Position numbers and translations under genes: made by a program. A stretch of DNA of 64,000 bases. Origin: an uncultured Campylobacterales bacterium (GTDB lineage: Bacteria > Campylobacterota > Campylobacteria > Campylobacterales > Arcobacteraceae). Below are positions 1-64,000 of the stretch, piece by piece (position 1 is the first letter of the stretch; every line of letters begins with the position of its first letter). Location: assembly GCA_947503785.1 (NCBI GenBank), contig CANNFB010000005.1, forward strand, positions 62,001 through 126,000, given 5' to 3'. The notes beneath the pieces were generated by a model, which saw only the letters and a list, made by a program, of their open reading frames with translations, was not told the origin of the DNA and made no database searches.

Positions 1-867
1 CACTGTCATAATCCATACGTATGTGATGCCAAAGATTACTGTTGGAAAACTCAAAGAGCTATACCTGAGTACTCTATTTTTAATATCTTCAACCTAGGAA
101 GTAAAAAGCAAATAGAGTTATATTCACAAGGTATAACAAAAATAGAAGATATACCAGATGACTTTGCTATGACTGCAAATCAAGCACAAGCAGTAGAAAA
201 CTACAAGTCAAAAGAAACTTTTATAAATAAAGAAAAAATAAAAGAGTTTGTATATACTTTAACTTATCCTATCTATCACTTAGATTTTGAAACATTTCAA
301 CAAGCTATACCAGAGTTTAAAGGTATTAGCCCATATCAACAAATACCATTTCAATACTCACTTCATATTGAACATGAAGATGGAAGACTTGAACATAAAG
401 AGTATTTAGCACAAGATGGAATTGACCCAAGAGAGCAAATAGCCAAAAGGTTAGTGGAAGATATACCAAGTGATGTGACAGTATTAGCATATAACATGAG
501 TTTTGAAAAAGGTGTTATCAAAAGGCTATCAGATTTATACCTAGAACTTAGTACTCATCTTCTAAGTATAAATGAGAATATGAAAGACTTGATGATACCT
601 TTTCAAAAGAAATACTATGTAACTCCCTCTATGAATGGCTCTTATTCCATCAAATATGTATTACCAGCATTAGTACCAGAGTTTGCAAAAGCATATAAAG
701 ACCTAGAGGGAGTACAAAATGGAAGTCAAGCTATGAATGCCTTTGCAAATATGCGTAAGATGAAAGAAGATGAAAAACAAAAAATGAGAACTTCACTTTT
801 AGAGTATTGTAAATTGGATACTTTAGCAATGGTTAAAGTATTGGATAAATTAAAAGAAAATAAATAA
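1..867 (+). CDS. DUF2779 domain protein, C-terminal part (predicted DEDD exonuclease), truncated by window start
   Basis: The reading frame is open from base 1, so the gene begins upstream of the window. The first residues carry a spaced cysteine cluster (C-H-N-P-Y-V-C-D-A-K-D-Y-C-W), like the C-terminal Fe-S cysteines of Cas4/AddB-type nucleases. The remainder has an RNase H-like 3'-5' exonuclease pattern: 'LDFET' (Exo I D-x-E), 'AYNMSFEKG' (Exo II-like) and 'YCKLDTLAM' (Exo III-like Y..D). DUF2779 proteins combine such parts; their role is not established. It sits on the ssrA island beside Kiwa genes, so a phage-defence or mobile-element role is plausible, but this is inference. Confidence 0.75.
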   Translation, partial: HCHNPYVCDAKDYCWKTQRAIPEYSIFNIFNLGSKKQIELYSQGITKIEDIPDDFAMTANQAQAVENYKSKETFINKEKIKEFVYTLTYPIYHLDFETFQQAIPEFKGISPYQQIPFQYSLHIEHEDGRLEHKEYLAQDGIDPREQIAKRLVEDIPSDVTVLAYNMSFEKGVIKRLSDLYLELSTHLLSINENMKDLMIPFQKKYYVTPSMNGSYSIKYVLPALVPEFAKAYKDLEGVQNGSQAMNAFANMRKMKEDEKQKMRTSLLEYCKLDTLAMVKVLDKLKENK

Positions 868-908
868 TTGATTATTAAGTTATTAAATTAAGAAAATATG
901 ATATTATA

Positions 909-925
909 TTATACTTTTAGTATAA
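909..925. promoter_or_regulatory. Perfect palindrome upstream of the Kiwa genes
   Basis: TTATACT-TTT-AGTATAA is a 7-bp perfect inverted repeat with a 3-base spacer. It directly precedes the Shine-Dalgarno-like AAGGA of the short ORF at 934 and lies where the -10 region is expected. It may be an operator or an RNA hairpin next to the ribosome binding site. AT-rich palindromes also arise by chance. Confidence 0.4.
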
Positions 926-933
926 GGAAAACA

Positions 934-1017
934 ATGATTTTTTCAAAAGATTTATCCGAAACTGATTTTAGAATAACTATTCAAACTACTTTAAAAAAAG
1001 TATTTGATAATGAATAG
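934..1017 (+). CDS. Possible 27-residue leader peptide or small protein overlapping kwaA
   Basis: An ATG preceded at good spacing by AAGGA opens a 27-codon frame beginning MIFSKDLSETDF and ending ...KKVFDNE. Its TAG stop lies just past the kwaA ATG, giving an 8-base overlap. The peptide is charged, has no membrane segment and resembles no family I recognise. The overlap would allow translational coupling of kwaA to this peptide. It could also be chance, or the remnant of a longer gene. Confidence 0.4.
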   Translation: MIFSKDLSETDFRITIQTTLKKVFDNE

Positions 1018-1588
1018 TACTTTATACAAATTTAATTTGTATAACTTATCTTTAATACCTTTATATTTGATTTTTATTATTCAATATATAAAAATTGAGC
1101 CATTCCTTAAATGGGATGATACAATATTTAAACGTGATTATTTTTATGATATTATAATTTGTAATTGGCAGGTTACATTTTTTATTTTATTAATAATATG
1201 TGCTTTATTCTCATATCTTTTTTTTAAAAAGAATAGTAATTATGGGAAAAAAGGATCTAAACAATTCAGTGAAATCACTACATCAGATTTTGATCATTTA
1301 ACCTTTTTATCTACATATATAATTCCTCTTATTACTTTTAATCTTAATGAACCACGAAGTTTTGTGGTTGTAATTGTACTTCTTTTGATGATAGGAATAA
1401 TTTATATAAAATCAAATTTATATTATCTTAATCCAACTCTGTTACTTTTTGGTTATAAGGTTTATAAAGCTAAAAGTGATAAGAAAGCTGTAGTTTTAAT
1501 TATAAAAGGTAGTCTTTCTCATATATCAGAAGAAATGAATTATAAAGATTTAGGTAACAATATATATTTAATTAAAGGACAAAAATGA
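1010..1588 (+). CDS. kwaA: Anti-phage protein KwaA (Kiwa system membrane component)
   Basis: A protein of about 192 residues with four predicted membrane segments (roughly residues 10-26, 48-66, 92-108 and 114-134) and a soluble C-terminal tail. This is the size and topology of KwaA, the membrane sensor of the Kiwa defence system. The ATG at 1010 was preferred over an in-frame TTG at 1004 because it is the stronger codon; neither has a strong ribosome binding site, so translation may be coupled to the short ORF upstream. The stop overlaps the KwaB start by four bases (ATGA), as expected for a two-gene system. The call rests on topology, partner and recognisable sequence style such as 'YYLNPTLLLFGYK' after the last membrane segment. 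Confidence 0.8.
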   Translation: MNSTLYKFNLYNLSLIPLYLIFIIQYIKIEPFLKWDDTIFKRDYFYDIIICNWQVTFFILLIICALFSYLFFKKNSNYGKKGSKQFSEITTSDFDHLTFLSTYIIPLITFNLNEPRSFVVVIVLLLMIGIIYIKSNLYYLNPTLLLFGYKVYKAKSDKKAVVLIIKGSLSHISEEMNYKDLGNNIYLIKGQK

Positions 1589-2526
1589 AAGTAGATGATC
1601 TACAGAAAAAATTAAAGGCTATTTTAAAAGATAAGAAAACAGTTTTGGAGTTATATTTGATAACACCAACTAAAGATATAAAGTTTGCTTCAATATCAGA
1701 TGAGGCATCTTCTAATTTATTAAAGCTTTTCAAACAAAATATTGATGATAATTTATTAGATACAGAGAATGAATATAACTTAAAACCAATTAATGAGGCT
1801 AATGATGAAGATGCTAAAAGTTATTACTATTTTGACAGCAATAATATTTATGAGAAAATAAAGTATTTTACAAGTTTCGATACTGATAGTGCAACAAACT
1901 TTTCTTTCAAAGATATGAAATTCGAAAATATAGATACTTTTTTAATCAAGATTGGTACTGATTCAAATCATATTATTTTATATAAAAAGAATTATCCTAT
2001 TAACTTATTAAAAAGAGGGAAAACAATATTTTTAACAAAAAGTAATGAAAATATAGATGAGTTTAAAGATGATATACTAAAGATAAATGGTAACTTCCAG
2101 TTTCTTGTTTCTGGAGAGCATGTGTTAGTCCTTGACCTTAAAATGTTAGAAACCCAACTAGGTTATGAGGATGTAATTATTAAAAATGCAAAAGAATCGC
2201 TTGCAACAATAGGAGCAATAGATTTTTTAGATGATATAAGTAAGATTGAAGAGATGGCCACATCTAGACGAATAGCAAAAAAAATTAATCTTGTAAAGAA
2301 ATCGCCGGTTATTGATATAATAAAGACGGATCAATCTAAGGTAATAAGTTTTATTAGTAGTCATCCTGAATTGAAAAAAAGTTTATCATTTAACAGTACT
2401 GGGAAATTAGAATTAAAAAGTAAAGTTAGTGTAGAGAAATTTTTAAAATTACTACATGATGATTATTTAAAATCTGAATTAACAGAATTACTATATGATA
2501 GTTTAAACAAAGATACACTTAAATAA
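1585..2526 (+). CDS. kwaB: Anti-phage protein KwaB (DUF4868, Kiwa effector)
   Basis: A 313-residue soluble protein with the DUF4868 layout in its C-terminal two thirds. Visible elements include 'LYKKNYPINLLKRGK', a 'FQFLVSGEHVLVLD' strand pair and a C-terminal helical segment. KwaB is the DNA-associated effector that works with membrane-bound KwaA; Kiwa senses phage at the envelope and blocks phage DNA replication or late transcription. It is translationally coupled to kwaA (4-base overlap) and followed by a bidirectional terminator. Base composition is similar to the surrounding island. Family assignment is by recognition of the sequence pattern and the KwaA partner, not by a search. Confidence 0.82.
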   Translation: MKVDDLQKKLKAILKDKKTVLELYLITPTKDIKFASISDEASSNLLKLFKQNIDDNLLDTENEYNLKPINEANDEDAKSYYYFDSNNIYEKIKYFTSFDTDSATNFSFKDMKFENIDTFLIKIGTDSNHIILYKKNYPINLLKRGKTIFLTKSNENIDEFKDDILKINGNFQFLVSGEHVLVLDLKMLETQLGYEDVIIKNAKESLATIGAIDFLDDISKIEEMATSRRIAKKINLVKKSPVIDIIKTDQSKVISFISSHPELKKSLSFNSTGKLELKSKVSVEKFLKLLHDDYLKSELTELLYDSLNKDTLK

Positions 2527-2569
2527 ATATATAAAAACTTTCTAAATATTTATTTTCTTATAACATTAA

Positions 2570-2608
2570 AAAGAATAACTATTTTTCTAATAAAGATAGT
2601 TATTCTTT
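2570..2608. terminator. Bidirectional rho-independent terminator
   Basis: A 13-bp perfect stem (AAAGAATAACTAT / ATAGTTATTCTTT) with a 13-base loop lies between kwaB and the convergent integrase gene. The A/T flanks can serve as the U-tract on either strand. Confidence 0.75.
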
Positions 2609-2611
2609 ATA

Positions 2612-3835
2612 TTATAGTTTAATTAAATTTAAATAATCACCATACCAATCAATTAATCCTCTCATAGATTTTTTATAAGAGGCACGATTATAAGCCTCTT
2701 TAACTTTATTAGATTCCTTATGAGAAAGTAAAGCTTCAATTACTTCTCCACTGTATCCATGCTCTTCCATATTCTCATAAGCAATTGTTGAAAACATAGC
2801 TCTAAAACTGTGAGGTACAAACTCTTTTTTTGTATATCCCATTCTTCTTAATGCTCCAATAAGAGTATTATCACTCATTGGTTTATCTTTTGCTCTAAAG
2901 CTTGGAAATACATATTGACCATTTCCCGTAAATTGTTTTACTTCTGTTAGTATTTCTATTACTTGATTTGGAAGTGGAAGTATAAATTCTATTTTTGTTT
3001 TCATTTTTGAAGCTGGTATTGTCCATTCTTTTTTTACTAAGTCTATTTCACACCATTCACAATATCTAATGTTATAACTTCTAACAAATACATAAGGAAG
3101 CATCTTTAAAGCCATCTTAGTAGTATAATCACCTGAATAATCATCAATAGCTAATAGTAAACCTTTTATATCTTTTTCTTTCGTAAAAGTAGGGTAGTGT
3201 TTCTTTTCTCTTTTTCCTAAGATATTCTTTTGTTCTATGTCTGCTACTATATTATGAGGAACGTATTCTAATGTAACTGCATATTTATATATTTTATTTA
3301 TAATCATAAATACTCTACTTGCTGTATCTTGTAAATCTCTTTCTTTAAGTATTTTAAGTATTTCAATTAAATCTAATCTTGTTACATCAACAATAGGTTT
3401 ATCTTCCATGTATTTATATACATAGTTTTCTAATGCTCGACCTAATTTTATATGATAGTTTTCGGATACTTCACTTTTATAGTTTTCATGCCATTCTTGT
3501 GAAACTTTATAAAAAGTATTTTCTCTTCTTTTCTCGATAACTTGTGCTTCTTTTTTAACTTGTTTTTTTAATTCACTTGGGTCAGTACCTTTAGCAATTA
3601 AAGATTTATATTCATCTCTTATTGCCCTTACATCTTTAAGACTAAAGTTTGGATATGTTCCTAATGCTATTACTTTTTCTTTATTATTGAATCTATATTT
3701 TAATCTCCATCTTTTACCACCAGTTTTTGCAACTAATAAAAATAGTCCTCCTCCATCAAATAGCTTGTAATCTTTTTCTATAGGTTTACATGATTTTATT
3801 TGTGTAGCTGTTAGAGGTAGGGTACTTCTTGCCAT
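2612..3835 (-). CDS. int: Tyrosine recombinase (P4-type integrase, DUF4102 N-terminus)
   Basis: A 407-residue site-specific integrase. The N-terminus ('LPLTATQIKSCKP...', then 'LFDGGGLFLLV') is the DUF4102 arm-binding domain of prophage/island integrases. The C-terminal catalytic domain shows the full residue set: arginine in 'RSYNIRYCEW', H-x-x-R in 'PHSFRAMFS', histidine in 'LLSHKE' and the tyrosine in 'EAYNRASY'. The start at 3835 was chosen because it gives the family's usual N-terminus and has AAAAGGA just upstream; a longer frame from 3886 runs into repeated operator-like sequence. The gene points away from ssrA, whose 3' end is the probable attachment site. It looks intact. Confidence 0.92.
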   Translation of the reverse strand: MARSTLPLTATQIKSCKPIEKDYKLFDGGGLFLLVAKTGGKRWRLKYRFNNKEKVIALGTYPNFSLKDVRAIRDEYKSLIAKGTDPSELKKQVKKEAQVIEKRRENTFYKVSQEWHENYKSEVSENYHIKLGRALENYVYKYMEDKPIVDVTRLDLIEILKILKERDLQDTASRVFMIINKIYKYAVTLEYVPHNIVADIEQKNILGKREKKHYPTFTKEKDIKGLLLAIDDYSGDYTTKMALKMLPYVFVRSYNIRYCEWCEIDLVKKEWTIPASKMKTKIEFILPLPNQVIEILTEVKQFTGNGQYVFPSFRAKDKPMSDNTLIGALRRMGYTKKEFVPHSFRAMFSTIAYENMEEHGYSGEVIEALLSHKESNKVKEAYNRASYKKSMRGLIDWYGDYLNLIKL

Positions 3836-3846
3836 AGGGGTTCCTT

Positions 3847-3909
3847 TTAGGGTATTGAAAATATTTGATACCCCTAATTTTAACAAAAGTACCCTAAGTA
3901 TACCCCTAA
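3847..3909. repeat. TACCC(C)TAA iterons upstream of the integrase
   Basis: Three direct copies of TACCC(C)TAA start at 3869, 3890 and 3901, and one inverted copy (TTAGGGTA) lies at 3847-3854, all between the integrase start and ssrA. Start-to-start distances of 21 and 11 bases place the direct copies on one face of the helix. They are candidates for integrase arm-type sites or for an autoregulatory operator. Confidence 0.55.
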
Positions 3910-4020
3910 ATATTGTAGATTCGATAGTATTATCTTGGACTATATTGGTCGATAAAGTGGCTCTATGGCCTATGTATTGGTGCCTAGATAGACTTTATAA
4001 GATTTGTTTGGATTGTATAT

Positions 4021-4411
4021 TGGTGGAGATGTCCGGGATTGAACCGGAGTCTTAAAACATATCCGCATAGCGTCTACATGCTTAGAAGAGGTCGATTAAT
4101 TTCACTATCACATAAGCTCAACCTGCAAGGCTTATAGAAGCTAAGATTTGGAATGTCTCTTCAAAGGTCAATCAACTCTTAAAAGATAAGCTATTGGGGT
4201 GAGCCCATTTAAATCTACCTATATAGCATCAGTAGAATGAGCCTCCTAGTCTCGACCCAATTAAGGGGAGTCTAAATTAAAACTTACGCTGCTGCGTAAG
4301 CTGGAGAATAATTGTTATTATTTGCGTTTAAAAATTATGAACCGTATAACGGCGTGTTCAGGCCGACATGCAACTAAGCTTCAATGCTCTAATCGAAGCC
4401 AAATCATCCCC
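4021..4411 (-). ncRNA. ssrA: tmRNA (ssrA); 3' end is the probable island attachment site
   Basis: The minus strand begins GGGGATGATTTGGCTTCGA and ends with CATCTCCACCA, forming a seven-pair acceptor stem with one G-U pair and an encoded CCA. A T-arm (TCCGG-TTCAATC-CCGGA) precedes the 3' end. The tag reading frame (4325 down to 4284) is preceded by the conserved AAAC context and encodes ANNNNYSPAYAAA, then TAA. The molecule rescues stalled ribosomes and tags the nascent peptide for proteolysis by proteases such as ClpXP. ssrA is a classic integration target, and an integrase lies directly beyond its 3' end, so attL/attR is expected here; the second copy is not in the window. Confidence 0.95.
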
Positions 4412-4449
4412 ATATATTATTCGCAACTTTAACAAATATTTACTTAAAG

Positions 4450-4455
4450 TATAAT
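4450..4455 (+). promoter_or_regulatory. -10 element for the carboxyspermidine dehydrogenase gene
   Basis: TATAAT lies 35 bases before the ATG at 4491, in the 79-base gap between the divergent ssrA and the dehydrogenase gene. No clear -35 is visible, which is usual for Campylobacterota sigma-70 promoters. Confidence 0.5.
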
Positions 4456-4490
4456 ATAATCCTTTCAATATAAAACATAAGAGGTCAAAT

Positions 4491-5699
4491 ATGGCAAATA
4501 CAAATACAGGTATCTTAATAATAGGTGCTGGTGGGGTGAGTCGTGTTGCAACTGTAAAGTGTGCGATGAATATAGATACGTTTGAAAAAATTACATTAGC
4601 ATCTAGAACTATTTCAAAATGTGAATCAATAAGAGATGATATTTTAAAGAATCAAGGTGTTAGTATTGATGTTGTATCTGTTGATGCAGATGATGTTCCA
4701 GCTCTTGTTTCTTTAATACAGCAAGTAAAACCCAGAGTTGTTTTAAATGTTGCTTTACCTTATCAAGATTTAACAATTATGGATGCATGTACGCAAACAG
4801 GTGTTGATTATGTAGACACAGCAAATTATGAACATCCTGATGAGGCTAAATTTGAATATAAAGAACAATGGGCTAAACAAGAGCAGTTTGAAAAAGCTGG
4901 AGTAAAAGCTCTTTTAGGTTCTGGTTTTGATCCAGGAGTTACGGGTGTATTTTGTGCCTATGCTCAACAAAACTTATTTGATGAAATTAACTATATCGAT
5001 ATTATGGATTGTAATGCAGGGGATCACGGATATCCTTTTGCCACAAACTTTAATCCTGAAATAAACTTAAGAGAAGTATCTTCAAAGGGTAGATATTGGG
5101 AAGAAGGTAAATGGATTGAAACAGAACCTTTAGAAATCAGAATTGAACATGATTACCCAGAAATTGGTGTAAAGCCATCGTATCTTTTATATCATGAAGA
5201 GTTAGAATCTTTATGTAAAAATATAAAAGGTTTAAAAAAGATTAGATTCTTTATGACTTTTGGAGATTCATATATCCAACATATGAGATGTTTAGAAAAT
5301 GTAGGAATGTTAGGTATTAAAGAAGTAGAACATAAAGGTCAAAAAATTATTCCTATTGAGTTCTTGTCTACACTTTTACCTGATCCTTCATCACTAGGAC
5401 CTAGAACTGTTGGTAAAACAAATATTGGTTGTATTATCACTGGAATTAAAGATGGTAAAAAGAAAAAAGTATATATCTACAATGTTTGTGATCATCAAGA
5501 GTGCTATAAAGAAACAGGAGCACAAGCGGTTTCGTATACGACAGGAGTTCCTGCAATGATTGGAACTAAGATGGTTTATAAAGGTATTTGGGATGGAAAA
5601 GGTGTCTTTAATATTGAAGAGTTTGATGCTAAGCCATTTATGGATGAACTAATGACTCAAGGTTTACCTTGGAAAATATTAGATTTACCAGCTGATTAG
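4491..5699 (+). CDS. Carboxy(nor)spermidine dehydrogenase (saccharopine dehydrogenase family)
   Basis: This 402-residue enzyme has an N-terminal Rossmann motif ('IIGAGGVSRVA', residues about 6-17) and the overall pattern of the saccharopine dehydrogenase family ('VDYVDTANYE', 'LLGSGFDPGVTGVF'). In Campylobacterota this family condenses aspartate semialdehyde with putrescine or diaminopropane, using NADPH, to carboxyspermidine or carboxynorspermidine. The decarboxylase for the next step (nspC) follows after a rubredoxin gene. The ATG has an upstream AAGAGG-type ribosome site (CATAAGAGGTC). True lysine-pathway saccharopine dehydrogenase is unlikely given the nspC partner. Confidence 0.85.
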   Translation: MANTNTGILIIGAGGVSRVATVKCAMNIDTFEKITLASRTISKCESIRDDILKNQGVSIDVVSVDADDVPALVSLIQQVKPRVVLNVALPYQDLTIMDACTQTGVDYVDTANYEHPDEAKFEYKEQWAKQEQFEKAGVKALLGSGFDPGVTGVFCAYAQQNLFDEINYIDIMDCNAGDHGYPFATNFNPEINLREVSSKGRYWEEGKWIETEPLEIRIEHDYPEIGVKPSYLLYHEELESLCKNIKGLKKIRFFMTFGDSYIQHMRCLENVGMLGIKEVEHKGQKIIPIEFLSTLLPDPSSLGPRTVGKTNIGCIITGIKDGKKKKVYIYNVCDHQECYKETGAQAVSYTTGVPAMIGTKMVYKGIWDGKGVFNIEEFDAKPFMDELMTQGLPWKILDLPAD

Positions 5700-5799
5700 G
5701 AAAAATAAAGTAAGTTTAAATTATAAAACTAGTTTAAAAATAAAGTATTTTTAGAGCTAAAAAACTTGTATAATATTTTATAAACATTAGGAGAAAATA

Positions 5800-5967
5800 A
5801 TGCAAAAATATATATGTACAGTGTGTGATTATATTTACGACCCAGCTATTGGTGATCCTGATTCAGGAATTGAACCAGGAACAGCGTTTGAAAATATACC
5901 AGATGATTGGGAATGTCCAGATTGTGGTGTATCAAAAGAGGATTTTGAACCATTTGAAGAAGAGTAA
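5800..5967 (+). CDS. Rubredoxin
   Basis: A 55-residue protein with the two iron-binding knuckles of rubredoxin, '[13 protein letters not shown]' and '[13 protein letters not shown]', so four cysteines for one Fe. It is a small cytoplasmic electron carrier; likely roles in Campylobacterota include peroxide or oxygen detoxification. The ATG has an AGGAG ribosome site eight bases upstream (TTAGGAGAAAATAATG) and a TATAAT-like -10 near 5770. The gene is in a different frame from the long open frame that runs on into nspC, and its end overlaps the inferred nspC start by 14 bases. No function in polyamine synthesis is implied by family. Confidence 0.93.
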
Positions 5968-7108
5968 ACAAAAAGAAATAGTAAGTAGTTTTGATAAGTT
6001 ACCAAGTCCTAGTTATGTATGTGAACGGAACTTATTAGAAAATAATCTAAAATTATTAAAAAAAATACAGGATGAAGCAGATGTAAATATCCTTTTAGCT
6101 TTAAAAGGGTTTGCATTGTATTCGACATTTGATTTATGTAAACAATACTTAAAAGGATGTTGTGCTTCAGGACTTCATGAAGCAATACTTGCCAAGGAAG
6201 AATTTGGTGGAGAAGTTCATACTTATTCACCTGCTTTTAAAAATGAAGAAATTGATGAAATCATAGAACTTTCAAATCATTTAGTTTTTAACTCTTTTAA
6301 TCAACTAAATCAGTTTAGAGAAAAAGCACTTGGAAAAACTTCGATTGGACTTAGAATAAATCCTGAGTATTCAAGTGTTGAGGTTGATTTATATAACCCC
6401 TGTGCAGTTAATTCTAGACTTGGAATTACAAAAGAAAATTTCCAAGAAGATAATCTAGATGGTGTTGAAGGTCTGCATTTTCATGCTCTTTGTGAACAAA
6501 ATGTAGATGCACTAGAAGGCGCACTTGAAGCTTTTGAAAATAATTTTTCACAATATTTTGACAAATTAAAGTGGGTAAACTTTGGTGGTGGACATCATAT
6601 TACAAGAAGTGATTATGATGTTGAGGGGTTGATTAAATTATTAAAAGATTTTAAAAAAAGATATCCTCATCTAGATGTATTTTTAGAACCAGGTGAAGCA
6701 GTAGGTTGGCAAACTGGATATTTAGTTGCAACAGTTTTAGATGTAATTAAAAATGGAATGAATTTAGTTATTTTAGATACTTCCGCAGAAGCTCACATGC
6801 CAGATACTCTTGCTATGCCTTATCGTGCTGATATTAGAAACTCTGGCTTGGCAAATGAAAAAGAGTTTACTTATAGATTAGGTGGAAATACTTGCTTAGC
6901 GGGTGATATTATTGGAGATTATTCTTTTGATAAGCCTTTAAAAGTAGGGGATAGAATCATTTTAGAAGATATGATTCACTACACAATGGTAAAAACTACA
7001 ACATTTAATGGTATAAAATTACCATCAATTGTGATAAAAATATCAGATAACTGTTATCAAATTGTAAATAACTTTGGATATAATGAGTATATAAGCAGAC
7101 TTTCATAA
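5954..7108 (+). CDS. nspC: Carboxynorspermidine/carboxyspermidine decarboxylase NspC
   Basis: A PLP-dependent alanine-racemase-fold decarboxylase of about 384 residues. It contains the PLP lysine region '[12 protein letters not shown]', 'GLRINPEYS', the glycine/histidine strand '[15 protein letters not shown]' and '[11 protein letters not shown]'. It forms spermidine or norspermidine from the product of the dehydrogenase upstream. The frame is open from 5825, but that part is out-of-frame rubredoxin sequence. No ATG precedes the conserved region, so I chose the TTG at 5954, which has AGAGGA upstream and gives the usual family length (about 380). The stop is 14 bases before the first PPK2 gene, suggesting one transcript. 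Confidence 0.88.
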
Positions 7109-7122
7109 AGGATTAATTAGTA

Positions 7123-8001
7123 ATGGGAATAGATAAAAATAGTAACAATGAAATAAAAGATATCGAAAACGAAGTAAAGAAAAAGAAGAAAAAAAAATCA
7201 AGAAAAGTTCAAGTTTGGGTTAAAAAAGAGACTTTAGAGTATGAAAAAGAACTACGAAAAATGCAAATAGAGCTATTGAAATTTCAAAACCATGTAAAAG
7301 ATAAGGGTTTAAAAGTTTTAATGATTTTTGAAGGTAGAGATGCTGCTGGAAAGGGTGGAACTATCAAGAGAATTACAGAGCATTTAAATCCTAGGGGTGC
7401 TAGAGTTGTGGCTTTAGAAAAGCCAAGTGATAGAGAAACTTCACAGTGGTATTTTCAAAGATATACTCAATATCTTCCAAGTGCTGGCGAGATAGTTTTA
7501 TTTGATAGGTCTTGGTATAACAGAGCTGGTGTAGAACCTGTAATGGGATTTTGTACTACAAATGAACATCATGAATTTTTAAAAGAAGTTCCTGAATTTG
7601 AACAAATGCTTGTAAAATCTGGAATTATTCTAATGAAGTTTTATTTTTCAGTATCAAAAAAAGAGCAAGCAAGAAGATTCAAAAAAAGAGAAGTGGATCC
7701 ACTTAAACAATATAAGCTTTCACCAGTAGATAAAGAGTCTCAAAAGTTATGGGATAAATATACGATTGCAAAGTTTTCAATGTTAATGGCTTCAAATACT
7801 GATATGTCTCCTTGGACTGTGATTAAAAGTGATGATAAAAAACAAGCTAGAATAAACTGTATGAAACATATTTTATCTCATGTTGAATATCCAAATCAAA
7901 TTGATTTAAGTGAGTTTAAAACAGATGATTCTATTTTAACAACAGGAACACAAGAGATTGGAAATATGGAAGAAAAAAATAAATTTGCAAGGTCTCGTTA
8001 A
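7123..8001 (+). CDS. ppk2: Polyphosphate kinase 2 (PPK2, class I type), first copy
   Basis: A 292-residue PPK2 with a lysine-rich N-terminus (about residues 18-30), Walker A 'FEGRDAAGKGGTIKR', the partner loop 'ALEKPSDRETSQWYFQRY', and Walker B plus lid arginines in 'LFDRSWYNRAGVEPVMGF'. PPK2 enzymes transfer phosphate between polyphosphate and nucleoside di- or monophosphates; class I enzymes mainly make ATP or GTP from ADP or GDP. Substrate preference cannot be read safely from sequence alone. It directly follows nspC and is two bases ahead of a second PPK2, so the pair are co-transcribed duplicates or diverged paralogues. Confidence 0.93.
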   Translation: MGIDKNSNNEIKDIENEVKKKKKKKSRKVQVWVKKETLEYEKELRKMQIELLKFQNHVKDKGLKVLMIFEGRDAAGKGGTIKRITEHLNPRGARVVALEKPSDRETSQWYFQRYTQYLPSAGEIVLFDRSWYNRAGVEPVMGFCTTNEHHEFLKEVPEFEQMLVKSGIILMKFYFSVSKKEQARRFKKREVDPLKQYKLSPVDKESQKLWDKYTIAKFSMLMASNTDMSPWTVIKSDDKKQARINCMKHILSHVEYPNQIDLSEFKTDDSILTTGTQEIGNMEEKNKFARSR

Positions 8002-8003
8002 TT

Positions 8004-9134
8004 ATGAATTTAAGTGATTTTGAAAAAACAAACCATAGTGGATTATATATCTCAAAAGCTGCTCATCCAACTTTTGGAAAAAAATATATTGCAAGATTTC
8101 AATATGAAAAGAAAAGATATGTAAAAGTTTTAGGTTATACAAGAAAAGATAACTTGACAAAAAAAGATGCATTTGATTTAATGCAAAAATTTAAAGATTC
8201 AATAGTTATACCCCAAAAAGTTTCAGAACCTATTAAAAATAATACTGAAAATGAAAATATTAATAACTTTGATAATGAGCAACTTAATAAATTAATAGAA
8301 GAAAATAATAGCTTAGTATCAATTCTAGGAGATTACAAAAAACTAAATTCTCATGTCTTAAAAGAGGGTATTCAAAAGATTTATGATCTTGAAGAACTTA
8401 AAAAATATCAAATTGAATTAATTAAGTTACAAAATTATTTAGAATCAAATAGTAAAAGAATGATAATACTTTTTGAAGGAAGAGATGCTTCTGGAAAAGG
8501 TGGCGCTATTAGACGAATGACTAGATATATGAATAATAAGCATTATCGAATAGTTGCACTTGGAAAGCCCACTGAAACACAAAGAACTCAATGGTTCTTT
8601 CAACGATATATAGAACATTTTCCTACTGGTGGAGAAATAGTACTATTTGATAGATCTTGGTATAACAGAGCTATGGTTGAACCTATTTTTGGATTTTGTA
8701 CAAAAGAAGAACATGAAATTTTCATGGAAGATGTTGTGAATTTTGAACAAGATTTAGTAAGACAAGGAATGATTCTAATCAAACTTTATTTTTCTGTTTC
8801 AAAAGAAGAACAAAAAAGAAGATTTGATAGAAGAATTGAAGATCCATTAAGACAATGGAAGTTTTCAGAAGTTGATATGCAAGCACAAGATTTATGGGAT
8901 GAATTCTCTGAAAAAAAATATGAAATGCTAAGACGTACAACTTCAAGATCTGCACCTTGGAATATTGTAAGAAGTGATGATAAGCATAAAGCTAGACTTG
9001 AAGCAATGAAGATAATTTTAAATTCTGTTGATTATGATGGAAGAAATTATTCACTTGATTATGAACCAAATGAGGCCGTTAACATATCAGTTCAAAAAGA
9101 ACTACTTCAAATGAGAAAATCTAAAAACTATTAG
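8004..9134 (+). CDS. ppk2: Polyphosphate kinase 2 with an extra N-terminal integrase-like domain, second copy
   Basis: A 376-residue PPK2 paralogue. The catalytic part (about residue 115 to the end) keeps Walker A 'FEGRDASGKGGAIRR', 'ALGKPTETQRTQWFFQRY' and 'LFDRSWYNRAMVEPIFGF'. The first 70 residues are not PPK2: 'GLYISKAAHPTFGKKYIARF' and 'YVKVLGYTRKDNLTKKDA' resemble the beta-strand arm-binding or AP2-like domain at the N-terminus of tyrosine integrases. An acidic, Asn-rich linker (about 72-115) joins the two. The ATG is two bases after the upstream stop, so translation is probably coupled. What the extra domain binds is unknown; nucleic acid or polyphosphate are options. Confidence 0.88.
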   Translation: MNLSDFEKTNHSGLYISKAAHPTFGKKYIARFQYEKKRYVKVLGYTRKDNLTKKDAFDLMQKFKDSIVIPQKVSEPIKNNTENENINNFDNEQLNKLIEENNSLVSILGDYKKLNSHVLKEGIQKIYDLEELKKYQIELIKLQNYLESNSKRMIILFEGRDASGKGGAIRRMTRYMNNKHYRIVALGKPTETQRTQWFFQRYIEHFPTGGEIVLFDRSWYNRAMVEPIFGFCTKEEHEIFMEDVVNFEQDLVRQGMILIKLYFSVSKEEQKRRFDRRIEDPLRQWKFSEVDMQAQDLWDEFSEKKYEMLRRTTSRSAPWNIVRSDDKHKARLEAMKIILNSVDYDGRNYSLDYEPNEAVNISVQKELLQMRKSKNY

Positions 9135-9145
9135 TTTTTAGATTT
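9117..9145. terminator. Bidirectional terminator overlapping the second ppk2 stop
   Basis: AAATCTAAAAACT-ATT-AGTTTTTAGATTT is a 13-bp perfect stem with T- and A-rich flanks. It lies between the convergent ppk2 and TRAP permease genes and includes the ppk2 stop codon. Confidence 0.7.
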
Positions 9146-9159
9146 TTACTCTTTTATTC

Positions 9160-11313
9160 TTAGTAAACTAATCCTAAGTTTTTCATTCTTGCTTTTTGTG
9201 ATAGGTAAATAGCTGCATATATGCCTAATCCAATTACATAAGATACATACTCATGTGGTAAATTTAACCACTCTTGTGCAATATTTGGAACTAACATAAA
9301 AGGTACAATTAAGAAGAAAGATAATCTTTCATAGATACTTGTTTTCATCATAAAGTAACTTTGAGTTGCACTAGAAAATGCAAACATACCAACTACTGCC
9401 ATTGAAAAGATAAGTGCTATTTCAGCAGGATTTGTAATCCATTGCCATAAAGCTGGATTATCTGGATCATTTGCATCAACGCCATCTATTAGTAACAGTT
9501 TATTATTGAAGAAAAATGCAAATGGTAAAATTGCAGTTCTTATATCATAAGCGAAACCTTGAACACCTGTTTTTATTGGATCAGATTTTGCAATCCCAGC
9601 TGCGGCATAAGCCGCAATACCAACAGGTGGGGTGTCATCGGCTAGAATACCAAAGTAGAATACAAAAAGGTGAGCTGCAATTGTAGGAATTAAGAATCCA
9701 TTATCAGCAGCAAGTGAAATAATAATAGGAGCAGTTAAACTAGCCATAATAATATAGTTAGCAGTTGTAGGAAGACCCATTCCAAGAATTAGAGAAATGA
9801 TTCCTGTAAATAATAAAATAGCTAAGATATAACCACCTGAAAGCTCTTCAATTACTTCAATTAAAACTTGACCAATACCTGTTAATGTTACAGATCCTAC
9901 AACAATACCAGCAACACCAGTTGCAATTGCAATAGGAACCATATTTTTAGCACCATTTACCATACCAATAGCAATATCTTCAAAACCTTCTAAGAATACT
10001 CTTTTTGTAAGTTTTTCTTTTCTTAATATTGCGCCAATTGGTTTTTGAGTAACCATAATTAACATCATAAATTGAATTGCACTAAGAGCAGCACTTTGAG
10101 CTGACTCTTGTAATACTATTAGTGTATAAATCAAGAAGAAAATAGGAATGATATAATGAATACCTTGTTTAAAAATATCCCAAACACGAGCTAATTTACT
10201 TGGTTCTTCACCTTCAAGTCCTAGCTTTAATGCTTCTAAATGAACTATATAAAATAGTGCAAAATAAGAAACAAATGCAGGAATAAAAGCAGCCATTACA
10301 ACATCAGTATATGCAAGTCCTAAAAACTCTGCAATAATAAAAGCAGCAGCTCCCATAATAGGAGGCATTAACTGTCCATTTGTAGAAGCGGCAACTTCAA
10401 CTGCAGCTGCTTTATGTGCTGGGAATCCTAATCTTTTCATTAAAGGAATAGTAAAAGTTCCTGTTGTTACTGTATTTGCAATAGATGAACCTGAAATAAT
10501 ACCAGTAAGTCCAGATGCGGCAACTGATGCTTTTGCAGGTCCTCCTCTATATTTTCCTAAGGCTGCATAAGCCATATTAATAAAGTAATCACCAGCACCA
10601 GCACGTTCTAAAAGCGCACCAAAAAGTACAAATAGGAAAACAAATCCTGCAGATACTCCTAATGGAACACCAAAAATACCTTCCGTTGTTAAGTACATTT
10701 GAGCAGAAAGCTTAGTTAAACTCGCACCCTTATGTGCAATTAAATCAGGCATATATTGTCCAAAGTAATCATATAATAAGAAACATATTGCAATAACTGA
10801 AAGTGCCATACCTAAAGCACGACGTGCTGCTTCAAGTAAGATAACTATTGTAACAAGTCCAATAACTACATCTCTTCCAAGATAGTCACCAGCTCTCATT
10901 GATAATCCAGTATAATCATAATAAACATATAATGCACCAACAGCACCAATTAGTGCTAAAGTAAAGGCATGCCAAGGAATTTTGTATTTTAATATACGTG
11001 ATTTATACATAGGATACATCATAAAACACAATACAACTGCAAATGCTAAGTGTACTGATCTTACGAAAGCACCATTTGTTGGGACAAATGCTACGTAAAG
11101 TTGGTATGAAGACCAAAGAAATGCAACCATTCCTATAAGCCAAAATTCCCAGTTTGTTTTGTCAAAAGATCTTTGACCTTCTAAATCAGCAATTAATTCT
11201 TCTTCATCAGCATGTACTTCTTCTGATTCCGGTATATGCTTTCTATTATCTTTATCCTCAAGATGGCAAAGGAGTTCTTCTTCTCTTTGGCTTAATTCTA
11301 CTTCATGTTTCAT
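9160..11313 (-). CDS. TRAP transporter fused permease (TAXI family, DctQ-DctM type)
   Basis: A 717-residue integral membrane protein with about 16-18 hydrophobic segments after an acidic cytoplasmic N-terminus of about 55 residues. The long C-terminal part has DctM-type features: 'GSSIANTVTTGTFTIPLMKR', 'MGLPTTANYIIMASL' and 'LADDTPPVGIAAYAAAGIA'. Fusion of small and large subunits is normal for TAXI-type TRAP systems, which use a Na+ or H+ gradient to import substrates such as glutamate or other dicarboxylates. Its binding protein is encoded upstream (11431-12378) with a terminator hairpin in between. The ATG has AAAAGGA upstream. Substrate cannot be told from sequence. Confidence 0.92.
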   Translation of the reverse strand: MKHEVELSQREEELLCHLEDKDNRKHIPESEEVHADEEELIADLEGQRSFDKTNWEFWLIGMVAFLWSSYQLYVAFVPTNGAFVRSVHLAFAVVLCFMMYPMYKSRILKYKIPWHAFTLALIGAVGALYVYYDYTGLSMRAGDYLGRDVVIGLVTIVILLEAARRALGMALSVIAICFLLYDYFGQYMPDLIAHKGASLTKLSAQMYLTTEGIFGVPLGVSAGFVFLFVLFGALLERAGAGDYFINMAYAALGKYRGGPAKASVAASGLTGIISGSSIANTVTTGTFTIPLMKRLGFPAHKAAAVEVAASTNGQLMPPIMGAAAFIIAEFLGLAYTDVVMAAFIPAFVSYFALFYIVHLEALKLGLEGEEPSKLARVWDIFKQGIHYIIPIFFLIYTLIVLQESAQSAALSAIQFMMLIMVTQKPIGAILRKEKLTKRVFLEGFEDIAIGMVNGAKNMVPIAIATGVAGIVVGSVTLTGIGQVLIEVIEELSGGYILAILLFTGIISLILGMGLPTTANYIIMASLTAPIIISLAADNGFLIPTIAAHLFVFYFGILADDTPPVGIAAYAAAGIAKSDPIKTGVQGFAYDIRTAILPFAFFFNNKLLLIDGVDANDPDNPALWQWITNPAEIALIFSMAVVGMFAFSSATQSYFMMKTSIYERLSFFLIVPFMLVPNIAQEWLNLPHEYVSYVIGLGIYAAIYLSQKARMKNLGLVY

Positions 11314-11376
11314 ATGAATCCTTTTGGTTATTAGATATTAAAAAAAACTATTAAGTGTAATCTTTTTAAATATCTT

Positions 11377-11412
11377 AAAAAAAAGGTTAAAGAGTAAACT
11401 CTTTAACCTTTT
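11377..11412 (-). terminator. Terminator/attenuator between the TAXI binding protein and permease genes
   Basis: On the minus strand, AAAAGGTTAAAGAG-TTTA-CTCTTTAACCTTTT forms a near-perfect stem followed by a run of T. It sits 18 bases after the binding-protein stop and could let the binding protein be made in excess over the permease. Confidence 0.8.
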
Positions 11413-11430
11413 GAGAAAATATAGCGAGTA

Positions 11431-12378
11431 TTATAAAATACCTGCTTCTTTAAATGCTTTTTTTGCACCTTCATGTTGAGGAACAGATAAACCATCTAAT
11501 AATGACTCTTTAGTAATAGTTTTGTAAGCTGGGTGAAGTTTTTTGAAATCTTCGAAGTTGTCTAAAATTGCTTTTGTTACAACATAAACAGCTTTGTTAT
11601 CTAATGCAGTACTAGAAACTAATACAGCTTTAACCCCAATACTTGGAACATCAGTAGTTACACCTTTATAAAAAGTTCCAGAAATAGTACCTTTTGCATA
11701 GTATGGATATTTCTTAACTAATTTGTCAATTTGAGCACCATCAATTGGTACAATATTAATATCTACAGAGTTTGATGCATCTTTAATATTTGCAGTTGGG
11801 TGTCCAAACATACCAAAGTAACCATCAATTTTTTTATCTTTTAACATATTAGGACCTTCAGTAGATTTTAATTCACTTTTTAAATCTAATGAAGTATCTT
11901 TAACGCCAAATGCATCCATAACAATTTCAGTTGTCATTCTAGTACCAGAACCTGGAACATCGATGTTGATTTTTTTACCTTTCATATCTGCAATAGAATT
12001 AATATTACTATCTTTTCTAGCAACAAATGCAAGTAATTCTGGATAAATAGCAATAACAGATCTTAAATCTTTATGTGCCTTACCTTCAAATTTTCCTTGA
12101 CCGTTAAATGCTTGAAATGCAGTATCACTTTGAGAAATACCAAAATCAAGTTCACCTGCTTTGATTGTGTTTACATTATATACAGATCCACCAGTTGATT
12201 CAACAGTACATCTAATACCTGTTTCTTTTTTAAGTTTGTTTACCATTCTACAAACTGCACCACCTGTTGGGTAATATGTTCCTGTAACTCCACCAGTTCC
12301 TATTGTAATAAACTGAGCAGCCATTGCTGGAATACTTAAAGCACCTACTAATGTTAAACTTAATACACTTTTCTTCAT
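11431..12378 (-). CDS. TAXI family TRAP transporter solute-binding protein
   Basis: A 315-residue periplasmic protein with a clear Sec signal peptide (MKKSVLSLTLVGALSIPAMA, cleavage about residue 20). The mature part starts with the TAXI signature 'FITIGTGGVTGTYYPTGGA'. It binds the substrate for the fused permease encoded immediately downstream. The ATG is preceded by AAAAGGAGA at good spacing. Length and domain content match the family. The ligand is unknown; glutamate and other small carboxylates are typical for studied members. Confidence 0.93.
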   Translation of the reverse strand: MKKSVLSLTLVGALSIPAMAAQFITIGTGGVTGTYYPTGGAVCRMVNKLKKETGIRCTVESTGGSVYNVNTIKAGELDFGISQSDTAFQAFNGQGKFEGKAHKDLRSVIAIYPELLAFVARKDSNINSIADMKGKKINIDVPGSGTRMTTEIVMDAFGVKDTSLDLKSELKSTEGPNMLKDKKIDGYFGMFGHPTANIKDASNSVDINIVPIDGAQIDKLVKKYPYYAKGTISGTFYKGVTTDVPSIGVKAVLVSSTALDNKAVYVVTKAILDNFEDFKKLHPAYKTITKESLLDGLSVPQHEGAKKAFKEAGIL

Positions 12379-12455
12379 ATCTTCTCCTTTTTTTTAGTAA
12401 TAAATGATATAAAAAAAAGTATTAAACAAACCTTTTTTATGAAACTTTTATGAAA

Positions 12456-14177
12456 CTACCAAGGATTTTCTACTGTATTTGTTTCTTTTTTGGATTTTAT
12501 TTTCTTTAATAGTGAGTTTGTTTTTTGGTTTTCAAGCTGTTTTAACCATTTTTCTTCTTCTAAATCTGATATCTCATTTTGTTTTGAAAACTTTGAATCT
12601 TTTTGTTCTTTATTATCTGCATCTTTTTTCTTGTTTTCTTTTTTCTTCTGGCTAGATTCTTTTTTTTCTGAATCTTTCTTTTTATTATCTTTGTTTTTTT
12701 GATTCTTGTTTTTCTTTTTATCTTTAGAGTCTTTATCTTTTTTCTTATTTTTTTTCTTTTTCTCTTCATCTTCCTTTTTTTTCTCAAGTGCTTTGTTTAC
12801 TAAATCCAGATTTTCTTTTGTTTGTTTGTCGTTTTTTAGTTTTAAAGCATTTTCATAAGTAGCTTTTGCCTTTTCAAGATTCTTAGCTTTTACATAAGAG
12901 TTTCCTAAATTATGAAGTTTTTGAAAATCAAAATCTTTATCATCACTTTGAATTCCTTCATATTCTTTTATTGCCTCTTTGTATTTTCCATCCTTATATA
13001 ATGAGTTAGCTAGATTATATTTTGTTTGTTCATTTTGTTCTAAACTTGAATAATTTTTAATAGCTTTTTTATAATCTTTTGCTTTATATGCACTATTAGC
13101 TTCTGCAATCGTCTTAAAATCAAAGATAGAAGCTTGGACTTGGTTTATATTAAAAGATATAAGAACTGCAAGAATACTTACGATTGTTTTTTTGTTTTTA
13201 AGTTTGTTTCTTACTTTGAATGTTGGTAATGAAGAAAAAGCAATAAGTAGAAAAACAAGCCCTAAAGATAAAGGATAGTAAAACAGTTCAGTATATGTTT
13301 TAAATCTTTTTTCTTTAAACTCTTGTTTTTGGGATTTTGAATTTATTTCATTTAAAATTTGAGTGATGTCATTTGAATCTAATGAGTAGTTAATATACCC
13401 ACCATCTGTTTCCATGCTCAAACTTTTAATATTTTCATTTAAACCAACGGTTACAATATTTCCATTTTTATCAACTAAATAATTTCCATCTTTTAATTTT
13501 ATTGCAGAACCTTTTTTTGTAGCAGTTGCTATTACATATATATTGATATTGTGTTTATTTGCAAATTGTATTTCTTCATTAAACTCTTTTTTATCAGCTC
13601 CATCACTTAAAAGTATAAGATTTTTACTTTTGTAATCTTTTAGTAATTTATTTGTAATTTCTAATGTTGAATAAATATTTGTACCATTATCAAAATTTAT
13701 TCCTGTATCTAAGTTTTCAATTAAAATTTTAAGTGAGGTAAAATCTTGTGTTACAGGTGAGAGTAAAAAAGATGATTTAGCAAATAAAATTACGCCAAGA
13801 GCGTTACTTTGTGAAAGTTCTATCAAACTTAAAAGTTTTCTTTTTGCAAATTCCAATCTATTTGGATATATATCATTTGCCATCATTGATTTTGAAACAT
13901 CAATTGCTATTATTACTGCATTTAATTGTTGTTTTGTATCATGAACTTTTTCATTTGTTACAGGACGTGCAAGTGCTATAATCATTAATAATAAGGCAAT
14001 AAAGAGAGTTATATTTCTTGCCTTAGTTGAAAAGTATTGACTAGAAACACTTAATTTTTCTAAAACTTCTTTTGAAAAGTATTTATCAAAAGTATTCTTT
14101 TTTTTGATGATTAAAATCATTAAAACAATTGAAGGTATAAGCATTAAATAGATGACATTTATGTATAAAAATTGCAA
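12456..14177 (-). CDS. VWA domain protein with TPR repeats (BatB/BatC-like)
   Basis: This 573-residue protein has two N-terminal membrane segments (about 5-24 and 53-70). A von Willebrand A domain follows with the MIDAS motif 'AIDVSKSMMAND' (about residue 92), then membrane segments near 305-322 and 335-350. Next come TPR repeats with the periodic 'AYKAKDYKKAIKNY' and 'ATYENALKLKN' (about 360-465), and a very Lys-rich tail (about 465-540). The order VWA-TPR resembles BatB plus BatC of the Bacteroides aerotolerance operon joined in one chain. It is probably inner-membrane anchored; the partner MoxR ATPase is not in the window. The tail is low-complexity, with out-of-frame ORFs on both strands that are shadows. 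Confidence 0.82.
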   Translation of the reverse strand: MQFLYINVIYLMLIPSIVLMILIIKKKNTFDKYFSKEVLEKLSVSSQYFSTKARNITLFIALLLMIIALARPVTNEKVHDTKQQLNAVIIAIDVSKSMMANDIYPNRLEFAKRKLLSLIELSQSNALGVILFAKSSFLLSPVTQDFTSLKILIENLDTGINFDNGTNIYSTLEITNKLLKDYKSKNLILLSDGADKKEFNEEIQFANKHNINIYVIATATKKGSAIKLKDGNYLVDKNGNIVTVGLNENIKSLSMETDGGYINYSLDSNDITQILNEINSKSQKQEFKEKRFKTYTELFYYPLSLGLVFLLIAFSSLPTFKVRNKLKNKKTIVSILAVLISFNINQVQASIFDFKTIAEANSAYKAKDYKKAIKNYSSLEQNEQTKYNLANSLYKDGKYKEAIKEYEGIQSDDKDFDFQKLHNLGNSYVKAKNLEKAKATYENALKLKNDKQTKENLDLVNKALEKKKEDEEKKKKNKKKDKDSKDKKKNKNQKNKDNKKKDSEKKESSQKKKENKKKDADNKEQKDSKFSKQNEISDLEEEKWLKQLENQKTNSLLKKIKSKKETNTVENPW

Positions 14178-14266
14178 TTGAAAACTCCTTGGAAATGTAT
14201 TTTATTAAAGCTTTATTAATTTTTAGATAAAATCACGATTAAAATATAAAAATCGGAGTGAATTTG

Positions 14267-15568
14267 ATGGAATTTAACGCAAAAAAAGTTGACGAAGCAA
14301 ACGCAGTAATATCTGCAACAATCGCAAAAGAGACAATTGAAAGTAATTTAGACAAAGTAGCTAAAGAAGCTGCTAAAACTATGGATATTCAAGGTTTTAG
14401 AAAAGGTAAAGTTCCTGTTGCAGTTGTTAAATCAAGATATGCAGAGAAATTAACTGAAGATGCTGAAGGTGAAGCATTAAGAGCTGTATTAGCAAATGGT
14501 TTAAAAGAATTAAACATTGCAAATGAAGATTTAGTAGGTGAGCCTTCAATTTCTAAATTTGATAAAAAAGAAGATGGTTCAATTGATATTGAAGTATCAG
14601 TAGCTTGTAAACCAGCAGTTGACTTAGGTGATTATAAATCATTATTACCAGCAGTTGAAGATAAAGCAGTTGATGCAAAAGAAATTGATGCAAAATTAGA
14701 AGAAATGGCTAAACAATCTGCTCCTTTAACTAAAATTGCTAGAAAAAGAATGGTTAAAGACCAAGATCATGCTTTAATTGATTTTGAAGGTTTTGTTGAT
14801 GGTGTTGCCTTTGAAGGTGGAAAAGCAGAGAAATTTGCATTACACGTAGGTTCAGGTTCATTTATCCCAGGATTTGAAGAACAAGTTATTGGTATGAAAT
14901 ATGAAGAGCAAAAAGATATCACTGTTACTTTCCCAGCAGAATATCAAGCAAAAGATTTAGCTGGTAAAGAAGCTGTATTTAAAGTAACTTTACATGAAAT
15001 TCAAGAAAAAGCTGCTGCAGAAATTAATGACGAATTTGCGGCTAAAATGTTACAAGGTGAAGAAAATGCAACTGTTGAAACATTAAAAGCTAAATTAGAA
15101 GAGCAAATGAAAGCTGAAGAAAAAAATAAATATTACAGAGAAGAATTAAAACCTGCATATTTAGAAACTTTAGTTGAAAAAGTAAACTTTGCATTACCAG
15201 CAACAATTGTTGATCAAGAAATTAATCAAGCTTTAAATAACAAAGCTAGAACTATGAGCGAAGATGAAATCAAAGTTTTACAAGAAGATGCTTCAAAAGT
15301 TGAAGAATTAAGAGAAGAATTAAGAGCAGATGCTGAAAATTCAGTTAAAGCTACATTTATTGTTGATGCATTAGCAAAAGCTGAAAATGTTGATGTTACT
15401 GATCAAGAAGTTTCACAAGTTTTATACTATGAAGCAATGCAAATGGGACAAAATCCTCAAGATGTTTTAAAACAATATCAAGAAGCAGGATATTTACCAG
15501 CAATTAAAATGTCAATGATTGAAGAAAAAGTTATTACTAAATTATTAGACGAAAAATTAGGAAAATAA
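14267..15568 (+). CDS. tig: Trigger factor (ribosome-associated chaperone)
   Basis: A 433-residue protein with the three trigger factor domains: the ribosome-binding N-domain with the 'GFRKGKVP' signature (about residues 44-51), an FKBP-type peptidyl-prolyl isomerase domain ('DFEGFVDGVAFEGGKAE', about 165-245) and a helical C-terminal chaperone domain. It folds nascent chains at the ribosome exit. The ATG at 14267 is preferred over GTG at 14258 because of the CGGAGTG site upstream and the usual MEFNAK-type start. clpP and def follow, a maturation and quality-control cluster known from other Campylobacterota. Confidence 0.96.
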   Translation: MEFNAKKVDEANAVISATIAKETIESNLDKVAKEAAKTMDIQGFRKGKVPVAVVKSRYAEKLTEDAEGEALRAVLANGLKELNIANEDLVGEPSISKFDKKEDGSIDIEVSVACKPAVDLGDYKSLLPAVEDKAVDAKEIDAKLEEMAKQSAPLTKIARKRMVKDQDHALIDFEGFVDGVAFEGGKAEKFALHVGSGSFIPGFEEQVIGMKYEEQKDITVTFPAEYQAKDLAGKEAVFKVTLHEIQEKAAAEINDEFAAKMLQGEENATVETLKAKLEEQMKAEEKNKYYREELKPAYLETLVEKVNFALPATIVDQEINQALNNKARTMSEDEIKVLQEDASKVEELREELRADAENSVKATFIVDALAKAENVDVTDQEVSQVLYYEAMQMGQNPQDVLKQYQEAGYLPAIKMSMIEEKVITKLLDEKLGK

Positions 15569-15587
15569 AAAACCTTTAGGATAAACA

Positions 15588-16172
15588 ATGAGTTATATAC
15601 CATACGTAGTTGAAAAAAGTGGAAGAGGAGAGAGATCTTATGATATCTACTCTAGACTTCTAAAAGATAGAATCATCATGTTAAGTGGAGAAGTAAATGA
15701 TCAAGTAGCATCTACAATTGTTGCTCAATTACTTTTCTTAGAAGCTGAAGATCCAGATAAAGATATCTACCTTTATATAAACTCTCCAGGTGGAGTAATT
15801 ACTAGTGGGATGTCTATATATGACACTATGAATTATATTAAACCTGATGTTTGTACTATTTGTATTGGACAAGCTGCTTCTATGGGTGCTTTTCTTTTAT
15901 CAGCTGGAGTTAAAGGTAAGAGATATTCTCTTCCTAACTCTAGAATTATGATTCACCAACCATCAGGTGGTGCTCAAGGGCAATCAACTGATATTCAAAT
16001 TCAAGCAAAAGAGATTCAAAGAATGAAAGATAGTTTAAATGCAATGATTGCAGAACAAACTGGGCAAAGCGTTGAAACTATCGCTAATGATACAGAAAGA
16101 GATAACTTTATGAGTGCACCTGAAGCTTGTGCTTATGGTCTTATTGACGAAGTTATTGCTAAGCATAAGTAG
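15588..16172 (+). CDS. clpP: ATP-dependent Clp protease proteolytic subunit
   Basis: A 194-residue serine protease subunit with the ClpP catalytic triad: serine in '[14 protein letters not shown]' (about S98), histidine in '[12 protein letters not shown]' (about H123) and an aspartate in the C-terminal part (probably '[10 protein letters not shown]'). It forms the tetradecameric chamber that works with ClpX or ClpA and would degrade proteins carrying the ssrA tag. It lies 19 bases after tig and 8 bases before def, so the three are likely one operon. AGGATAA precedes the start. Confidence 0.97.
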
Positions 16173-16180
16173 TAAATTAA

Positions 16181-16699
16181 ATGCTTAGAGAAGTTATAAT
16201 TTATCCAAACAAACTACTTCGATTAAAATCTGAAGACGTAGTGGAGTTCAATTCTGAACTTCACACTCTTTTAGATGACATGTATGAAACTATGATCGAT
16301 CATGCAGGTGTAGGTCTTGCAGCTATACAAGTAGGAATTCCTTTAAATGTTTTAATAATTTGTTTACCAAATGAAGAAGATATTCAAAATGAAGAAGACT
16401 TAATTGAAGCTATTAATCCTGTTATCACACATAAAGATGGAGAACAAGTTTTTACAGAAGGTTGTTTGAGTGTTCCTGGATTTACTGAAGATGTTACTAG
16501 AGCTCAACATATCATTGTTGAATACTTTGACAGAAATGGAAATAAACACACTATGGAAACTGAAGATTTTCTAGCTGTTGCATGGCAACATGAAATGGAA
16601 CATTTAGCTGGACATGTATTCATTGAACATTTATCTTTTTTAAAAAGAAAAAAGTTTGAAAAAGAGTGGAAAAGAAAACTAAAAGAGCAGAAAAAATAA
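16181..16699 (+). CDS. def: Peptide deformylase
   Basis: A 172-residue metalloenzyme that removes the N-formyl group from new proteins. All three motifs are present: 'GVGLAAIQVG' (motif 1), 'EGCLSVPG' (motif 2, metal cysteine) and 'QHEMEHLAGHVF' (motif 3, H-E-x-x-H). It is eight bases after clpP, and its stop region merges into a terminator shared with the convergent zinc-ribbon gene. Substrate is any formyl-Met nascent chain, in keeping with the neighbouring trigger factor. Confidence 0.96.
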   Translation: MLREVIIYPNKLLRLKSEDVVEFNSELHTLLDDMYETMIDHAGVGLAAIQVGIPLNVLIICLPNEEDIQNEEDLIEAINPVITHKDGEQVFTEGCLSVPGFTEDVTRAQHIIVEYFDRNGNKHTMETEDFLAVAWQHEMEHLAGHVFIEHLSFLKRKKFEKEWKRKLKEQKK

Positions 16700-16715
16700 A
16701 TTAATATTTTTTCTG
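16688..16715. terminator. Terminator after def
   Basis: CAGAAAAAATA-AATTAA-TATTTTTTCTG is an 11-bp perfect stem followed by ATTTTTT on the plus strand. It overlaps the def stop codon and lies between convergent genes. Confidence 0.75.
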
Positions 16716-16720
16716 ATTTT

Positions 16721-17098
16721 TTAAACTAACTGCAGTTTGTTAAGCACATTATATATCATTGCTAAAAGCAAAGAATTTACTAATATCCAAACTCCCCAAA
16801 AAAAGATACCTTCAAATTTTGTAATAAATAAACCTTTATGTAAATATGGACAAGATTTATAAGATACTACTAAATAAAAAATTACACCAAAAATAAAACT
16901 TATTTTATTCATTGATGTAATTATTATAAGTAAAAATGATAAAAAAGGTAAAAATACACTAAAAGCAAAAAACTTACCATATTTTGGTCTTTTACTACTT
17001 TCATTAAAATATCCAACGGTATGACCACATTTAGGACATACTGTTCCCATTCTTTCTAATATTTGATTATTGCACTCTGGACATGAAATTAATTCCAT
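16721..17098 (-). CDS. Zinc-ribbon membrane protein of unknown function
   Basis: A 125-residue protein starting with a double zinc knuckle (C-P-E-C at about residues 7-10 and C-P-K-C at about 21-24), then three hydrophobic segments (about 46-60, 66-82 and 98-118). Zinc-ribbon plus transmembrane proteins of this size are common and mostly uncharacterised. It is convergent with def. A possible 40-residue membrane ORF (17128-17250) lies just upstream on the same strand. No specific role is claimed. Confidence 0.65.
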   Translation of the reverse strand: MELISCPECNNQILERMGTVCPKCGHTVGYFNESSKRPKYGKFFAFSVFLPFLSFLLIIITSMNKISFIFGVIFYLVVSYKSCPYLHKGLFITKFEGIFFWGVWILVNSLLLAMIYNVLNKLQLV

Positions 17099-17127
17099 AT
17101 ATAATACTCCGTAAATTAAAATTGAAT

Positions 17128-17250
17128 TTATAAAGTATATTTATACCTTTTTGTATATTGTATTGATATTAAAAAGAAAGAATAAAGAAGTAAAATTAAA
17201 AAAGATAAAAGAAGAGTAGCTAATGCTTCTCTTCTTATTCGTTGTTCCAT
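17128..17250 (-). CDS. Possible 40-residue single-pass membrane peptide overlapping the PAS gene
   Basis: An ATG at 17250 opens a 40-codon frame that overlaps the end of the PAS gene by 16 bases in another frame. The product starts MEQRIRREALA, has a strong hydrophobic stretch of about 22 residues (Leu/Phe/Ile/Ser-rich) and ends in a basic tail (YTKRYKYTL). This positive-inside layout is what a real small membrane protein looks like. It could instead be the separated tail of a once longer PAS protein. No family is recognised. Confidence 0.45.
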   Translation of the reverse strand: MEQRIRREALATLLLSFLILLLYSFFLISIQYTKRYKYTL

Positions 17251-17630
17251 TGTTTGTAAAGAATCTCAGCTGAAGCAATTTCCGCAGGTGTTGCTTTTCT
17301 TCTACAGGATAAAAAACCATTTCCTCCATCACAAGATTCAAAAGGATAAACTGTTGCAAAAACCCAGTAAAATCCTCCATCTTTTGTAGCATTTTTTACA
17401 TAACCTGTCCAAATATTTCCACTTTGAACTGTTTCCCAGAGTGATTTAAATGCTTTTTTAGGCATATCTTTATGTCTTACCATATTATGAGGTCTACCAA
17501 TTAATTCTTCTAATGAATAACCTGCAATTTTACAAAAATCATTATTTGCAAAAAGGATTGTCCCTTTTGCGTCAGTTTCACTTACTAAAAATGAATAATC
17601 ATCTAAAAGTGTTTCTTGTCCTGTTGCCAT
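17235..17630 (-). CDS. Aer/CetB-like PAS domain protein
   Basis: A 131-residue soluble single PAS domain. It has the aerotaxis-type pattern: 'ANNDFCKIAGYSLEELIGRP', 'NMVRHKDMPKKAF', 'GYVKNATKDGGFYWV'. These are the residues seen around the FAD pocket of Aer and of Campylobacter CetB. It follows a chemoreceptor gene on the same strand by 14 bases, matching the split receptor/PAS architecture of the CetA-CetB energy-taxis pair. FAD binding and partnership are inferred. The receptor here has its own periplasmic Cache domain, unlike CetA, so the pairing may differ. Confidence 0.82.
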   Translation of the reverse strand: MATGQETLLDDYSFLVSETDAKGTILFANNDFCKIAGYSLEELIGRPHNMVRHKDMPKKAFKSLWETVQSGNIWTGYVKNATKDGGFYWVFATVYPFESCDGGNGFLSCRRKATPAEIASAEILYKQWNNE

Positions 17631-17644
17631 GTTAAATCCTTTCT

Positions 17645-19429
17645 TTAATTAAATTTTTTACTTTGAGCGTCTGCTACTAAATCATTAGCCATTGCAGATA
17701 CTTCATTTGATATATTAGTTATTTGATTTGCTTCACTTGCATTTTCTTGAGTTACTCTATCTAACATTGTAATTGCATCATTTATTTGCTCAATTCCTGT
17801 CATTTGTTCTTTAGATGCGCTACTTACATCTCCAATAATATGAATTGTTTCTCCAATATGAGTATTTAAAGTTTCATAGCCTTTAATCATATCATCAGAT
17901 ATTTTTTTACCTTCATTTGCTTTAATATTTGCATCTTCAACTAAATTTTTTATCTCTTTTGCTGCTTCTGCTGATCTGTTTGCAAGGTTTCGCACTTCTG
18001 CTGCAACTACTGCAAAACCTTTTCCAGCTTCTCCTGCTGTTGCTGCTTCTACTGCTGCATTTAATGAAAGGATATTTGTTTGGAACGCTATTTGATCAAT
18101 AACTGTAATTGATTCATTAATTAATGTCACTTTTGTGTTAATCTCTTCCATTGATAAAGCTGTTTTACTTGCAAGGTTTTGACCATCAATAACAGCTGTA
18201 TTAACCGTTTGTCCCAATGTTGCCATTTTACTTGCATTTTGGGCATTATTTCTAGTAATAGAAGTAATCTCTTCAACAGCAGCTGAAGTTTCTTCTAAAG
18301 AGGCCGCTTGCTCATTGGCTTTTGATGCTAGATTATACATAGAGTTTTTCATTGTTGATGCATTTGTTTCAAGTGTTTGGCCATTTGACAAGTTAGCTTT
18401 TGCACTTATACTTAAAGAATCACCTAATGTATTTACACCTTGCATTACAGATAATAACCTATCTTTTAATTGTGGTGCAATAGAAATTTTTTCTCTAAAG
18501 TCATTATTTGAATATGCATTTGTAACTTTTTCTAATTCAATCATATTGTTCTCTAGAGTTTCAAGCATTTGGTTAATAGTTTTTTTAAGAGTAGTAATCA
18601 TTGGATTTTCAGTACTAGCTTTTACTCTACATTTAAAAATTCCTTGTTCAACTTTATCAAGTGTTAATACAATCTCTCCAATAACTTTCATATCATCTTT
18701 AACTTTTTTATCATAACTGTCACTTAAGTTATTCATTTGTCCAATCATTTCAGCAAATTCATCAGTTCCTTTAGGAGTGACTTTCTGAATGGTATTTTGT
18801 TTTAGTGATAAAAATGATAAAAATTCATTAAAGTAAGTATTATAACTCTTAATTCCTGAATCTATATTTTTAGTTATTACAAAAGATATAAAAGCTTGAA
18901 TAATCATTAATATAAGACCTAATAAAAGTATATATATAATGAATTGATGATTAATATCATCTAAGTAATCAGCTTTATTAACTCCCGGAACTAGCCATAT
19001 TTTCCATTGAGGAATATATTTATATGCAACAAATTTATCTTGATTTGTAGGTTCATAATAATATGAAATAGTTCCCCCATCTTTATTTGAAGTTATTTCA
19101 TCTATAAATGATAACCCAGCTAAACTCTTACCTTCATTTTTAGGATGAATTTTTAATATTCCAGCTTCATCAATAGCATAAACATATCCCGTTTTTCCGA
19201 CTTTAATTGCCTTAATAGCTTTCTTAAAGTCTTCATTTTTATATCCATTTGGATTTTGTTTTGCATAAACTTTTGTCATTTGCTCAATAGAGTTTGCAAC
19301 TGATTGAATGTCTTTTTCCATAATAGTATTAATACTGCTAGTTGCAGTAAAATAAGATACAGCTATTAATAACACTAAACCAATTTGTGCTAATAACATG
19401 TTTAAGAATAGTTTTCTACTTGTCTTCAT
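17645..19429 (-). CDS. Methyl-accepting chemotaxis protein with periplasmic Cache domain
   Basis: A 594-residue chemoreceptor. TM1 is at about residues 9-29, and a single-Cache sensor domain follows (about 30-160, 'GKTGYVYAIDEAGILKIHP' and 'YIPQWKIWLVPGV'). TM2 is at about 164-186, then a HAMP-like linker and long helices leading to the conserved signalling hairpin ('[20 protein letters not shown]', '[20 protein letters not shown]'). sCache_2 domains commonly bind small organic acids. No C-terminal CheR/CheB pentapeptide is visible. The Aer-like PAS gene lies 14 bases downstream. The signalling tip is nearly the same as in the receptor at 52015-54234. Confidence 0.94.
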   Translation of the reverse strand: MKTSRKLFLNMLLAQIGLVLLIAVSYFTATSSINTIMEKDIQSVANSIEQMTKVYAKQNPNGYKNEDFKKAIKAIKVGKTGYVYAIDEAGILKIHPKNEGKSLAGLSFIDEITSNKDGGTISYYYEPTNQDKFVAYKYIPQWKIWLVPGVNKADYLDDINHQFIIYILLLGLILMIIQAFISFVITKNIDSGIKSYNTYFNEFLSFLSLKQNTIQKVTPKGTDEFAEMIGQMNNLSDSYDKKVKDDMKVIGEIVLTLDKVEQGIFKCRVKASTENPMITTLKKTINQMLETLENNMIELEKVTNAYSNNDFREKISIAPQLKDRLLSVMQGVNTLGDSLSISAKANLSNGQTLETNASTMKNSMYNLASKANEQAASLEETSAAVEEITSITRNNAQNASKMATLGQTVNTAVIDGQNLASKTALSMEEINTKVTLINESITVIDQIAFQTNILSLNAAVEAATAGEAGKGFAVVAAEVRNLANRSAEAAKEIKNLVEDANIKANEGKKISDDMIKGYETLNTHIGETIHIIGDVSSASKEQMTGIEQINDAITMLDRVTQENASEANQITNISNEVSAMANDLVADAQSKKFN

Positions 19430-19633
19430 TAAACTTTCCTTTTATTAAAATTAGATTTATTATATTATTTAAATTATTAAAATACTATTTTAAATGGTAC
19501 TAAATCATTATTAATTAATATAAAACTGTATATTTCGCAGGTATATTAATATATTTTTTTAATATAATTTAAATTATTATAAAATTTAGCATAATTAGAT
19601 ATAATGAATAATATTATTATATAAAGGATTTTT

Positions 19634-21145
19634 TTGAAAATCATAAATTCTGCATCATTAGATGGAATAGAAGCTTTAAGTATAAGTGTAGAATCCACGT
19701 TTACCAAAGGCTTACCATCTTTTACAATTGTTGGTTTAATATCAACAAGTATTCAAGAATCAAAAGATAGGGTAAAATCTGCATTATTAATGAATGAATA
19801 TAATTTTCCACCTCTAAAAATTACAGTAAATCTATCCCCCTCTGATATTAAAAAGAAAGGGACACACTTTGATTTAGCAATTGCTTTACAAATTGCCTTA
19901 TATGATGTAAAAAAAGATGTATTTTCTGGATTTTATGTATTTGGCGAATTAGGACTTGATGGAAGTATAAAAGATACAAGTACAATTTTCCCTTTAGTAT
20001 TATCACTTGTAAAAAATAGTAAAAATATGAAAGTTTTAGTATGTGAAGATAGTGCTAAAAAAATATCAAATATTCCAAATATAGAAATATATGTCGTAAA
20101 AGATATTAGTGCTGCAATAGAGTTTTTTAATACAGAAGAAAAAGATAAATTTAAATACACATCAAAAGAACTAAGTGCCAAAAATATTAAAATAGCAGAG
20201 CAAACATATTATTATGAAGATTCATATATAGATGATTTTTCAGATGTTTTAGGACAAGATAATGCAAAGTTTGCAGCTTTAATATGTGCTGCTGGAAATC
20301 ATAACCTTATGTTTGAAGGTAGTCCTGGTTGTGGTAAGAGTATGATAAGTAAAAGAATTAGATATATTCTTCCTCCTATGAGTTTAGATGAAATATTAGA
20401 AAAAGCAAAATTACAATCTTTAGATTTTAAAAATATTGAGTTTTCAGCTTTAAGAGTATTTAGAAGCCCCCATCATAGTTCCACAAAATCTTCTATTTTT
20501 GGTGGAGGAAGTATCAATGCCAAAGTGGGAGAAATCGCACTTAGCAATAACGGTGTCTTGTTTTTTGACGAATTGCCGCACTTCTCAAAATCAATTTTAG
20601 AAGCACTTAGAGAGCCTTTAGAAGATAATAAAATACTAATTTCTAGAGTAAATAGTAAAACAGAATATGAAACAAAATTCATCTTTATTTCTTCGATGAA
20701 TCCCTGTCCTTGTGGAAATCTTTTATCAAGTGTGAAACAGTGTAGATGTAATGATGCTGAGATTCAAAGATATAAAAATAGACTCTCAGAACCCTTCTTG
20801 GATAGAATTGATTTATATGTTGTAATGAATGATACTTTAAGTGACTCAAAAAATATAGTAAGTTCACAAGAATTGCATAAAAATGTATTAAGTGCTTTTG
20901 TAAAGCAAAAACAACGTGGACAAAAAGAATTAAATGGTAAATTATCAGATATAGATATAAAAAAATATTGTGTTTTAGATGAGCAGTCAAATGCCTTATT
21001 TGAAAATGCAAAGATAAATTATCAATTATCATTTAGAAGTATAAATAAAGTTTTAAAAGTTGCAAGAACAATTGCTGATTTAAACGATAATGAAACTATT
21101 ACAAAAGATGATTTACTAAAAAGTTTAAGTTTTAGGCGTAGATAA
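19634..21145 (+). CDS. comM: YifB/ComM family Mg chelatase-like AAA+ ATPase
   Basis: A 503-residue protein. The N-terminal domain has the Lon-like/ChlI fold of this family ('TIVGLISTSIQESKDRVKSA', 'ITVNLSPSDIKKKG'). The AAA+ core carries Walker A 'EGSPGCGKSMISKRI' and Walker B 'GVLFFDELPHF'. Four cysteines ('PCPCG...CRCN') lie between, as in ComM. ComM is a hexameric helicase that promotes branch migration during natural transformation, which fits the competence-like pilus locus at 22223-26300. The start is TTG at 19634 with AAAGGA upstream; no ATG precedes the conserved N-terminus. Confidence 0.92.
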   Translation: MKIINSASLDGIEALSISVESTFTKGLPSFTIVGLISTSIQESKDRVKSALLMNEYNFPPLKITVNLSPSDIKKKGTHFDLAIALQIALYDVKKDVFSGFYVFGELGLDGSIKDTSTIFPLVLSLVKNSKNMKVLVCEDSAKKISNIPNIEIYVVKDISAAIEFFNTEEKDKFKYTSKELSAKNIKIAEQTYYYEDSYIDDFSDVLGQDNAKFAALICAAGNHNLMFEGSPGCGKSMISKRIRYILPPMSLDEILEKAKLQSLDFKNIEFSALRVFRSPHHSSTKSSIFGGGSINAKVGEIALSNNGVLFFDELPHFSKSILEALREPLEDNKILISRVNSKTEYETKFIFISSMNPCPCGNLLSSVKQCRCNDAEIQRYKNRLSEPFLDRIDLYVVMNDTLSDSKNIVSSQELHKNVLSAFVKQKQRGQKELNGKLSDIDIKKYCVLDEQSNALFENAKINYQLSFRSINKVLKVARTIADLNDNETITKDDLLKSLSFRRR

Positions 21146-21222
21146 ATTCAATTTAACCCTTTATAATCACAATCATGCTATTATCCAAATAATTATAAAG
21201 CTTTTAAGCTTGAGGAGAATTA

Positions 21223-22107
21223 ATGACTAAATGTGGTTATGTATCAGTAGTAGGAAGACCTAATGCTGGAAAAAGCTCGTTACTAAATTGGTTAGTTGGT
21301 GAAAAAATTGCAATGGTTTCACATAAGGCTAATGCTACTAGAAAAAGATCAAATATTATTGTAATGCATGAAGATGATCAAATTGTATTTGTTGATACAC
21401 CAGGAATTCATGAAACAGAAAAACTTATAAACAAGTTCATGTTAGATGAAGCGTTAAAAGCTATGGGTGATTGTGATTTGATTTTATTTTTAGCACCCGT
21501 AACTGATCAGCTAAAATATTATGAAGATTTTTTAGTAAAGAATAAGAAAAAAATTAAACATATTTTACTACTTACAAAAATTGATAATGTTTCAAATGCA
21601 GAAGTATTAACAAAAATGGAAGAGTATGGGAAATACTCTGATAAGTATGAATCTATTATTCCCATATCAATTAAAAAAGCTACAACTCATGCAGATATAT
21701 TAGATAGTGTTGTAAAACACTTACCTGAACATCCTTATTTATTTGACCCTGAAATCTTAACAACTGAACATATGAGAGATATCTTTAAAGAGTTTATTAG
21801 AGAAGCAATTTTTGAAAATATTTCAGATGAAATTCCTTATGAAACAGATGTTTTAATCAATAAAGTTGAAGAGAAGCCAAAAATTGATGTAATTAAAGCC
21901 ACTATTATTGTTCAAAAAGGAACACAAAAAGGTATGATTATTGGAAAAAATGCAGATGCTATTAAAAGAATTGGTAGAGATGCAAGATTAAAAATAGAAA
22001 AACTTACAGGAAGAAAATGTTTCTTAGAACTTTTTGTTTCGGTTAAAAAAGGTTGGACTAAAGATAAACAAGGTCTTAAAGAGCTTGGTTATGATGTAAC
22101 ATTCTAA
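21223..22107 (+). CDS. era: GTPase Era
   Basis: A 294-residue GTPase. G1 is 'GRPNAGKSSLLN', G3 is 'VDTPGIHE' and G4 lies in 'LLTKIDN'. A C-terminal KH domain follows ('GTQKGMIIGKNADAIKRIG'). Era binds the 3' end of 16S rRNA during maturation of the small ribosomal subunit. The ATG has TGAGGAG upstream. Length matches the family (about 290-300). The stop codon is inside a short hairpin that may end transcription before the cts-like operon. Confidence 0.96.
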   Translation: MTKCGYVSVVGRPNAGKSSLLNWLVGEKIAMVSHKANATRKRSNIIVMHEDDQIVFVDTPGIHETEKLINKFMLDEALKAMGDCDLILFLAPVTDQLKYYEDFLVKNKKKIKHILLLTKIDNVSNAEVLTKMEEYGKYSDKYESIIPISIKKATTHADILDSVVKHLPEHPYLFDPEILTTEHMRDIFKEFIREAIFENISDEIPYETDVLINKVEEKPKIDVIKATIIVQKGTQKGMIIGKNADAIKRIGRDARLKIEKLTGRKCFLELFVSVKKGWTKDKQGLKELGYDVTF

Positions 22108-22125
22108 AGAGAACTTTCTCTTTAG
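22104..22125 (+). terminator. Weak hairpin at the era stop
   Basis: CTAAAGAGA-ACTT-TCTCTTTAG is a 9-bp perfect stem that includes the stop codon. The following ATATAAAAC is only a poor U-tract, so termination would be partial. Confidence 0.45.
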
Positions 22126-22222
22126 ATATAAAACTTAAAAAAATAAATTAATATTAAATCTTAATAAATATCTTTATTTATTATTATAAAGTGTATATAA
22201 ATATTATTTAAAATGGTTTTAT

Positions 22223-23116
22223 ATGAAAGATATTGCTTCAACTTCAGATATAAAAAGTTTAATTGTTGATGTTTCTGAAGAGATTAAAAAGAAAAATCTT
22301 TTAAACTTTGTACATACTTCTTTAGATCTTCATAATATTGATTACACTTCAAGCGATATAATATACTCTAATTTTTTAGAACACTCAAAACAATACCAAT
22401 TTTTTATTTTTCCTAATAATTTTAAATATATGATACTTGAATTTTTTAATGAAGAAAATCAAAAAGATTCAAACAATGATAATTTAAAAAGCTTTAACCT
22501 ATATGTATGCAAAAGTTTTTTTGTTATATATAAAGATACTAAACTCTATGCCTATCAAGTTTTAAATCAAGAATATTCAAAAAATGAATTAGTAAATTTT
22601 ATAAGTAAAAGTTTTAATATCACAATTTCTAGTATTTTTGAACTTAGTGATTCAAGTTTGACTAAACTTGGAGAAAATGCTGAAAATAAAAAACATCAGT
22701 TTTTTAATATAAATAAAAAAAGCAATAAAAGCTTTCTTCTTTTTATCGCCTATTTACTACTTTGTATTTTTGTATCGGGAGTTTATGAAAATTATGAAAG
22801 TAAAAGTTTGGAAAAAGAAAACTTGGCAAAGATAGAAACAAAAAAAAACGAGCACTTGAAAGTTTCTAAAATGTTAAAGTTTAAGCCTTTTAAAACTGAA
22901 TATAAAAGACTAATTAGCACTACAAATAAATTTAATCTAAAAATTCTTTCCCTTGAATATAATCTTGAAAATATGAATATAAAATTAAGTACAAAAAACA
23001 AAGAGAGTATTTACTTATTTTTAAATGAGTATCAAAACAACTTATTAGGAAATAGTATTGTAAAAGTTGAATCAAAAAACTTATTTATAGGCACAATTAA
23101 TGTTAAGCCAAATTGA
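22223..23116 (+). CDS. Single-pass membrane protein, first gene of a type II secretion/pilus-like (cts-like) operon
   Basis: A 297-residue bitopic protein: a cytoplasmic N-terminal region of about 168 residues, one membrane segment (about 170-188, 'FLLFIAYLLLCIFVSGVYEN'), then a coiled stretch and a C-terminal extracytoplasmic domain of about 90 residues. Topology and place, directly before PilO-, GspE- and GspF-like genes, fit a PilN/GspL-type assembly-platform protein or the Campylobacter transformation protein CtsX. Sequence similarity alone is too weak for me to name it. The next gene overlaps its end by 17 bases. Confidence 0.55.
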   Translation: MKDIASTSDIKSLIVDVSEEIKKKNLLNFVHTSLDLHNIDYTSSDIIYSNFLEHSKQYQFFIFPNNFKYMILEFFNEENQKDSNNDNLKSFNLYVCKSFFVIYKDTKLYAYQVLNQEYSKNELVNFISKSFNITISSIFELSDSSLTKLGENAENKKHQFFNINKKSNKSFLLFIAYLLLCIFVSGVYENYESKSLEKENLAKIETKKNEHLKVSKMLKFKPFKTEYKRLISTTNKFNLKILSLEYNLENMNIKLSTKNKESIYLFLNEYQNNLLGNSIVKVESKNLFIGTINVKPN

Positions 23117-23744
23117 AAATAGCTTCTTAGAAAGTGAAATAAAGATAAAACTGCAGCTTTTTATCTTGCCTATTTTTTGTATCTATTTTTATTTTTATTT
23201 CTTTGGTAATAAAGAGTTATCACCTAATAATAGCAGTTTAAATAATATGAATAGTTTATTAACAAAAAAGTTTAATGGTTCTTATTTAAACTTGATAAAA
23301 GATATTGAAACTTTTTCTTTATCTAGAAAAATTAAAATCAATTCTATGGATTACAATAAAAATAAGCTTTTAATTAAAGGAAAAACATCATTAGAGAAAA
23401 TTAATAAGCTAATAATAAAAATTGAATATATCAATAACTTTTCAAGAATAAACTCTTTAATTATCGAAAAAACAACAAAAAAAAGTCAATACAATTTTCA
23501 AATAAGTAGTGATTTTAAAAAATATTATATAAAAGAAAAAATAATAAATACGCAAATATCAAAGAAAAAGAAAGATAAGTTTAAATTAAAAGCAATTATT
23601 TCAAATCATGTCTTAGTAAATAATAAGTGGTATGCCCTAAATGAAAAAATTGGGAAGTATGAGATTCTAAAAATAGAAAAAAATTTGGTAGTTTTAAACT
23701 ATAAGAAGAAAAATATAAATTTAAGGCTTATTAAAAATGAATAA
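23100..23744 (+). CDS. PilO/PilP-like bitopic protein
   Basis: A 214-residue protein with one N-terminal membrane segment (about 18-36). A middle alpha/beta region follows (about 60-135) like the ferredoxin fold of PilO/GspM. A basic linker leads to a C-terminal beta domain (about 150-214: 'LKAIISNHVLVNNKWYALNE', 'GKYEILKIEKNLVVLNY') with the strand pattern of PilP or the GspC HR domain. If so, one chain joins the roles of PilO and PilP as link between platform and secretin. The fold reading is by eye. It overlaps both neighbours (17 and 8 bases), so translation is coupled. Confidence 0.5.
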   Translation: MLSQIENSFLESEIKIKLQLFILPIFCIYFYFYFFGNKELSPNNSSLNNMNSLLTKKFNGSYLNLIKDIETFSLSRKIKINSMDYNKNKLLIKGKTSLEKINKLIIKIEYINNFSRINSLIIEKTTKKSQYNFQISSDFKKYYIKEKIINTQISKKKKDKFKLKAIISNHVLVNNKWYALNEKIGKYEILKIEKNLVVLNYKKKNINLRLIKNE

Positions 23745-25107
23745 TATAAATAATATAGTGATTGATTATGATTTGTTTTCTGTTTATGAAAAAGAGTATT
23801 TTTTGAAAAATAAAATTATTCCTATAAAAGAAGATGATATCTCCTTAAATTTACTAGTTTCTAAGGAATCAAACTTAAATAGTGTAAATAGTGATTTTAA
23901 TAAAGTACTAAAATATACAGAAATAAATACAAATGATTTATTATTTCTTCTTAGTTTTTTAGATATAAAAATCGATTTATATACAAGTGCTAAAAACATT
24001 GTCTCTTTAAAAAAAGATGAGGAAAAAAAATCAGTTGAGAAGTTTCTTTTTTTACTAATAAGTTTTTCTATTAAAACAAGAACAAGTGATATTCATATTG
24101 AGCAGTATGATAAAACTGTTTTATTTAGATTTAGAGTTGATGGGAAACTTAAAACATTTTTCTCTTTTTCTTGTGAGTTATTAAAGGTCTTATCTTCATA
24201 TATAAAACTTATTTCGAATATTGATATCACTCAAACTAGATTGCCTCAGGATTCTAGGTTTTCAATTACACTGAATAATAATGAGACTTATGATTTTAGA
24301 GTTTCAACAATGCCAACTATTGATTCTGAATCTATTGTAATTAGAATATTGGATAAAAAGAATATTAATAAAAGAATTGAAGATTTAGGTTTATCTTCTA
24401 ATATCTATTCAATTCTAAAAAAATCATTAAAATTAACTCAAGGTTTAATTTTAGTAACAGGACCTACTGGTGCTGGCAAAACAACTACATTATATTCTAT
24501 TTTACAAGAGTTAAATTCAAGTGAAAAAAAGATTGTTACAGTAGAAGATCCAGTAGAGTATAAGATTGATTCTATTTCTCAAATTGTAGTTAATAATAAA
24601 ATAGGACTTAGTTTTGAAGTAATATTAAGAAACATTTTAAGACAAGATCCTGACATAATATTTATAGGTGAGATTAGAGATAAACTCTCTTTAGATATTG
24701 CTTTACAAGCATCCTTAACTGGACACTTGGTGCTTGCAAGTATTCATTCAAATAATAGTGTTGAAACAATTTCTAGACTTATGGATTTAGATGCAGATCC
24801 TTTTTTAATTTCTTCAAGTTTAAAACTTATTCTTTCTCAAAGACTTATTTTAAACTATTGCAAATTTTGTGAGGCAAAGGGCTGTGAAAGGTGCAATTAT
24901 ACAAAATATTATGATAGGTCATGTATTGCAGAAGCAATGAGAATAGATGAAAAAATTTCATCAATGATATTTAAAAAAGAAGATATTAATAATATAAAAA
25001 AATATTTAAAGAGTATTGAGTTTAAGACAATACTTGATGATGGTAAAGAAAAAGTATTATTAAAAATTACATCAATTGAAGAAGTTTTAAAAGTTGTGAA
25101 CTTCTAA
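23737..25107 (+). CDS. GspE/PilB-family secretion ATPase (CtsE-like)
   Basis: A 456-residue ATPase of the type II secretion/type IV pilus superfamily. It shows Walker A 'GPTGAGKTTTLYSIL', an Asp box ('TRTSDIHIE'), Walker B 'PDIIFIGEIRD', a His box ('LTGHLVLASIHSN') and the C-terminal tetracysteine zinc site 'CKFCEAKGCERCNY'. It powers assembly of pseudopilins. In Campylobacter jejuni the homologous ctsE is required for natural transformation, and the 1-base TAATG overlap with a GspF-type gene matches that operon. A general protein secretion role cannot be excluded, but no pseudopilin gene or secretin gene is present here. Confidence 0.88.
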   Translation: MNNINNIVIDYDLFSVYEKEYFLKNKIIPIKEDDISLNLLVSKESNLNSVNSDFNKVLKYTEINTNDLLFLLSFLDIKIDLYTSAKNIVSLKKDEEKKSVEKFLFLLISFSIKTRTSDIHIEQYDKTVLFRFRVDGKLKTFFSFSCELLKVLSSYIKLISNIDITQTRLPQDSRFSITLNNNETYDFRVSTMPTIDSESIVIRILDKKNINKRIEDLGLSSNIYSILKKSLKLTQGLILVTGPTGAGKTTTLYSILQELNSSEKKIVTVEDPVEYKIDSISQIVVNNKIGLSFEVILRNILRQDPDIIFIGEIRDKLSLDIALQASLTGHLVLASIHSNNSVETISRLMDLDADPFLISSSLKLILSQRLILNYCKFCEAKGCERCNYTKYYDRSCIAEAMRIDEKISSMIFKKEDINNIKKYLKSIEFKTILDDGKEKVLLKITSIEEVLKVVNF

Positions 25108-26300
25108 TGAAAAAATATAAAGTACAATATCAAAGTAATAGTGGAATTCAAACTATTTTACTTGAAACTAATGACATATCAAAAGAAAAACTGCCTACAA
25201 ATACTGTAAATATTAAAGAGATAAAAAAGTTTGATAGTTCAAGTTTTTTTCAAAGAAAAAAGATTATAAAAGAAAAAGTTTTAATAAATATATTTTATGA
25301 ACTAAATTTAATGCTAGAATCAAATATAACACTAAGTGACGCTTTAAATATTCTAATAAAAAATAGAAAAGATAAAATAGTTTTAGATTTTTTACAAACC
25401 TTAAAATATGCATTTTCAAGTTCAAAAAAAGTTTCCAAAGAATTATCTAAATATAAAATCAATTATCTAGTTGGTTCTTTTCTAGATATTTCTCAAAATA
25501 GTGGAAATATAGTTGCAAATGTAAAAGCATTATCTGAATTGTTAATTGAGTCCCATGAAATAAAGAAAAGTTTTATTAAATCGATTACTTATCCAATAAT
25601 ACTAATAATAAGTTTTTTTCTTTCACTTATCTCTATTTTTTATTTTGTAATACCTAAATTTAAAACTATTTTTGAACAAACAAATGCAGAACTTCCTCTT
25701 GCGACACGAATACTTTTAAATGTTCAATATTTATTTGAAAACTATTTAATTCTTGTTCTAATTTTATTTTTACTTCTTTGTCTTGTATGTATATCTTTTT
25801 ATAAAAAAGATGAAAAATTTCAATACTTTGTTCACAAGGTTTCTATAAATAATATTTATTTAGTTAAAGATATTTATTTAAATATGCAACTTTATAAGCT
25901 ATTTTTATTTCTAGATATTATGCTTAAATCTAAATACGAATTTCATAAGTCATTAATCTCTTCAAAAGTTTTAATTAAAAATAAATACCTTTTAGATAAA
26001 ATGTCAATTATTGATAATTTACTACAAAATGGTAAAAGTATTAGTTTCTCTTTTTCAAAAACAGAAATCTTTGATGATATTACTTTAAATCTGATTAATA
26101 CAGGTGAAGTATCTAACTCATTGGATGTAACAGTTTGTGAAATAAAGAAAATATATAAAAATAGATTTAACGATAAAATTAATTTATTAACAGCCTTGAT
26201 TGAGCCATTCTTTTTAGTGAGTATTATGAGTTTAATTCTTTGGATTGTACTTGCAGTATTTATGCCAATTTGGGATATGGGTAATATCATAAAAGTTTAA
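25107..26300 (+). CDS. GspF/PilC-family inner-membrane platform protein (CtsF-like)
   Basis: A 397-residue type II secretion F-domain protein. It has two cytoplasmic helical domains and three membrane segments (about 158-180, 207-227 and 370-390), with 'ITYPIILIISFF' and 'LIEPFFLVSIMSLI' at the classic positions. It anchors the ATPase encoded just upstream. As last gene of the four-gene unit it is followed by folE after 12 bases, so folE may be carried on the same transcript. The Campylobacter counterpart is CtsF of the DNA-uptake system. Confidence 0.87.
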   Translation: MKKYKVQYQSNSGIQTILLETNDISKEKLPTNTVNIKEIKKFDSSSFFQRKKIIKEKVLINIFYELNLMLESNITLSDALNILIKNRKDKIVLDFLQTLKYAFSSSKKVSKELSKYKINYLVGSFLDISQNSGNIVANVKALSELLIESHEIKKSFIKSITYPIILIISFFLSLISIFYFVIPKFKTIFEQTNAELPLATRILLNVQYLFENYLILVLILFLLLCLVCISFYKKDEKFQYFVHKVSINNIYLVKDIYLNMQLYKLFLFLDIMLKSKYEFHKSLISSKVLIKNKYLLDKMSIIDNLLQNGKSISFSFSKTEIFDDITLNLINTGEVSNSLDVTVCEIKKIYKNRFNDKINLLTALIEPFFLVSIMSLILWIVLAVFMPIWDMGNIIKV

Positions 26301-26312
26301 AGGAAATATTTA

Positions 26313-26885
26313 ATGGATAAAAATATAGAGTTTGAAAATTCTATTAAAAAAATGCTTGAGCATGTGGGTGAAGATCCAAGTAGAGAAGGTTTACTTGATA
26401 CTCCTAGTCGTGTAAGAAAAGCATTTGAGTTTATGTGTAGTGGATATAATCAGGACCCAAAAGAGATTTTACAAAAAGCTTTATTTACATCAACAAACGA
26501 TGAAATGGTTGTTATAAAAGATATAGAGTTTTATTCACAGTGTGAACATCATATGTTGCCAATTATTGGAAAAGTTCATGTTGCATATATTCCAAATGGA
26601 AAAGTTGTTGGACTTTCTAAAATACCTAGAGTTATTGATGTATTTGCAAGACGTTTACAAATTCAAGAGCAATTAACAGAACAAATATGTGATGCTTTAA
26701 ATGAGCACTTACAACCAAAAGGTGTTGCTGTTATGATTGATGCAAGACATATGTGTATGGAAATGAGAGGGGTTCAAAAGATTTGTTCAACTACAGTAAC
26801 TTCAGCACTTAGAGGTTTGTTTAAATCAAATAAGAAAACAAAAGATGAATTTCTATCTATTGTTTCTTCTTCTTTACGTAAATAA
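26313..26885 (+). CDS. folE: GTP cyclohydrolase I
   Basis: A 190-residue enzyme that converts GTP to 7,8-dihydroneopterin triphosphate, the entry to folate and queuosine-type deazapurine pathways. Zinc and active-site residues are visible in 'QCEHHMLP' and '[14 protein letters not shown]'; '[16 protein letters not shown]' is the family's N-terminal signature. AAAGGAAA precedes the ATG, and a strong hairpin follows the stop. Length is usual for FolE1. Confidence 0.96.
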
Positions 26886-26910
26886 AAACTAAGAATTTTT
26901 CTTAGTTTTT
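26884..26910. terminator. Bidirectional terminator between folE and mgtE
   Basis: AAAAACTAAGAA-TTT-TTCTTAGTTTTT is a 12-bp perfect stem with T-tract on both strands, directly at the folE stop and before the convergent mgtE stop. Confidence 0.85.
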
Positions 26911-26928
26911 ACTTTTTCTTAGATATAT

Positions 26929-28281
26929 TTATAATAGTATAATTTTTGCAAGCATTAAAAAACTAAAAAATCCAACAATATCTGTAACAGTTGTTAATAA
27001 TACTGTACTTCCAATAGCTGGGTCTATATCAAACTTTTTTAGAAGTAGGGGAATTGATGCTCCAAAGAAACCTGCTGCGAATAGGTTTAAAATCATTGAC
27101 ATTCCAATTACAAGGCCAAGTAACTTTTCATCAAACCAAAGCCAAGCAATTATTCCCATAATAATAGCAAACAAAAAACCATTAAATAGTGAGATAATAA
27201 CCTCTTTTTTAACTGCATCTTTGGAATGCTCTAATTCAATATCTCCTAAGGCTAATTGACGAACCATTACAGCTAATGTTTGTGTTCCTGCATTTCCACC
27301 CATTGAGGCTACAATAGGCATTAAAATTGCAAGTGCAACATAAGCTTGTATAGTTTCATCAAATATTCCAATTACTAAAGAAGCTAAAATTGCAGTTCCA
27401 AGATTTAAAAATAACCACATTGCTCTTTTTCTTGCAGTTGTGATTATATTATCATCATGCTCAAAATCATCATCAACCCCAGCTAATTGGTACATTTGTT
27501 CTGTTGCATTTTCTTCAATTACATCTAAGATATCATCTGATGTAATTCTTCCCATTAGCATATCTTGGTATCCTACTACTGCTACAACATTTAAATCATA
27601 TTTTTCAAATTTCTTTGCAACATCATCTATATCATCTTTATCTTGAACAACAAAAGGTTTGAATTTATTTTCATCATATTCATTTAAAACTTCTTGGTAT
27701 GTTTTTTTAAAGTCAATAATAATTAAATCTTCTAATAAAATTGAAGCGATTAATTTCTTATCATCATTTACAATAAATACTTGATGAATGTTTTCCAATT
27801 CATCGCTTGCTTTGCCAGCTGTTAATCTATCAAGGGATTGTTTAATTGTTTCTTTTAAGTTTGCAGAGAAAAGCTCAGTTTGCATATATGAACCAGCTTG
27901 GTCTTCTTCATATGTTTTAAGCCAATCAATCTCTTTTTGATCTTCAACTTCAAGACCATCATAAACTTCTTTTGCTTTTGCAACATCATGTTCTTCAAGT
28001 TCTTGAATAATATCTGTTTGGTCATCTGATTCTAGTTCATCTACTGCATCTGTTAATTGCTTAATTGTAAGTTCAGAATAGGCATCTTCTCTTAAGTTTT
28101 CAGGAAGTTCAAGTAATACTTCACCTAATATATCATCAGGTAGTTTTTTTAGTACAGTGAAAAAATCTTCTTCACTATTTTTTTCTATTTTTTTAAGGCT
28201 ATTTGCAATATCACTTGGATGTAAGTTCTCAAGTTCTTCTAAAAGTTTTTTTGGTTCTTTTATAATTTCATCTTGAGGCAT
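26929..28281 (-). CDS. mgtE: Magnesium transporter MgtE
   Basis: A 450-residue Mg2+ channel/transporter. The N-terminal acidic helical MgtE_N domain is at about 20-130. Two CBS domains follow (about 140-260), then five membrane helices (about 290-450). 'PIVASMGGNAGTQTLAVMVR' lies in the channel's TM2 region. Cytoplasmic domains sense Mg2+ and close the pore. It is 12 bases downstream of the M23 peptidase gene on the same strand, so the two are likely co-transcribed. Confidence 0.95.
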   Translation of the reverse strand: MPQDEIIKEPKKLLEELENLHPSDIANSLKKIEKNSEEDFFTVLKKLPDDILGEVLLELPENLREDAYSELTIKQLTDAVDELESDDQTDIIQELEEHDVAKAKEVYDGLEVEDQKEIDWLKTYEEDQAGSYMQTELFSANLKETIKQSLDRLTAGKASDELENIHQVFIVNDDKKLIASILLEDLIIIDFKKTYQEVLNEYDENKFKPFVVQDKDDIDDVAKKFEKYDLNVVAVVGYQDMLMGRITSDDILDVIEENATEQMYQLAGVDDDFEHDDNIITTARKRAMWLFLNLGTAILASLVIGIFDETIQAYVALAILMPIVASMGGNAGTQTLAVMVRQLALGDIELEHSKDAVKKEVIISLFNGFLFAIIMGIIAWLWFDEKLLGLVIGMSMILNLFAAGFFGASIPLLLKKFDIDPAIGSTVLLTTVTDIVGFFSFLMLAKIILL

Positions 28282-28293
28282 AAAATATTATCC

Positions 28294-29493
28294 TTATAGT
28301 TTTTTTACTTCACTTTTATATGTAAGTCTATCTAATTTTGTAGCTTGCGTTCTATTGTCACTTTTCATTTGTGTATCAAATACTTGTGTAATTTTTTTTG
28401 CATTTGCTAGAAATGTTCTTTTTTGTTTTCCCGATAATCCTGAAGTTTTAGGACGTCTGATTACTTTTAAGGGATCAACTGCTTTTCCATTTTTATAAAG
28501 TCCTAAGTGTAAATGAGGTCCAGAACTTAGTCCCGTACTTCCAACATAACCAATATGCTGTCCTTTTTTAACTCTTGCACCTCTTTTTAACCCTTTTTTA
28601 AAGCGATTTTGATGTGCATATAAAGTTTTGTAACCATTTCCGTGATTTATGATAATTGTATTACCATAACCACCTCTTCTTCCTTTAAATTCAACTCTAC
28701 CATCACCTGCTGCATAGATCTTTCTTCCTCTTGGAGCTGCAAAATCTGTTCCTAGGTGTGCTCTATATCTTTTTAATACAGGATGCCATCTTTTTTTTGT
28801 AAATTTACTTGAAATTCTTTTATATGTTAGTGGTATTTTAAAGAAAAAGGTTTTTGTAAAGCCTTTTCCTTTTTCATCATAATATTTATCATCTTTATTA
28901 TCTTTAATTCTATAATACTTTTTACCTCTAATTTCAACCATGGCTGCTGTTAATTCAGGTAAACCATGAGGACGTCCCAGTAAACTTTTCTTTGTATATT
29001 TTAATGCAACAAAGTCACCTTTTTGCATTTTTCTAAAATTAACAACACCTTTAAATAGTGATTTTAATTGTATTGCTAAAGTTACGTCCCCTGTTGCTTT
29101 TTGTATATCATGTGAAACTGAAACAGTAATAGGAATTGCGATTGATTCTGTATATTCTTCATAGTTAATTGGTAATGTTTGAAATTTAACTTTTTCATCA
29201 CTATCTTTATACATATGTATTTGAATATCTTCTGATACTGGAATTAAAACTTGATTAAAATCACCATTTTCTTCAGTGTAAAGAAAGAATCTTTTATCTG
29301 CTACAATCTCAGAACATAACTCTTTATCTTCTTTTTCAAGGTCAAAATATAATTTTTGTGGAATAGAGTATTTTTCTAAAAAACTTAGAAAGCTCATACC
29401 TTTAGGCCATGGTAGTTCTTGTACTTCTGCAGAATGCAAAAAATTTAAAAATATAATAATACTTATGATGATTTTTTTCACTGTTAAATTCAC
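28294..29493 (-). CDS. M23 peptidoglycan endopeptidase/carboxypeptidase, Csd3/Pgp3 type
   Basis: A 399-residue exported protein with an N-terminal signal segment (about 1-22), two non-catalytic domains (about 30-230) and a LytM/M23 domain (about 240-340). Zinc ligands lie in 'RAHLGTDFAAPRG' (H-x-x-x-D) and 'SSGPHLHLGLY' (H-x-H). Size and layout match Helicobacter Csd3/HdpA and Campylobacter Pgp3, which trim cross-linked and monomeric peptides and are needed for helical cell shape. A second cell-shape hydrolase of the Csd6/Pgp2 type diverges directly from it, which strengthens the call. Confidence 0.85.
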   Translation of the reverse strand: MNLTVKKIIISIIIFLNFLHSAEVQELPWPKGMSFLSFLEKYSIPQKLYFDLEKEDKELCSEIVADKRFFLYTEENGDFNQVLIPVSEDIQIHMYKDSDEKVKFQTLPINYEEYTESIAIPITVSVSHDIQKATGDVTLAIQLKSLFKGVVNFRKMQKGDFVALKYTKKSLLGRPHGLPELTAAMVEIRGKKYYRIKDNKDDKYYDEKGKGFTKTFFFKIPLTYKRISSKFTKKRWHPVLKRYRAHLGTDFAAPRGRKIYAAGDGRVEFKGRRGGYGNTIIINHGNGYKTLYAHQNRFKKGLKRGARVKKGQHIGYVGSTGLSSGPHLHLGLYKNGKAVDPLKVIRRPKTSGLSGKQKRTFLANAKKITQVFDTQMKSDNRTQATKLDRLTYKSEVKKL

Positions 29494-29560
29494 TTTTTAT
29501 ATAGAAATTAGAACAACTATTATACAATTGCGGAACTTAAAAAATAATATGGAGAGGCAA

Positions 29561-30523
29561 TTGAATAAAATCATAATTTTATTAGCTATGGTTATAAATA
29601 TATTTGCAAATGATTTAGTAGACTTGTATAGACTTCAAGGACTTAATGCTGTTGAGCAAAAACTTGAAGAGAGTTTAAAAGATAAAGAGTATTGGAATAA
29701 TTATTTAGAAAATAAAAATGTTGACTTAGGTTATTATGAAAGTAAAAAATATATTATATTAACGCAAAAAAAGAAATCTGAACTAGCTTTATATGAAATC
29801 GATAATCACGAAACAAATTTAATTACAAAGAACAATATTATTGTTGGAGAAAAAGAGGGTGATAAATATTTAGAAGGTGATAAAAAAACACCTGAAGGTG
29901 TTTATGAATTAACTAGTAAAAAAACAGGACTTGATCAATTTTATGGCCCTTTTGCCTTAGTTACTTCGTATCCAAATACTTTTGATAAGTCTTTAGATAA
30001 AAAAGGTCATGGTATTTGGATTCATGGAATGCCTTTAGCTAACGATGAAAGAGAAAAATATACAAGAGGATGTATTGCATTAGATAATACAGAATTAGAA
30101 TCACTTGATAAAAAGATTGATATAGAAAATGCACTTTTATTAACTAGTAATAACGAATTCCAAAAAGCTGAAAAAGAAGAGATATCGTTAATTCTTAGCT
30201 CTATATTTAATTGGAAAGATTCTTGGAAGAAGTCTGATATAGAAAAATATTTAAAATATTATTCTATTAAATTTAAAAAAGATGATGGAAGTGATTTCAA
30301 AAAGTTTTCAAAATATAAAAAAAGAATATTTAGAAAGAATGAAAGAAAGAGAATTCACTTTTCAAATATTAATATAACTCCTTATCCAAACTCACTAAAT
30401 AAAAGAATGTTTAAAATAATAATGGATCAAAGATATAAAAGTCCAACAGTAGATTTTAAAGGTAAAAAAGAACTATTTTTAGAAATACTTAACAATGAAG
30501 TTAAAATTTTAGCTGAAGGTTAA
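29561..30523 (+). CDS. L,D-carboxypeptidase of the Csd6/Pgp2 type (YkuD plus NTF2-like domain)
   Basis: A protein of about 320 residues with a signal peptide (to about residue 17) and a helical linker. A YkuD-type catalytic domain contains 'GHGIWIHGMP' and 'YTRGCIALDN' (catalytic H and C). The C-terminal domain of about 105 residues (WKDSWKKSDIEKYLKYYS onward) has the NTF2-like pattern of Csd6/Pgp2. These enzymes cut tetrapeptides to tripeptides and set helical curvature. I chose the TTG at 29561 because GGAGAGG lies just before it and the signal peptide then starts cleanly; an in-frame ATG at 29549 is the alternative. Confidence 0.83.
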   Translation: MNKIIILLAMVINIFANDLVDLYRLQGLNAVEQKLEESLKDKEYWNNYLENKNVDLGYYESKKYIILTQKKKSELALYEIDNHETNLITKNNIIVGEKEGDKYLEGDKKTPEGVYELTSKKTGLDQFYGPFALVTSYPNTFDKSLDKKGHGIWIHGMPLANDEREKYTRGCIALDNTELESLDKKIDIENALLLTSNNEFQKAEKEEISLILSSIFNWKDSWKKSDIEKYLKYYSIKFKKDDGSDFKKFSKYKKRIFRKNERKRIHFSNINITPYPNSLNKRMFKIIMDQRYKSPTVDFKGKKELFLEILNNEVKILAEG

Positions 30524-30546
30524 AAGTAAATTTAACTCTTTTTAGC

Positions 30547-30552
30547 TATAAT
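30547..30552 (+). promoter_or_regulatory. -10 element for purL
   Basis: TATAAT in GCTATAATCG lies 35 bases before the purL ATG. No -35 match is apparent. Confidence 0.45.
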
Positions 30553-30587
30553 CGCCTTAACTATAACAACCATATTTAAGGCTAAAG

Positions 30588-32801
30588 ATGCAAAAAAAAG
30601 ACATGAACTTAGAAGAGATGGCATTAGCTCACTCTTTAACACTTGAAGAATTAGATAATATTAAAGAAATTTTAGGAAGAGAACCAAATTACGTTGAAAT
30701 TGGTATCTTCTCTGCTATGTGGTCTGAACATTGTTCATACAAATCAAGTAAAAAATACTTAAATGGTTTTCCTACAAAAGCTCCTTGGGTAATCCAAGGT
30801 CCAGGTGAAAATGCTGGTGTTATTGACATCGGTGATGGATATGCAGCTGTATTTAAAATGGAATCTCACAATCACCCATCATTTATTGAACCTTATCAAG
30901 GAGCAGCAACTGGTGTTGGTGGAATCTTAAGAGATGTATTTACAATGGGTGCTAGACCAATTGCTAATATGAACTCAATTAGATTTGCTGGTATTGAAGG
31001 CGATAGCGAAACTGCACAAAAACACAGATTTTTATTACGTGGTGTAGTTGCTGGTATTGGTGGATATGGTAACTGTATGGGAGTTCCTACTATTGGTGGT
31101 GAAACTACATTTGAAGAGTGTTATGCTGGTAATAACCTTGTTAATGCATTTACAATTGGACTTGCAAAATCTGATGAAATTTTCTTAGGAAAAGCAGAAG
31201 GTGTTGGAAATCCAGTAATGTATGTAGGTTCTAAAACTGGTCGTGATGGTCTTGGTGGTGCAGTTATGTCATCAGCTTCATTTACAGAAGATAATGAATC
31301 AAAAAGACCAACTGTACAAGTTGGAGATCCTTTTACTGAAAAATTACTTTTAGAAGCTTGTTTAGAACTATTTAAAACAGATTTAATTATTGGTATCCAA
31401 GATATGGGTGCAGCTGGACTTACTTCATCTTCATTTGAAATGGCAGGAAGAAGTGAATCAGGAATGATTATGCATTTAGATAAAGTTCCTGCAAGAGAAG
31501 AGGGTATGACTCCTTATGATTTCATGCTTTCAGAATCTCAAGAAAGAATGCTTATTTGTGCTAAAAAAGGTAGCGAGCAAGCTATTATTGATATTTTTGA
31601 AAAATGGGAATTAGATGTAGCTGTTATTGGTGAAGTAACAAATACAGGAAATATGGAATTATTCTGGCATGGTGAAAAATGTGCTGAAGTTCCAGTTCAA
31701 CCAGTATCAGAACAAGCTCCAATTTTAGATAGACCAGTTGCAAAACCAGTATATTTAGATGGAATTGAAGATATAACTTTAGATAAAGAAATTTCAAATC
31801 AAGCTGCTTTTGATGATTTATTTTCAGATATGGAAGTTGTTGATAAATCTTGGGTTTATAACCAATATGATTCAATGGTACAAACTAATACTATTAAAGG
31901 ACCTGGCTCTTTAGATGGGTCTTCTATTAGAATTAAAGAGACTGGTAAAGCATTATCAATGTCTGCTGATTGTAACACAAGACTATGTTATATTAACCCT
32001 GAACTTGGAGCTGCTGCTGCTGTTATGGAATCAGGAAGAAATGTTGCAATGTCAGGTGCTCGACCTAAAGCAATCACTGACTGTTTAAATTTTGGAAATC
32101 CTGAAAATCCTGAAGTAATGTGGCAATTTGCTAATTCTTGTGAAGGTATTAAAACTGCTTGTAAAGAGTTAAATACTCCTGTAATTGGTGGAAATGTATC
32201 TTTATATAATGAAACAAATGGTGTTGGTGTTTTCCCAACTCCTTCAATTGCAATGGTTGGAATCAACGATGATGCGAATAAAATTTTACCTTCTTGTGTT
32301 CAAACAGAAGGAAATGTTTTATATATCTTAGGAGATACACAAAGTGAATTTGGTGGATCTTTATATATGAAAAAAATGTATTCTGTAGTTGCAGGTTCTC
32401 ATCCTGAAGTAAATTATTCTAATGAGTTAAAATTATGGGATACTGTAATTGATGCTAATAAGGCTTCATTATTAGAAGCTGCAAAAGATGTTAATGTTGG
32501 TGGAATTGCAATTGCCTTAGCAAAAATGGCAGTTGTTGGTAAAATTGGAATTGAAGCTGGTATTTCATTAAATGAATCAAGAGATATTTTCTCTGAATCT
32601 TTAAGTAGAGCAATTGTTGAAGTTAAACCTGAAAATTGTGCCGCATTTGAAAAGTTAGCTGATAGTAAAGATATTCATTGTTCTAGATTAGGTTTAGTTC
32701 AAGGTGATAAAATTTCTATAAATGATATTTATAAAGAATTAGATGCTGCATCTGATACTTACTTCAATAAATTTAAAAGAGTTATTGAACAAGATTTATA
32801 A
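30588..32801 (+). CDS. purL: Phosphoribosylformylglycinamidine synthase subunit PurL
   Basis: A 737-residue small-type PurL, the ATP-dependent synthase subunit for the fourth step of purine synthesis; it needs PurQ and PurS, which are not in the window. Family motifs are plain: '[12 protein letters not shown]' near the N-terminus, '[20 protein letters not shown]' with the catalytic histidine, '[14 protein letters not shown]' and the repeated ATP-grasp-like halves. It is a stand-alone gene with its own promoter and a strong terminator. Confidence 0.97.
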
Positions 32802-32807
32802 TAATTA

Positions 32808-32838
32808 AGGGAGTAGTAGATTTAATCTACTACTCCCT
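32808..32838. terminator. Strong bidirectional terminator between purL and nosL
   Basis: AGGGAGTAGTAGAT-TTA-ATCTACTACTCCCT is a 14-bp perfect stem; CTTTCT follows on plus and TTAATTAT on minus. It separates purL from the end of the convergent nos cluster. Confidence 0.85.
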
Positions 32839-32848
32839 CTTTCTACTT

Positions 32849-33298
32849 TTATCTTCCTATAATTAAAATTCGTTTACTTACTTCTTCAAAATCTATTATT
32901 TCTAATCCAGCTTGAATTGAATCTTTTTTCTCGTGTGCTCCAAAACCATAAGCCATAGGTGTTACATTCATCGTATCATAAAAAGCAGTTCTTGCATTTA
33001 TCCATTTTGATGTTTTAAAGTCATTAATCCAGATAATTGCATTATCTTTCCATTTTATATCTTGGTCTTTAAACCATAATATTGTACAACCAATATCGTC
33101 AAATACATATGCTTCTCCATCTTTTGGATTGATTACTTGTACTGTTTGATTTCTATCACTTACAACCATGATACATCTTTTACACATATCTCTATCCCAA
33201 TGAATATCATGAATTCCTGTCTTGATTTTTTTCTCACAAGAACTAAGTAAAAAGCCAAGAGATATAATTAGAAGAAAAGAAGTTAATTTCTTATACAT
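32849..33298 (-). CDS. nosL: NosL copper chaperone lipoprotein
   Basis: A 149-residue lipoprotein (lipobox 'GFLLSSC', lipidated Cys at about 21). It carries the NosL metal-binding element 'RDMCKRCIMVV' (C-x-x-C-x-M). NosL delivers Cu(I) for the CuZ centre of nitrous oxide reductase. It is the last gene of the nos cluster and starts eight bases after nosF. A second NosL-family gene lacking these cysteines lies upstream of nosZ. Confidence 0.93.
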   Translation of the reverse strand: MYKKLTSFLLIISLGFLLSSCEKKIKTGIHDIHWDRDMCKRCIMVVSDRNQTVQVINPKDGEAYVFDDIGCTILWFKDQDIKWKDNAIIWINDFKTSKWINARTAFYDTMNVTPMAYGFGAHEKKDSIQAGLEIIDFEEVSKRILIIGR

Positions 33299-33306
33299 AG
33301 TAAACC

Positions 33307-33945
33307 CTATACAAGCTCATCAGAGACTATTTTCCCTAAATCCATATATATTTGTCTGTTAACTATTTCTTTTACTTCATCAAGTCTATGAGTAACAAAT
33401 AAAAGTATTTTTTCATCTTCATTTTGTTTTAATAATCTATAAAAATCATCTCGTGCAACTGGGTCTAAATTTGCAGTTGGTTCATCGTATATTATGATAT
33501 TACTTTTTTTAGCTAAAGAAATAGCAATAAGCATTTTTTGTTTCATTCCACCTGATAATTTAAAAAAGGATTTATTTAAATTTGCTTTTAAATCAAGTTT
33601 CATTTCATTTGCATAATGCATAATTAGTTCTTTATCTACACTTGAACTTGCTTCAATATATTGAATAAGTTCACTAAGACTTAATTTAATAGGAGGTGGA
33701 AGTTGTGGCACAAAAGAGATATTATCAAGTACTTCGACTCTTTGTTTAATTGGATCCATTCCATTTATTAATACATTTCCAGAATTTGGATGATAATATC
33801 CTAGAATAGACCTAATTAGCGTAGTTTTTCCGGCACCATTTGGTCCCATTAAAGCTATATAATTATTTTTTTCAAACTGTACACTAACATTGTCTAAAGA
33901 AATGTGTGAGCCGAATTTTTTTGTTAAATTTGAAACTTGTATCAT
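33307..33945 (-). CDS. nosF: ABC transporter ATP-binding protein NosF
   Basis: A 212-residue ABC ATPase with Walker A 'GPNGAGKTTLIRS', signature 'KLSGGMKQKML', Walker B 'NIIIYDEPTANLDP' and the switch histidine in 'FVTHRLDE'. With the NosY permease and the periplasmic NosD it forms the NosDFY complex that matures the CuZ site. Unusually, nosY is not next to it but about 8 kb away at the promoter-proximal end of the cluster. It is one base after nosH. Confidence 0.93.
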   Translation of the reverse strand: MIQVSNLTKKFGSHISLDNVSVQFEKNNYIALMGPNGAGKTTLIRSILGYYHPNSGNVLINGMDPIKQRVEVLDNISFVPQLPPPIKLSLSELIQYIEASSSVDKELIMHYANEMKLDLKANLNKSFFKLSGGMKQKMLIAISLAKKSNIIIYDEPTANLDPVARDDFYRLLKQNEDEKILLFVTHRLDEVKEIVNRQIYMDLGKIVSDELV

Positions 33946-33946
33946 T

Positions 33947-34852
33947 TTATACTAAACCTTTTAATCTAAAATCAAATTTTAATGCATCTGCATGGCATAC
34001 GTCAATACATCTACCACATAAAGTACAATCTGCTCCAGTTACATACTCAGTTTTTATACCTTTTTCTTCTCGTTGTTTATCATATTTTGCTTTTGTTAAA
34101 TCTAATACTTGATTTTCAAAACACACATCATGACAAACCATACAATGGTCACAGTTATCATTCCATTGAACTCTTAATGCACTTACTTTTCCAATATAAC
34201 CATAAGTTGTTCCAATTGGACACATATATGTGCACCAGGCACGACGAGAGAAGAATACTTCTATTAAAAATACTACTAAAACCCATCCAAGTGCTAAAGA
34301 CCAACCATAAGCAATAAATCTACTTAAAATTCCTACTACATTAAATGTCTCAAATACTAAAAATCCACTTGTTGCTGCCATGATTATAAACATAAACCAG
34401 AAAATATGTCTTACTCTATGATCAAACTTTCTTTCTTTAATTATCTTTTTTGTTACTAGTGTATTATGAAGCTTTTCACCTATCTCACTTATTATTCCAT
34501 AAGGACAAACCCATGAACAATAAGTCTTTCCTCCAACAAATAAATAAAATATGATAATTGTTGATGTTCCAATTATTACATTTATTGGAAGATGATATGT
34601 TGCTAAAAATACTTGAATTGTTGTAAAAGGATCAATTAAATGAAAACCCAAAATTCTTGAGCCATTTAGTGTTCCTTCAAGTGTTTGTATGTCTATTGCA
34701 AATGATAAAAAGAAAAGTAAATGAATTGAAATAACTACAATCCATCTTTTCATTCTATAAGAAAAGAATGTTTTTCCTTCTTTAGTTTTATCAAAAAATG
34801 TTGATAAAAAACTTGTATTTTTTATTGTTGCTCTTGTATTCCATTTATCCAT
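33947..34852 (-). CDS. nosH: NosH, NapH-type polyferredoxin membrane protein
   Basis: A 301-residue protein with about five membrane helices, two cytoplasmic CxxxCP motifs ('CSWVCPYG', 'CTYMCPIGT') and two 4Fe-4S ferredoxin clusters near the C-terminus ('CDHCMVCHDVC', 'CTLCGRCIDVCHAD'). NapH-type proteins take electrons from menaquinol. In clade II nos clusters NosG and NosH are proposed to pass electrons towards the NosC cytochromes and NosZ, in place of NosR. Confidence 0.9.
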   Translation of the reverse strand: MDKWNTRATIKNTSFLSTFFDKTKEGKTFFSYRMKRWIVVISIHLLFFLSFAIDIQTLEGTLNGSRILGFHLIDPFTTIQVFLATYHLPINVIIGTSTIIIFYLFVGGKTYCSWVCPYGIISEIGEKLHNTLVTKKIIKERKFDHRVRHIFWFMFIIMAATSGFLVFETFNVVGILSRFIAYGWSLALGWVLVVFLIEVFFSRRAWCTYMCPIGTTYGYIGKVSALRVQWNDNCDHCMVCHDVCFENQVLDLTKAKYDKQREEKGIKTEYVTGADCTLCGRCIDVCHADALKFDFRLKGLV

Positions 34853-34878
34853 AATATTTTCCTAAAGCTTCATTTGTC

Positions 34879-35370
34879 TTATTTTGCTAAGGCATCTTTT
34901 TTTGCTTGAAATTGTCCAATCTCTTTTGCAAACATTTTTAATTCTTCTTCGCTTGTATTAATTAGTAAACCTTTCATAATAAGGTTTTCTTTTCTACCTG
35001 CTTTAAAGTCAACTAAATCTTTTAATAGTTTTACTTCACTTTGTCCAATTAATTTAGGGCCCATAAGTTTTTTACCATTTTGTATTCCTGAGCCATTTAC
35101 TCCATGACAAGATGCACATTTTGTTTTATAGGCATTACTTACTGCAAATGATGCAGTACTTCCAGCTTTATCTCTTAAAGCTTTTAGTTTATCTTCTTCA
35201 TCATCATTATCTTTTACTTGTGAAGTTTTTTGATTATCTGCTTTTATATATTTCATATCTTCTATAATCTTACCAGCTTCACCACCTTGGAAAGCTCTTC
35301 CATTTGTAAAAGTAAATACCATAAGTGCTAAAACTATTATTGTTGATACTATTGCAATTATATTTTTCAT
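34879..35370 (-). CDS. nosC2: Monohaem cytochrome c NosC2
   Basis: A 163-residue periplasmic, membrane-anchored c-type cytochrome: hydrophobic N-terminal anchor (about 4-22), a charged linker, and one haem site 'CASCHGVNGSG' with a likely Met ligand in 'GLLINTSEEELKMFA' or 'IMKGLL'. By gene order (after nosG and nosC1) it corresponds to NosC2 of the Wolinella-type cluster. It overlaps nosC1 by one base. Its likely job is electron transfer to NosZ. Confidence 0.83.
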   Translation of the reverse strand: MKNIIAIVSTIIVLALMVFTFTNGRAFQGGEAGKIIEDMKYIKADNQKTSQVKDNDDEEDKLKALRDKAGSTASFAVSNAYKTKCASCHGVNGSGIQNGKKLMGPKLIGQSEVKLLKDLVDFKAGRKENLIMKGLLINTSEEELKMFAKEIGQFQAKKDALAK

Positions 35371-35978
35371 TATAACTCCTTAATCTCTTTATTAAATTGG
35401 AAAATCTCATTTGCAAGTTTTCTAATCTCTTCATCACTCATTTGTTTTACTAAGTCCGTCATTAGAACATTTGCTTTTGGGTCTTCTTTAAATATTTTTA
35501 TCTTATTAAATATAAAATCAGAATCTTTATTTAATAATGATGGTCCAACTACACCATTAGCATAATCATTATGACAAGCTGAACATTTAACGATAAAGTT
35601 TTTACTAAGTTTTTTTACTAGTAATGATATTTTTACTTTTTCATAAGGACTTCTTACATGCATATTTGCATCAATATTACTTCTGGGAGCCACTCTAATT
35701 TTCGCATCTTTATTTGCTGGTTCAGAATTTGGATCATATTGTGTTTTTACACCATTGTAGTTAAAGTAATAAGTTTCATTTTTCTTACCTTTATTCTCTT
35801 TTTCTACAACTTTTACTTCTTTTGCATCTTCATTTTTTACAATTTCAATTTTTAATGGTGCTTGTTCTTGTGTTTGAACTGCTGCTTTCTTTTCTATAGT
35901 TGAATTCTCTTCTTTTTTATCTGAACATCCAATAATTGATATAATAATTGCTGTACTTAATATAATTTTTTTAATCAT
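35370..35978 (-). CDS. nosC1: Monohaem cytochrome c lipoprotein NosC1
   Basis: A 202-residue lipoprotein (lipobox 'SIIGC', Cys at about 17), with an acidic/basic linker of about 80 residues and one haem motif 'CSACHNDYANG'. It corresponds by order and size to NosC1. It overlaps nosG by four bases (ATGA) and nosC2 by one base, so the three genes are translationally coupled. Confidence 0.83.
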   Translation of the reverse strand: MIKKIILSTAIIISIIGCSDKKEENSTIEKKAAVQTQEQAPLKIEIVKNEDAKEVKVVEKENKGKKNETYYFNYNGVKTQYDPNSEPANKDAKIRVAPRSNIDANMHVRSPYEKVKISLLVKKLSKNFIVKCSACHNDYANGVVGPSLLNKDSDFIFNKIKIFKEDPKANVLMTDLVKQMSDEEIRKLANEIFQFNKEIKEL

Positions 35979-36721
35979 AATCTAATTCCTTCTTCATAAT
36001 ATTTTTTAAATGATAATCTAGGTTTTACAACAATTGCAGCTTGGTTTGCTGGACATAATTCTTCACAAACACCACATCCAATACAACCTTCATAAATTTC
36101 AGGTTTCATTCCACCATTTTTATCAGGAACCATTGCTATAGCACCATTCGAATTTGGAATTGGACACATATCTGCACATATAGTACATGGTTTATCTTCA
36201 AATGTATCTAGCTTTTCTAAAATATCTCTTTCAAGCTTAGTTATATTTCTTTGGTCATTTGTAAAGTCATGAATTCTTTTACTATGACCTTTTGGCACTG
36301 GAGTATTTGTAATTGCAATACATTTATTTGGAAATTCTAATACAGCAATTCCCATTTTTATATCTTCTGGTTTTTCACAATTATGGTCAAGTGCACCTGT
36401 TGGGCATGCTAAAACACAAGGTACTGCTGAACAAGCATAACATCCTCGCTCTCTTGCATCTATATAAGGTGTTCCAACACCATGACCTGTTGCGAAGTCT
36501 GCTAGTTTTATAGAATGATAGGGACAAACTTGTAAACATTGTCCACACTTAATACATAAAGCAAGAAACTCTTTTTCATCAACAGCACCTGGTGGTCTTA
36601 AATTCATTTGTGCTCTTAAAGCATAAGGGCTAACAGCAATTCCACCTCCAAGGGCAACAGCGAGCATTCCTAATGTTGAAAACTTTATAAAATTTCTTCT
36701 GTCTTTTTTTAATTTTTCCAT
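35975..36721 (-). CDS. nosG: NosG, NapG-type periplasmic ferredoxin
   Basis: A 248-residue iron-sulfur protein with a twin-arginine-type N-terminus ('DRRNFIKFSTLGMLAVAL'), so probably exported folded by Tat. Four cysteine groups for 4Fe-4S clusters are visible, among them 'CIKCGQCLQVCPYHS', 'CPTGALDHNC', 'CTICADMCPIPN' and 'CIGCGVCEELCPAN'. With NosH it should form a quinol-oxidising module for N2O respiration. Confidence 0.9.
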   Translation of the reverse strand: MEKLKKDRRNFIKFSTLGMLAVALGGGIAVSPYALRAQMNLRPPGAVDEKEFLALCIKCGQCLQVCPYHSIKLADFATGHGVGTPYIDARERGCYACSAVPCVLACPTGALDHNCEKPEDIKMGIAVLEFPNKCIAITNTPVPKGHSKRIHDFTNDQRNITKLERDILEKLDTFEDKPCTICADMCPIPNSNGAIAMVPDKNGGMKPEIYEGCIGCGVCEELCPANQAAIVVKPRLSFKKYYEEGIRL

Positions 36722-36731
36722 AATAAAACCT

Positions 36732-37943
36732 TTACATCTTCAATTTTGGTTCTTTATCTTCTAAAAGAAAAACGGGTTGAGAAAAAGGTGCTAATTTAGA
36801 AAGAAAATTTAGAAGTGAGATTACAGGGGAACCGTAAAAGAATTTTACGTCTTTATTATACATCCATAATTGATCTGCATATTGGAATACTTTGTGTGAA
36901 GTATCTCCAATATTATTGCCATCTTTATCGAACCCTTCGTAATTATCCCAAAAGTTTCCAAGAATTTCATTTTCATTTGTCTTAGCACCTCTACTATCAT
37001 TTACGATATCTTCAATATTTCCTAAAATCATATTTTCCTTGATTACATTATTTTCACTAATCGAGTGAAAATGTAATGCTTCTGAATTATATAAAATCTT
37101 ATTTCTATTTATCCAGTTTTTCGTATCAGGTTCAAAAGGAGATCTATCAATATATATACCTTGTGCACAATAAAGAATAGTATTATCTTCAAGAGTGAAA
37201 TTAGATACATCTTTTAATCCAATACCCATTCCCGTAGCACCTTGTGAACTTTGAATAGTATTACCTGTAGCAATTGTATCTTTGCTATACATAAAGAAAA
37301 TTCCAACAGAATTTAGTTTATACGTATTGTTTTTAACTATATTTTTACCTGCATACATAAAATGTAGAGAATATCTATTCTGTTCACCATAATTACTTAA
37401 AATCTGATTTCCATGAGAATACCAAACTACCATATCTCTTGATTTAATAAGTTTATTGTTTTTTACAATATTATCATTTGAATACCAAAGTCTAAATCCA
37501 TCTCCACGAAGGCCTAATTCTAAGTCTTTAGAAGTTATATAGTTATTAGAAAAAAGTGAATTATTCGTCATTGCAACATCAATTCCAAATAAAGAATCTT
37601 TGATAATACAATTTGATATTTCAGATTGTTTAGAATTAGATATTTTAATAGCTGCATCTAATCTATCGTGTCTATTTCCACTTCCTACAATTGTAAGGTT
37701 TTTTAAAGTTACATAAGGACCTGTTATTGTAATAACAGTACCTTTTTGTTCCCCATCAATAATAACACCATCTTCTTTTCCAATAATAGTTATTGGTTTA
37801 TCTATCTTAATTGAACCTTTATAAACTCCTTTTGGAAGTTTTAATATAGATCCACTAGGAGCTTTATCTATTGCTTCTTGAAGTAAGTTTGCAGATAAAA
37901 GATTTAAAAAGATAAAAGAAAATGTAATAATTATTTTAAACAT
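36732..37943 (-). CDS. nosD: NosD periplasmic copper-maturation protein
   Basis: A 403-residue exported protein (signal peptide about 1-18) made of right-handed beta-helix repeats (NosD/CASH type), with many 'NNxI..S.' turns, for example 'NCIIKDSLFGIDVAMTNN' and 'YSKDTIATGNTI'. NosD works with NosF and NosY to supply sulfur and/or copper to the CuZ cluster. It lies eight bases after nosB and ten bases before nosG. Confidence 0.92.
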   Translation of the reverse strand: MFKIIITFSFIFLNLLSANLLQEAIDKAPSGSILKLPKGVYKGSIKIDKPITIIGKEDGVIIDGEQKGTVITITGPYVTLKNLTIVGSGNRHDRLDAAIKISNSKQSEISNCIIKDSLFGIDVAMTNNSLFSNNYITSKDLELGLRGDGFRLWYSNDNIVKNNKLIKSRDMVVWYSHGNQILSNYGEQNRYSLHFMYAGKNIVKNNTYKLNSVGIFFMYSKDTIATGNTIQSSQGATGMGIGLKDVSNFTLEDNTILYCAQGIYIDRSPFEPDTKNWINRNKILYNSEALHFHSISENNVIKENMILGNIEDIVNDSRGAKTNENEILGNFWDNYEGFDKDGNNIGDTSHKVFQYADQLWMYNKDVKFFYGSPVISLLNFLSKLAPFSQPVFLLEDKEPKLKM

Positions 37944-37951
37944 TTATAACC

Positions 37952-38734
37952 TTATTGTCCTGATTCTTTCATTGCTTTATTTTTAGCTAATATTGCTAAA
38001 AGACTTAATATCCCAATTGCTAATATGGCATAAAAACCAATTGTTGGGTATGAGTGAGTTGTAAACTGTGCAATTTTACCATCACCAAATACTGTAGGCA
38101 TAAAAGGTTTTATTTTAAATGCACCCCAATCATGTAAATTATGTCCAAACCAATATAACCAATATGAATAATCGGCAATAAATAATATTGGTAATGAAGC
38201 TGGAATAATCATAGCTTTTGTTAAGATTTTTTTATCATATAAAATAAAGAAAACCATAAATAAGGATAATGCTAATAGTGCATAAATACCGATTTCTCGC
38301 TCTAACTGTCCACCTCTCCACATTGGATCCATTCCAACATAGTGATTAATTGTATTCATCTCATGAACTTCCCCTGAAAATCCATCAAAGTGGAAAAATA
38401 CAGGAATGCCATCTGGAAATGCTTCTTTAGGATAATTTGGAGCTTCTAGGGAACAAGACCAAATAGGAAGTGAAGCAACACCGATTTCTGAAGATGTTTC
38501 AATCATTTGCATTAAATCATTGTGAGCTTCTTCTGGTGTTGTTGTACTCTTATATCTTCCTTGATTGTAAAGATTCCAAACTGTAACTGCCATTGGTGAG
38601 ATTTCATCTATTTTCTCGTCATGTATTTTATTTAATGTCCCATGAAAAGTTATCATTGGGAAAGTAAATGCCAGTGTCATAATAATTAATGCAAGTGAGG
38701 CAAATATTTTTGCTTTGATAAAACTTGAATGCAT
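37952..38734 (-). CDS. nosB: NosB membrane protein of the clade II nos cluster
   Basis: A 260-residue membrane protein: one N-terminal helix (about 10-30), a periplasmic region of about 110 residues, then about four helices. By position directly after nosZ and before nosD it is NosB, a protein found with clade II NosZ whose biochemical function is not settled. An FNR-type palindrome lies 106 bases upstream, so nosB may start a second transcript that runs through nosL. Confidence 0.82.
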   Translation of the reverse strand: MHSSFIKAKIFASLALIIMTLAFTFPMITFHGTLNKIHDEKIDEISPMAVTVWNLYNQGRYKSTTTPEEAHNDLMQMIETSSEIGVASLPIWSCSLEAPNYPKEAFPDGIPVFFHFDGFSGEVHEMNTINHYVGMDPMWRGGQLEREIGIYALLALSLFMVFFILYDKKILTKAMIIPASLPILFIADYSYWLYWFGHNLHDWGAFKIKPFMPTVFGDGKIAQFTTHSYPTIGFYAILAIGILSLLAILAKNKAMKESGQ

Positions 38735-38839
38735 TTGATTATCCTTTCTTTTTAAAGTACTAAGTTATAAGTTAAACTTATAAATCATAAGTTAATACTA
38801 ATTATAATGATATATTATCTGAAAGCTAAAATTTTAGTG

Positions 38840-38853
38840 TTGACTCTTATCAA
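38840..38853. promoter_or_regulatory. FNR/CRP-type box upstream of nosB
   Basis: TTGACTCTTATCAA fits TTGA-N6-TCAA. It lies between the nosZ terminator hairpin and nosB, 106 bases before the nosB start. Confidence 0.55.
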
Positions 38854-38856
38854 TAA

Positions 38857-38886
38857 AAAAAGGAAGAATGTTACTTCTTCCTTTTT
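38857..38886 (-). terminator. Terminator after nosZ
   Basis: AAAAAGGAAGAA / TTCTTCCTTTTT is a 12-bp stem with a 6-base loop, and a T-run follows on the minus strand. It lies 22 bases after the nosZ stop. It would end or stabilise the nosZ message apart from the accessory genes. Confidence 0.8.
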
Positions 38887-38908
38887 AAATTCTTGATAAT
38901 ATCTACTT

Positions 38909-41506
38909 CTAGAATAGGTTGGCGTTTTGGTCAATCCATTTTAAATATTCAATAATATCTTTTGTTTCTTTTTCACTCATATTTTGATCAGGCATTTTTA
39001 AATTGAAGTAATCAATCATACCTTTTACATAAGGGTCTTCATACATAGTTTCTGGGTGCATAATAAATTTACTAACCCATTTTTCACCATTTTCATGTCT
39101 TTGTAATACACCAGTTAAATCAGGTCCTGAAGAAACTTTTCCTATTACGTGACAACCATTACATCCACCTTCCGCAAATGCAACTGCACCACGAGCTGCA
39201 GCATCACTTTGTTTAGTAGAAATTTTTGTAACTAATGTATCTTTTGCTCTAATTCCAACGTCAGCAGTTTTAACCATTAATTGCCAAATCATACCTTCAT
39301 GTAGAACAGCTTTTTCAACATCACCGGCTTTTAAAGCAGCATCTGATTTTTTCTTTTCTGCTGGAATTTGTCCATATTGATCAAATGCATCAGTTACTAA
39401 ATCTGCAACAGTTTGATGTTTATCAAAACCATTAGCTTTTAAGAATGCAACAACTGATTGAATAACAGAATCAGTAGCAGCATTTACAGCAACTGCTTTG
39501 TCATATTCAGCTTTTAATTCTTCAGGACTCATAGTTTTCATTTTCATTTTTTGAGCACTAATATATGTTTTATTTGGATCTTTAACCATCATATATCCCA
39601 TCATCTCTAAGTGAAGAGCTGAACAGAATTCTGTACAATAGTAAGGGAATACACCTTCAATATCTGCTGTAAACTCCATAGTTGTAGTTTCACCTGGTTC
39701 TAATGAAGCATGTTGATCAAATCCACCAATAGTAAATCCATGTGTTTCATCTTGAGCACGCTCTAGATTTGTCATATGCATAGTTACTAAATCACCTTTA
39801 TTAACTGTGATTCTTTCAGGATTAATATGAGATCTTACAAATGTAGCATAAATAGTTACATGATTTCCATCTCTTTCAATTCTTTCTTGACCTGCTAAAG
39901 TTTTACCAATATGTTGTTTACCAGTTTTAGAGTTTGTACCCATTTTGTATCTTACATGTGGGTGCAGTTTAGAAGCTCTAATTGCTACTGCTTGATGTGG
40001 TTCACCTAAAGGTAAAGGCATATCAACTAGTAAATCCATAGTCTTACCAGAAATATCAATTAACTGATGATTTTGTGGATGTAAAGGACCAACATTTTGG
40101 AATCTATCAATTGCTAATTTATTTAATGCAATAATATACTCACCTTGAGGATCTGAAGTTTTACCTTCCATACCAGCTAAGTGACCAATGTTGTAGTGAA
40201 CGTTTTCTTTATCTAAAACTTTTAAGTCTTTATAGTTCCATTTTACAACTTGTGAATCAACATATAATGAAGTATAAACTTCTCCATCTACATTTGAATA
40301 CTGTGTATGTAAAGGTCCAAGTCCTAATTCAGCTTGTCCATGTAAAGATTTTTTCATATCTAAAATTGGAATACCATAAGGATCTTTTCCTATAAATTCT
40401 TTATTATCAATTTGTTTTTTAATTTTAGCAAATGAATAAACAGAAGCATGCGTATCTAATTTACCACAAACAATCATATATTTTCCATCAGGAGAAACAT
40501 CAACACCATGAGGTGATTTTGGTTCTGGAATTAAGAATAATGCATTGTTTTTAACAGCAACTTCCATTGGAATAATATTATGACCATTTACTACTTTTAC
40601 GTTTTTAGGGTCTTTTGCAACTTCTGCAAGTTTTTGCCAGTTATATACGTGTAAAAAGTCAGTGTCATTTCTTGACATACCAGCTTCATTTGGTGGATTA
40701 CCTACTTCAATCCCACCTGTATACATTTCTGTATTAAATGAGTTAGTAAATCCCCAACCGTAACTTGCACCCTTACCAGCATCAGATAAATCTTGATGAT
40801 ATGGAGGCATTTCTATTGTATAAGAATCTTTAGGTTTTATTCGACCAATTTTATGATCAAATTTCCACATTGTAACTCCACCTCTATACGATTCCTTATA
40901 GTCATCTATTGAATGGTAGTTATTATCATAAGGTGCAGCATACTGTGATGCTTCAATAATATATTCTGAATTTGGTGTGAAGAAAGCTCCACCATGATTT
41001 GATTTAAATACTGGGTTTGGAACAATTTGCTTAGTTTCAAAATCCTCTAAATCAAGAATGGCAATTCTTGGATTAGCTTTATCATTAATTGCTAACCATT
41101 TACCATCATATTTCCCTTCAATCTCTGAAAGTGCAGGGTGATGAGTATCTCCCCAATTTATTTCTCTACCTCTTATATTACCTTGTCTAAGAACAGCTAA
41201 TGAATCTTTATCATAACCGTATCCTTGCCATGGTTCTGGTGTAAATACTGCAATATACTTAAGTATTCTCATTGAAGGAACACCATAAACAATTACTTGT
41301 CCAGATTGCCCACCTGAAGAAAAAACTACATACTTGTCTTTAACCCCTGTAGGATTATATGTTTTTGCGGCTCTAATTACATCAACTTCAGATAAACCTC
41401 TTTCTTTCATAACTTTTGAAAGCTCACCACCTGCTGCACTTAGTGCAGTTGCAGCTAGAGTAGTTCCCAAAAGTAAAGAAGAAATTTTACTAATTACTGG
41501 TTTCAT
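38909..41506 (-). CDS. nosZ: Nitrous oxide reductase NosZ, clade II (Sec-dependent, cytochrome c fusion)
   Basis: An 865-residue periplasmic enzyme that reduces N2O to N2. The signal peptide is of Sec type (SSLLLGTTLAATALSAAG), without twin arginines. A seven-bladed propeller carries CuZ histidines, such as 'GDTHHPALSE' and 'SPHGVDVSPDGKYM'. The cupredoxin domain has the CuA ligands in 'YCTEFCSALHLEMMGYMMV'. A C-terminal monohaem cytochrome c domain ('GGCNGCHVIGKVSSGPDL') is fused on, as in Wolinella cNosZ. An FNR-like box lies about 90 bases upstream and a terminator hairpin follows. Confidence 0.97.
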   Translation of the reverse strand: MKPVISKISSLLLGTTLAATALSAAGGELSKVMKERGLSEVDVIRAAKTYNPTGVKDKYVVFSSGGQSGQVIVYGVPSMRILKYIAVFTPEPWQGYGYDKDSLAVLRQGNIRGREINWGDTHHPALSEIEGKYDGKWLAINDKANPRIAILDLEDFETKQIVPNPVFKSNHGGAFFTPNSEYIIEASQYAAPYDNNYHSIDDYKESYRGGVTMWKFDHKIGRIKPKDSYTIEMPPYHQDLSDAGKGASYGWGFTNSFNTEMYTGGIEVGNPPNEAGMSRNDTDFLHVYNWQKLAEVAKDPKNVKVVNGHNIIPMEVAVKNNALFLIPEPKSPHGVDVSPDGKYMIVCGKLDTHASVYSFAKIKKQIDNKEFIGKDPYGIPILDMKKSLHGQAELGLGPLHTQYSNVDGEVYTSLYVDSQVVKWNYKDLKVLDKENVHYNIGHLAGMEGKTSDPQGEYIIALNKLAIDRFQNVGPLHPQNHQLIDISGKTMDLLVDMPLPLGEPHQAVAIRASKLHPHVRYKMGTNSKTGKQHIGKTLAGQERIERDGNHVTIYATFVRSHINPERITVNKGDLVTMHMTNLERAQDETHGFTIGGFDQHASLEPGETTTMEFTADIEGVFPYYCTEFCSALHLEMMGYMMVKDPNKTYISAQKMKMKTMSPEELKAEYDKAVAVNAATDSVIQSVVAFLKANGFDKHQTVADLVTDAFDQYGQIPAEKKKSDAALKAGDVEKAVLHEGMIWQLMVKTADVGIRAKDTLVTKISTKQSDAAARGAVAFAEGGCNGCHVIGKVSSGPDLTGVLQRHENGEKWVSKFIMHPETMYEDPYVKGMIDYFNLKMPDQNMSEKETKDIIEYLKWIDQNANLF

Positions 41507-41596
41507 ATTGAAACTCCTTTCCTTGTAGATTAGTTTTTTTAATAATTAATTTATTAAAAGAATAACTTATATTACTAGTAAGGGGTGTTTTTAAAA

Positions 41597-41610
41597 ATGA
41601 TATGTATCAA
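41597..41610. promoter_or_regulatory. FNR-type box upstream of nosZ
   Basis: Read on the minus strand, TTGATACATATCAT matches TTGAT-N4-ATCAA at 9 of 10 positions. It lies about 90 bases before the nosZ start, in a 216-base gap that holds no gene. Confidence 0.6.
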
Positions 41611-41722
41611 GAAAGTGTTAATTTAGTGTTAAATCTTGTTACTATTTTGAAATATAGGTGTATTAAAAAGTAACAGTCTATTATATAGTTGAGGATCTAA
41701 AGAAATAAATCCTCAATAGTAA

Positions 41723-42220
41723 TTACATTCTGCCATTAAGTAATTTAATAAGTCCATTACTTACTTCGCTAAATCTAAATACTCTTTTTCCATTTTCCTT
41801 ATTTTTAAAGTTTTGGGCATCTTCTAATGTTTTAAAGACTACTAAATCATCTCCTGCTGGAGATATTTTCCGTGAGCCATAAATATAATATGCCTTTTTT
41901 GCATCAATAACTTCATGAGTTTTAAAATCTGTTACATAAATACTTTCTAGATCGTCTACAGTTTTTGCTCCAAATGGTTTCCATTTGAATTCAGTAAAAT
42001 AAAATTCAAACATTGATTTAGGAGAAGAAAAATATGCAAATTTTTTATTTGAAAATTCAATTTTTGATGCCCATGCAGGGTTTTTATATACTTTTAGTTT
42101 TCTTAGTTCCGTAACAGTTTCTTTATTGAAATCCATGATTTTTTTATCACTATTTGCAAATGATGAAATGGTAAATATTGTACTTGTAATTAAAATTGTA
42201 TTTATTATCTTTTTTAACAT
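41723..42220 (-). CDS. NosL-family protein lacking the metal-binding cysteines
   Basis: A 165-residue exported protein (signal peptide about 1-22, ending SSFA). The C-terminal half has the NosL fold pattern: 'FAYFSSPKSMFEFYF', 'DLESIYVTDFKTHEVIDAKK', 'AYYIYGSRKISPAGDDLVVF'. There is no C-x-x-C motif, and no lipobox cysteine. It lies between nosY and nosZ in the same orientation, so a role in NosZ maturation is likely, but copper binding, if any, must use Met or His. It is 14 bases after nosY. Confidence 0.75.
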   Translation of the reverse strand: MLKKIINTILITSTIFTISSFANSDKKIMDFNKETVTELRKLKVYKNPAWASKIEFSNKKFAYFSSPKSMFEFYFTEFKWKPFGAKTVDDLESIYVTDFKTHEVIDAKKAYYIYGSRKISPAGDDLVVFKTLEDAQNFKNKENGKRVFRFSEVSNGLIKLLNGRM

Positions 42221-42234
42221 CTTATGTGTTCCTT

Positions 42235-43062
42235 TTAAACTAAATCTTTTTTTGAGAATATACTATAACCCAGCATCGCAAAAACAATACCTAAAATAAT
42301 AGGGTATGCAATTGAAAATAATACAAATGTTGAATGCTTAAATGTATCTAATATATAAAAAGCAACAGGACCCATAACAGTAAGTTCTGGATCAAAAAGT
42401 GAAATTGCAGCAACTCTAAATATTTCCATTGGATTTGCTAACGCAATTGCTATAATCATTGACTCTTCAAATCTATTTTGCATCATTAAAGATATTAATG
42501 CAATATCAATAAATGCTAGTAAAAATATCCAGATAAAAAATGAAATACCAAGAGCTACTTCACTTGATTTTACAAATGATGATATAAAAAATGCAATTCC
42601 TAAAAAAGCTGAAGAAAGTGCAAATAATAATCCTGTATATAAAAAGAATATTTCCCAAGGTATGGAAGCTCCAATTACCGCACCATAAACAACGGCAATA
42701 ACCATAGCAAAAAATACAGGTAAAAATACAGTAATAAATCTACCTAAAATTTTCCCCCAATAATATTGTTTTAAAGATATTGGAAATGATAGCATATATT
42801 CTAAAATATGGTTATCTCTATCTCCTGATATTGACCTTACAGTTGTAATAAGTATAAATATTGGAAGTATTACAATAGTAACTTGGATATACATAAGTAA
42901 TAATCTACTTAATCCTGAAAATCCCATAACTTGTGATTCAGTAACTCCAGCTATAAAAAATAGTGCTATCATTCCTCCAAATACAAGTGAATAAACAACA
43001 AACCATTTGGCTCGAAGAGACTCTTTTAAATCTAAATATGCGATAAGTGTTAAATTTTTCAT
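42235..43062 (-). CDS. nosY: ABC-2 type permease NosY
   Basis: A protein of about 275 residues with six membrane helices. It has the ABC-2 permease pattern, including 'SGDRDNHILEYMLSFPISLK' before the third helix. It is the membrane partner of NosF. The ATG at 43062 was chosen for its AAAAGG ribosome site and the usual MKNLTLIA-type start; an upstream in-frame ATG at 43095 would add 11 residues. In Wolinella-type clusters nosY sits between nosF and nosL, whereas here it leads the cluster ahead of the NosL-like gene and nosZ. Confidence 0.88.
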   Translation of the reverse strand: MKNLTLIAYLDLKESLRAKWFVVYSLVFGGMIALFFIAGVTESQVMGFSGLSRLLLMYIQVTIVILPIFILITTVRSISGDRDNHILEYMLSFPISLKQYYWGKILGRFITVFLPVFFAMVIAVVYGAVIGASIPWEIFFLYTGLLFALSSAFLGIAFFISSFVKSSEVALGISFFIWIFLLAFIDIALISLMMQNRFEESMIIAIALANPMEIFRVAAISLFDPELTVMGPVAFYILDTFKHSTFVLFSIAYPIILGIVFAMLGYSIFSKKDLV

Positions 43063-43114
43063 AATGACCTTTTTTATTAAAATGAATTTTAACATATAAC
43101 ATTATTTAATAATG

Positions 43115-43128
43115 TTGACATATATCAA
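43115..43128. promoter_or_regulatory. FNR-type box upstream of nosY
   Basis: TTGACATATATCAA matches TTGAT-N4-ATCAA at 9 of 10 positions. It lies about 53 bases before the nosY start, in the gap to the divergent purH gene. Confidence 0.6.
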
Positions 43129-43212
43129 TACTAATTATTTATTGTAAAAGCTAGTACTAACTAATTGTTTTATATAATCGCAACAATAAAGAATATCAAA
43201 GGGATAATGTAG

Positions 43213-44745
43213 ATGAGAGCATTGATTAGTGTTAGTGATAAAAGTGGTGTTGAAAACTTTGCAAAAGAGTTAGTTGATTTAGGTTATGAGATTATTTCAA
43301 CTGGTGGTACATACAATAAATTAAAAGAAGCAGGAATTGCTGTTATTGAAGCAAATGAAGTTACAAAATTTCCTGAGTGTTTTGAAGGAAGAGTTAAAAC
43401 TTTAAACCCATATATTCATGGCGGTATTTTACATAGACGTGATAAACAATCACATCTTGATGAAGCAAAAGAATTAGGTGTTGAGGGAATTGATTTAGTA
43501 TGTGTAAATTTATACCCATTCAAAGCAGCAATTGAGTCAACTGATGATTATGAAGTAATTATTGAAAACATTGATATTGGTGGTCCTGCAATGGTTAGAT
43601 CTGCTGCTAAGAATCATGATTCTGTAATTATTGTAACTGATGTAATTGATTATGACTTAGTTTTAAACAATCTTAAAAATGATACTAATACTTTTGAATT
43701 TAGACGTGATTTAATGATCAAAGCATATGAGCATACAGCTGCTTATGATTCAATGATTGCAAATTACATGAATAAAAGATTCAATAACGGTATGGGTGCT
43801 AAACAATTCATCGTTGGTGAAAAAGTATTTGATACTAGATATGGTGAAAACCCTCATCAAAAAGGTGCATTGTATGAATTTGATAATCACTTATCAAATA
43901 AATTTATTACTTTAAAAGGTGAAGCATCATTTAACAATATGGGTGATATCTCAGGAGCTGCTAAAATTGCATCTGCTTTTGGTAATGATAATGCTGTATG
44001 TATTGTAAAACATGGTAACCCATGTGGATTTGCTATTAAAAATACTTTATTAGAATCTTATAATCAAGCACTAAGATGTGATCCAATTTCTGCATTTGGT
44101 GGAGTTGTTGCTGTTAATGGTGTTGTTGATTTAGATCTTGCAGTTAAAATGAATGAAATTTTCTTGGAAGTTGTATTTGCAGCTGATTTTACAGCAGAAG
44201 CTGAAGCTGAGTTAAATAAAAAGAAAAGAATTAAATTATTCAAGCAAGGTACTGCAAAGTTAGAAATGGCAAACGATGCCTTTAATTTTAAAATTGTTGA
44301 TGGTGGATTTGTATACCAAGATGCGGATAAAGTTGAAGAGGATGAGGTTAAAAATTCTGAATTAAAATCAACTAGAGTTGCAAGCGAGCAAGAACAAAAA
44401 GATATGGAAATTGCTTATAAATTAGCTTCATTAACAAAATCTAATTGTGTTGTATATGTAAAAAATTCTGCAATGGTTGCTGTTGGTATGGGTATGACTT
44501 CAAGAGTTGATGCTGCAAAAGCTGCTTTAAGAAAAGCAGAAGATTTAGGTATTGATGTATCTGGTTCTGTTTTAGCTTCTGAAGCATTCTTCCCCTTTAG
44601 AGACTCAATTGACTCTGCGCAAGAAGCTGGTGTTAAATGTGTAATTGAACCAGGTGGCTCAATTAGAGATGATGAAATTATAGAAGCTGCAAATGAATTT
44701 GGTATGGCTTTATACTTCTCAGGGAAAAGACACTTTTTACACTAA
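43213..44745 (+). CDS. purH: Bifunctional AICAR transformylase/IMP cyclohydrolase PurH
   Basis: A 510-residue enzyme for the last two steps of IMP synthesis. The N-terminal MGS-like cyclohydrolase domain ('[18 protein letters not shown]', '[14 protein letters not shown]') is followed by the transformylase domain with the catalytic '[11 protein letters not shown]' and the C-terminal '[14 protein letters not shown]'. AAAGGGATAA precedes the ATG. Length is typical. purL is also in the window but about 10 kb away, so the purine genes are dispersed. Confidence 0.97.
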
Positions 44746-44756
44746 AACCTTTGTAT

Positions 44757-44800
44757 GTAAAGATAATTTATAATTTTATAACTTATCTTTACTGTTTTTT
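44757..44800 (+). terminator. Terminator after purH
   Basis: GTAAAGATAA / TTATCTTTAC forms a 10-bp perfect stem with a 16-base AT-rich loop, then TGTTTTTT on the plus strand. Confidence 0.75.
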
Positions 44801-44903
44801 AATAATTATTATATTAAAAAAACTTTCAACTTTTAATTTAATATAATGAAATAAATGCTAAAGTCTAGTACTTTATATAACTTATTAAACTAAAAGGACT
44901 TTC

Positions 44904-47504
44904 TTGTTTCCTAATTATTTCAAATCTTTATTTTTTATTCTAATATTTTTAATTACTTTCTTAAATGCAAAAGAGCTAAAACCTGTAACAATTCAATTGT
45001 CTTGGTTTGATCAGTTCCAATTTTCGGGATATTATATGGCAAAAGAAAAAGGCTTTTATGAACAGATGGGTTTAGATGTAACAATAAAACCTTTTGAATT
45101 TGGAATAGATATTCCAAAAGAAGTAAGCCTTGGAAATTCTGATTTTGCAGTAGGAAGAGAAACACTTCTTTTAGAGAGAAAAAAAGAACAAAAAATAGTT
45201 GCCCTTTATGCACTGTTTCAAGCAACACCTCTAATTTTACTATCAACAAAAGAATCAAATATTAATAGTATTGAAGATTTTAAAGGTAAAACTATTATGA
45301 CTACAATTGATGATGCAAGTGAAGTCTCTTTAAAATCAATGATAAGCTCTCATAATATAAAACTAGATAAGTTAAACTTTATAAAACATACCCATAATAT
45401 TAATGATTTAATTGATAAAAAAACTGATATAATTTCTGCCTATTTATCAAAATCACCCTTTGAATTACAAGTAAAAGGAATTGAATATAATATCTTTGAT
45501 CCTAAGACATATGGCTTTGACATGTATAGTGATTTCTTATTTACAAGTGAAAAGTTAATTAACAGCGATATTAAAACAGTAGATAATTTTAAAAAAGCTT
45601 CTTTACAGGGTTGGGAATATGCATATTCTAATATAGAAGAAACAGCTGACTTAATTATTGAAAAATATAATACTTCAAAATTATCAAAAGAAGCTCTTAT
45701 TTATGAAGGACAAGAACTAAAAAAATTATCATATTTTAAAAATAGTAAATTAGGTGAAATCCAAAAAGCTAAGATGCAAAGAATCTATGATTTATACAAT
45801 GTTATGGGTTTAACAACAGATGCGATAAATATTGATGATTTTATATACTATGATAGAAAAATAGAAAATTTAAAGTTTACAAAAGAAGAAAAACAATATC
45901 TAAGAAATAAAAAAGAAGTAAAAGCTTGTATTGTAAGTAATTATATGCCTTATAGTGATATTCAAAATGGTGAATTTGTTGGTGCCCTCTCAGATTTTAT
46001 TAAATTAGCTGAACAAAAACTAGAAATAGCAATTTTCCCAGTAGAAACAAAATCCTTATCACAAAGTTTAGAATATTTAAAAGATAAAAGATGTAATATA
46101 ATTCCTTCTTTATCTTATAGTGAAGAAAGAGAGAAATATATAAATTTCACTCAATCATACAGCGAACTAAATTATGTAATAACAACAAGAAATTATGTTC
46201 CTTTTCTTTCTGATATTAAAGAGTTAAAAAATAAAAAAATTGCAGTTATAAAAGACCATGTAATTTTTAATGTCTTAAGAAATAGATATAGAAATATTGA
46301 TTTTGTAGAAGTTGAAAATTTAGAAGAAGGACTTTTAAAAGTAAAAAATAAAGAAATTTTTGCTTTTATTGATACGAATGCTGCTATATGGTTTAAACTA
46401 CAAACTGAATTTATAGATGAATTAAAAATTTCTGGAAAAATTGATGAAATAAGTAATATTCATGTAGGAATAGAAAAAGAAGATAAATATTTATTAGAAA
46501 TTTTCAATAAATTAGTAATAAATATTGATGATGAATTAAAACAAAAAAGTTTAAATAAATGGCTATTTATCCAATATAAAAAAGATTTTGATTATACGAT
46601 TTTATGGCAAGTATTAATAGTTATTGGTGCTATTTTACTAGCTATTTTATATAGACAAAAACTTTTAAATAAAATGAATAAATCCTTAAGTTTAAAAGTA
46701 GAAGAAAAAACAAAAGAATTAAAAATTATTAATGATGAGTTAGAAAGTAGAATTCAAAAAGCTGTTGAAGAGAACTTGAAAAAAGATAGAATTATGTCTC
46801 AGCAATCAAAAATGGCAGCAATTGGTGAAATGATGGAAAATATTGCACATCAATGGAGGCAGCCATTATCTTTAATTACTACAGGTTCAAGTGGTTTAAA
46901 AATAAAAAAAGAATTAGGTCTTTTAGAAGATAAGTTTTTTATTGATACTTTAGACTCAATAATTGACTCAGCAACCAATTTATCAACTACAATTGATGAT
47001 TTTAGAGATTTCTTTAAACCAACAAGAGAGCAAGCTAGGTTTTCTTTATCTGAATGTTGTAATAAAACGTTAGACTTATTAAACTCTAAATTAAAAAATA
47101 AAAGTATCAGAATAATTAAAAATATTGAAAGTATTGAGATTGAGGCGTATGAGAGTGAATTAATTCAAGTATTAATGAGTATTTTAAATAACTCAAGAGA
47201 TGCCTTTGCTAGTGTAAAAAATCAAGAAAGACTGGTTTTTATAGACGTGTCAATAGATGAAAAAAATATAATAATTAAGATTAAAGATAATGCAGGTGGA
47301 GTTAAAAAAGATATCTTAGATAAAATCTTTGAACCATATTTCACTACAAAGCATAGAGCTCATGGAACAGGTATTGGTCTTTATATGTGTGAAGAAATAA
47401 TTACTAAACATATGAATGGTAAAATAGAAGCAATTAATAAAAAATATATTTTTGATGATATTGAATATAAAGGTTTAGAAACTATAATTACTTTGTATCC
47501 ATAA
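44904..47504 (+). CDS. Hybrid periplasmic-sensor histidine kinase (NMT1-like plus SBP_bac_3 domains)
   Basis: An 866-residue sensor kinase. It has a signal peptide (1-22), an NMT1/THI5-like binding domain ('IQLSWFDQFQFSGYYMAKEK', about 25-250) and an SBP_bac_3 domain (about 335-560). One membrane helix (about 567-586) and a coiled coil follow, then HisKA with H649 in 'NIAHQWRQPLSL' and a HATPase domain ('NNSRDAF', 'DNAGGV', 'GTGIGLYMCEE'). Two stacked solute-binding domains suggest it senses a small ligand, possibly a pyrimidine- or amine-like molecule. No response regulator is adjacent. The start is TTG at 44904 with AAAAGGA upstream. Confidence 0.9.
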   Translation: MFPNYFKSLFFILIFLITFLNAKELKPVTIQLSWFDQFQFSGYYMAKEKGFYEQMGLDVTIKPFEFGIDIPKEVSLGNSDFAVGRETLLLERKKEQKIVALYALFQATPLILLSTKESNINSIEDFKGKTIMTTIDDASEVSLKSMISSHNIKLDKLNFIKHTHNINDLIDKKTDIISAYLSKSPFELQVKGIEYNIFDPKTYGFDMYSDFLFTSEKLINSDIKTVDNFKKASLQGWEYAYSNIEETADLIIEKYNTSKLSKEALIYEGQELKKLSYFKNSKLGEIQKAKMQRIYDLYNVMGLTTDAINIDDFIYYDRKIENLKFTKEEKQYLRNKKEVKACIVSNYMPYSDIQNGEFVGALSDFIKLAEQKLEIAIFPVETKSLSQSLEYLKDKRCNIIPSLSYSEEREKYINFTQSYSELNYVITTRNYVPFLSDIKELKNKKIAVIKDHVIFNVLRNRYRNIDFVEVENLEEGLLKVKNKEIFAFIDTNAAIWFKLQTEFIDELKISGKIDEISNIHVGIEKEDKYLLEIFNKLVINIDDELKQKSLNKWLFIQYKKDFDYTILWQVLIVIGAILLAILYRQKLLNKMNKSLSLKVEEKTKELKIINDELESRIQKAVEENLKKDRIMSQQSKMAAIGEMMENIAHQWRQPLSLITTGSSGLKIKKELGLLEDKFFIDTLDSIIDSATNLSTTIDDFRDFFKPTREQARFSLSECCNKTLDLLNSKLKNKSIRIIKNIESIEIEAYESELIQVLMSILNNSRDAFASVKNQERLVFIDVSIDEKNIIIKIKDNAGGVKKDILDKIFEPYFTTKHRAHGTGIGLYMCEEIITKHMNGKIEAINKKYIFDDIEYKGLETIITLYP

Positions 47505-47569
47505 AATTAAAAGTTTTGTAAAACGATTTTTAGATATAATTATATATATTTAAATACATAGGAACATTA

Positions 47570-48838
47570 TTGAATTGGATTGAATTAGATAAGCAACACG
47601 TATGGCATCCATACAACTCTTTACCTTCTCGAAGTAATTTGTTAAGTGTAAAAAGTACAGATAAAACATCAATATTTTTAGAAGATGGAAGAGAATTAAT
47701 TGATGGAATGAGTTCTTGGTGGAGTTGTATTCATGGCTATAATCATCCACAACTTACAAAAGCTTTAAAAGAACAAGCTGATATTATGCCTCATATTATG
47801 TTTGGTGGAATTGCTCATGAAAAAGCTTCTATTTTATCTTCAAAACTTGCAAAACTTACAGGCTTAAATAGTGTTTTTTTATGTGATTCAGGCTCTGTTT
47901 CAGTTGAAGTTGCATTAAAAACTACAATTCAATATCAAGAAGCAAAGGGTTTAAAAAAGTATAAATTTATTGCTTTAGAACATGCCTATCATGGAGATAC
48001 ATTAGCAGCAATGAGTGTATGTGATCCAAGTAATTCAATGCATAGTATTTATGGTTCATATTTGCCAAAACATATTTTTACAAAAGCTCCTTCTTTAGGT
48101 TTTACAAGTGATTGTTCAGACGCTATAAAAGCATTAGAAGAAACATTTTTAAAACATGAAAAGGAAGTTGCTGGATTTATTTTAGAACCTATTGTTCAAG
48201 GTGCTGGTGGCATGAGAATTTATAATCCAGAATTCTTAAAAAAAGCAAGAGAACTTTGTACTAAATATAATATTTTACTAATAGCAGATGAAATAGCCAC
48301 TGGTTTTGGGCACACTGGGAAAATGTTTGCTTGTGAATGGGCAGATATTAAACCTGATATTATGACTCTTGGGAAAGGTTTAACTGGTGGTTATATGACA
48401 ATGGCTGCTATGATTACTTCAAAAAAGGTCTCTGATACAATTTCTAATTCTAAGCTTGGAATTTTAATGCATGGACCGACATTTATGGGAAATCCTCTAG
48501 CTTGTAGTGTTGCAATTGAGAGCTTGAATTTACTTGAAGATGGAACATGGAAACAAAATGTTTTAAATATTGAAAATATATTTAAAGAAGAGTTATTAAA
48601 AGCAAAAGAGTTAGAAATAGTTCAAGATATAAGAAATATTGGAGCTATTGGTGTAATTGAGCTAAAAGATGAATCTTATGCTCAAGAAGTTCAAGATTAT
48701 TGTGTAGAACATGGAGTTTGGATAAGACCTTTTGGAAAACTTATTTATTCAATAGTTGCATATACTATAAAAGAAGAAGATTTAATAAAAATAATAAAAA
48801 CTATGATTGAAGCAATAAAATCAATAAAGATAAAATAA
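47570..48838 (+). CDS. bioA: Adenosylmethionine-8-amino-7-oxononanoate aminotransferase
   Basis: A 422-residue class III PLP aminotransferase for biotin synthesis, converting KAPA to DAPA with SAM as amino donor. 'HVWHPYNSLPSR' near the N-terminus, 'SSWWSCIHGYNHP' and the PLP lysine in 'MTLGKGLTGGYMT' are BioA-specific. The start is TTG at 47570 with AGGAAC upstream. The NUDIX gene follows with a 1-base overlap. No other bio gene is in the window. Confidence 0.95.
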   Translation: MNWIELDKQHVWHPYNSLPSRSNLLSVKSTDKTSIFLEDGRELIDGMSSWWSCIHGYNHPQLTKALKEQADIMPHIMFGGIAHEKASILSSKLAKLTGLNSVFLCDSGSVSVEVALKTTIQYQEAKGLKKYKFIALEHAYHGDTLAAMSVCDPSNSMHSIYGSYLPKHIFTKAPSLGFTSDCSDAIKALEETFLKHEKEVAGFILEPIVQGAGGMRIYNPEFLKKARELCTKYNILLIADEIATGFGHTGKMFACEWADIKPDIMTLGKGLTGGYMTMAAMITSKKVSDTISNSKLGILMHGPTFMGNPLACSVAIESLNLLEDGTWKQNVLNIENIFKEELLKAKELEIVQDIRNIGAIGVIELKDESYAQEVQDYCVEHGVWIRPFGKLIYSIVAYTIKEEDLIKIIKTMIEAIKSIKIK

Positions 48839-49494
48839 TGAAAAAAGAAAATTTAAAAGAACTATCAGATAATTTACCTCAAAATCCTGGAGTATTAGGA
48901 AGAGAAAGATTTTTCAATTCAGCTGTACTAATACCACTTATAAAAATAAAAGGTGAGTATTTTTTACTTTTCCAAAAACGTGCTGCTCATATAAGACAAG
49001 GTGGGGATATTTGTTTTCCTGGTGGTGGCTTTGAAGAAGGTATTGATAAAGATTTTAGAGATACTGCTTTAAGAGAAACACATGAAGAATTAGGAATAGA
49101 AGCAAAAGATATAAAGATAATTGGACAACTTGATACATATGTTGCACCAATTGGAGCTATTATTGAACCTTTTGTTGGCAAAATAAAAAAAAGTGTTTTA
49201 AAAACAATGGTTATTGATAAAAATGAAGTAGAAAAAACTCTTTTAATTCCAGTATCATTTTTTAAAAATACAAAAGCTGAAGAATATACACTAGCCCATG
49301 AAATTCAACCCTATAAAATAAATGAAAAAGGTGAAAAAGAAATTTTATTTCCAGTTGAAGAATTAGATTTACCTGATATGTATAAAAAGCCTTGGGGAAA
49401 TAAAAGACATAAAATATGGGTTTATAAATATGAAGATGAAATTATTTGGGGCATTACGTCTGTTATAATTAATGATTTAATAAAAAAATATTAA
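48838..49494 (+). CDS. NUDIX hydrolase, CoA pyrophosphatase type
   Basis: A 218-residue NUDIX enzyme. The CoA-pyrophosphatase signature is visible as 'LLFQKRAAHIRQGGDICFPG', followed by the NUDIX box 'ALRETHEELGI'. Members hydrolyse CoA and its derivatives to phosphopantetheine and 3',5'-ADP. The helix position that is often Glu is Lys here (GIDKDF), which also varies in this subfamily, so activity is likely but not certain. It overlaps the bioA stop by one base. Confidence 0.85.
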   Translation: MKKENLKELSDNLPQNPGVLGRERFFNSAVLIPLIKIKGEYFLLFQKRAAHIRQGGDICFPGGGFEEGIDKDFRDTALRETHEELGIEAKDIKIIGQLDTYVAPIGAIIEPFVGKIKKSVLKTMVIDKNEVEKTLLIPVSFFKNTKAEEYTLAHEIQPYKINEKGEKEILFPVEELDLPDMYKKPWGNKRHKIWVYKYEDEIIWGITSVIINDLIKKY

Positions 49495-49570
49495 TAAATA
49501 TTTTTTACTACACAAAAACTAAATACTGTTGCTATATAGTTCTTTATAACAAAAACATAAAGGACATATT

Positions 49571-50002
49571 ATGATTAATAAAATCAATAATTTTTCAGAA
49601 AAAATTCTTCAAAACTTTCAAAGTATTTTCTTGCTTCTTGCAAGATTAACAATTGCCTATGGTTTTTTAGATCCTGCATTAAATAAATGGAATAGTATTT
49701 CAGACACTGCTGCTTGGTTTGAAAGCTTAGGAATACCTTTTCCTTTACTAAATGTATATATTTCAGCTTCAGTTGAATCTTTAGGTGTTGTTTTGCTAGC
49801 ACTTGGTTTATTAACAAGAGCTATTAGTTTACCTTTAATAGGTACTATGATTGTTGCTATTTTAACAGTGCATATTGGAAATGGATTTAGTTCAGGAGAT
49901 AATGGTTTTGAAATACCATTATATTTCTTATTATTTTTAGGAATTTTTGCATCATTTGGAGCAGGTAAATTTTCACTAGACAATTATTTCTCTAAAAAGT
50001 AA
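49571..50002 (+). CDS. DoxX family membrane protein
   Basis: A 143-residue protein with four membrane helices (about 18-36, 58-78, 84-100 and 112-132). It has the DoxX pattern 'LARLTIAYGFLDPALNKW' and 'ESLGVVLLALGLLTRAISLP'. DoxX-type proteins are linked to redox and oxidative-stress functions, but their exact activity is not settled. AAAGGAC lies before the ATG. It is monocistronic by spacing. Confidence 0.85.
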   Translation: MINKINNFSEKILQNFQSIFLLLARLTIAYGFLDPALNKWNSISDTAAWFESLGIPFPLLNVYISASVESLGVVLLALGLLTRAISLPLIGTMIVAILTVHIGNGFSSGDNGFEIPLYFLLFLGIFASFGAGKFSLDNYFSKK

Positions 50003-50078
50003 ACTTTTCTTGAAGTTTAACTCTTTTTAATTATAAGTATTTTGATAAAATAGTTAAAATTAATAAAAAGGGTTAAAC

Positions 50079-50930
50079 TTGAAATTTTTAAACATAATAC
50101 TACTTTCCTCTCTACTTTTTACGGGTTGTTCTCAAAGTACTTCAAATAATAAAATTAGTTCTTTTGAAAAGAAAATTACTGAATGCAAAGTAATAAAAAA
50201 TAAAAAAGAAAATTTTAATTGTTATCTAAAAAAAGCAGAAAAAGGAGATATTGAATCTCAGCGAATAATTGCTTACTATTTTGATGTTGGAGAAATTGTT
50301 TCTAAGGATATTTCTAAAGCAAATATGTGGTTTACAAAAGCTGCAATGCAAAATGATGTATATTCTCAAAGAAAATTAGCACTTAATTACTTAATAAAGA
50401 AAGATTATAAAAATGCCATAATATGGCTAGAAAAAGCATCAAATCAAAATGATAAAGTTGCATCAAGAGAACTTGGATATCTTTATGACCAAGGTTTTGG
50501 TGTTAAAAAAGATAAAAAGATAGCCTTTAAGTTATTTGAAAAAGCAGCGTTACAAGGGGATGTTATTTCTCAAAATGAAGTTGGATTTTACTATGAAATG
50601 GGTTGGGGTGTAGCAAAAGATTATAAAAAAGCATTACAATGGTATATTCAAACTGCAAAAAAAGAGAATATATATGGCTTAGATAAAATGGGGTACTTTA
50701 ATGCAAAAGGTTATGGAGTAGTAAAAAACTATAATGAATCATTTAAATGGTTTAAAAAATCTGCCTTAAAAGGTAGTAGATATGCAATGTCATGGCTTGG
50801 ATATCAGTATGAAATGGGTTATGGCATAGATAAAAATTATACAAAAGCAAAAGCTTTATATGAAAAATCAGGAAGTGATTTTTCAAAAAGTAGACTTAAA
50901 GTTATGAGAGAAAAAAGGTTAATAAAGTAA
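50079..50930 (+). CDS. Sel1-repeat lipoprotein
   Basis: A 283-residue lipoprotein (lipobox 'SSLLFTGC', Cys at about 17). At least five Sel1-like repeats follow, with the alternating pattern 'AxxLGYLYDQGFGVKKDxxxA'. Examples are 'NEVGFYYEMGWGVAKDYKKA' and 'SWLGYQYEMGYGIDKNYTKA'. Sel1 proteins mediate protein-protein contacts; several in Campylobacterota are cysteine-rich beta-lactamase-like proteins, but here cysteines are few. The start is TTG at 50079 after AAAGGG. The next gene overlaps by one base. Confidence 0.87.
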   Translation: MKFLNIILLSSLLFTGCSQSTSNNKISSFEKKITECKVIKNKKENFNCYLKKAEKGDIESQRIIAYYFDVGEIVSKDISKANMWFTKAAMQNDVYSQRKLALNYLIKKDYKNAIIWLEKASNQNDKVASRELGYLYDQGFGVKKDKKIAFKLFEKAALQGDVISQNEVGFYYEMGWGVAKDYKKALQWYIQTAKKENIYGLDKMGYFNAKGYGVVKNYNESFKWFKKSALKGSRYAMSWLGYQYEMGYGIDKNYTKAKALYEKSGSDFSKSRLKVMREKRLIK

Positions 50931-51544
50931 TGAATAGAATAATAGTAGATAAAAAAGAAGTATATCCTTCAAAAATACTTTGTATAGGAAGAAACTATAC
51001 TGAACATATTGCAGAGTTAAACAATGAAACACCAGATGAAATGGTTTTATTTATAAAGCCCAATTCATCAATTTCAAGTAATTTAATTTTTCCAAAAGCA
51101 TATAACTCATGTCACTATGAAGCCGAAATTTCTTTTTTAATTAGTAATAATAAAATTGAAGCAGTTGCTTTTGGTTTGGATTTGACTTTAAGAGAAGTTC
51201 AATCAAAACTGAAAAGTAAAGGTTTACCATGGGAGAGAGCAAAATCTTTTGATAATTCATCAGTTTTTTCGGAGTTTAAACCTTTTGATGGAGATATTAA
51301 TCACCTTCAAATTCAATTATTTATTAATGATGAGTTAAAACAAGATGGAAATGTATCAATGATGATAAATAAACCTAATGAAATTATAAAAGAAATAAAT
51401 AGTTTTTTAAGTTTTGAAGATGGTGATATATTAATGTCTGGTACACCAAAGGGTGTTGGAGAGTTTAAAGTAGGTGATAAATTTTTAGGTAAAATTTTAT
51501 ATAAAAATGAAGTTTTAATTGAAAAAGAATTTATTGTTTCATAA
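50930..51544 (+). CDS. Fumarylacetoacetate hydrolase family protein
   Basis: A 204-residue FAH-fold enzyme with 'KILCIGRNYTEHIAEL' at the N-terminus, metal ligands in 'CHYEAEISFLI' (E-x-E), and the C-terminal 'LMSGTPKGVGEFKVGDKF'. Small FAH proteins act as acylpyruvases, oxaloacetate decarboxylases or keto-enol tautomerases; the substrate is not evident. It is coupled to the Sel1 gene by a TAATG overlap and lies 12 bases before msrB. Confidence 0.88.
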   Translation: MNRIIVDKKEVYPSKILCIGRNYTEHIAELNNETPDEMVLFIKPNSSISSNLIFPKAYNSCHYEAEISFLISNNKIEAVAFGLDLTLREVQSKLKSKGLPWERAKSFDNSSVFSEFKPFDGDINHLQIQLFINDELKQDGNVSMMINKPNEIIKEINSFLSFEDGDILMSGTPKGVGEFKVGDKFLGKILYKNEVLIEKEFIVS

Positions 51545-51556
51545 AAAGGAAAAGAA

Positions 51557-51913
51557 ATGGATTTTAATAAATTAACTGATGAAGAAAAAAGAGTAATTGA
51601 AAACAAGGGTACGGAAAGACCTTTTTCTGGTGAATATAATGATTTTTATGAAGAAGGAACATTTTTATGTAAAAAATGTAAGACACCTTTATATAAATCA
51701 AAAAGTAAATTTTCATCAGGTTGTGGTTGGCCAAGTTTTGATGACAATTTAGAAAATGCTGTAAAAAGAGTACCTGATAAAGATGGAAGAAGAGTTGAAA
51801 TAGTTTGCTCAAATTGTGGTGGCCACTTAGGACATGTATTTGAAGGAGAAGGTTTTACATCTAAAAATACAAGACATTGTGTAAATTCAATTTCAATATC
51901 TTTTGAAAAATAA
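51557..51913 (+). CDS. msrB: Peptide-methionine (R)-S-oxide reductase MsrB
   Basis: A 118-residue MsrB that repairs methionine-R-sulfoxide. Zinc cysteines lie in 'CKKCKTPLY' and 'CSNCGGHLGH', the substrate loop is 'SGCGWPSFDD' and the catalytic cysteine is in 'NTRHCVNSISI'. AAAAGGAAAAG precedes the ATG. The partner MsrA is found only as a broken remnant at 54221-54380, beyond the intervening chemoreceptor gene. Confidence 0.96.
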   Translation: MDFNKLTDEEKRVIENKGTERPFSGEYNDFYEEGTFLCKKCKTPLYKSKSKFSSGCGWPSFDDNLENAVKRVPDKDGRRVEIVCSNCGGHLGHVFEGEGFTSKNTRHCVNSISISFEK

Positions 51914-52014
51914 TATTATAGAATCTTTCATTAAGACGATATGATTGATTATAATCAAAGTAATAATAATATTTTTTTGATATAATCAACATATTTTCTA
52001 AAAAGGCCTCTATT

Positions 52015-54234
52015 ATGATTTCTAATTTATCTATAAAAAACAAACTAATGCTCTTAGTTGTTATTCCCTTAATAATAGTAATATTATTAACTGCAAAACT
52101 ATTTCATGGCTCGTATTCTCAAGTTAATGAACTTAACAATTTAGAAAAAGTTGTAATTTTATCAACGAAAATTGGTGCTTTAGTTCATGAAACACAAAAA
52201 GAAAGAGGAATGACTGCAGGGTTTCTAGGAAGTAAAGGTAAAAAATTTGCTATAGAATTACCTAAACAAAGACAATTAGTTGACTCAAGAAAAGAAGATT
52301 TTTTAAATGAATTAAAACTTGTAGATATACATGCGTATTCTAAAGAGTTTACTTCTAATATTGATTTAGTAATTAATAAACTAAATAAGCTTAATGATTT
52401 AAGAACAAAGGTATCGACACTAAGTGTAAAAGGTGCAGTAGCAATTGGTTTTTATACTAAGTTTAATGCTTTATCTTTAAACTCAATAAGTAGTATTACA
52501 AAGTTATCTAATAATGCAAAAGTTTCTCAAGATTTAGTTTCATATATGAACTTTTTATTATCTAAAGAGAGAGCAGGAATTGAAAGAGCAGTTATTACAA
52601 ATACTTTTGCAAGAGATAATTTTGCAAATGGAATGAAAGAAAAGTTCTTTACCTTAGTAGCTGCTCAAAATGCTTATATGGATTCGTTCTTAAAAGTTAC
52701 TACAAATGATGCAAGGTCTTTCTATAAAGAAACACTGCAAGGTAAGGCTGTTGATGAAGTAAGTAGAATGAGAGCAGTTGCTGGAGCTAAGGATGCTATT
52801 TTTGGAATTGATGCATCTTACTGGTTTTCTCAAATTACTTCTAAAATTAACTTACTAAAAAAAGTTGAAAACTTTCTTTCTAATAAACTTATTAATACTA
52901 TTACTAAACAACATGATAGTGCTAAAAATGATATGATTATTTTTGGAACAATGGGTTTCATTGGAATTTTAATTACAATAATATTAGCTAGAATTATTTT
53001 AAATAAAATCATTAAAGATGTTGAAGCATTAAAAATAGGTTTAAATAACTTCTTCTCCTTTATAAATTTTGAGAAAAGTGATATTGAACAAATTAATATT
53101 AAATCAAACGATGAATTAGGTGTAATGGCTCAATTGATTGATAAGAATATCGTTAAAACAAAAGAAAATTTTGCTTTAGATAAAGAACTTATTTTAAATA
53201 CAATGTCTGTAACAAATGAAATTAATAAAGGAAACCTTGATAATATAATTACTGCAAATTCAAGTAATCCAGCTTTAAATGAATTAAAAGAGATTATCAA
53301 TGAAATGATATCAACATTGAATATGAATTTAAACAATATTATTACAGTTCTTGATTCTTATTCAAACTTAGATTATAGAGCAAAACTAGATAATTCAAAT
53401 TTTGAAGGAACAATTAAAAAACTTGAAAATAATGTAAATATACTTAGAGATTCGATTACTCATATGCTTGTAGAAAATAAAAAAGATGGTGTCATTTTAA
53501 ATAAGAACTCTGAAACATTAAGTTCAAATATGAATGATATTTCAAATGCAGCTAATGCACAAGCAGCTTCACTTGAAGAGACAGCAGCTTCATTAGAAGA
53601 AATTACTTCAAATGTTACAAGTAGTACGGAAACTGTTTTCAAAATGGCGGAATATGGTAAAAAAGTTAAAGAGTCTGTACAAATGGGTGAAGAACTTGCA
53701 AATAATACATCAAAATCAATGACTGAAATTAATGATGAAACTACATCAATTAGTGATGCAATTACAGTAATTGATCAAATTGCTTTCCAAACAAATATTT
53801 TATCACTTAATGCAGCAGTAGAAGCTGCAACTGCTGGTGAAGCAGGAAAAGGATTTGCAGTAGTAGCAGCAGAAGTAAGAAATCTTGCTTCAAGAAGTGC
53901 TGAAGCTGCAAAAGAGATTAAAACTTTAGTTGAAAATGCACAGTTAAAGGCAAACAACGGAAAAGATATCGCTGATAAAATGATTGATGGATATAAATTA
54001 TTAAATGAAAATATTACTTATACATTAGAATTAATTGAAGACGTAAGTATTTCTAGTAAAGAGCAAGCATCTGGAATTGTTCAGATTAATGATGCTATTA
54101 ATAATCTAGATCAAATCACACAACAAAATGCACAAAATGCATCAAGTGCTGATGAAATTGCACAAAAAACAAAAGAAATTTCAAGCATGATTGTTAAGAA
54201 TGTAAATGAAAAAGAGTTTGATGGAAAAAATTAA
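52015..54234 (+). CDS. Methyl-accepting chemotaxis protein with nitrate/nitrite-sensing (NIT) domain
   Basis: A 739-residue chemoreceptor with TM1 at about 11-27. A long helical NIT-type sensor domain is seen (about 40-295, with the signature '[20 protein letters not shown]'). TM2 is at about 303-325, HAMP-like helices follow, and the conserved tip is '[20 protein letters not shown]'. NIT domains bind nitrate or nitrite in known members, which fits an organism that respires nitrogen oxides (nos cluster), though ligand binding is inferred. The last few codons overlap sequence resembling msrA, so the present C-terminus may have arisen by recombination. Confidence 0.92.
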
Positions 54235-54380
54235 AGATGCTAATTCTGTAGTATCAGTTATATGGGAAGACATACTTTAAATCCTAGCTATCAGGATATT
54301 TGTACAGGTCAAACAGGTCATTTAGAAGTTGTAAAAATACAATTAGTGAAAAAGAAGTAATTGAAGAAATTATTCAAGAC
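54221..54380 (+). pseudogene. msrA: msrA remnant (peptide-methionine (S)-S-oxide reductase), frameshifted
   Basis: Three frames together read as the middle of MsrA: '[11 protein letters not shown]', then after loss of one base 'YMGRHTLNPSYQDICTGQTG', then 'HLEVVKIQ', and after a further deletion 'ISEKEVIEEIIQD'. Expected MsrA sequence here is SGYMGGHT-type. The active-site GCFW segment and the C-terminal half are absent. The start overlaps the chemoreceptor's last codons. With msrB just upstream of that receptor, this looks like decay of an msrB-msrA neighbourhood. Confidence 0.8.
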
Positions 54381-54419
54381 ACCAAAAGGTGCCTTATTGT
54401 CATAGTTATAAAAAATATT

Positions 54420-54758
54420 TTAAACAGTTCCTATAATATAGTAAATAGGTTTTTTATCTAATTGTTGAAGTTTTACATTGTACTTATCTGCCCAGTGTGA
54501 AACTTCATTATGAAATTCTTTTAATATTGCATCTGCATCATTTTCATCACATTTAATTTTTAAGTAATCTGTTTTATTTGATAATCCTACATATGCATTC
54601 ATTTTTTTTAAATGATCGTTTAGTGAAAAAATGTGTTTTGAAAACTTATCGAAATTATTAGTAGATGAAATCATTTTTTCGGCTTGTTGTAATGAAGAAT
54701 CACTTTTTGAATAGCCAAGTTGTGATAATATTACTTCAGGTGATACATTAATTTGCAT
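54420..54758 (-). CDS. Small protein of unknown function
   Basis: A 112-residue soluble, mostly helical protein with no signal peptide and no recognised motif. It starts MQINVSPEVILSQLGYSK and has a helical middle with one Cys (KIKCDENDADAI). A good AAAGGAAA site lies upstream of the ATG. Its gene faces the msrA remnant and is upstream of rnhB on the same strand orientation but 150 bases away. I do not recognise the family. Confidence 0.6.
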   Translation of the reverse strand: MQINVSPEVILSQLGYSKSDSSLQQAEKMISSTNNFDKFSKHIFSLNDHLKKMNAYVGLSNKTDYLKIKCDENDADAILKEFHNEVSHWADKYNVKLQQLDKKPIYYIIGTV

Positions 54759-54907
54759 TTATTTTCCTTTTTTTTTGATTATCTATTTTATCAAATTTTT
54801 TTTAAATAATAGTTGAATTTTTAGAATAAAATATATACACTATTAATTATATAAAATATGGAAACTTATGAATAAAGTTTTATTGCTATTATTTCTTTTG
54901 ATATTGG

Positions 54908-55492
54908 TTAGAATAAACTTTTTTGTATGCCTTTTTCTAAAATTTGTATATCTTCACCTAAGGCTTTTAATCTAAATGTATGTCTATGCTCTTGGCATCT
55001 TCCATGTTCCTTTATAAGTTCAACATGAGCTTTTGTTCCATACCCTTTATGTTTATGAAAATTATATAAGGGATGTTTTTCTGTTATTTCACACATATAT
55101 CTATCTCTGCTTACTTTTGCTAATATTGAAGCAGCACTTACTTCTTGGACTGTTGCATCTGCTTTTATTTTATGCTGTAGTGTTTGTATACCAAAGGAAG
55201 TATTTCCATCCATTAAAAACTCGTCTGCTTCTTTTTTAAGTTTTGACATTATTTCAATGATAGAGTTTTTTAAACAAGCACTTAATCCTTTCTCATCTAT
55301 AGTTTTTGCATCTGTAAACACTATATGATAAGAAGAATTTTCAATAATTAAAGGAAATAAAGCTTCTCTCTTTTTTTCACTTAAAACTTTTGAGTCGTTT
55401 AATCCTTTTATTTCTTTCTTTATAACAACTCCTGCAACTACTAAAGGACCTGCTATAGGACCACGCCCAGCTTCATCTATACCACATAACAT
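54908..55492 (-). CDS. rnhB: Ribonuclease HII
   Basis: A protein of about 194 residues that removes RNA from RNA-DNA hybrids and single ribonucleotides from DNA. RNase HII motifs are present: 'GIDEAGRGPIAGPLVV' (first D-E pair), 'LNDSKVLSEKKREALF', 'FLMDG' and 'SAASILAKVSRDRYM'. The ATG at 55492 (AAAAGG upstream) gives the family N-terminus; the longer open frame to 55564 would run through the divergent clpB promoter region. Confidence 0.94.
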   Translation of the reverse strand: MLCGIDEAGRGPIAGPLVVAGVVIKKEIKGLNDSKVLSEKKREALFPLIIENSSYHIVFTDAKTIDEKGLSACLKNSIIEIMSKLKKEADEFLMDGNTSFGIQTLQHKIKADATVQEVSAASILAKVSRDRYMCEITEKHPLYNFHKHKGYGTKAHVELIKEHGRCQEHRHTFRLKALGEDIQILEKGIQKSLF

Positions 55493-55544
55493 CACATACC
55501 TTTTACTTTTTTTTATTATAACATTTGAATTTATATAAAAAACA

Positions 55545-55565
55545 CTTGACAAACATACACTCAAG
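55545..55565. promoter_or_regulatory. HAIR element (HspR operator) over the clpB -35
   Basis: CTTGACA-AACATAC-ACTCAAG matches the HAIR consensus CTTGAGT-N7-ACTCAAG with exact spacing: the right arm is perfect and the left arm matches at 5 of 7. The left arm contains the -35 hexamer, so HspR binding would block the promoter. Confidence 0.75.
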
Positions 55566-55575
55566 GTGCTATAAT
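55546..55575 (+). promoter_or_regulatory. clpB promoter (-35 TTGACA, -10 TATAAT)
   Basis: A consensus TTGACA (55546-55551) and TATAAT (55570-55575) are separated by 18 bases. Such a full -35/-10 pair is unusual for this phylum and implies strong expression when not repressed. Confidence 0.8.
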
Positions 55576-55579
55576 TTTA

Positions 55580-55606
55580 TTAGCAGTTAAACATAAGGAG
55601 TGCTAA
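55580..55606. promoter_or_regulatory. CIRCE element (HrcA operator) ending at the clpB start codon
   Basis: TTAGCAGTT-AAACATAAG-GAGTGCTAA matches CIRCE (TTAGCACTC-N9-GAGTGCTAA): right arm perfect, left arm 7 of 9, spacing exact. It contains the ribosome binding site AAGGAG and abuts the ATG at 55607. Confidence 0.8.
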
Positions 55607-58183
55607 ATGAATAAAATTTTTGAAAAATTAACAAACCAATTATCTGAGACAATTGATTCAGGTGTTGCATTATCATTACATAATAAGAATCAAGAAGTAG
55701 AAGTTATACATCTTCTATGGGCTTTATTAACAAATACAAATTCAGTTTTAAACCAATTATTAAATAAAATGAATATAGATAAAGCAGCTATAGTTCTAGA
55801 GGCTAAATCATACGCCCAAAAACTTCCAGCTGTATCATCTGTAACAAAAGAGAATATAAAAATATCAAGAAATCTAGCTCAAAGTTTAGAAAAAGCAGAA
55901 GGTCAAGCTGCAAAGCTTGGTGATAAGTTTATTGCAATTGATTCATGGCTTATTGCAAACTTTGATTCACCAGAGTTAAAAGAAGTTTTAGGAAAGTATA
56001 TAGATTTAAGAGAGGCAGCAAAAGAGCTTGAAGCTATGAGAGCAGGAAGTACTATCGATTCTGCTAGTGCTGATGAAAACTTAGAAGCTTTAGGTAAGTA
56101 TGGAATTGATTTAAATAAAATGGCTATTGATGGAGAACTAGATCCTGTAATTGGAAGAGATGAACAAATTAATAGAATGATGCAGATTCTAATAAGAAAA
56201 ACAAAAAACAATCCAATACTCTTAGGAGAGCCAGGTACTGGTAAAACTGCGATTGCAGAAGGACTTGCTCAAAGAATTGTAAATAAAGAAGTTCCTACAT
56301 CTTTAATGAATAAAAGAGTAGTTACACTAGATATGAGTGCATTAATAGCAGGTGCAAAATATAGAGGTGAATTTGAAGATAGATTAAAATCTGTAATTGA
56401 TGAAGTAAAAAAAGCTGGAAATATAATTTTATTTATTGATGAAATTCATACAATTATTGGTGCAGGTGCTAGTGAAGGTTCTATGGATGCAGCTAATATT
56501 TTAAAACCAAGTCTAGCTCGTGGTGAGTTACATACTATTGGTGCAACAACACTTAAAGAGTATAGAAAGTATTTTGAAAAAGATACTGCAATGCAAAGAA
56601 GATTTCAACCTGTAAATGTTGATGAACCAAGCGTAAATGAAGCTTTACAAATATTAAGAGGTATAAAAGAGAAATTAGAAACGCATCACAATGTAACTAT
56701 TAATGATTCTGCACTAATAGCTGCAGCAAAATTATCGCACAGATATATAGCAGATAGATTTTTACCTGATAAAGCTATTGATTTAATAGATGAAGCAGCA
56801 GCAGAACTCAAAATGCAAATAGAATCAGAACCAACTGTTCTATCAACATTAAAAAGAGAGATTCAAACTATTAATGTAGAAAAAGAAGCTCTTAAAATGG
56901 AAAAATCTAAGAAAAATGACCAAAGATTAGAAGAGATAGAAAAAGAACTTGCGAATTTAAGCGAAGAAAAACAAAACTTAGAAACAAGATTTCAAAATGA
57001 AAAAGAAACTTTTAATGCAGCAAGTACTTTAAAAGCAAAAATTGAAGAACTTAAAACAAAAGCAGAGCGTGCTAAAAGAGAATCAAAGTTTGAAGAAGCT
57101 GCTTCTATTGAGTATGGTGAAATACCAAGTTTAGAACAAAAGATTAAAGAAAATGAAGCTAAGTGGAATAGAATGCAAGAGCAGGGTACACTTTTAAGAA
57201 ACTCTGTAGATGAAGACGCAATTGCAAGTATAGTTTCTAGATGGACAGGAATTCCTGTAAATAAAATGATGGATTCAGAAAAAGAAAAAATATTAAAAGT
57301 TGAATCTGTTTTAAAAGAAGATGTAATAGGACAAGATGAAGCTTTAAAAGCAATAAGTAGAGCAATTAAAAGAAATAAAGCAGGATTAAGTGAAGATTCT
57401 AAACCTATTGGTTCCTTTATGTTTTTAGGCCCTACAGGTGTTGGTAAAACTGAAGCTGCAAAAACACTTGCAAAATTCTTATTCGATGATCCAAAATCAT
57501 TAATAAGATTTGATATGAGTGAATATATGGAGAAACATGCAGTAAGTAGATTAATTGGTGCAGCTCCTGGATACGTTGGATATGATGAAGGTGGACAGTT
57601 AACTGAAGCAGTTAGAAGAAAACCTTACTCTGTAATACTATTTGATGAAATAGAAAAAGCACATCCTGATGTATTTAATATCTTACTTCAAGTTTTAGAT
57701 GATGGAAGATTAACTGATAATAAAGGTGTTACAATTGACTTTAAAAATACAATTATTATCTTAACTTCGAATATTGGTAGTTCTAAGATTATAGAAATAG
57801 AGAATAAGGAAGAAAGAAGAAAAGAAGTTCTAAATGATTTAAAAGCTTATTTTAAACCAGAATTTTTAAATAGACTTGATGACATTATAATTTTTGAACA
57901 ACTAGGTCTTGAAGCAATTACTAGTATTGTTGATATTATGTTTAATAGTATCAAGGTTAAATTAGAAGAAAAAGATATTAGTATCTCATTAACACAAAAT
58001 GCAAAAGCTTATATTGCAAAGGCAGGCTTTGATCCAGTATATGGAGCAAGACCTTTAAAAAGAGCAATTTATGAAATAGTTGAAGATAGACTTGCTGACT
58101 TGATTCTAGAAGATAAAGTTTCAGAAGGCTCAAAAATAGAGTTTGATGTAGTAAATGATGAGGTAATTGTAAACTTATCATAA
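55607..58183 (+). CDS. clpB: ATP-dependent disaggregase ClpB
   Basis: An 858-residue Hsp100 protein: N-domain (about 1-145), AAA-1 with Walker A '[16 protein letters not shown]', a coiled-coil M-domain (about 400-520), AAA-2 with Walker A '[17 protein letters not shown]' and Walker B '[13 protein letters not shown]'. It dissolves protein aggregates with DnaK. Expression appears to be under double repression by HspR (HAIR) and HrcA (CIRCE), judged from the operators overlapping its promoter and ribosome site. A terminator-like hairpin follows. Confidence 0.97.
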
Positions 58184-58192
58184 AATTAAATT

Positions 58193-58243
58193 AAAATTAA
58201 GTTCTTGCTTATACATTTTAATGATAGGCCAAGACTTAATTTT
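58193..58243 (+). terminator. Probable terminator after clpB
   Basis: AAAATTAAGTTCTTGC and GGCCAAGACTTAATTTT pair over about 15 bases with one bulge, around a loop of about 18 bases, ending in TTTT. The long loop makes it less certain. Confidence 0.5.
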
Positions 58244-58311
58244 AAATAATAGAAATTAAAAAATAAATAAACAAAAGTATAAAACTAAAGAATATTTAAG
58301 CTTTGTTTAAC

Positions 58312-58317
58312 TATAAT
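58312..58317 (+). promoter_or_regulatory. -10 element of the rpmH operon
   Basis: TATAAT in TTAACTATAATCCCC lies 37 bases before the rpmH ATG. The rest of the 58244-58354 gap is AT-rich with no gene. Confidence 0.55.
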
Positions 58318-58354
58318 CCCCAACTTAATTAGTGAATACAGAGGAATAACAATC

Positions 58355-58489
58355 ATGAAAAGAACATACCAACCGCATAACACTCCAAGAAAGAGAACGC
58401 ATGGTTTCAGAATCAGAATGGCTACTAAAAACGGTAGAAAAGTTATTAAAGCAAGAAGAGCTAAAGGTAGAAAAAGATTAGCTGTTTAA
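58355..58489 (+). CDS. rpmH: 50S ribosomal protein L34
   Basis: A 44-residue basic protein with the invariant L34 pattern '[19 protein letters not shown]' and '[11 protein letters not shown]' at the end. GAGGAATAA precedes the ATG. It leads the conserved rpmH-rnpA-yidD-yidC-jag-mnmE order. Its last 13 bases overlap the inferred start of rnpA in another frame. Confidence 0.98.
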
Positions 58490-58812
58490 ATAAGCGACAT
58501 CGACTTAATAGTTCTAAAGATTTTAACAAACTATATAAAAGCGATAAAAGATGGCATACGTCATCTTTTATCGCTTTTTTTGGTTCTAACGACACATTAA
58601 AAGCTGGATTTGTAACTTCTAAAAAAGTTGGAAATGCAGTTTTAAGAAATAAAGCTAGACGTAGAATGAGAGCTTTATTTGCTACTTACGAAAATCAAAT
58701 TAAATCAGGTAAATATATTTTTGTTGTTAAAAATAATATACATGATAAAAGCTTTTTACAACTGAAAAAAGATTTTGATTTTGCACTTAAACGACTTGAA
58801 CTATTACAATGA
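58477..58812 (+). CDS. rnpA: Ribonuclease P protein component, probable ATT start
   Basis: The frame encodes a RnpA protein of about 111 residues: '[20 protein letters not shown]' and the RNA-binding '[16 protein letters not shown]' signature. An in-frame TAG at 58468-58470 closes the frame upstream, and no ATG, GTG or TTG lies between it and the conserved N-terminus; the first ATG is inside the RRRMR motif. ATT at 58477 is the only near-cognate codon there, with AAAGGTAG about eight bases upstream. It overlaps rpmH by 13 bases and yidD by 4. RnpA assists the RNase P RNA in tRNA 5' processing. Confidence 0.9.
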
Positions 58813-59141
58813 AAACAATTTTTAAATACTTAGTCAGGTTTTACCAAAGGTATTTAAGTGTTATTTCATACGGATCATGTAGATATTATCCAACTTGTTC
58901 GCAATATGCCTTGTGGCAACTAGATAATAATACATTTTTTAAGGCGATTTACTTTACAATATCACGCGTATTAAAATGTAATCAACTTTTTGCGGGTGGA
59001 TTTGATTATCCAGTTATCAAGTTGAAGAAACTTCAAAATCAAAATTTTGAAAAAATCAAAATAGTATATTGGTATATTCCAATAGAAAATGATAAGTATT
59101 TTGTAGTTAAAAACCGGGAATGGAAACAAAAGGAAGAATAG
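58809..59141 (+). CDS. yidD: Membrane protein insertion efficiency factor YidD
   Basis: A 110-residue YidD with the family core 'RFYQRYLSVISYGSCRYYPT' followed by 'CSQYALWQL' and conserved cysteines. The C-terminal extension of about 35 residues (LKKLQNQNFEKIKIVYWYIP onward) is longer than in Escherichia coli. It helps YidC-dependent membrane insertion. The ATG overlaps the rnpA stop (ATGA), and yidC follows one base after the stop. Confidence 0.95.
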   Translation: MKTIFKYLVRFYQRYLSVISYGSCRYYPTCSQYALWQLDNNTFFKAIYFTISRVLKCNQLFAGGFDYPVIKLKKLQNQNFEKIKIVYWYIPIENDKYFVVKNREWKQKEE

Positions 59142-59142
59142 T

Positions 59143-60741
59143 ATGAATAAAGATAATGGTATGCAAAAACGAATGTTAATAATGACAATCGTCGTTTTTG
59201 TATTTTTCATAGCTTATGAGTTTTTAGTATTAAAACCACAGCAAGAAGCAAAAGCTGCTCAAGTTAAACAAGAGCAAACTACACAACAAAAAGCAACACC
59301 AGATGTTAATATGGTTGCAACAGATGTATCTGGTAATCCAATAGATATGTCAAAATCGGTTGAAGCATTATCATCAAAAGCAGTTGCATCATCAGAAATT
59401 ATTTCTGTTATTACTACAGCTAGAAATATTATTGAAATTGATAATCTTGGTAGAATCGCACAAGTTACTTTACTTGAAGCTAAGTACAAAGATGAAGATG
59501 GAAATAAAATAAAACTTTTTGAAGCTAATCAATTAAGACCTTTAGAAGTTAGATTTGAAGATAGAAATATAAATGAAAAAGCATTCAAAGTTTCAGCAAC
59601 TTCAAGTGCGAAGACATTAAATGCAAGTTCTTCGAAACAAGAATTAGTAATCACTCAAAATTTAGGTGAAACTGTATTAACTAAAAAGTTTACAATTTAT
59701 CCTAATGGTCATTATGATTTAAATGTATTTACTACAAATAAGAAAAGTTTCTTTATTACAAATGGATTTAGACCAAATGTTTTAGCTGATATGTATGCAG
59801 TTCATGGAGCAATGGCTCAATTAGCTGATGGTACATTAACTACTATTGAAGATGGTGATTTAGATAAAATTGAAAATTTAAATGGAATTAAATTCATTTC
59901 TAATTTTGATAGATATTATGCAACTGTTGTTTATAATTTTGAAAAAACTTTAGCAATTTCATTAATGCCAGATGAAGATTCAAATCCACAAGCATTTATT
60001 CACGGTAAAGATAATATTACATTCTCAGGATACGCAGGGCCTAAAAACTTTAAAGATTTAGCTGCTTTAAATAAAGAATTAACACATGTTATTGATTATG
60101 GTTGGTTTACATTTATTGCAAAACCAATGTTCTTACTTTTACAATTCTTACAAAGTTACATTGGTAACTGGGGTTGGACAATTGTTGCTTTAACTATTTT
60201 AATTAAATTAGTACTTTATCCTTTATCATACAAAGGTATGGTATCTATGCAAAAATTAAAAGATTTAGCACCAAAAATGAAAGATATCCAAGCTAAATAT
60301 AAAGATGACAAACAAAAACAATCTATGCATATGATGGAATTATATAAAAAACATGGTGCTAACCCAATGGGTGGTTGTTTACCATTAGTTTTACAAATTC
60401 CTGTATTCTTTGCAATCTATAGAGTTCTTTTAAATTCAATTGAATTAAAAGGTGCCGAGTGGATCTGGTGGGTACATGATTTAGCTGAAATGGATCCATA
60501 CTTTGTTTTACCTATTTTAATGGGTGCATCAATGTTCTTACAACAAAAAATCACACCAAATACAATGCAAGATGAAATGCAAAAGAAAATATTCCAATTG
60601 TTACCAGTTATTTTCACATTCTTCTTCTTATGGTTCCCAGCAGGACTTACATTATATTGGTTCGTGAATAATGTATTTACTATTTCTCAACAGTATTATA
60701 TTAATAAAATTTTTGAAAGAAAAAGAGCCGAAAAACAATAG
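59143..60741 (+). CDS. yidC: Membrane protein insertase YidC
   Basis: A 532-residue insertase: N-terminal helix (about 11-29), a large periplasmic beta domain (about 70-325), then five helices. It shows 'GWTIVALTILIKLVLYPLSY' and 'NPMGGCLPLVLQIPVFFAIY', and the conserved groove arginine sits in the 'ILIKLVLYP' region of gram-negative YidC (Lys here). It inserts membrane proteins with or without SecYEG. It is ten bases before jag. Confidence 0.96.
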   Translation: MNKDNGMQKRMLIMTIVVFVFFIAYEFLVLKPQQEAKAAQVKQEQTTQQKATPDVNMVATDVSGNPIDMSKSVEALSSKAVASSEIISVITTARNIIEIDNLGRIAQVTLLEAKYKDEDGNKIKLFEANQLRPLEVRFEDRNINEKAFKVSATSSAKTLNASSSKQELVITQNLGETVLTKKFTIYPNGHYDLNVFTTNKKSFFITNGFRPNVLADMYAVHGAMAQLADGTLTTIEDGDLDKIENLNGIKFISNFDRYYATVVYNFEKTLAISLMPDEDSNPQAFIHGKDNITFSGYAGPKNFKDLAALNKELTHVIDYGWFTFIAKPMFLLLQFLQSYIGNWGWTIVALTILIKLVLYPLSYKGMVSMQKLKDLAPKMKDIQAKYKDDKQKQSMHMMELYKKHGANPMGGCLPLVLQIPVFFAIYRVLLNSIELKGAEWIWWVHDLAEMDPYFVLPILMGASMFLQQKITPNTMQDEMQKKIFQLLPVIFTFFFLWFPAGLTLYWFVNNVFTISQQYYINKIFERKRAEKQ

Positions 60742-60750
60742 GAATTTACT

Positions 60751-61635
60751 ATGAAAAAATTTGAAGCTAAATGTTTAGAAGAAGTTTATGAAATAGCAGC
60801 AGCTGACTTTGAGTGTTCAATCACTGAGTTAGATATTAATGTAATTCAACAGCCAAGTAAAGGATTTCTTGGCTTTGGAAAAAAGACTGCAATAATTGAA
60901 GTATGTTTTAAAGATAACTGCAAAAAATATGAAAAAAAATCTACAACACAAACATTTAGAAAAAAAGATGTACAAATTGATGATGTTTCTAAAAGAATAG
61001 ATGACTCAAATAAAAGTGATGAATTAGCTAGAAGAGAATTTGAAGCTAAAGAAGAACCTGTACTAAATGAAGTTCCAAAAGATAATTCAAAAGATAAAAT
61101 TTTTGATAACTTTTATAATGAAGATAAATCTCAATCTGAAATATCAACACTTGTTGTAAAAAAAGATAGAGAGCATATTATTAACGAAGTAAGAGAATCT
61201 ATGAATTTATTATTCAATGAGACTTGTTATGAAATTGATAATATAAAAATTGACTTTTATGATGATGAAACACTATATGTAGAATTTACTGGAAATGATA
61301 GTGCCCTATTAATTGGTAAAGAGGGATATAGATATAAAGCATTATCTTATATCTTATTTAACTGGATTAATGAAAAATATGGATTAATGTTAAGACTAGA
61401 AGTTGCAGAGTTTTTAAAGAATCAAGAAGCTTCTATTTATGCATATTTAGAACCAGTTATTGAAGTGATAAAAGAAAAAGGTACTTTTAAAACTAAACCT
61501 TTAGATGGTATCTTAGTTCATATTGCTCTTAAAAAATTAAGAGAAGAGTTCCCAAATAAATATGTTGCTGTTAAAACAAATGTTAGAGGCGACAAATATG
61601 TGCTTGTAAATGAGTACAAAAGCAAAGAACAATAA
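60751..61635 (+). CDS. jag: RNA-binding protein Jag/KhpB
   Basis: A 294-residue protein with the Jag N-terminal domain ('QQPSKGFLGFGKKTAIIEV', about 32-50), an acidic linker (about 70-140), a KH-II domain with the GxxG loop in 'ALLIGKEGYRYKALSY' and an R3H-like C-terminus ('VHIALKKLREEFPNKYVAVK'). KhpB-type proteins bind RNA and affect cell elongation and division in Gram-positives; the role here is by analogy. Its end overlaps the mnmE start by 26 bases. Confidence 0.9.
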   Translation: MKKFEAKCLEEVYEIAAADFECSITELDINVIQQPSKGFLGFGKKTAIIEVCFKDNCKKYEKKSTTQTFRKKDVQIDDVSKRIDDSNKSDELARREFEAKEEPVLNEVPKDNSKDKIFDNFYNEDKSQSEISTLVVKKDREHIINEVRESMNLLFNETCYEIDNIKIDFYDDETLYVEFTGNDSALLIGKEGYRYKALSYILFNWINEKYGLMLRLEVAEFLKNQEASIYAYLEPVIEVIKEKGTFKTKPLDGILVHIALKKLREEFPNKYVAVKTNVRGDKYVLVNEYKSKEQ

Positions 61636-62977
61636 ATTGTTTGATGATAGTACAATTGTAGCCATTGCAACAGCAAATGGTATAGGTTCAATCTCTATAG
61701 TTAGATTATCAGGAGCAGCTGCTCTTGATATTGCTTCAAAAATCTCAAAGAAAACACAATTACAACCAAGACTTGCAACTTTAACTTCTTTATATAGTAT
61801 TGAAGATGAGATAATTGATGAAGCTTTAATTTTATACTTCAAAGCACCATTCTCTTTTACAGGTGAAGATGTAGTAGAGTTCCAGTGTCATGGTGGAGTT
61901 GCTATTGCTAATATGATTATAAATGAAGCTTTAAAAAGAGGCGCACGATTGGCAAATCCAGGTGAGTTTTCAAAAAGAGCTTTTTTAAATAATAAAATTG
62001 ATTTATCAAAAGCTGAAGCTATTTCTAAAATTATAGAAGCTAGAAGTGAAGATGCTGTTAAGTTACTGGCTAGACAATTAAAAGGTGAATTAACTTCTTT
62101 TGTAAATGATATAAGAGAAGACTTACTATTTATGCTAGCTTATACTGAAGTTTCAATCGATTATGCAGAGGATGACTTACCTTCTGATATTTTTGAGCAG
62201 ATAAAAGCTAAAATGGATAAGATTATTGTTAAGTTATCTAATACTTTAGAAGCTAGTAAAAGACGTGAAGGAATGATTGAAGGCTTTAAAGTGGCAATCA
62301 TTGGAAAACCTAATGTTGGAAAGTCATCGTTACTTAACAAGCTTTTAAACTATGATAGAGCTATTATTTCAGATATTGCAGGAACTACTAGAGATACTAT
62401 TGAAGAATCAGTAAAAATTGGTACTCATATTATCAAAATAGTAGATACAGCTGGTATTAGAAATGCTTCTGATGTAATTGAGCAAATTGGTATTGAAAAA
62501 TCTATTGAAGCAATTAATGAAGCTGATATTGTTATTGCCTTATTTGATAACAGTAAAGTTTGTGATAGTGAAGATGAAAAAATACTTGAACTTTTAAATG
62601 AAAACAAGAACAAAGAGATTATAAAAGTAATAAATAAATCTGATTTAGAAAGTAAGTTTGACAAATCACTTATCAATGAATTTACACAATTATCAACAAA
62701 AGAAGATATTAATCCTCTTATTAAAAAAGTGGAAATAATATTAGATTCAAATACTCATAGTGATGAAATGACATTAATTTCTAAAAGACAAGTAATTTCT
62801 GTTGAAGAAACTTTATTTCATATTGAAAAATCTATTCAACCTTTAGATAGTGGAGAGTTAGAGTTTTTTGCTCATCATATAACAGAAGCTTTAGAAAATA
62901 TCTCAAATATTACAAGACCATATGACAATGATCAAATGTTAGATGTTATGTTTGGAGAGTTTTGTCTTGGAAAATAA
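61610..62977 (+). CDS. mnmE: tRNA modification GTPase MnmE
   Basis: A 455-residue GTPase that, with MnmG, makes the cmnm5 group on U34 of certain tRNAs. The N-terminal THF-binding domain opens with 'DSTIVAIATANGIGSISIVR'. The G-domain has 'GKPNVGKSSLLNKLL' and 'SDIAGTTRDTIEE', and the C-terminus ends in the catalytic 'FCLGK'. The ATG at 61610 lies inside the jag gene. A strong terminator follows. Confidence 0.97.
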   Translation: MSTKAKNNKLFDDSTIVAIATANGIGSISIVRLSGAAALDIASKISKKTQLQPRLATLTSLYSIEDEIIDEALILYFKAPFSFTGEDVVEFQCHGGVAIANMIINEALKRGARLANPGEFSKRAFLNNKIDLSKAEAISKIIEARSEDAVKLLARQLKGELTSFVNDIREDLLFMLAYTEVSIDYAEDDLPSDIFEQIKAKMDKIIVKLSNTLEASKRREGMIEGFKVAIIGKPNVGKSSLLNKLLNYDRAIISDIAGTTRDTIEESVKIGTHIIKIVDTAGIRNASDVIEQIGIEKSIEAINEADIVIALFDNSKVCDSEDEKILELLNENKNKEIIKVINKSDLESKFDKSLINEFTQLSTKEDINPLIKKVEIILDSNTHSDEMTLISKRQVISVEETLFHIEKSIQPLDSGELEFFAHHITEALENISNITRPYDNDQMLDVMFGEFCLGK

Positions 62978-62985
62978 AAAACTGT

Positions 62986-63025
62986 AAATAAAAGTAAGTA
63001 AATTATATATTACTTACTTTTATTT
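62986..63025. terminator. Bidirectional terminator between mnmE and sixA
   Basis: AAATAAAAGTAAGTAA / TTACTTACTTTTATTT is a 16-bp perfect stem with an 8-base loop. It overlaps the sixA stop codon and lies just after mnmE. Confidence 0.85.
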
Positions 63026-63502
63026 ATCAGGTAAAATATATGAAACTAATTTAGCATTTTCTTTTGCTATATCAATCCACGAATTACAATCAAATTCTAT
63101 TTCCATAATCCCACCAATTTCAAATTTCTCTTTAAAGTCAATTAGTGTAATTGCTAATGCAGTTAAAGAGGGATTATGACCTATTAATATCATTGTATCA
63201 ACTGTATCAAATGTATATGAAATTGTTTCAAGAAGCTCATTAACAAAAGCTAGATATAAAACTTCATTATACATGATTGATTTATCATAGTTTAATACAT
63301 CTGCAAATATTTCTGCTGTTTGTCTTGTTCTTACAGCTGGACTTGAAACAATTAAATCTGTTTTAATTGATGTACTTGCTAATTTTTGTGCAATTAAAGT
63401 AGCTTCATCTAAGCCTTCTTGGCTTAATTCTCTATCATAATCATCTTGACCTGGTTTTTCTTGAGCTTTATGTGTATGTCTTACAATGTACAGTTTTTTC
63501 AT
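63020..63502 (-). CDS. sixA: SixA-type phosphohistidine phosphatase
   Basis: A 160-residue histidine-phosphatase-superfamily protein. The catalytic N-terminal motif is 'YIVRHTHKAQE' (R-H with T-H in place of G), then 'SPAVRTRQTAEIFADVL', an acid/base region and 'LIGHNPSLTALAI' with the second histidine. SixA removes phosphate from histidines of phosphotransfer domains in studied bacteria. The family assignment is solid; the specific substrate is not. Confidence 0.85.
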   Translation of the reverse strand: MKKLYIVRHTHKAQEKPGQDDYDRELSQEGLDEATLIAQKLASTSIKTDLIVSSPAVRTRQTAEIFADVLNYDKSIMYNEVLYLAFVNELLETISYTFDTVDTMILIGHNPSLTALAITLIDFKEKFEIGGIMEIEFDCNSWIDIAKENAKLVSYILPDK

Positions 63503-63826
63503 ATTGTTTCTCTTTATGCTTAGTAATAATGATTTTAAAGGAATAATCCTTTTTATATAATAAAATGTAATGACTATTGTAAATAATCAATACTAGTGTG
63601 TAATTTTTACAAGTTTTTGCAAAAAAACATAAAAATTATTTTATTTTTTACAAATAATCTATTTATAATTGTTCTTAAAGGCTTTATCTAGTAAAAATAA
63701 TTTATATTCCTTTAAAGATACAAATAAATAAAATCTAATAGTTTATTTCATTATAGTTATTCTATAAAAAAAATTTATTTTATAGTTTAATATTTGTATA
63801 ATAAGAAAAAAATTAAGGTTATTAAA
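63503..63826. other. 324-base AT-rich intergenic region between divergent sixA and 5'-nucleotidase genes
   Basis: No ORF with a ribosome site or RNA gene was seen. It must hold both promoters: TATAAT at 63797-63802 lies 24 bases before the GTG at 63827. The middle has many A/T runs and a TTTATAATT near 63661-63669 but no clear operator. Confidence 0.6.
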
Positions 63827-64000
63827 GTGGGATATGATTTAAACAAGAAATTAGTTATTGCTATTTCTTCTAGAGCATTATTTAATTTAGAAGATGAAAA
63901 TAAGATATTTGAAGAAAAAGGTTTAGATGATTACTATAAATACCAAATTGAAAATGAGGATATACAAATTGCGCAAGGAACTGGTTTTAGACTTGTAAAT
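63827..64000 (+). CDS. 5'-nucleotidase (cytosolic, PF06189 type), truncated by window end
   Basis: The first 58 codons are present. 'KLVIAISSRALFNLEDENKI' and 'GLDDYYKYQIENED' are the N-terminal signature of the bacterial 5-nucleotidase family related to eukaryotic NT5C1, which dephosphorylates AMP/IMP-type nucleotides. The start is GTG at 63827 with AAGG upstream; no ATG in this frame precedes the conserved region. The rest lies beyond the window. Confidence 0.85.
   Translation, partial: MGYDLNKKLVIAISSRALFNLEDENKIFEEKGLDDYYKYQIENEDIQIAQGTGFRLVN

Follow-up and report, generated by a model that had tools for sequence, protein, structure and literature searches.

Predicted joint control of clpB by HspR and HrcA in Arcobacteraceae

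The clpB gene in the window (the whole stretch of DNA analysed, 64,000 nucleotides from an uncultured Campylobacterales bacterium) is preceded by two inverted repeats, one of the HAIR type predicted to bind HspR and one CIRCE predicted to bind HrcA, and the locus raises the question of whether a single promoter answers to both repressors. The gene product is assigned to ClpB by TIGR03346, with a score of 1171.6 bits against a curated cut-off of 1232.1, and its residues 1-150 share 98% identity with Poseidonibacter lekithochrous; the source genome is a Poseidonibacter, of the Arcobacteraceae.

The two repeats lie within a compact, consensus-like promoter (Table 1). The HAIR departs from the consensus used here (CTTGAGT-N7-ACTCAAG) at two of 14 positions and the CIRCE from its own (TTAGCACTC-N9-GAGTGCTAA) at two of 18, in both cases within the left arm, and the spacings of exactly 7 and 9 bases given in an earlier note on this DNA are confirmed, as are its placement of the HAIR over a consensus -35 and of the CIRCE with its end at the ATG. 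That note had also described the operators as overlapping and the CIRCE as lying on the start codon; in fact a 14-bp gap (55566-55579) separates the repeats, whose centres are 38 bp apart, and the 3' edge of the CIRCE adjoins the ATG at 55607 without covering it. The Shine-Dalgarno sequence AAGGAG runs from the CIRCE loop into the right arm and is in part covered by the CIRCE; in relatives this sequence is retained as (A/N)AGGAGTGCTAA. The HAIR sits over the -35 hexamer and the spacer, and the CIRCE covers the transcription start predicted near 55582.

Table 1. Features of the clpB promoter region, in window coordinates.
Feature	Positions	Strand	Basis
HAIR-type inverted repeat CTTGACA-AACATAC-ACTCAAG, predicted HspR operator	55545-55565	+	sequence; conserved in relatives
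-35 hexamer TTGACA, within HAIR left arm	55546-55551	+	sequence
-10 hexamer TATAAT, 18-bp spacer from -35	55570-55575	+	sequence; conserved in relatives
CIRCE TTAGCAGTT-AAACATAAG-GAGTGCTAA, predicted HrcA operator	55580-55606	+	sequence; conserved in family
Shine-Dalgarno AAGGAG, from CIRCE loop into CIRCE right arm	55595-55600	+	sequence
clpB, 858 aa	55607-58183	+	TIGR03346 ClpB, E = 0

The CIRCE and the pairing of the two repeats are beyond chance. At up to three mismatches the window contains one CIRCE against 0.02 expected; across the whole genome the element occurs at six places, against none with a reversed control, and a HAIR and CIRCE pair at an offset of 30-40 bp was absent from 5 Mb of random sequence generated by a first-order Markov model. 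Chance is thus ruled out as the origin of the CIRCE and of the pair, but not of the HAIR alone, for which the window contains four matches at up to three mismatches against 3.2 expected. The frequency of such matches in an AT-rich window, and the coincidence of the left arm with the -35, would suit a promoter under HrcA only, in which the apparent HAIR is a -35 hexamer with a chance CTCAAG in the spacer. Since the left arm doubles as a -35 consensus, the right arm alone argues for HspR; it is held at exact spacing, as CTCAA or CTAAA, in most relatives, and is missing both at groESL and in most of the genomes that lack hspR and still have TTGACA and the CIRCE. Control by HrcA alone is, in our judgement, very unlikely.

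The proposal of dual operators on clpB has also stood up in other respects, with both repressor genes found in this genome and the arms conserved when clpB upstream regions were compared in relatives. The hspR gene (L006:6745-7137, 130 aa) lies after cbpA, and its product matches the NCBIfam HspR equivalog NF047375, scoring 115.4 bits where the cut-off is 105. The hrcA gene (L015:634-1425, 263 aa) was located by its position before grpE and then supported with NCBIfam; its product matches NF003033 with an E-value of 1.2e-69 and a score of 234.9, 13 bits under the cut-off of 248, and TIGR00331 matches its N-terminal part, while the Pfam profile PF01628 gave no match. The promoter of hrcA-grpE-dnaK carries a HAIR and a CIRCE in the same layout as at clpB, that of cbpA-hspR a HAIR only, and that of groESL a CIRCE with no HAIR, which argues that the HAIR is no by-product of promoters with a CIRCE. 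A CIRCE-like site with three mismatches lies upstream of htpG. Near htpG there is also a second MerR-type regulator (L013:684-1022, contig C4 of this genome, G000), with 34% identity to HspR over about 70 residues; many relatives have a comparably weak MerR match.

Across 104 Arcobacteraceae genomes, the strict HAIR and CIRCE pattern was present in 86, and the reversed pattern in none. Of 97 genomes, 79 have a strict pair at clpB by comparison of pattern coordinates with clpB starts (reversed control, 0), and most of the strict matches elsewhere fall at hrcA. The distance from HAIR start to CIRCE start is 34 or 35 bp in clpB promoters of the family with both elements. The HAIR at clpB is conserved in Arcobacteraceae and in most other Campylobacterota; outside Arcobacteraceae, a HAIR without a CIRCE is the usual state at clpB. 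Among these more distant genomes, which come without completeness figures, several with no hspR match retain a clpB HAIR, and some with hspR have no HAIR near clpB.

Loss of hspR within the family bears directly on the role of the HAIR. Fourteen of the 104 genomes have no hspR match, and the strict pair is absent from all 14. The clpB start could be read in 12 of these, 11 of them 92-100% complete and one (G051) 86% complete, and none of the 12 has a clear HAIR in its clpB promoter. Nine (G044-G052) have a near-perfect clpB CIRCE with no or one mismatch, one (G039) has a CIRCE with three mismatches, and two (G037, G038) have no recognisable CIRCE, the best matches showing eight to nine mismatches. 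The three-mismatch HAIR match in G044 falls inside its CIRCE; G047 has at clpB a remnant that resembles a HAIR with five mismatches and keeps the usual offset of 34 bp, and G052 retains a three-mismatch HAIR-like repeat at hrcA. At clpB, then, the HAIR has clearly gone along with hspR, but the rule is not without exception when other promoters are included. The strict pair is present at clpB in 79 of the 85 genomes with both hspR and a clpB start. The promoters of two of the other six were read directly: G072 has a looser pair (three mismatches in the HAIR, two in the CIRCE), and G043, with an hspR match and 7% contamination, has a CIRCE and no HAIR; the remaining four are G022-G024 and G077. 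The ClpB tree indicates at least three independent losses of hspR on well-supported branches, with the HAIR lost alike in all three, although three independent pairs are too few for significance (sign test, p = 0.25).

The absence of a clpB HAIR from hspR-less lineages lends added support to control by HspR and HrcA, for which the comparative evidence is good, and the dual-operator arrangement at clpB is real and very likely functional. The same survey bears on the possibility that clpB is under HspR only, as in C. jejuni, the CIRCE being a relic or too weak for HrcA. The two left-arm mismatches of the CIRCE, and the usual presence of a HAIR alone at clpB outside the family, are in keeping with that reading; however, the clpB CIRCE is conserved, with its right arm almost fixed in 79 of 97 genomes, and its near-perfect state in nine of the 12 hspR-less genomes again speaks for HrcA. 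We give control by HspR alone very little credence.

A role of the CIRCE in the leader RNA, to which the earlier note had drawn attention, was also considered: the element might act mainly as a thermometer-like hairpin that hides the Shine-Dalgarno sequence, with transcription under HspR. The extension of AAGGAG into the CIRCE right arm agrees with this, but the predicted start cuts the left arm, the leader folds from that start with only -4 kcal/mol (z = 0.09), and the conserved left-arm mismatches, opposite the Shine-Dalgarno side, would weaken the stem. A regulatory leader with a stable fold was therefore rejected, and we regard a mainly RNA-based role as extremely unlikely.

Taken together, the layout and its conservation make it highly probable that clpB is transcribed from a sigma-70-type promoter doubly repressed by HspR and HrcA. 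We infer that HspR bound at the HAIR, on the -35 and spacer, would block RNA polymerase and that HrcA bound to the CIRCE across the start site would add repression. Binding of the two proteins may be cooperative, as in C. jejuni, a suggestion drawn from the fixed spacing and the distance between repeat centres. Heat would relieve one or both repressors, so that clpB would be induced together with hrcA-grpE-dnaK.

In C. jejuni, HspR and HrcA have been footprinted on repeats of this kind, and the two proteins contact each other and show cooperative binding (PMC7464140). The clpB promoter described here resembles the C. jejuni hrcA-grpE-dnaK and groESL promoters (Phrc and Pgro), in which HspR sites lie upstream and the CIRCE over the start site, and the spacing is similarly close, with 11 and 27 bp between footprints at Phrc and Pgro and 14 bp between repeats here; those promoters, however, have several HspR sites upstream of the core promoter, whereas a single evident HAIR covers the -35 and spacer at clpB (PMC7464140). 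It also resembles C. jejuni PclpB in that HspR would lie over the core promoter, but C. jejuni clpB is reported to be under HspR alone, with dual control at hrcA and groESL (PMC7464140, PMC12131804), and the promoter described here has a CIRCE across the start site in addition. Conversely, groESL is dual in C. jejuni (PMC7464140) and has a CIRCE only in Arcobacteraceae. The available excerpt of a Helicobacter pylori account likewise describes repression of groESL and hrcA-grpE-dnaK by HspR and HrcA through HAIR- and CIRCE-like sites, in agreement with the earlier note; HspR sites in that species have their centres 72 and 117 bp ahead of the start, unlike the HAIR on the -35 here, and within that excerpt clpB is not described as a dual target (PMC6032397). 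Our literature search, in which few subscription journals were covered, returned no paper on an HspR/HrcA circuit in Arcobacter and no binding or expression data for Arcobacteraceae. Judged from operator content, the clpB pairing is a rewired version of the circuit known from Campylobacter and Helicobacter, with the predicted wiring of clpB and groESL the reverse of that in C. jejuni. This would extend dual repression to clpB and would mean that two families of Campylobacterota differ in the wiring of the regulon; the repeated loss of hspR, with the clpB HAIR gone and the CIRCE mostly kept, amounts to a natural experiment on two repressors sharing a promoter.

The CIRCE left arm at dual promoters is TTAGCA(G/A)TT in most genera; at groESL it is near perfect, as in nine of the 12 hspR-less clpB promoters. 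In a comparison that ignores relatedness, this pattern would fit a weak HrcA site in need of help from HspR. A fuller reading, which we regard as somewhat less likely than not, is that the Arcobacteraceae circuit has been rewired so that a fixed-geometry HspR-HrcA pair jointly represses clpB and hrcA-grpE-dnaK and HrcA alone represses groESL, the weakness of the CIRCE at dual promoters serving to keep HrcA dependent on HspR, and the near-perfect clpB CIRCE of hspR-less lineages being a compensation.

Upstream of hrcA in genus g8 (L155-L162, all eight genomes), the core promoter lies between two CIRCEs, the first placed before the -35 and the other covering the start region. The idea that the extra, upstream element arose in response to hspR loss was set aside, as degraded copies of it occur in the hspR-bearing G053 and G072, and one in G043; this upstream CIRCE may predate the loss.

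A third HAIR and CIRCE promoter in this genome (L005:5876-5936, contig C11:60875-60935) has a perfect TTGACA-17-TATAAT core and was found in G000 alone among the 104 genomes. No chaperone gene lies behind it; the next plus-strand ORF, about 250 bp away, encodes a 45-aa basic protein, and an Rfam search at the site gave no match. It is a candidate for a heat-controlled small RNA or small protein. In three relatives (G062, G086 and G087), extra HAIR and CIRCE sites (L237, L238 and L239) precede two small ORFs, one encoding a 72-aa DUF2188 protein (a PF09954 match, tested on the copy in G062) and the other a cysteine-rich protein of 72-73 aa; both may be additions to the HspR/HrcA regulon.
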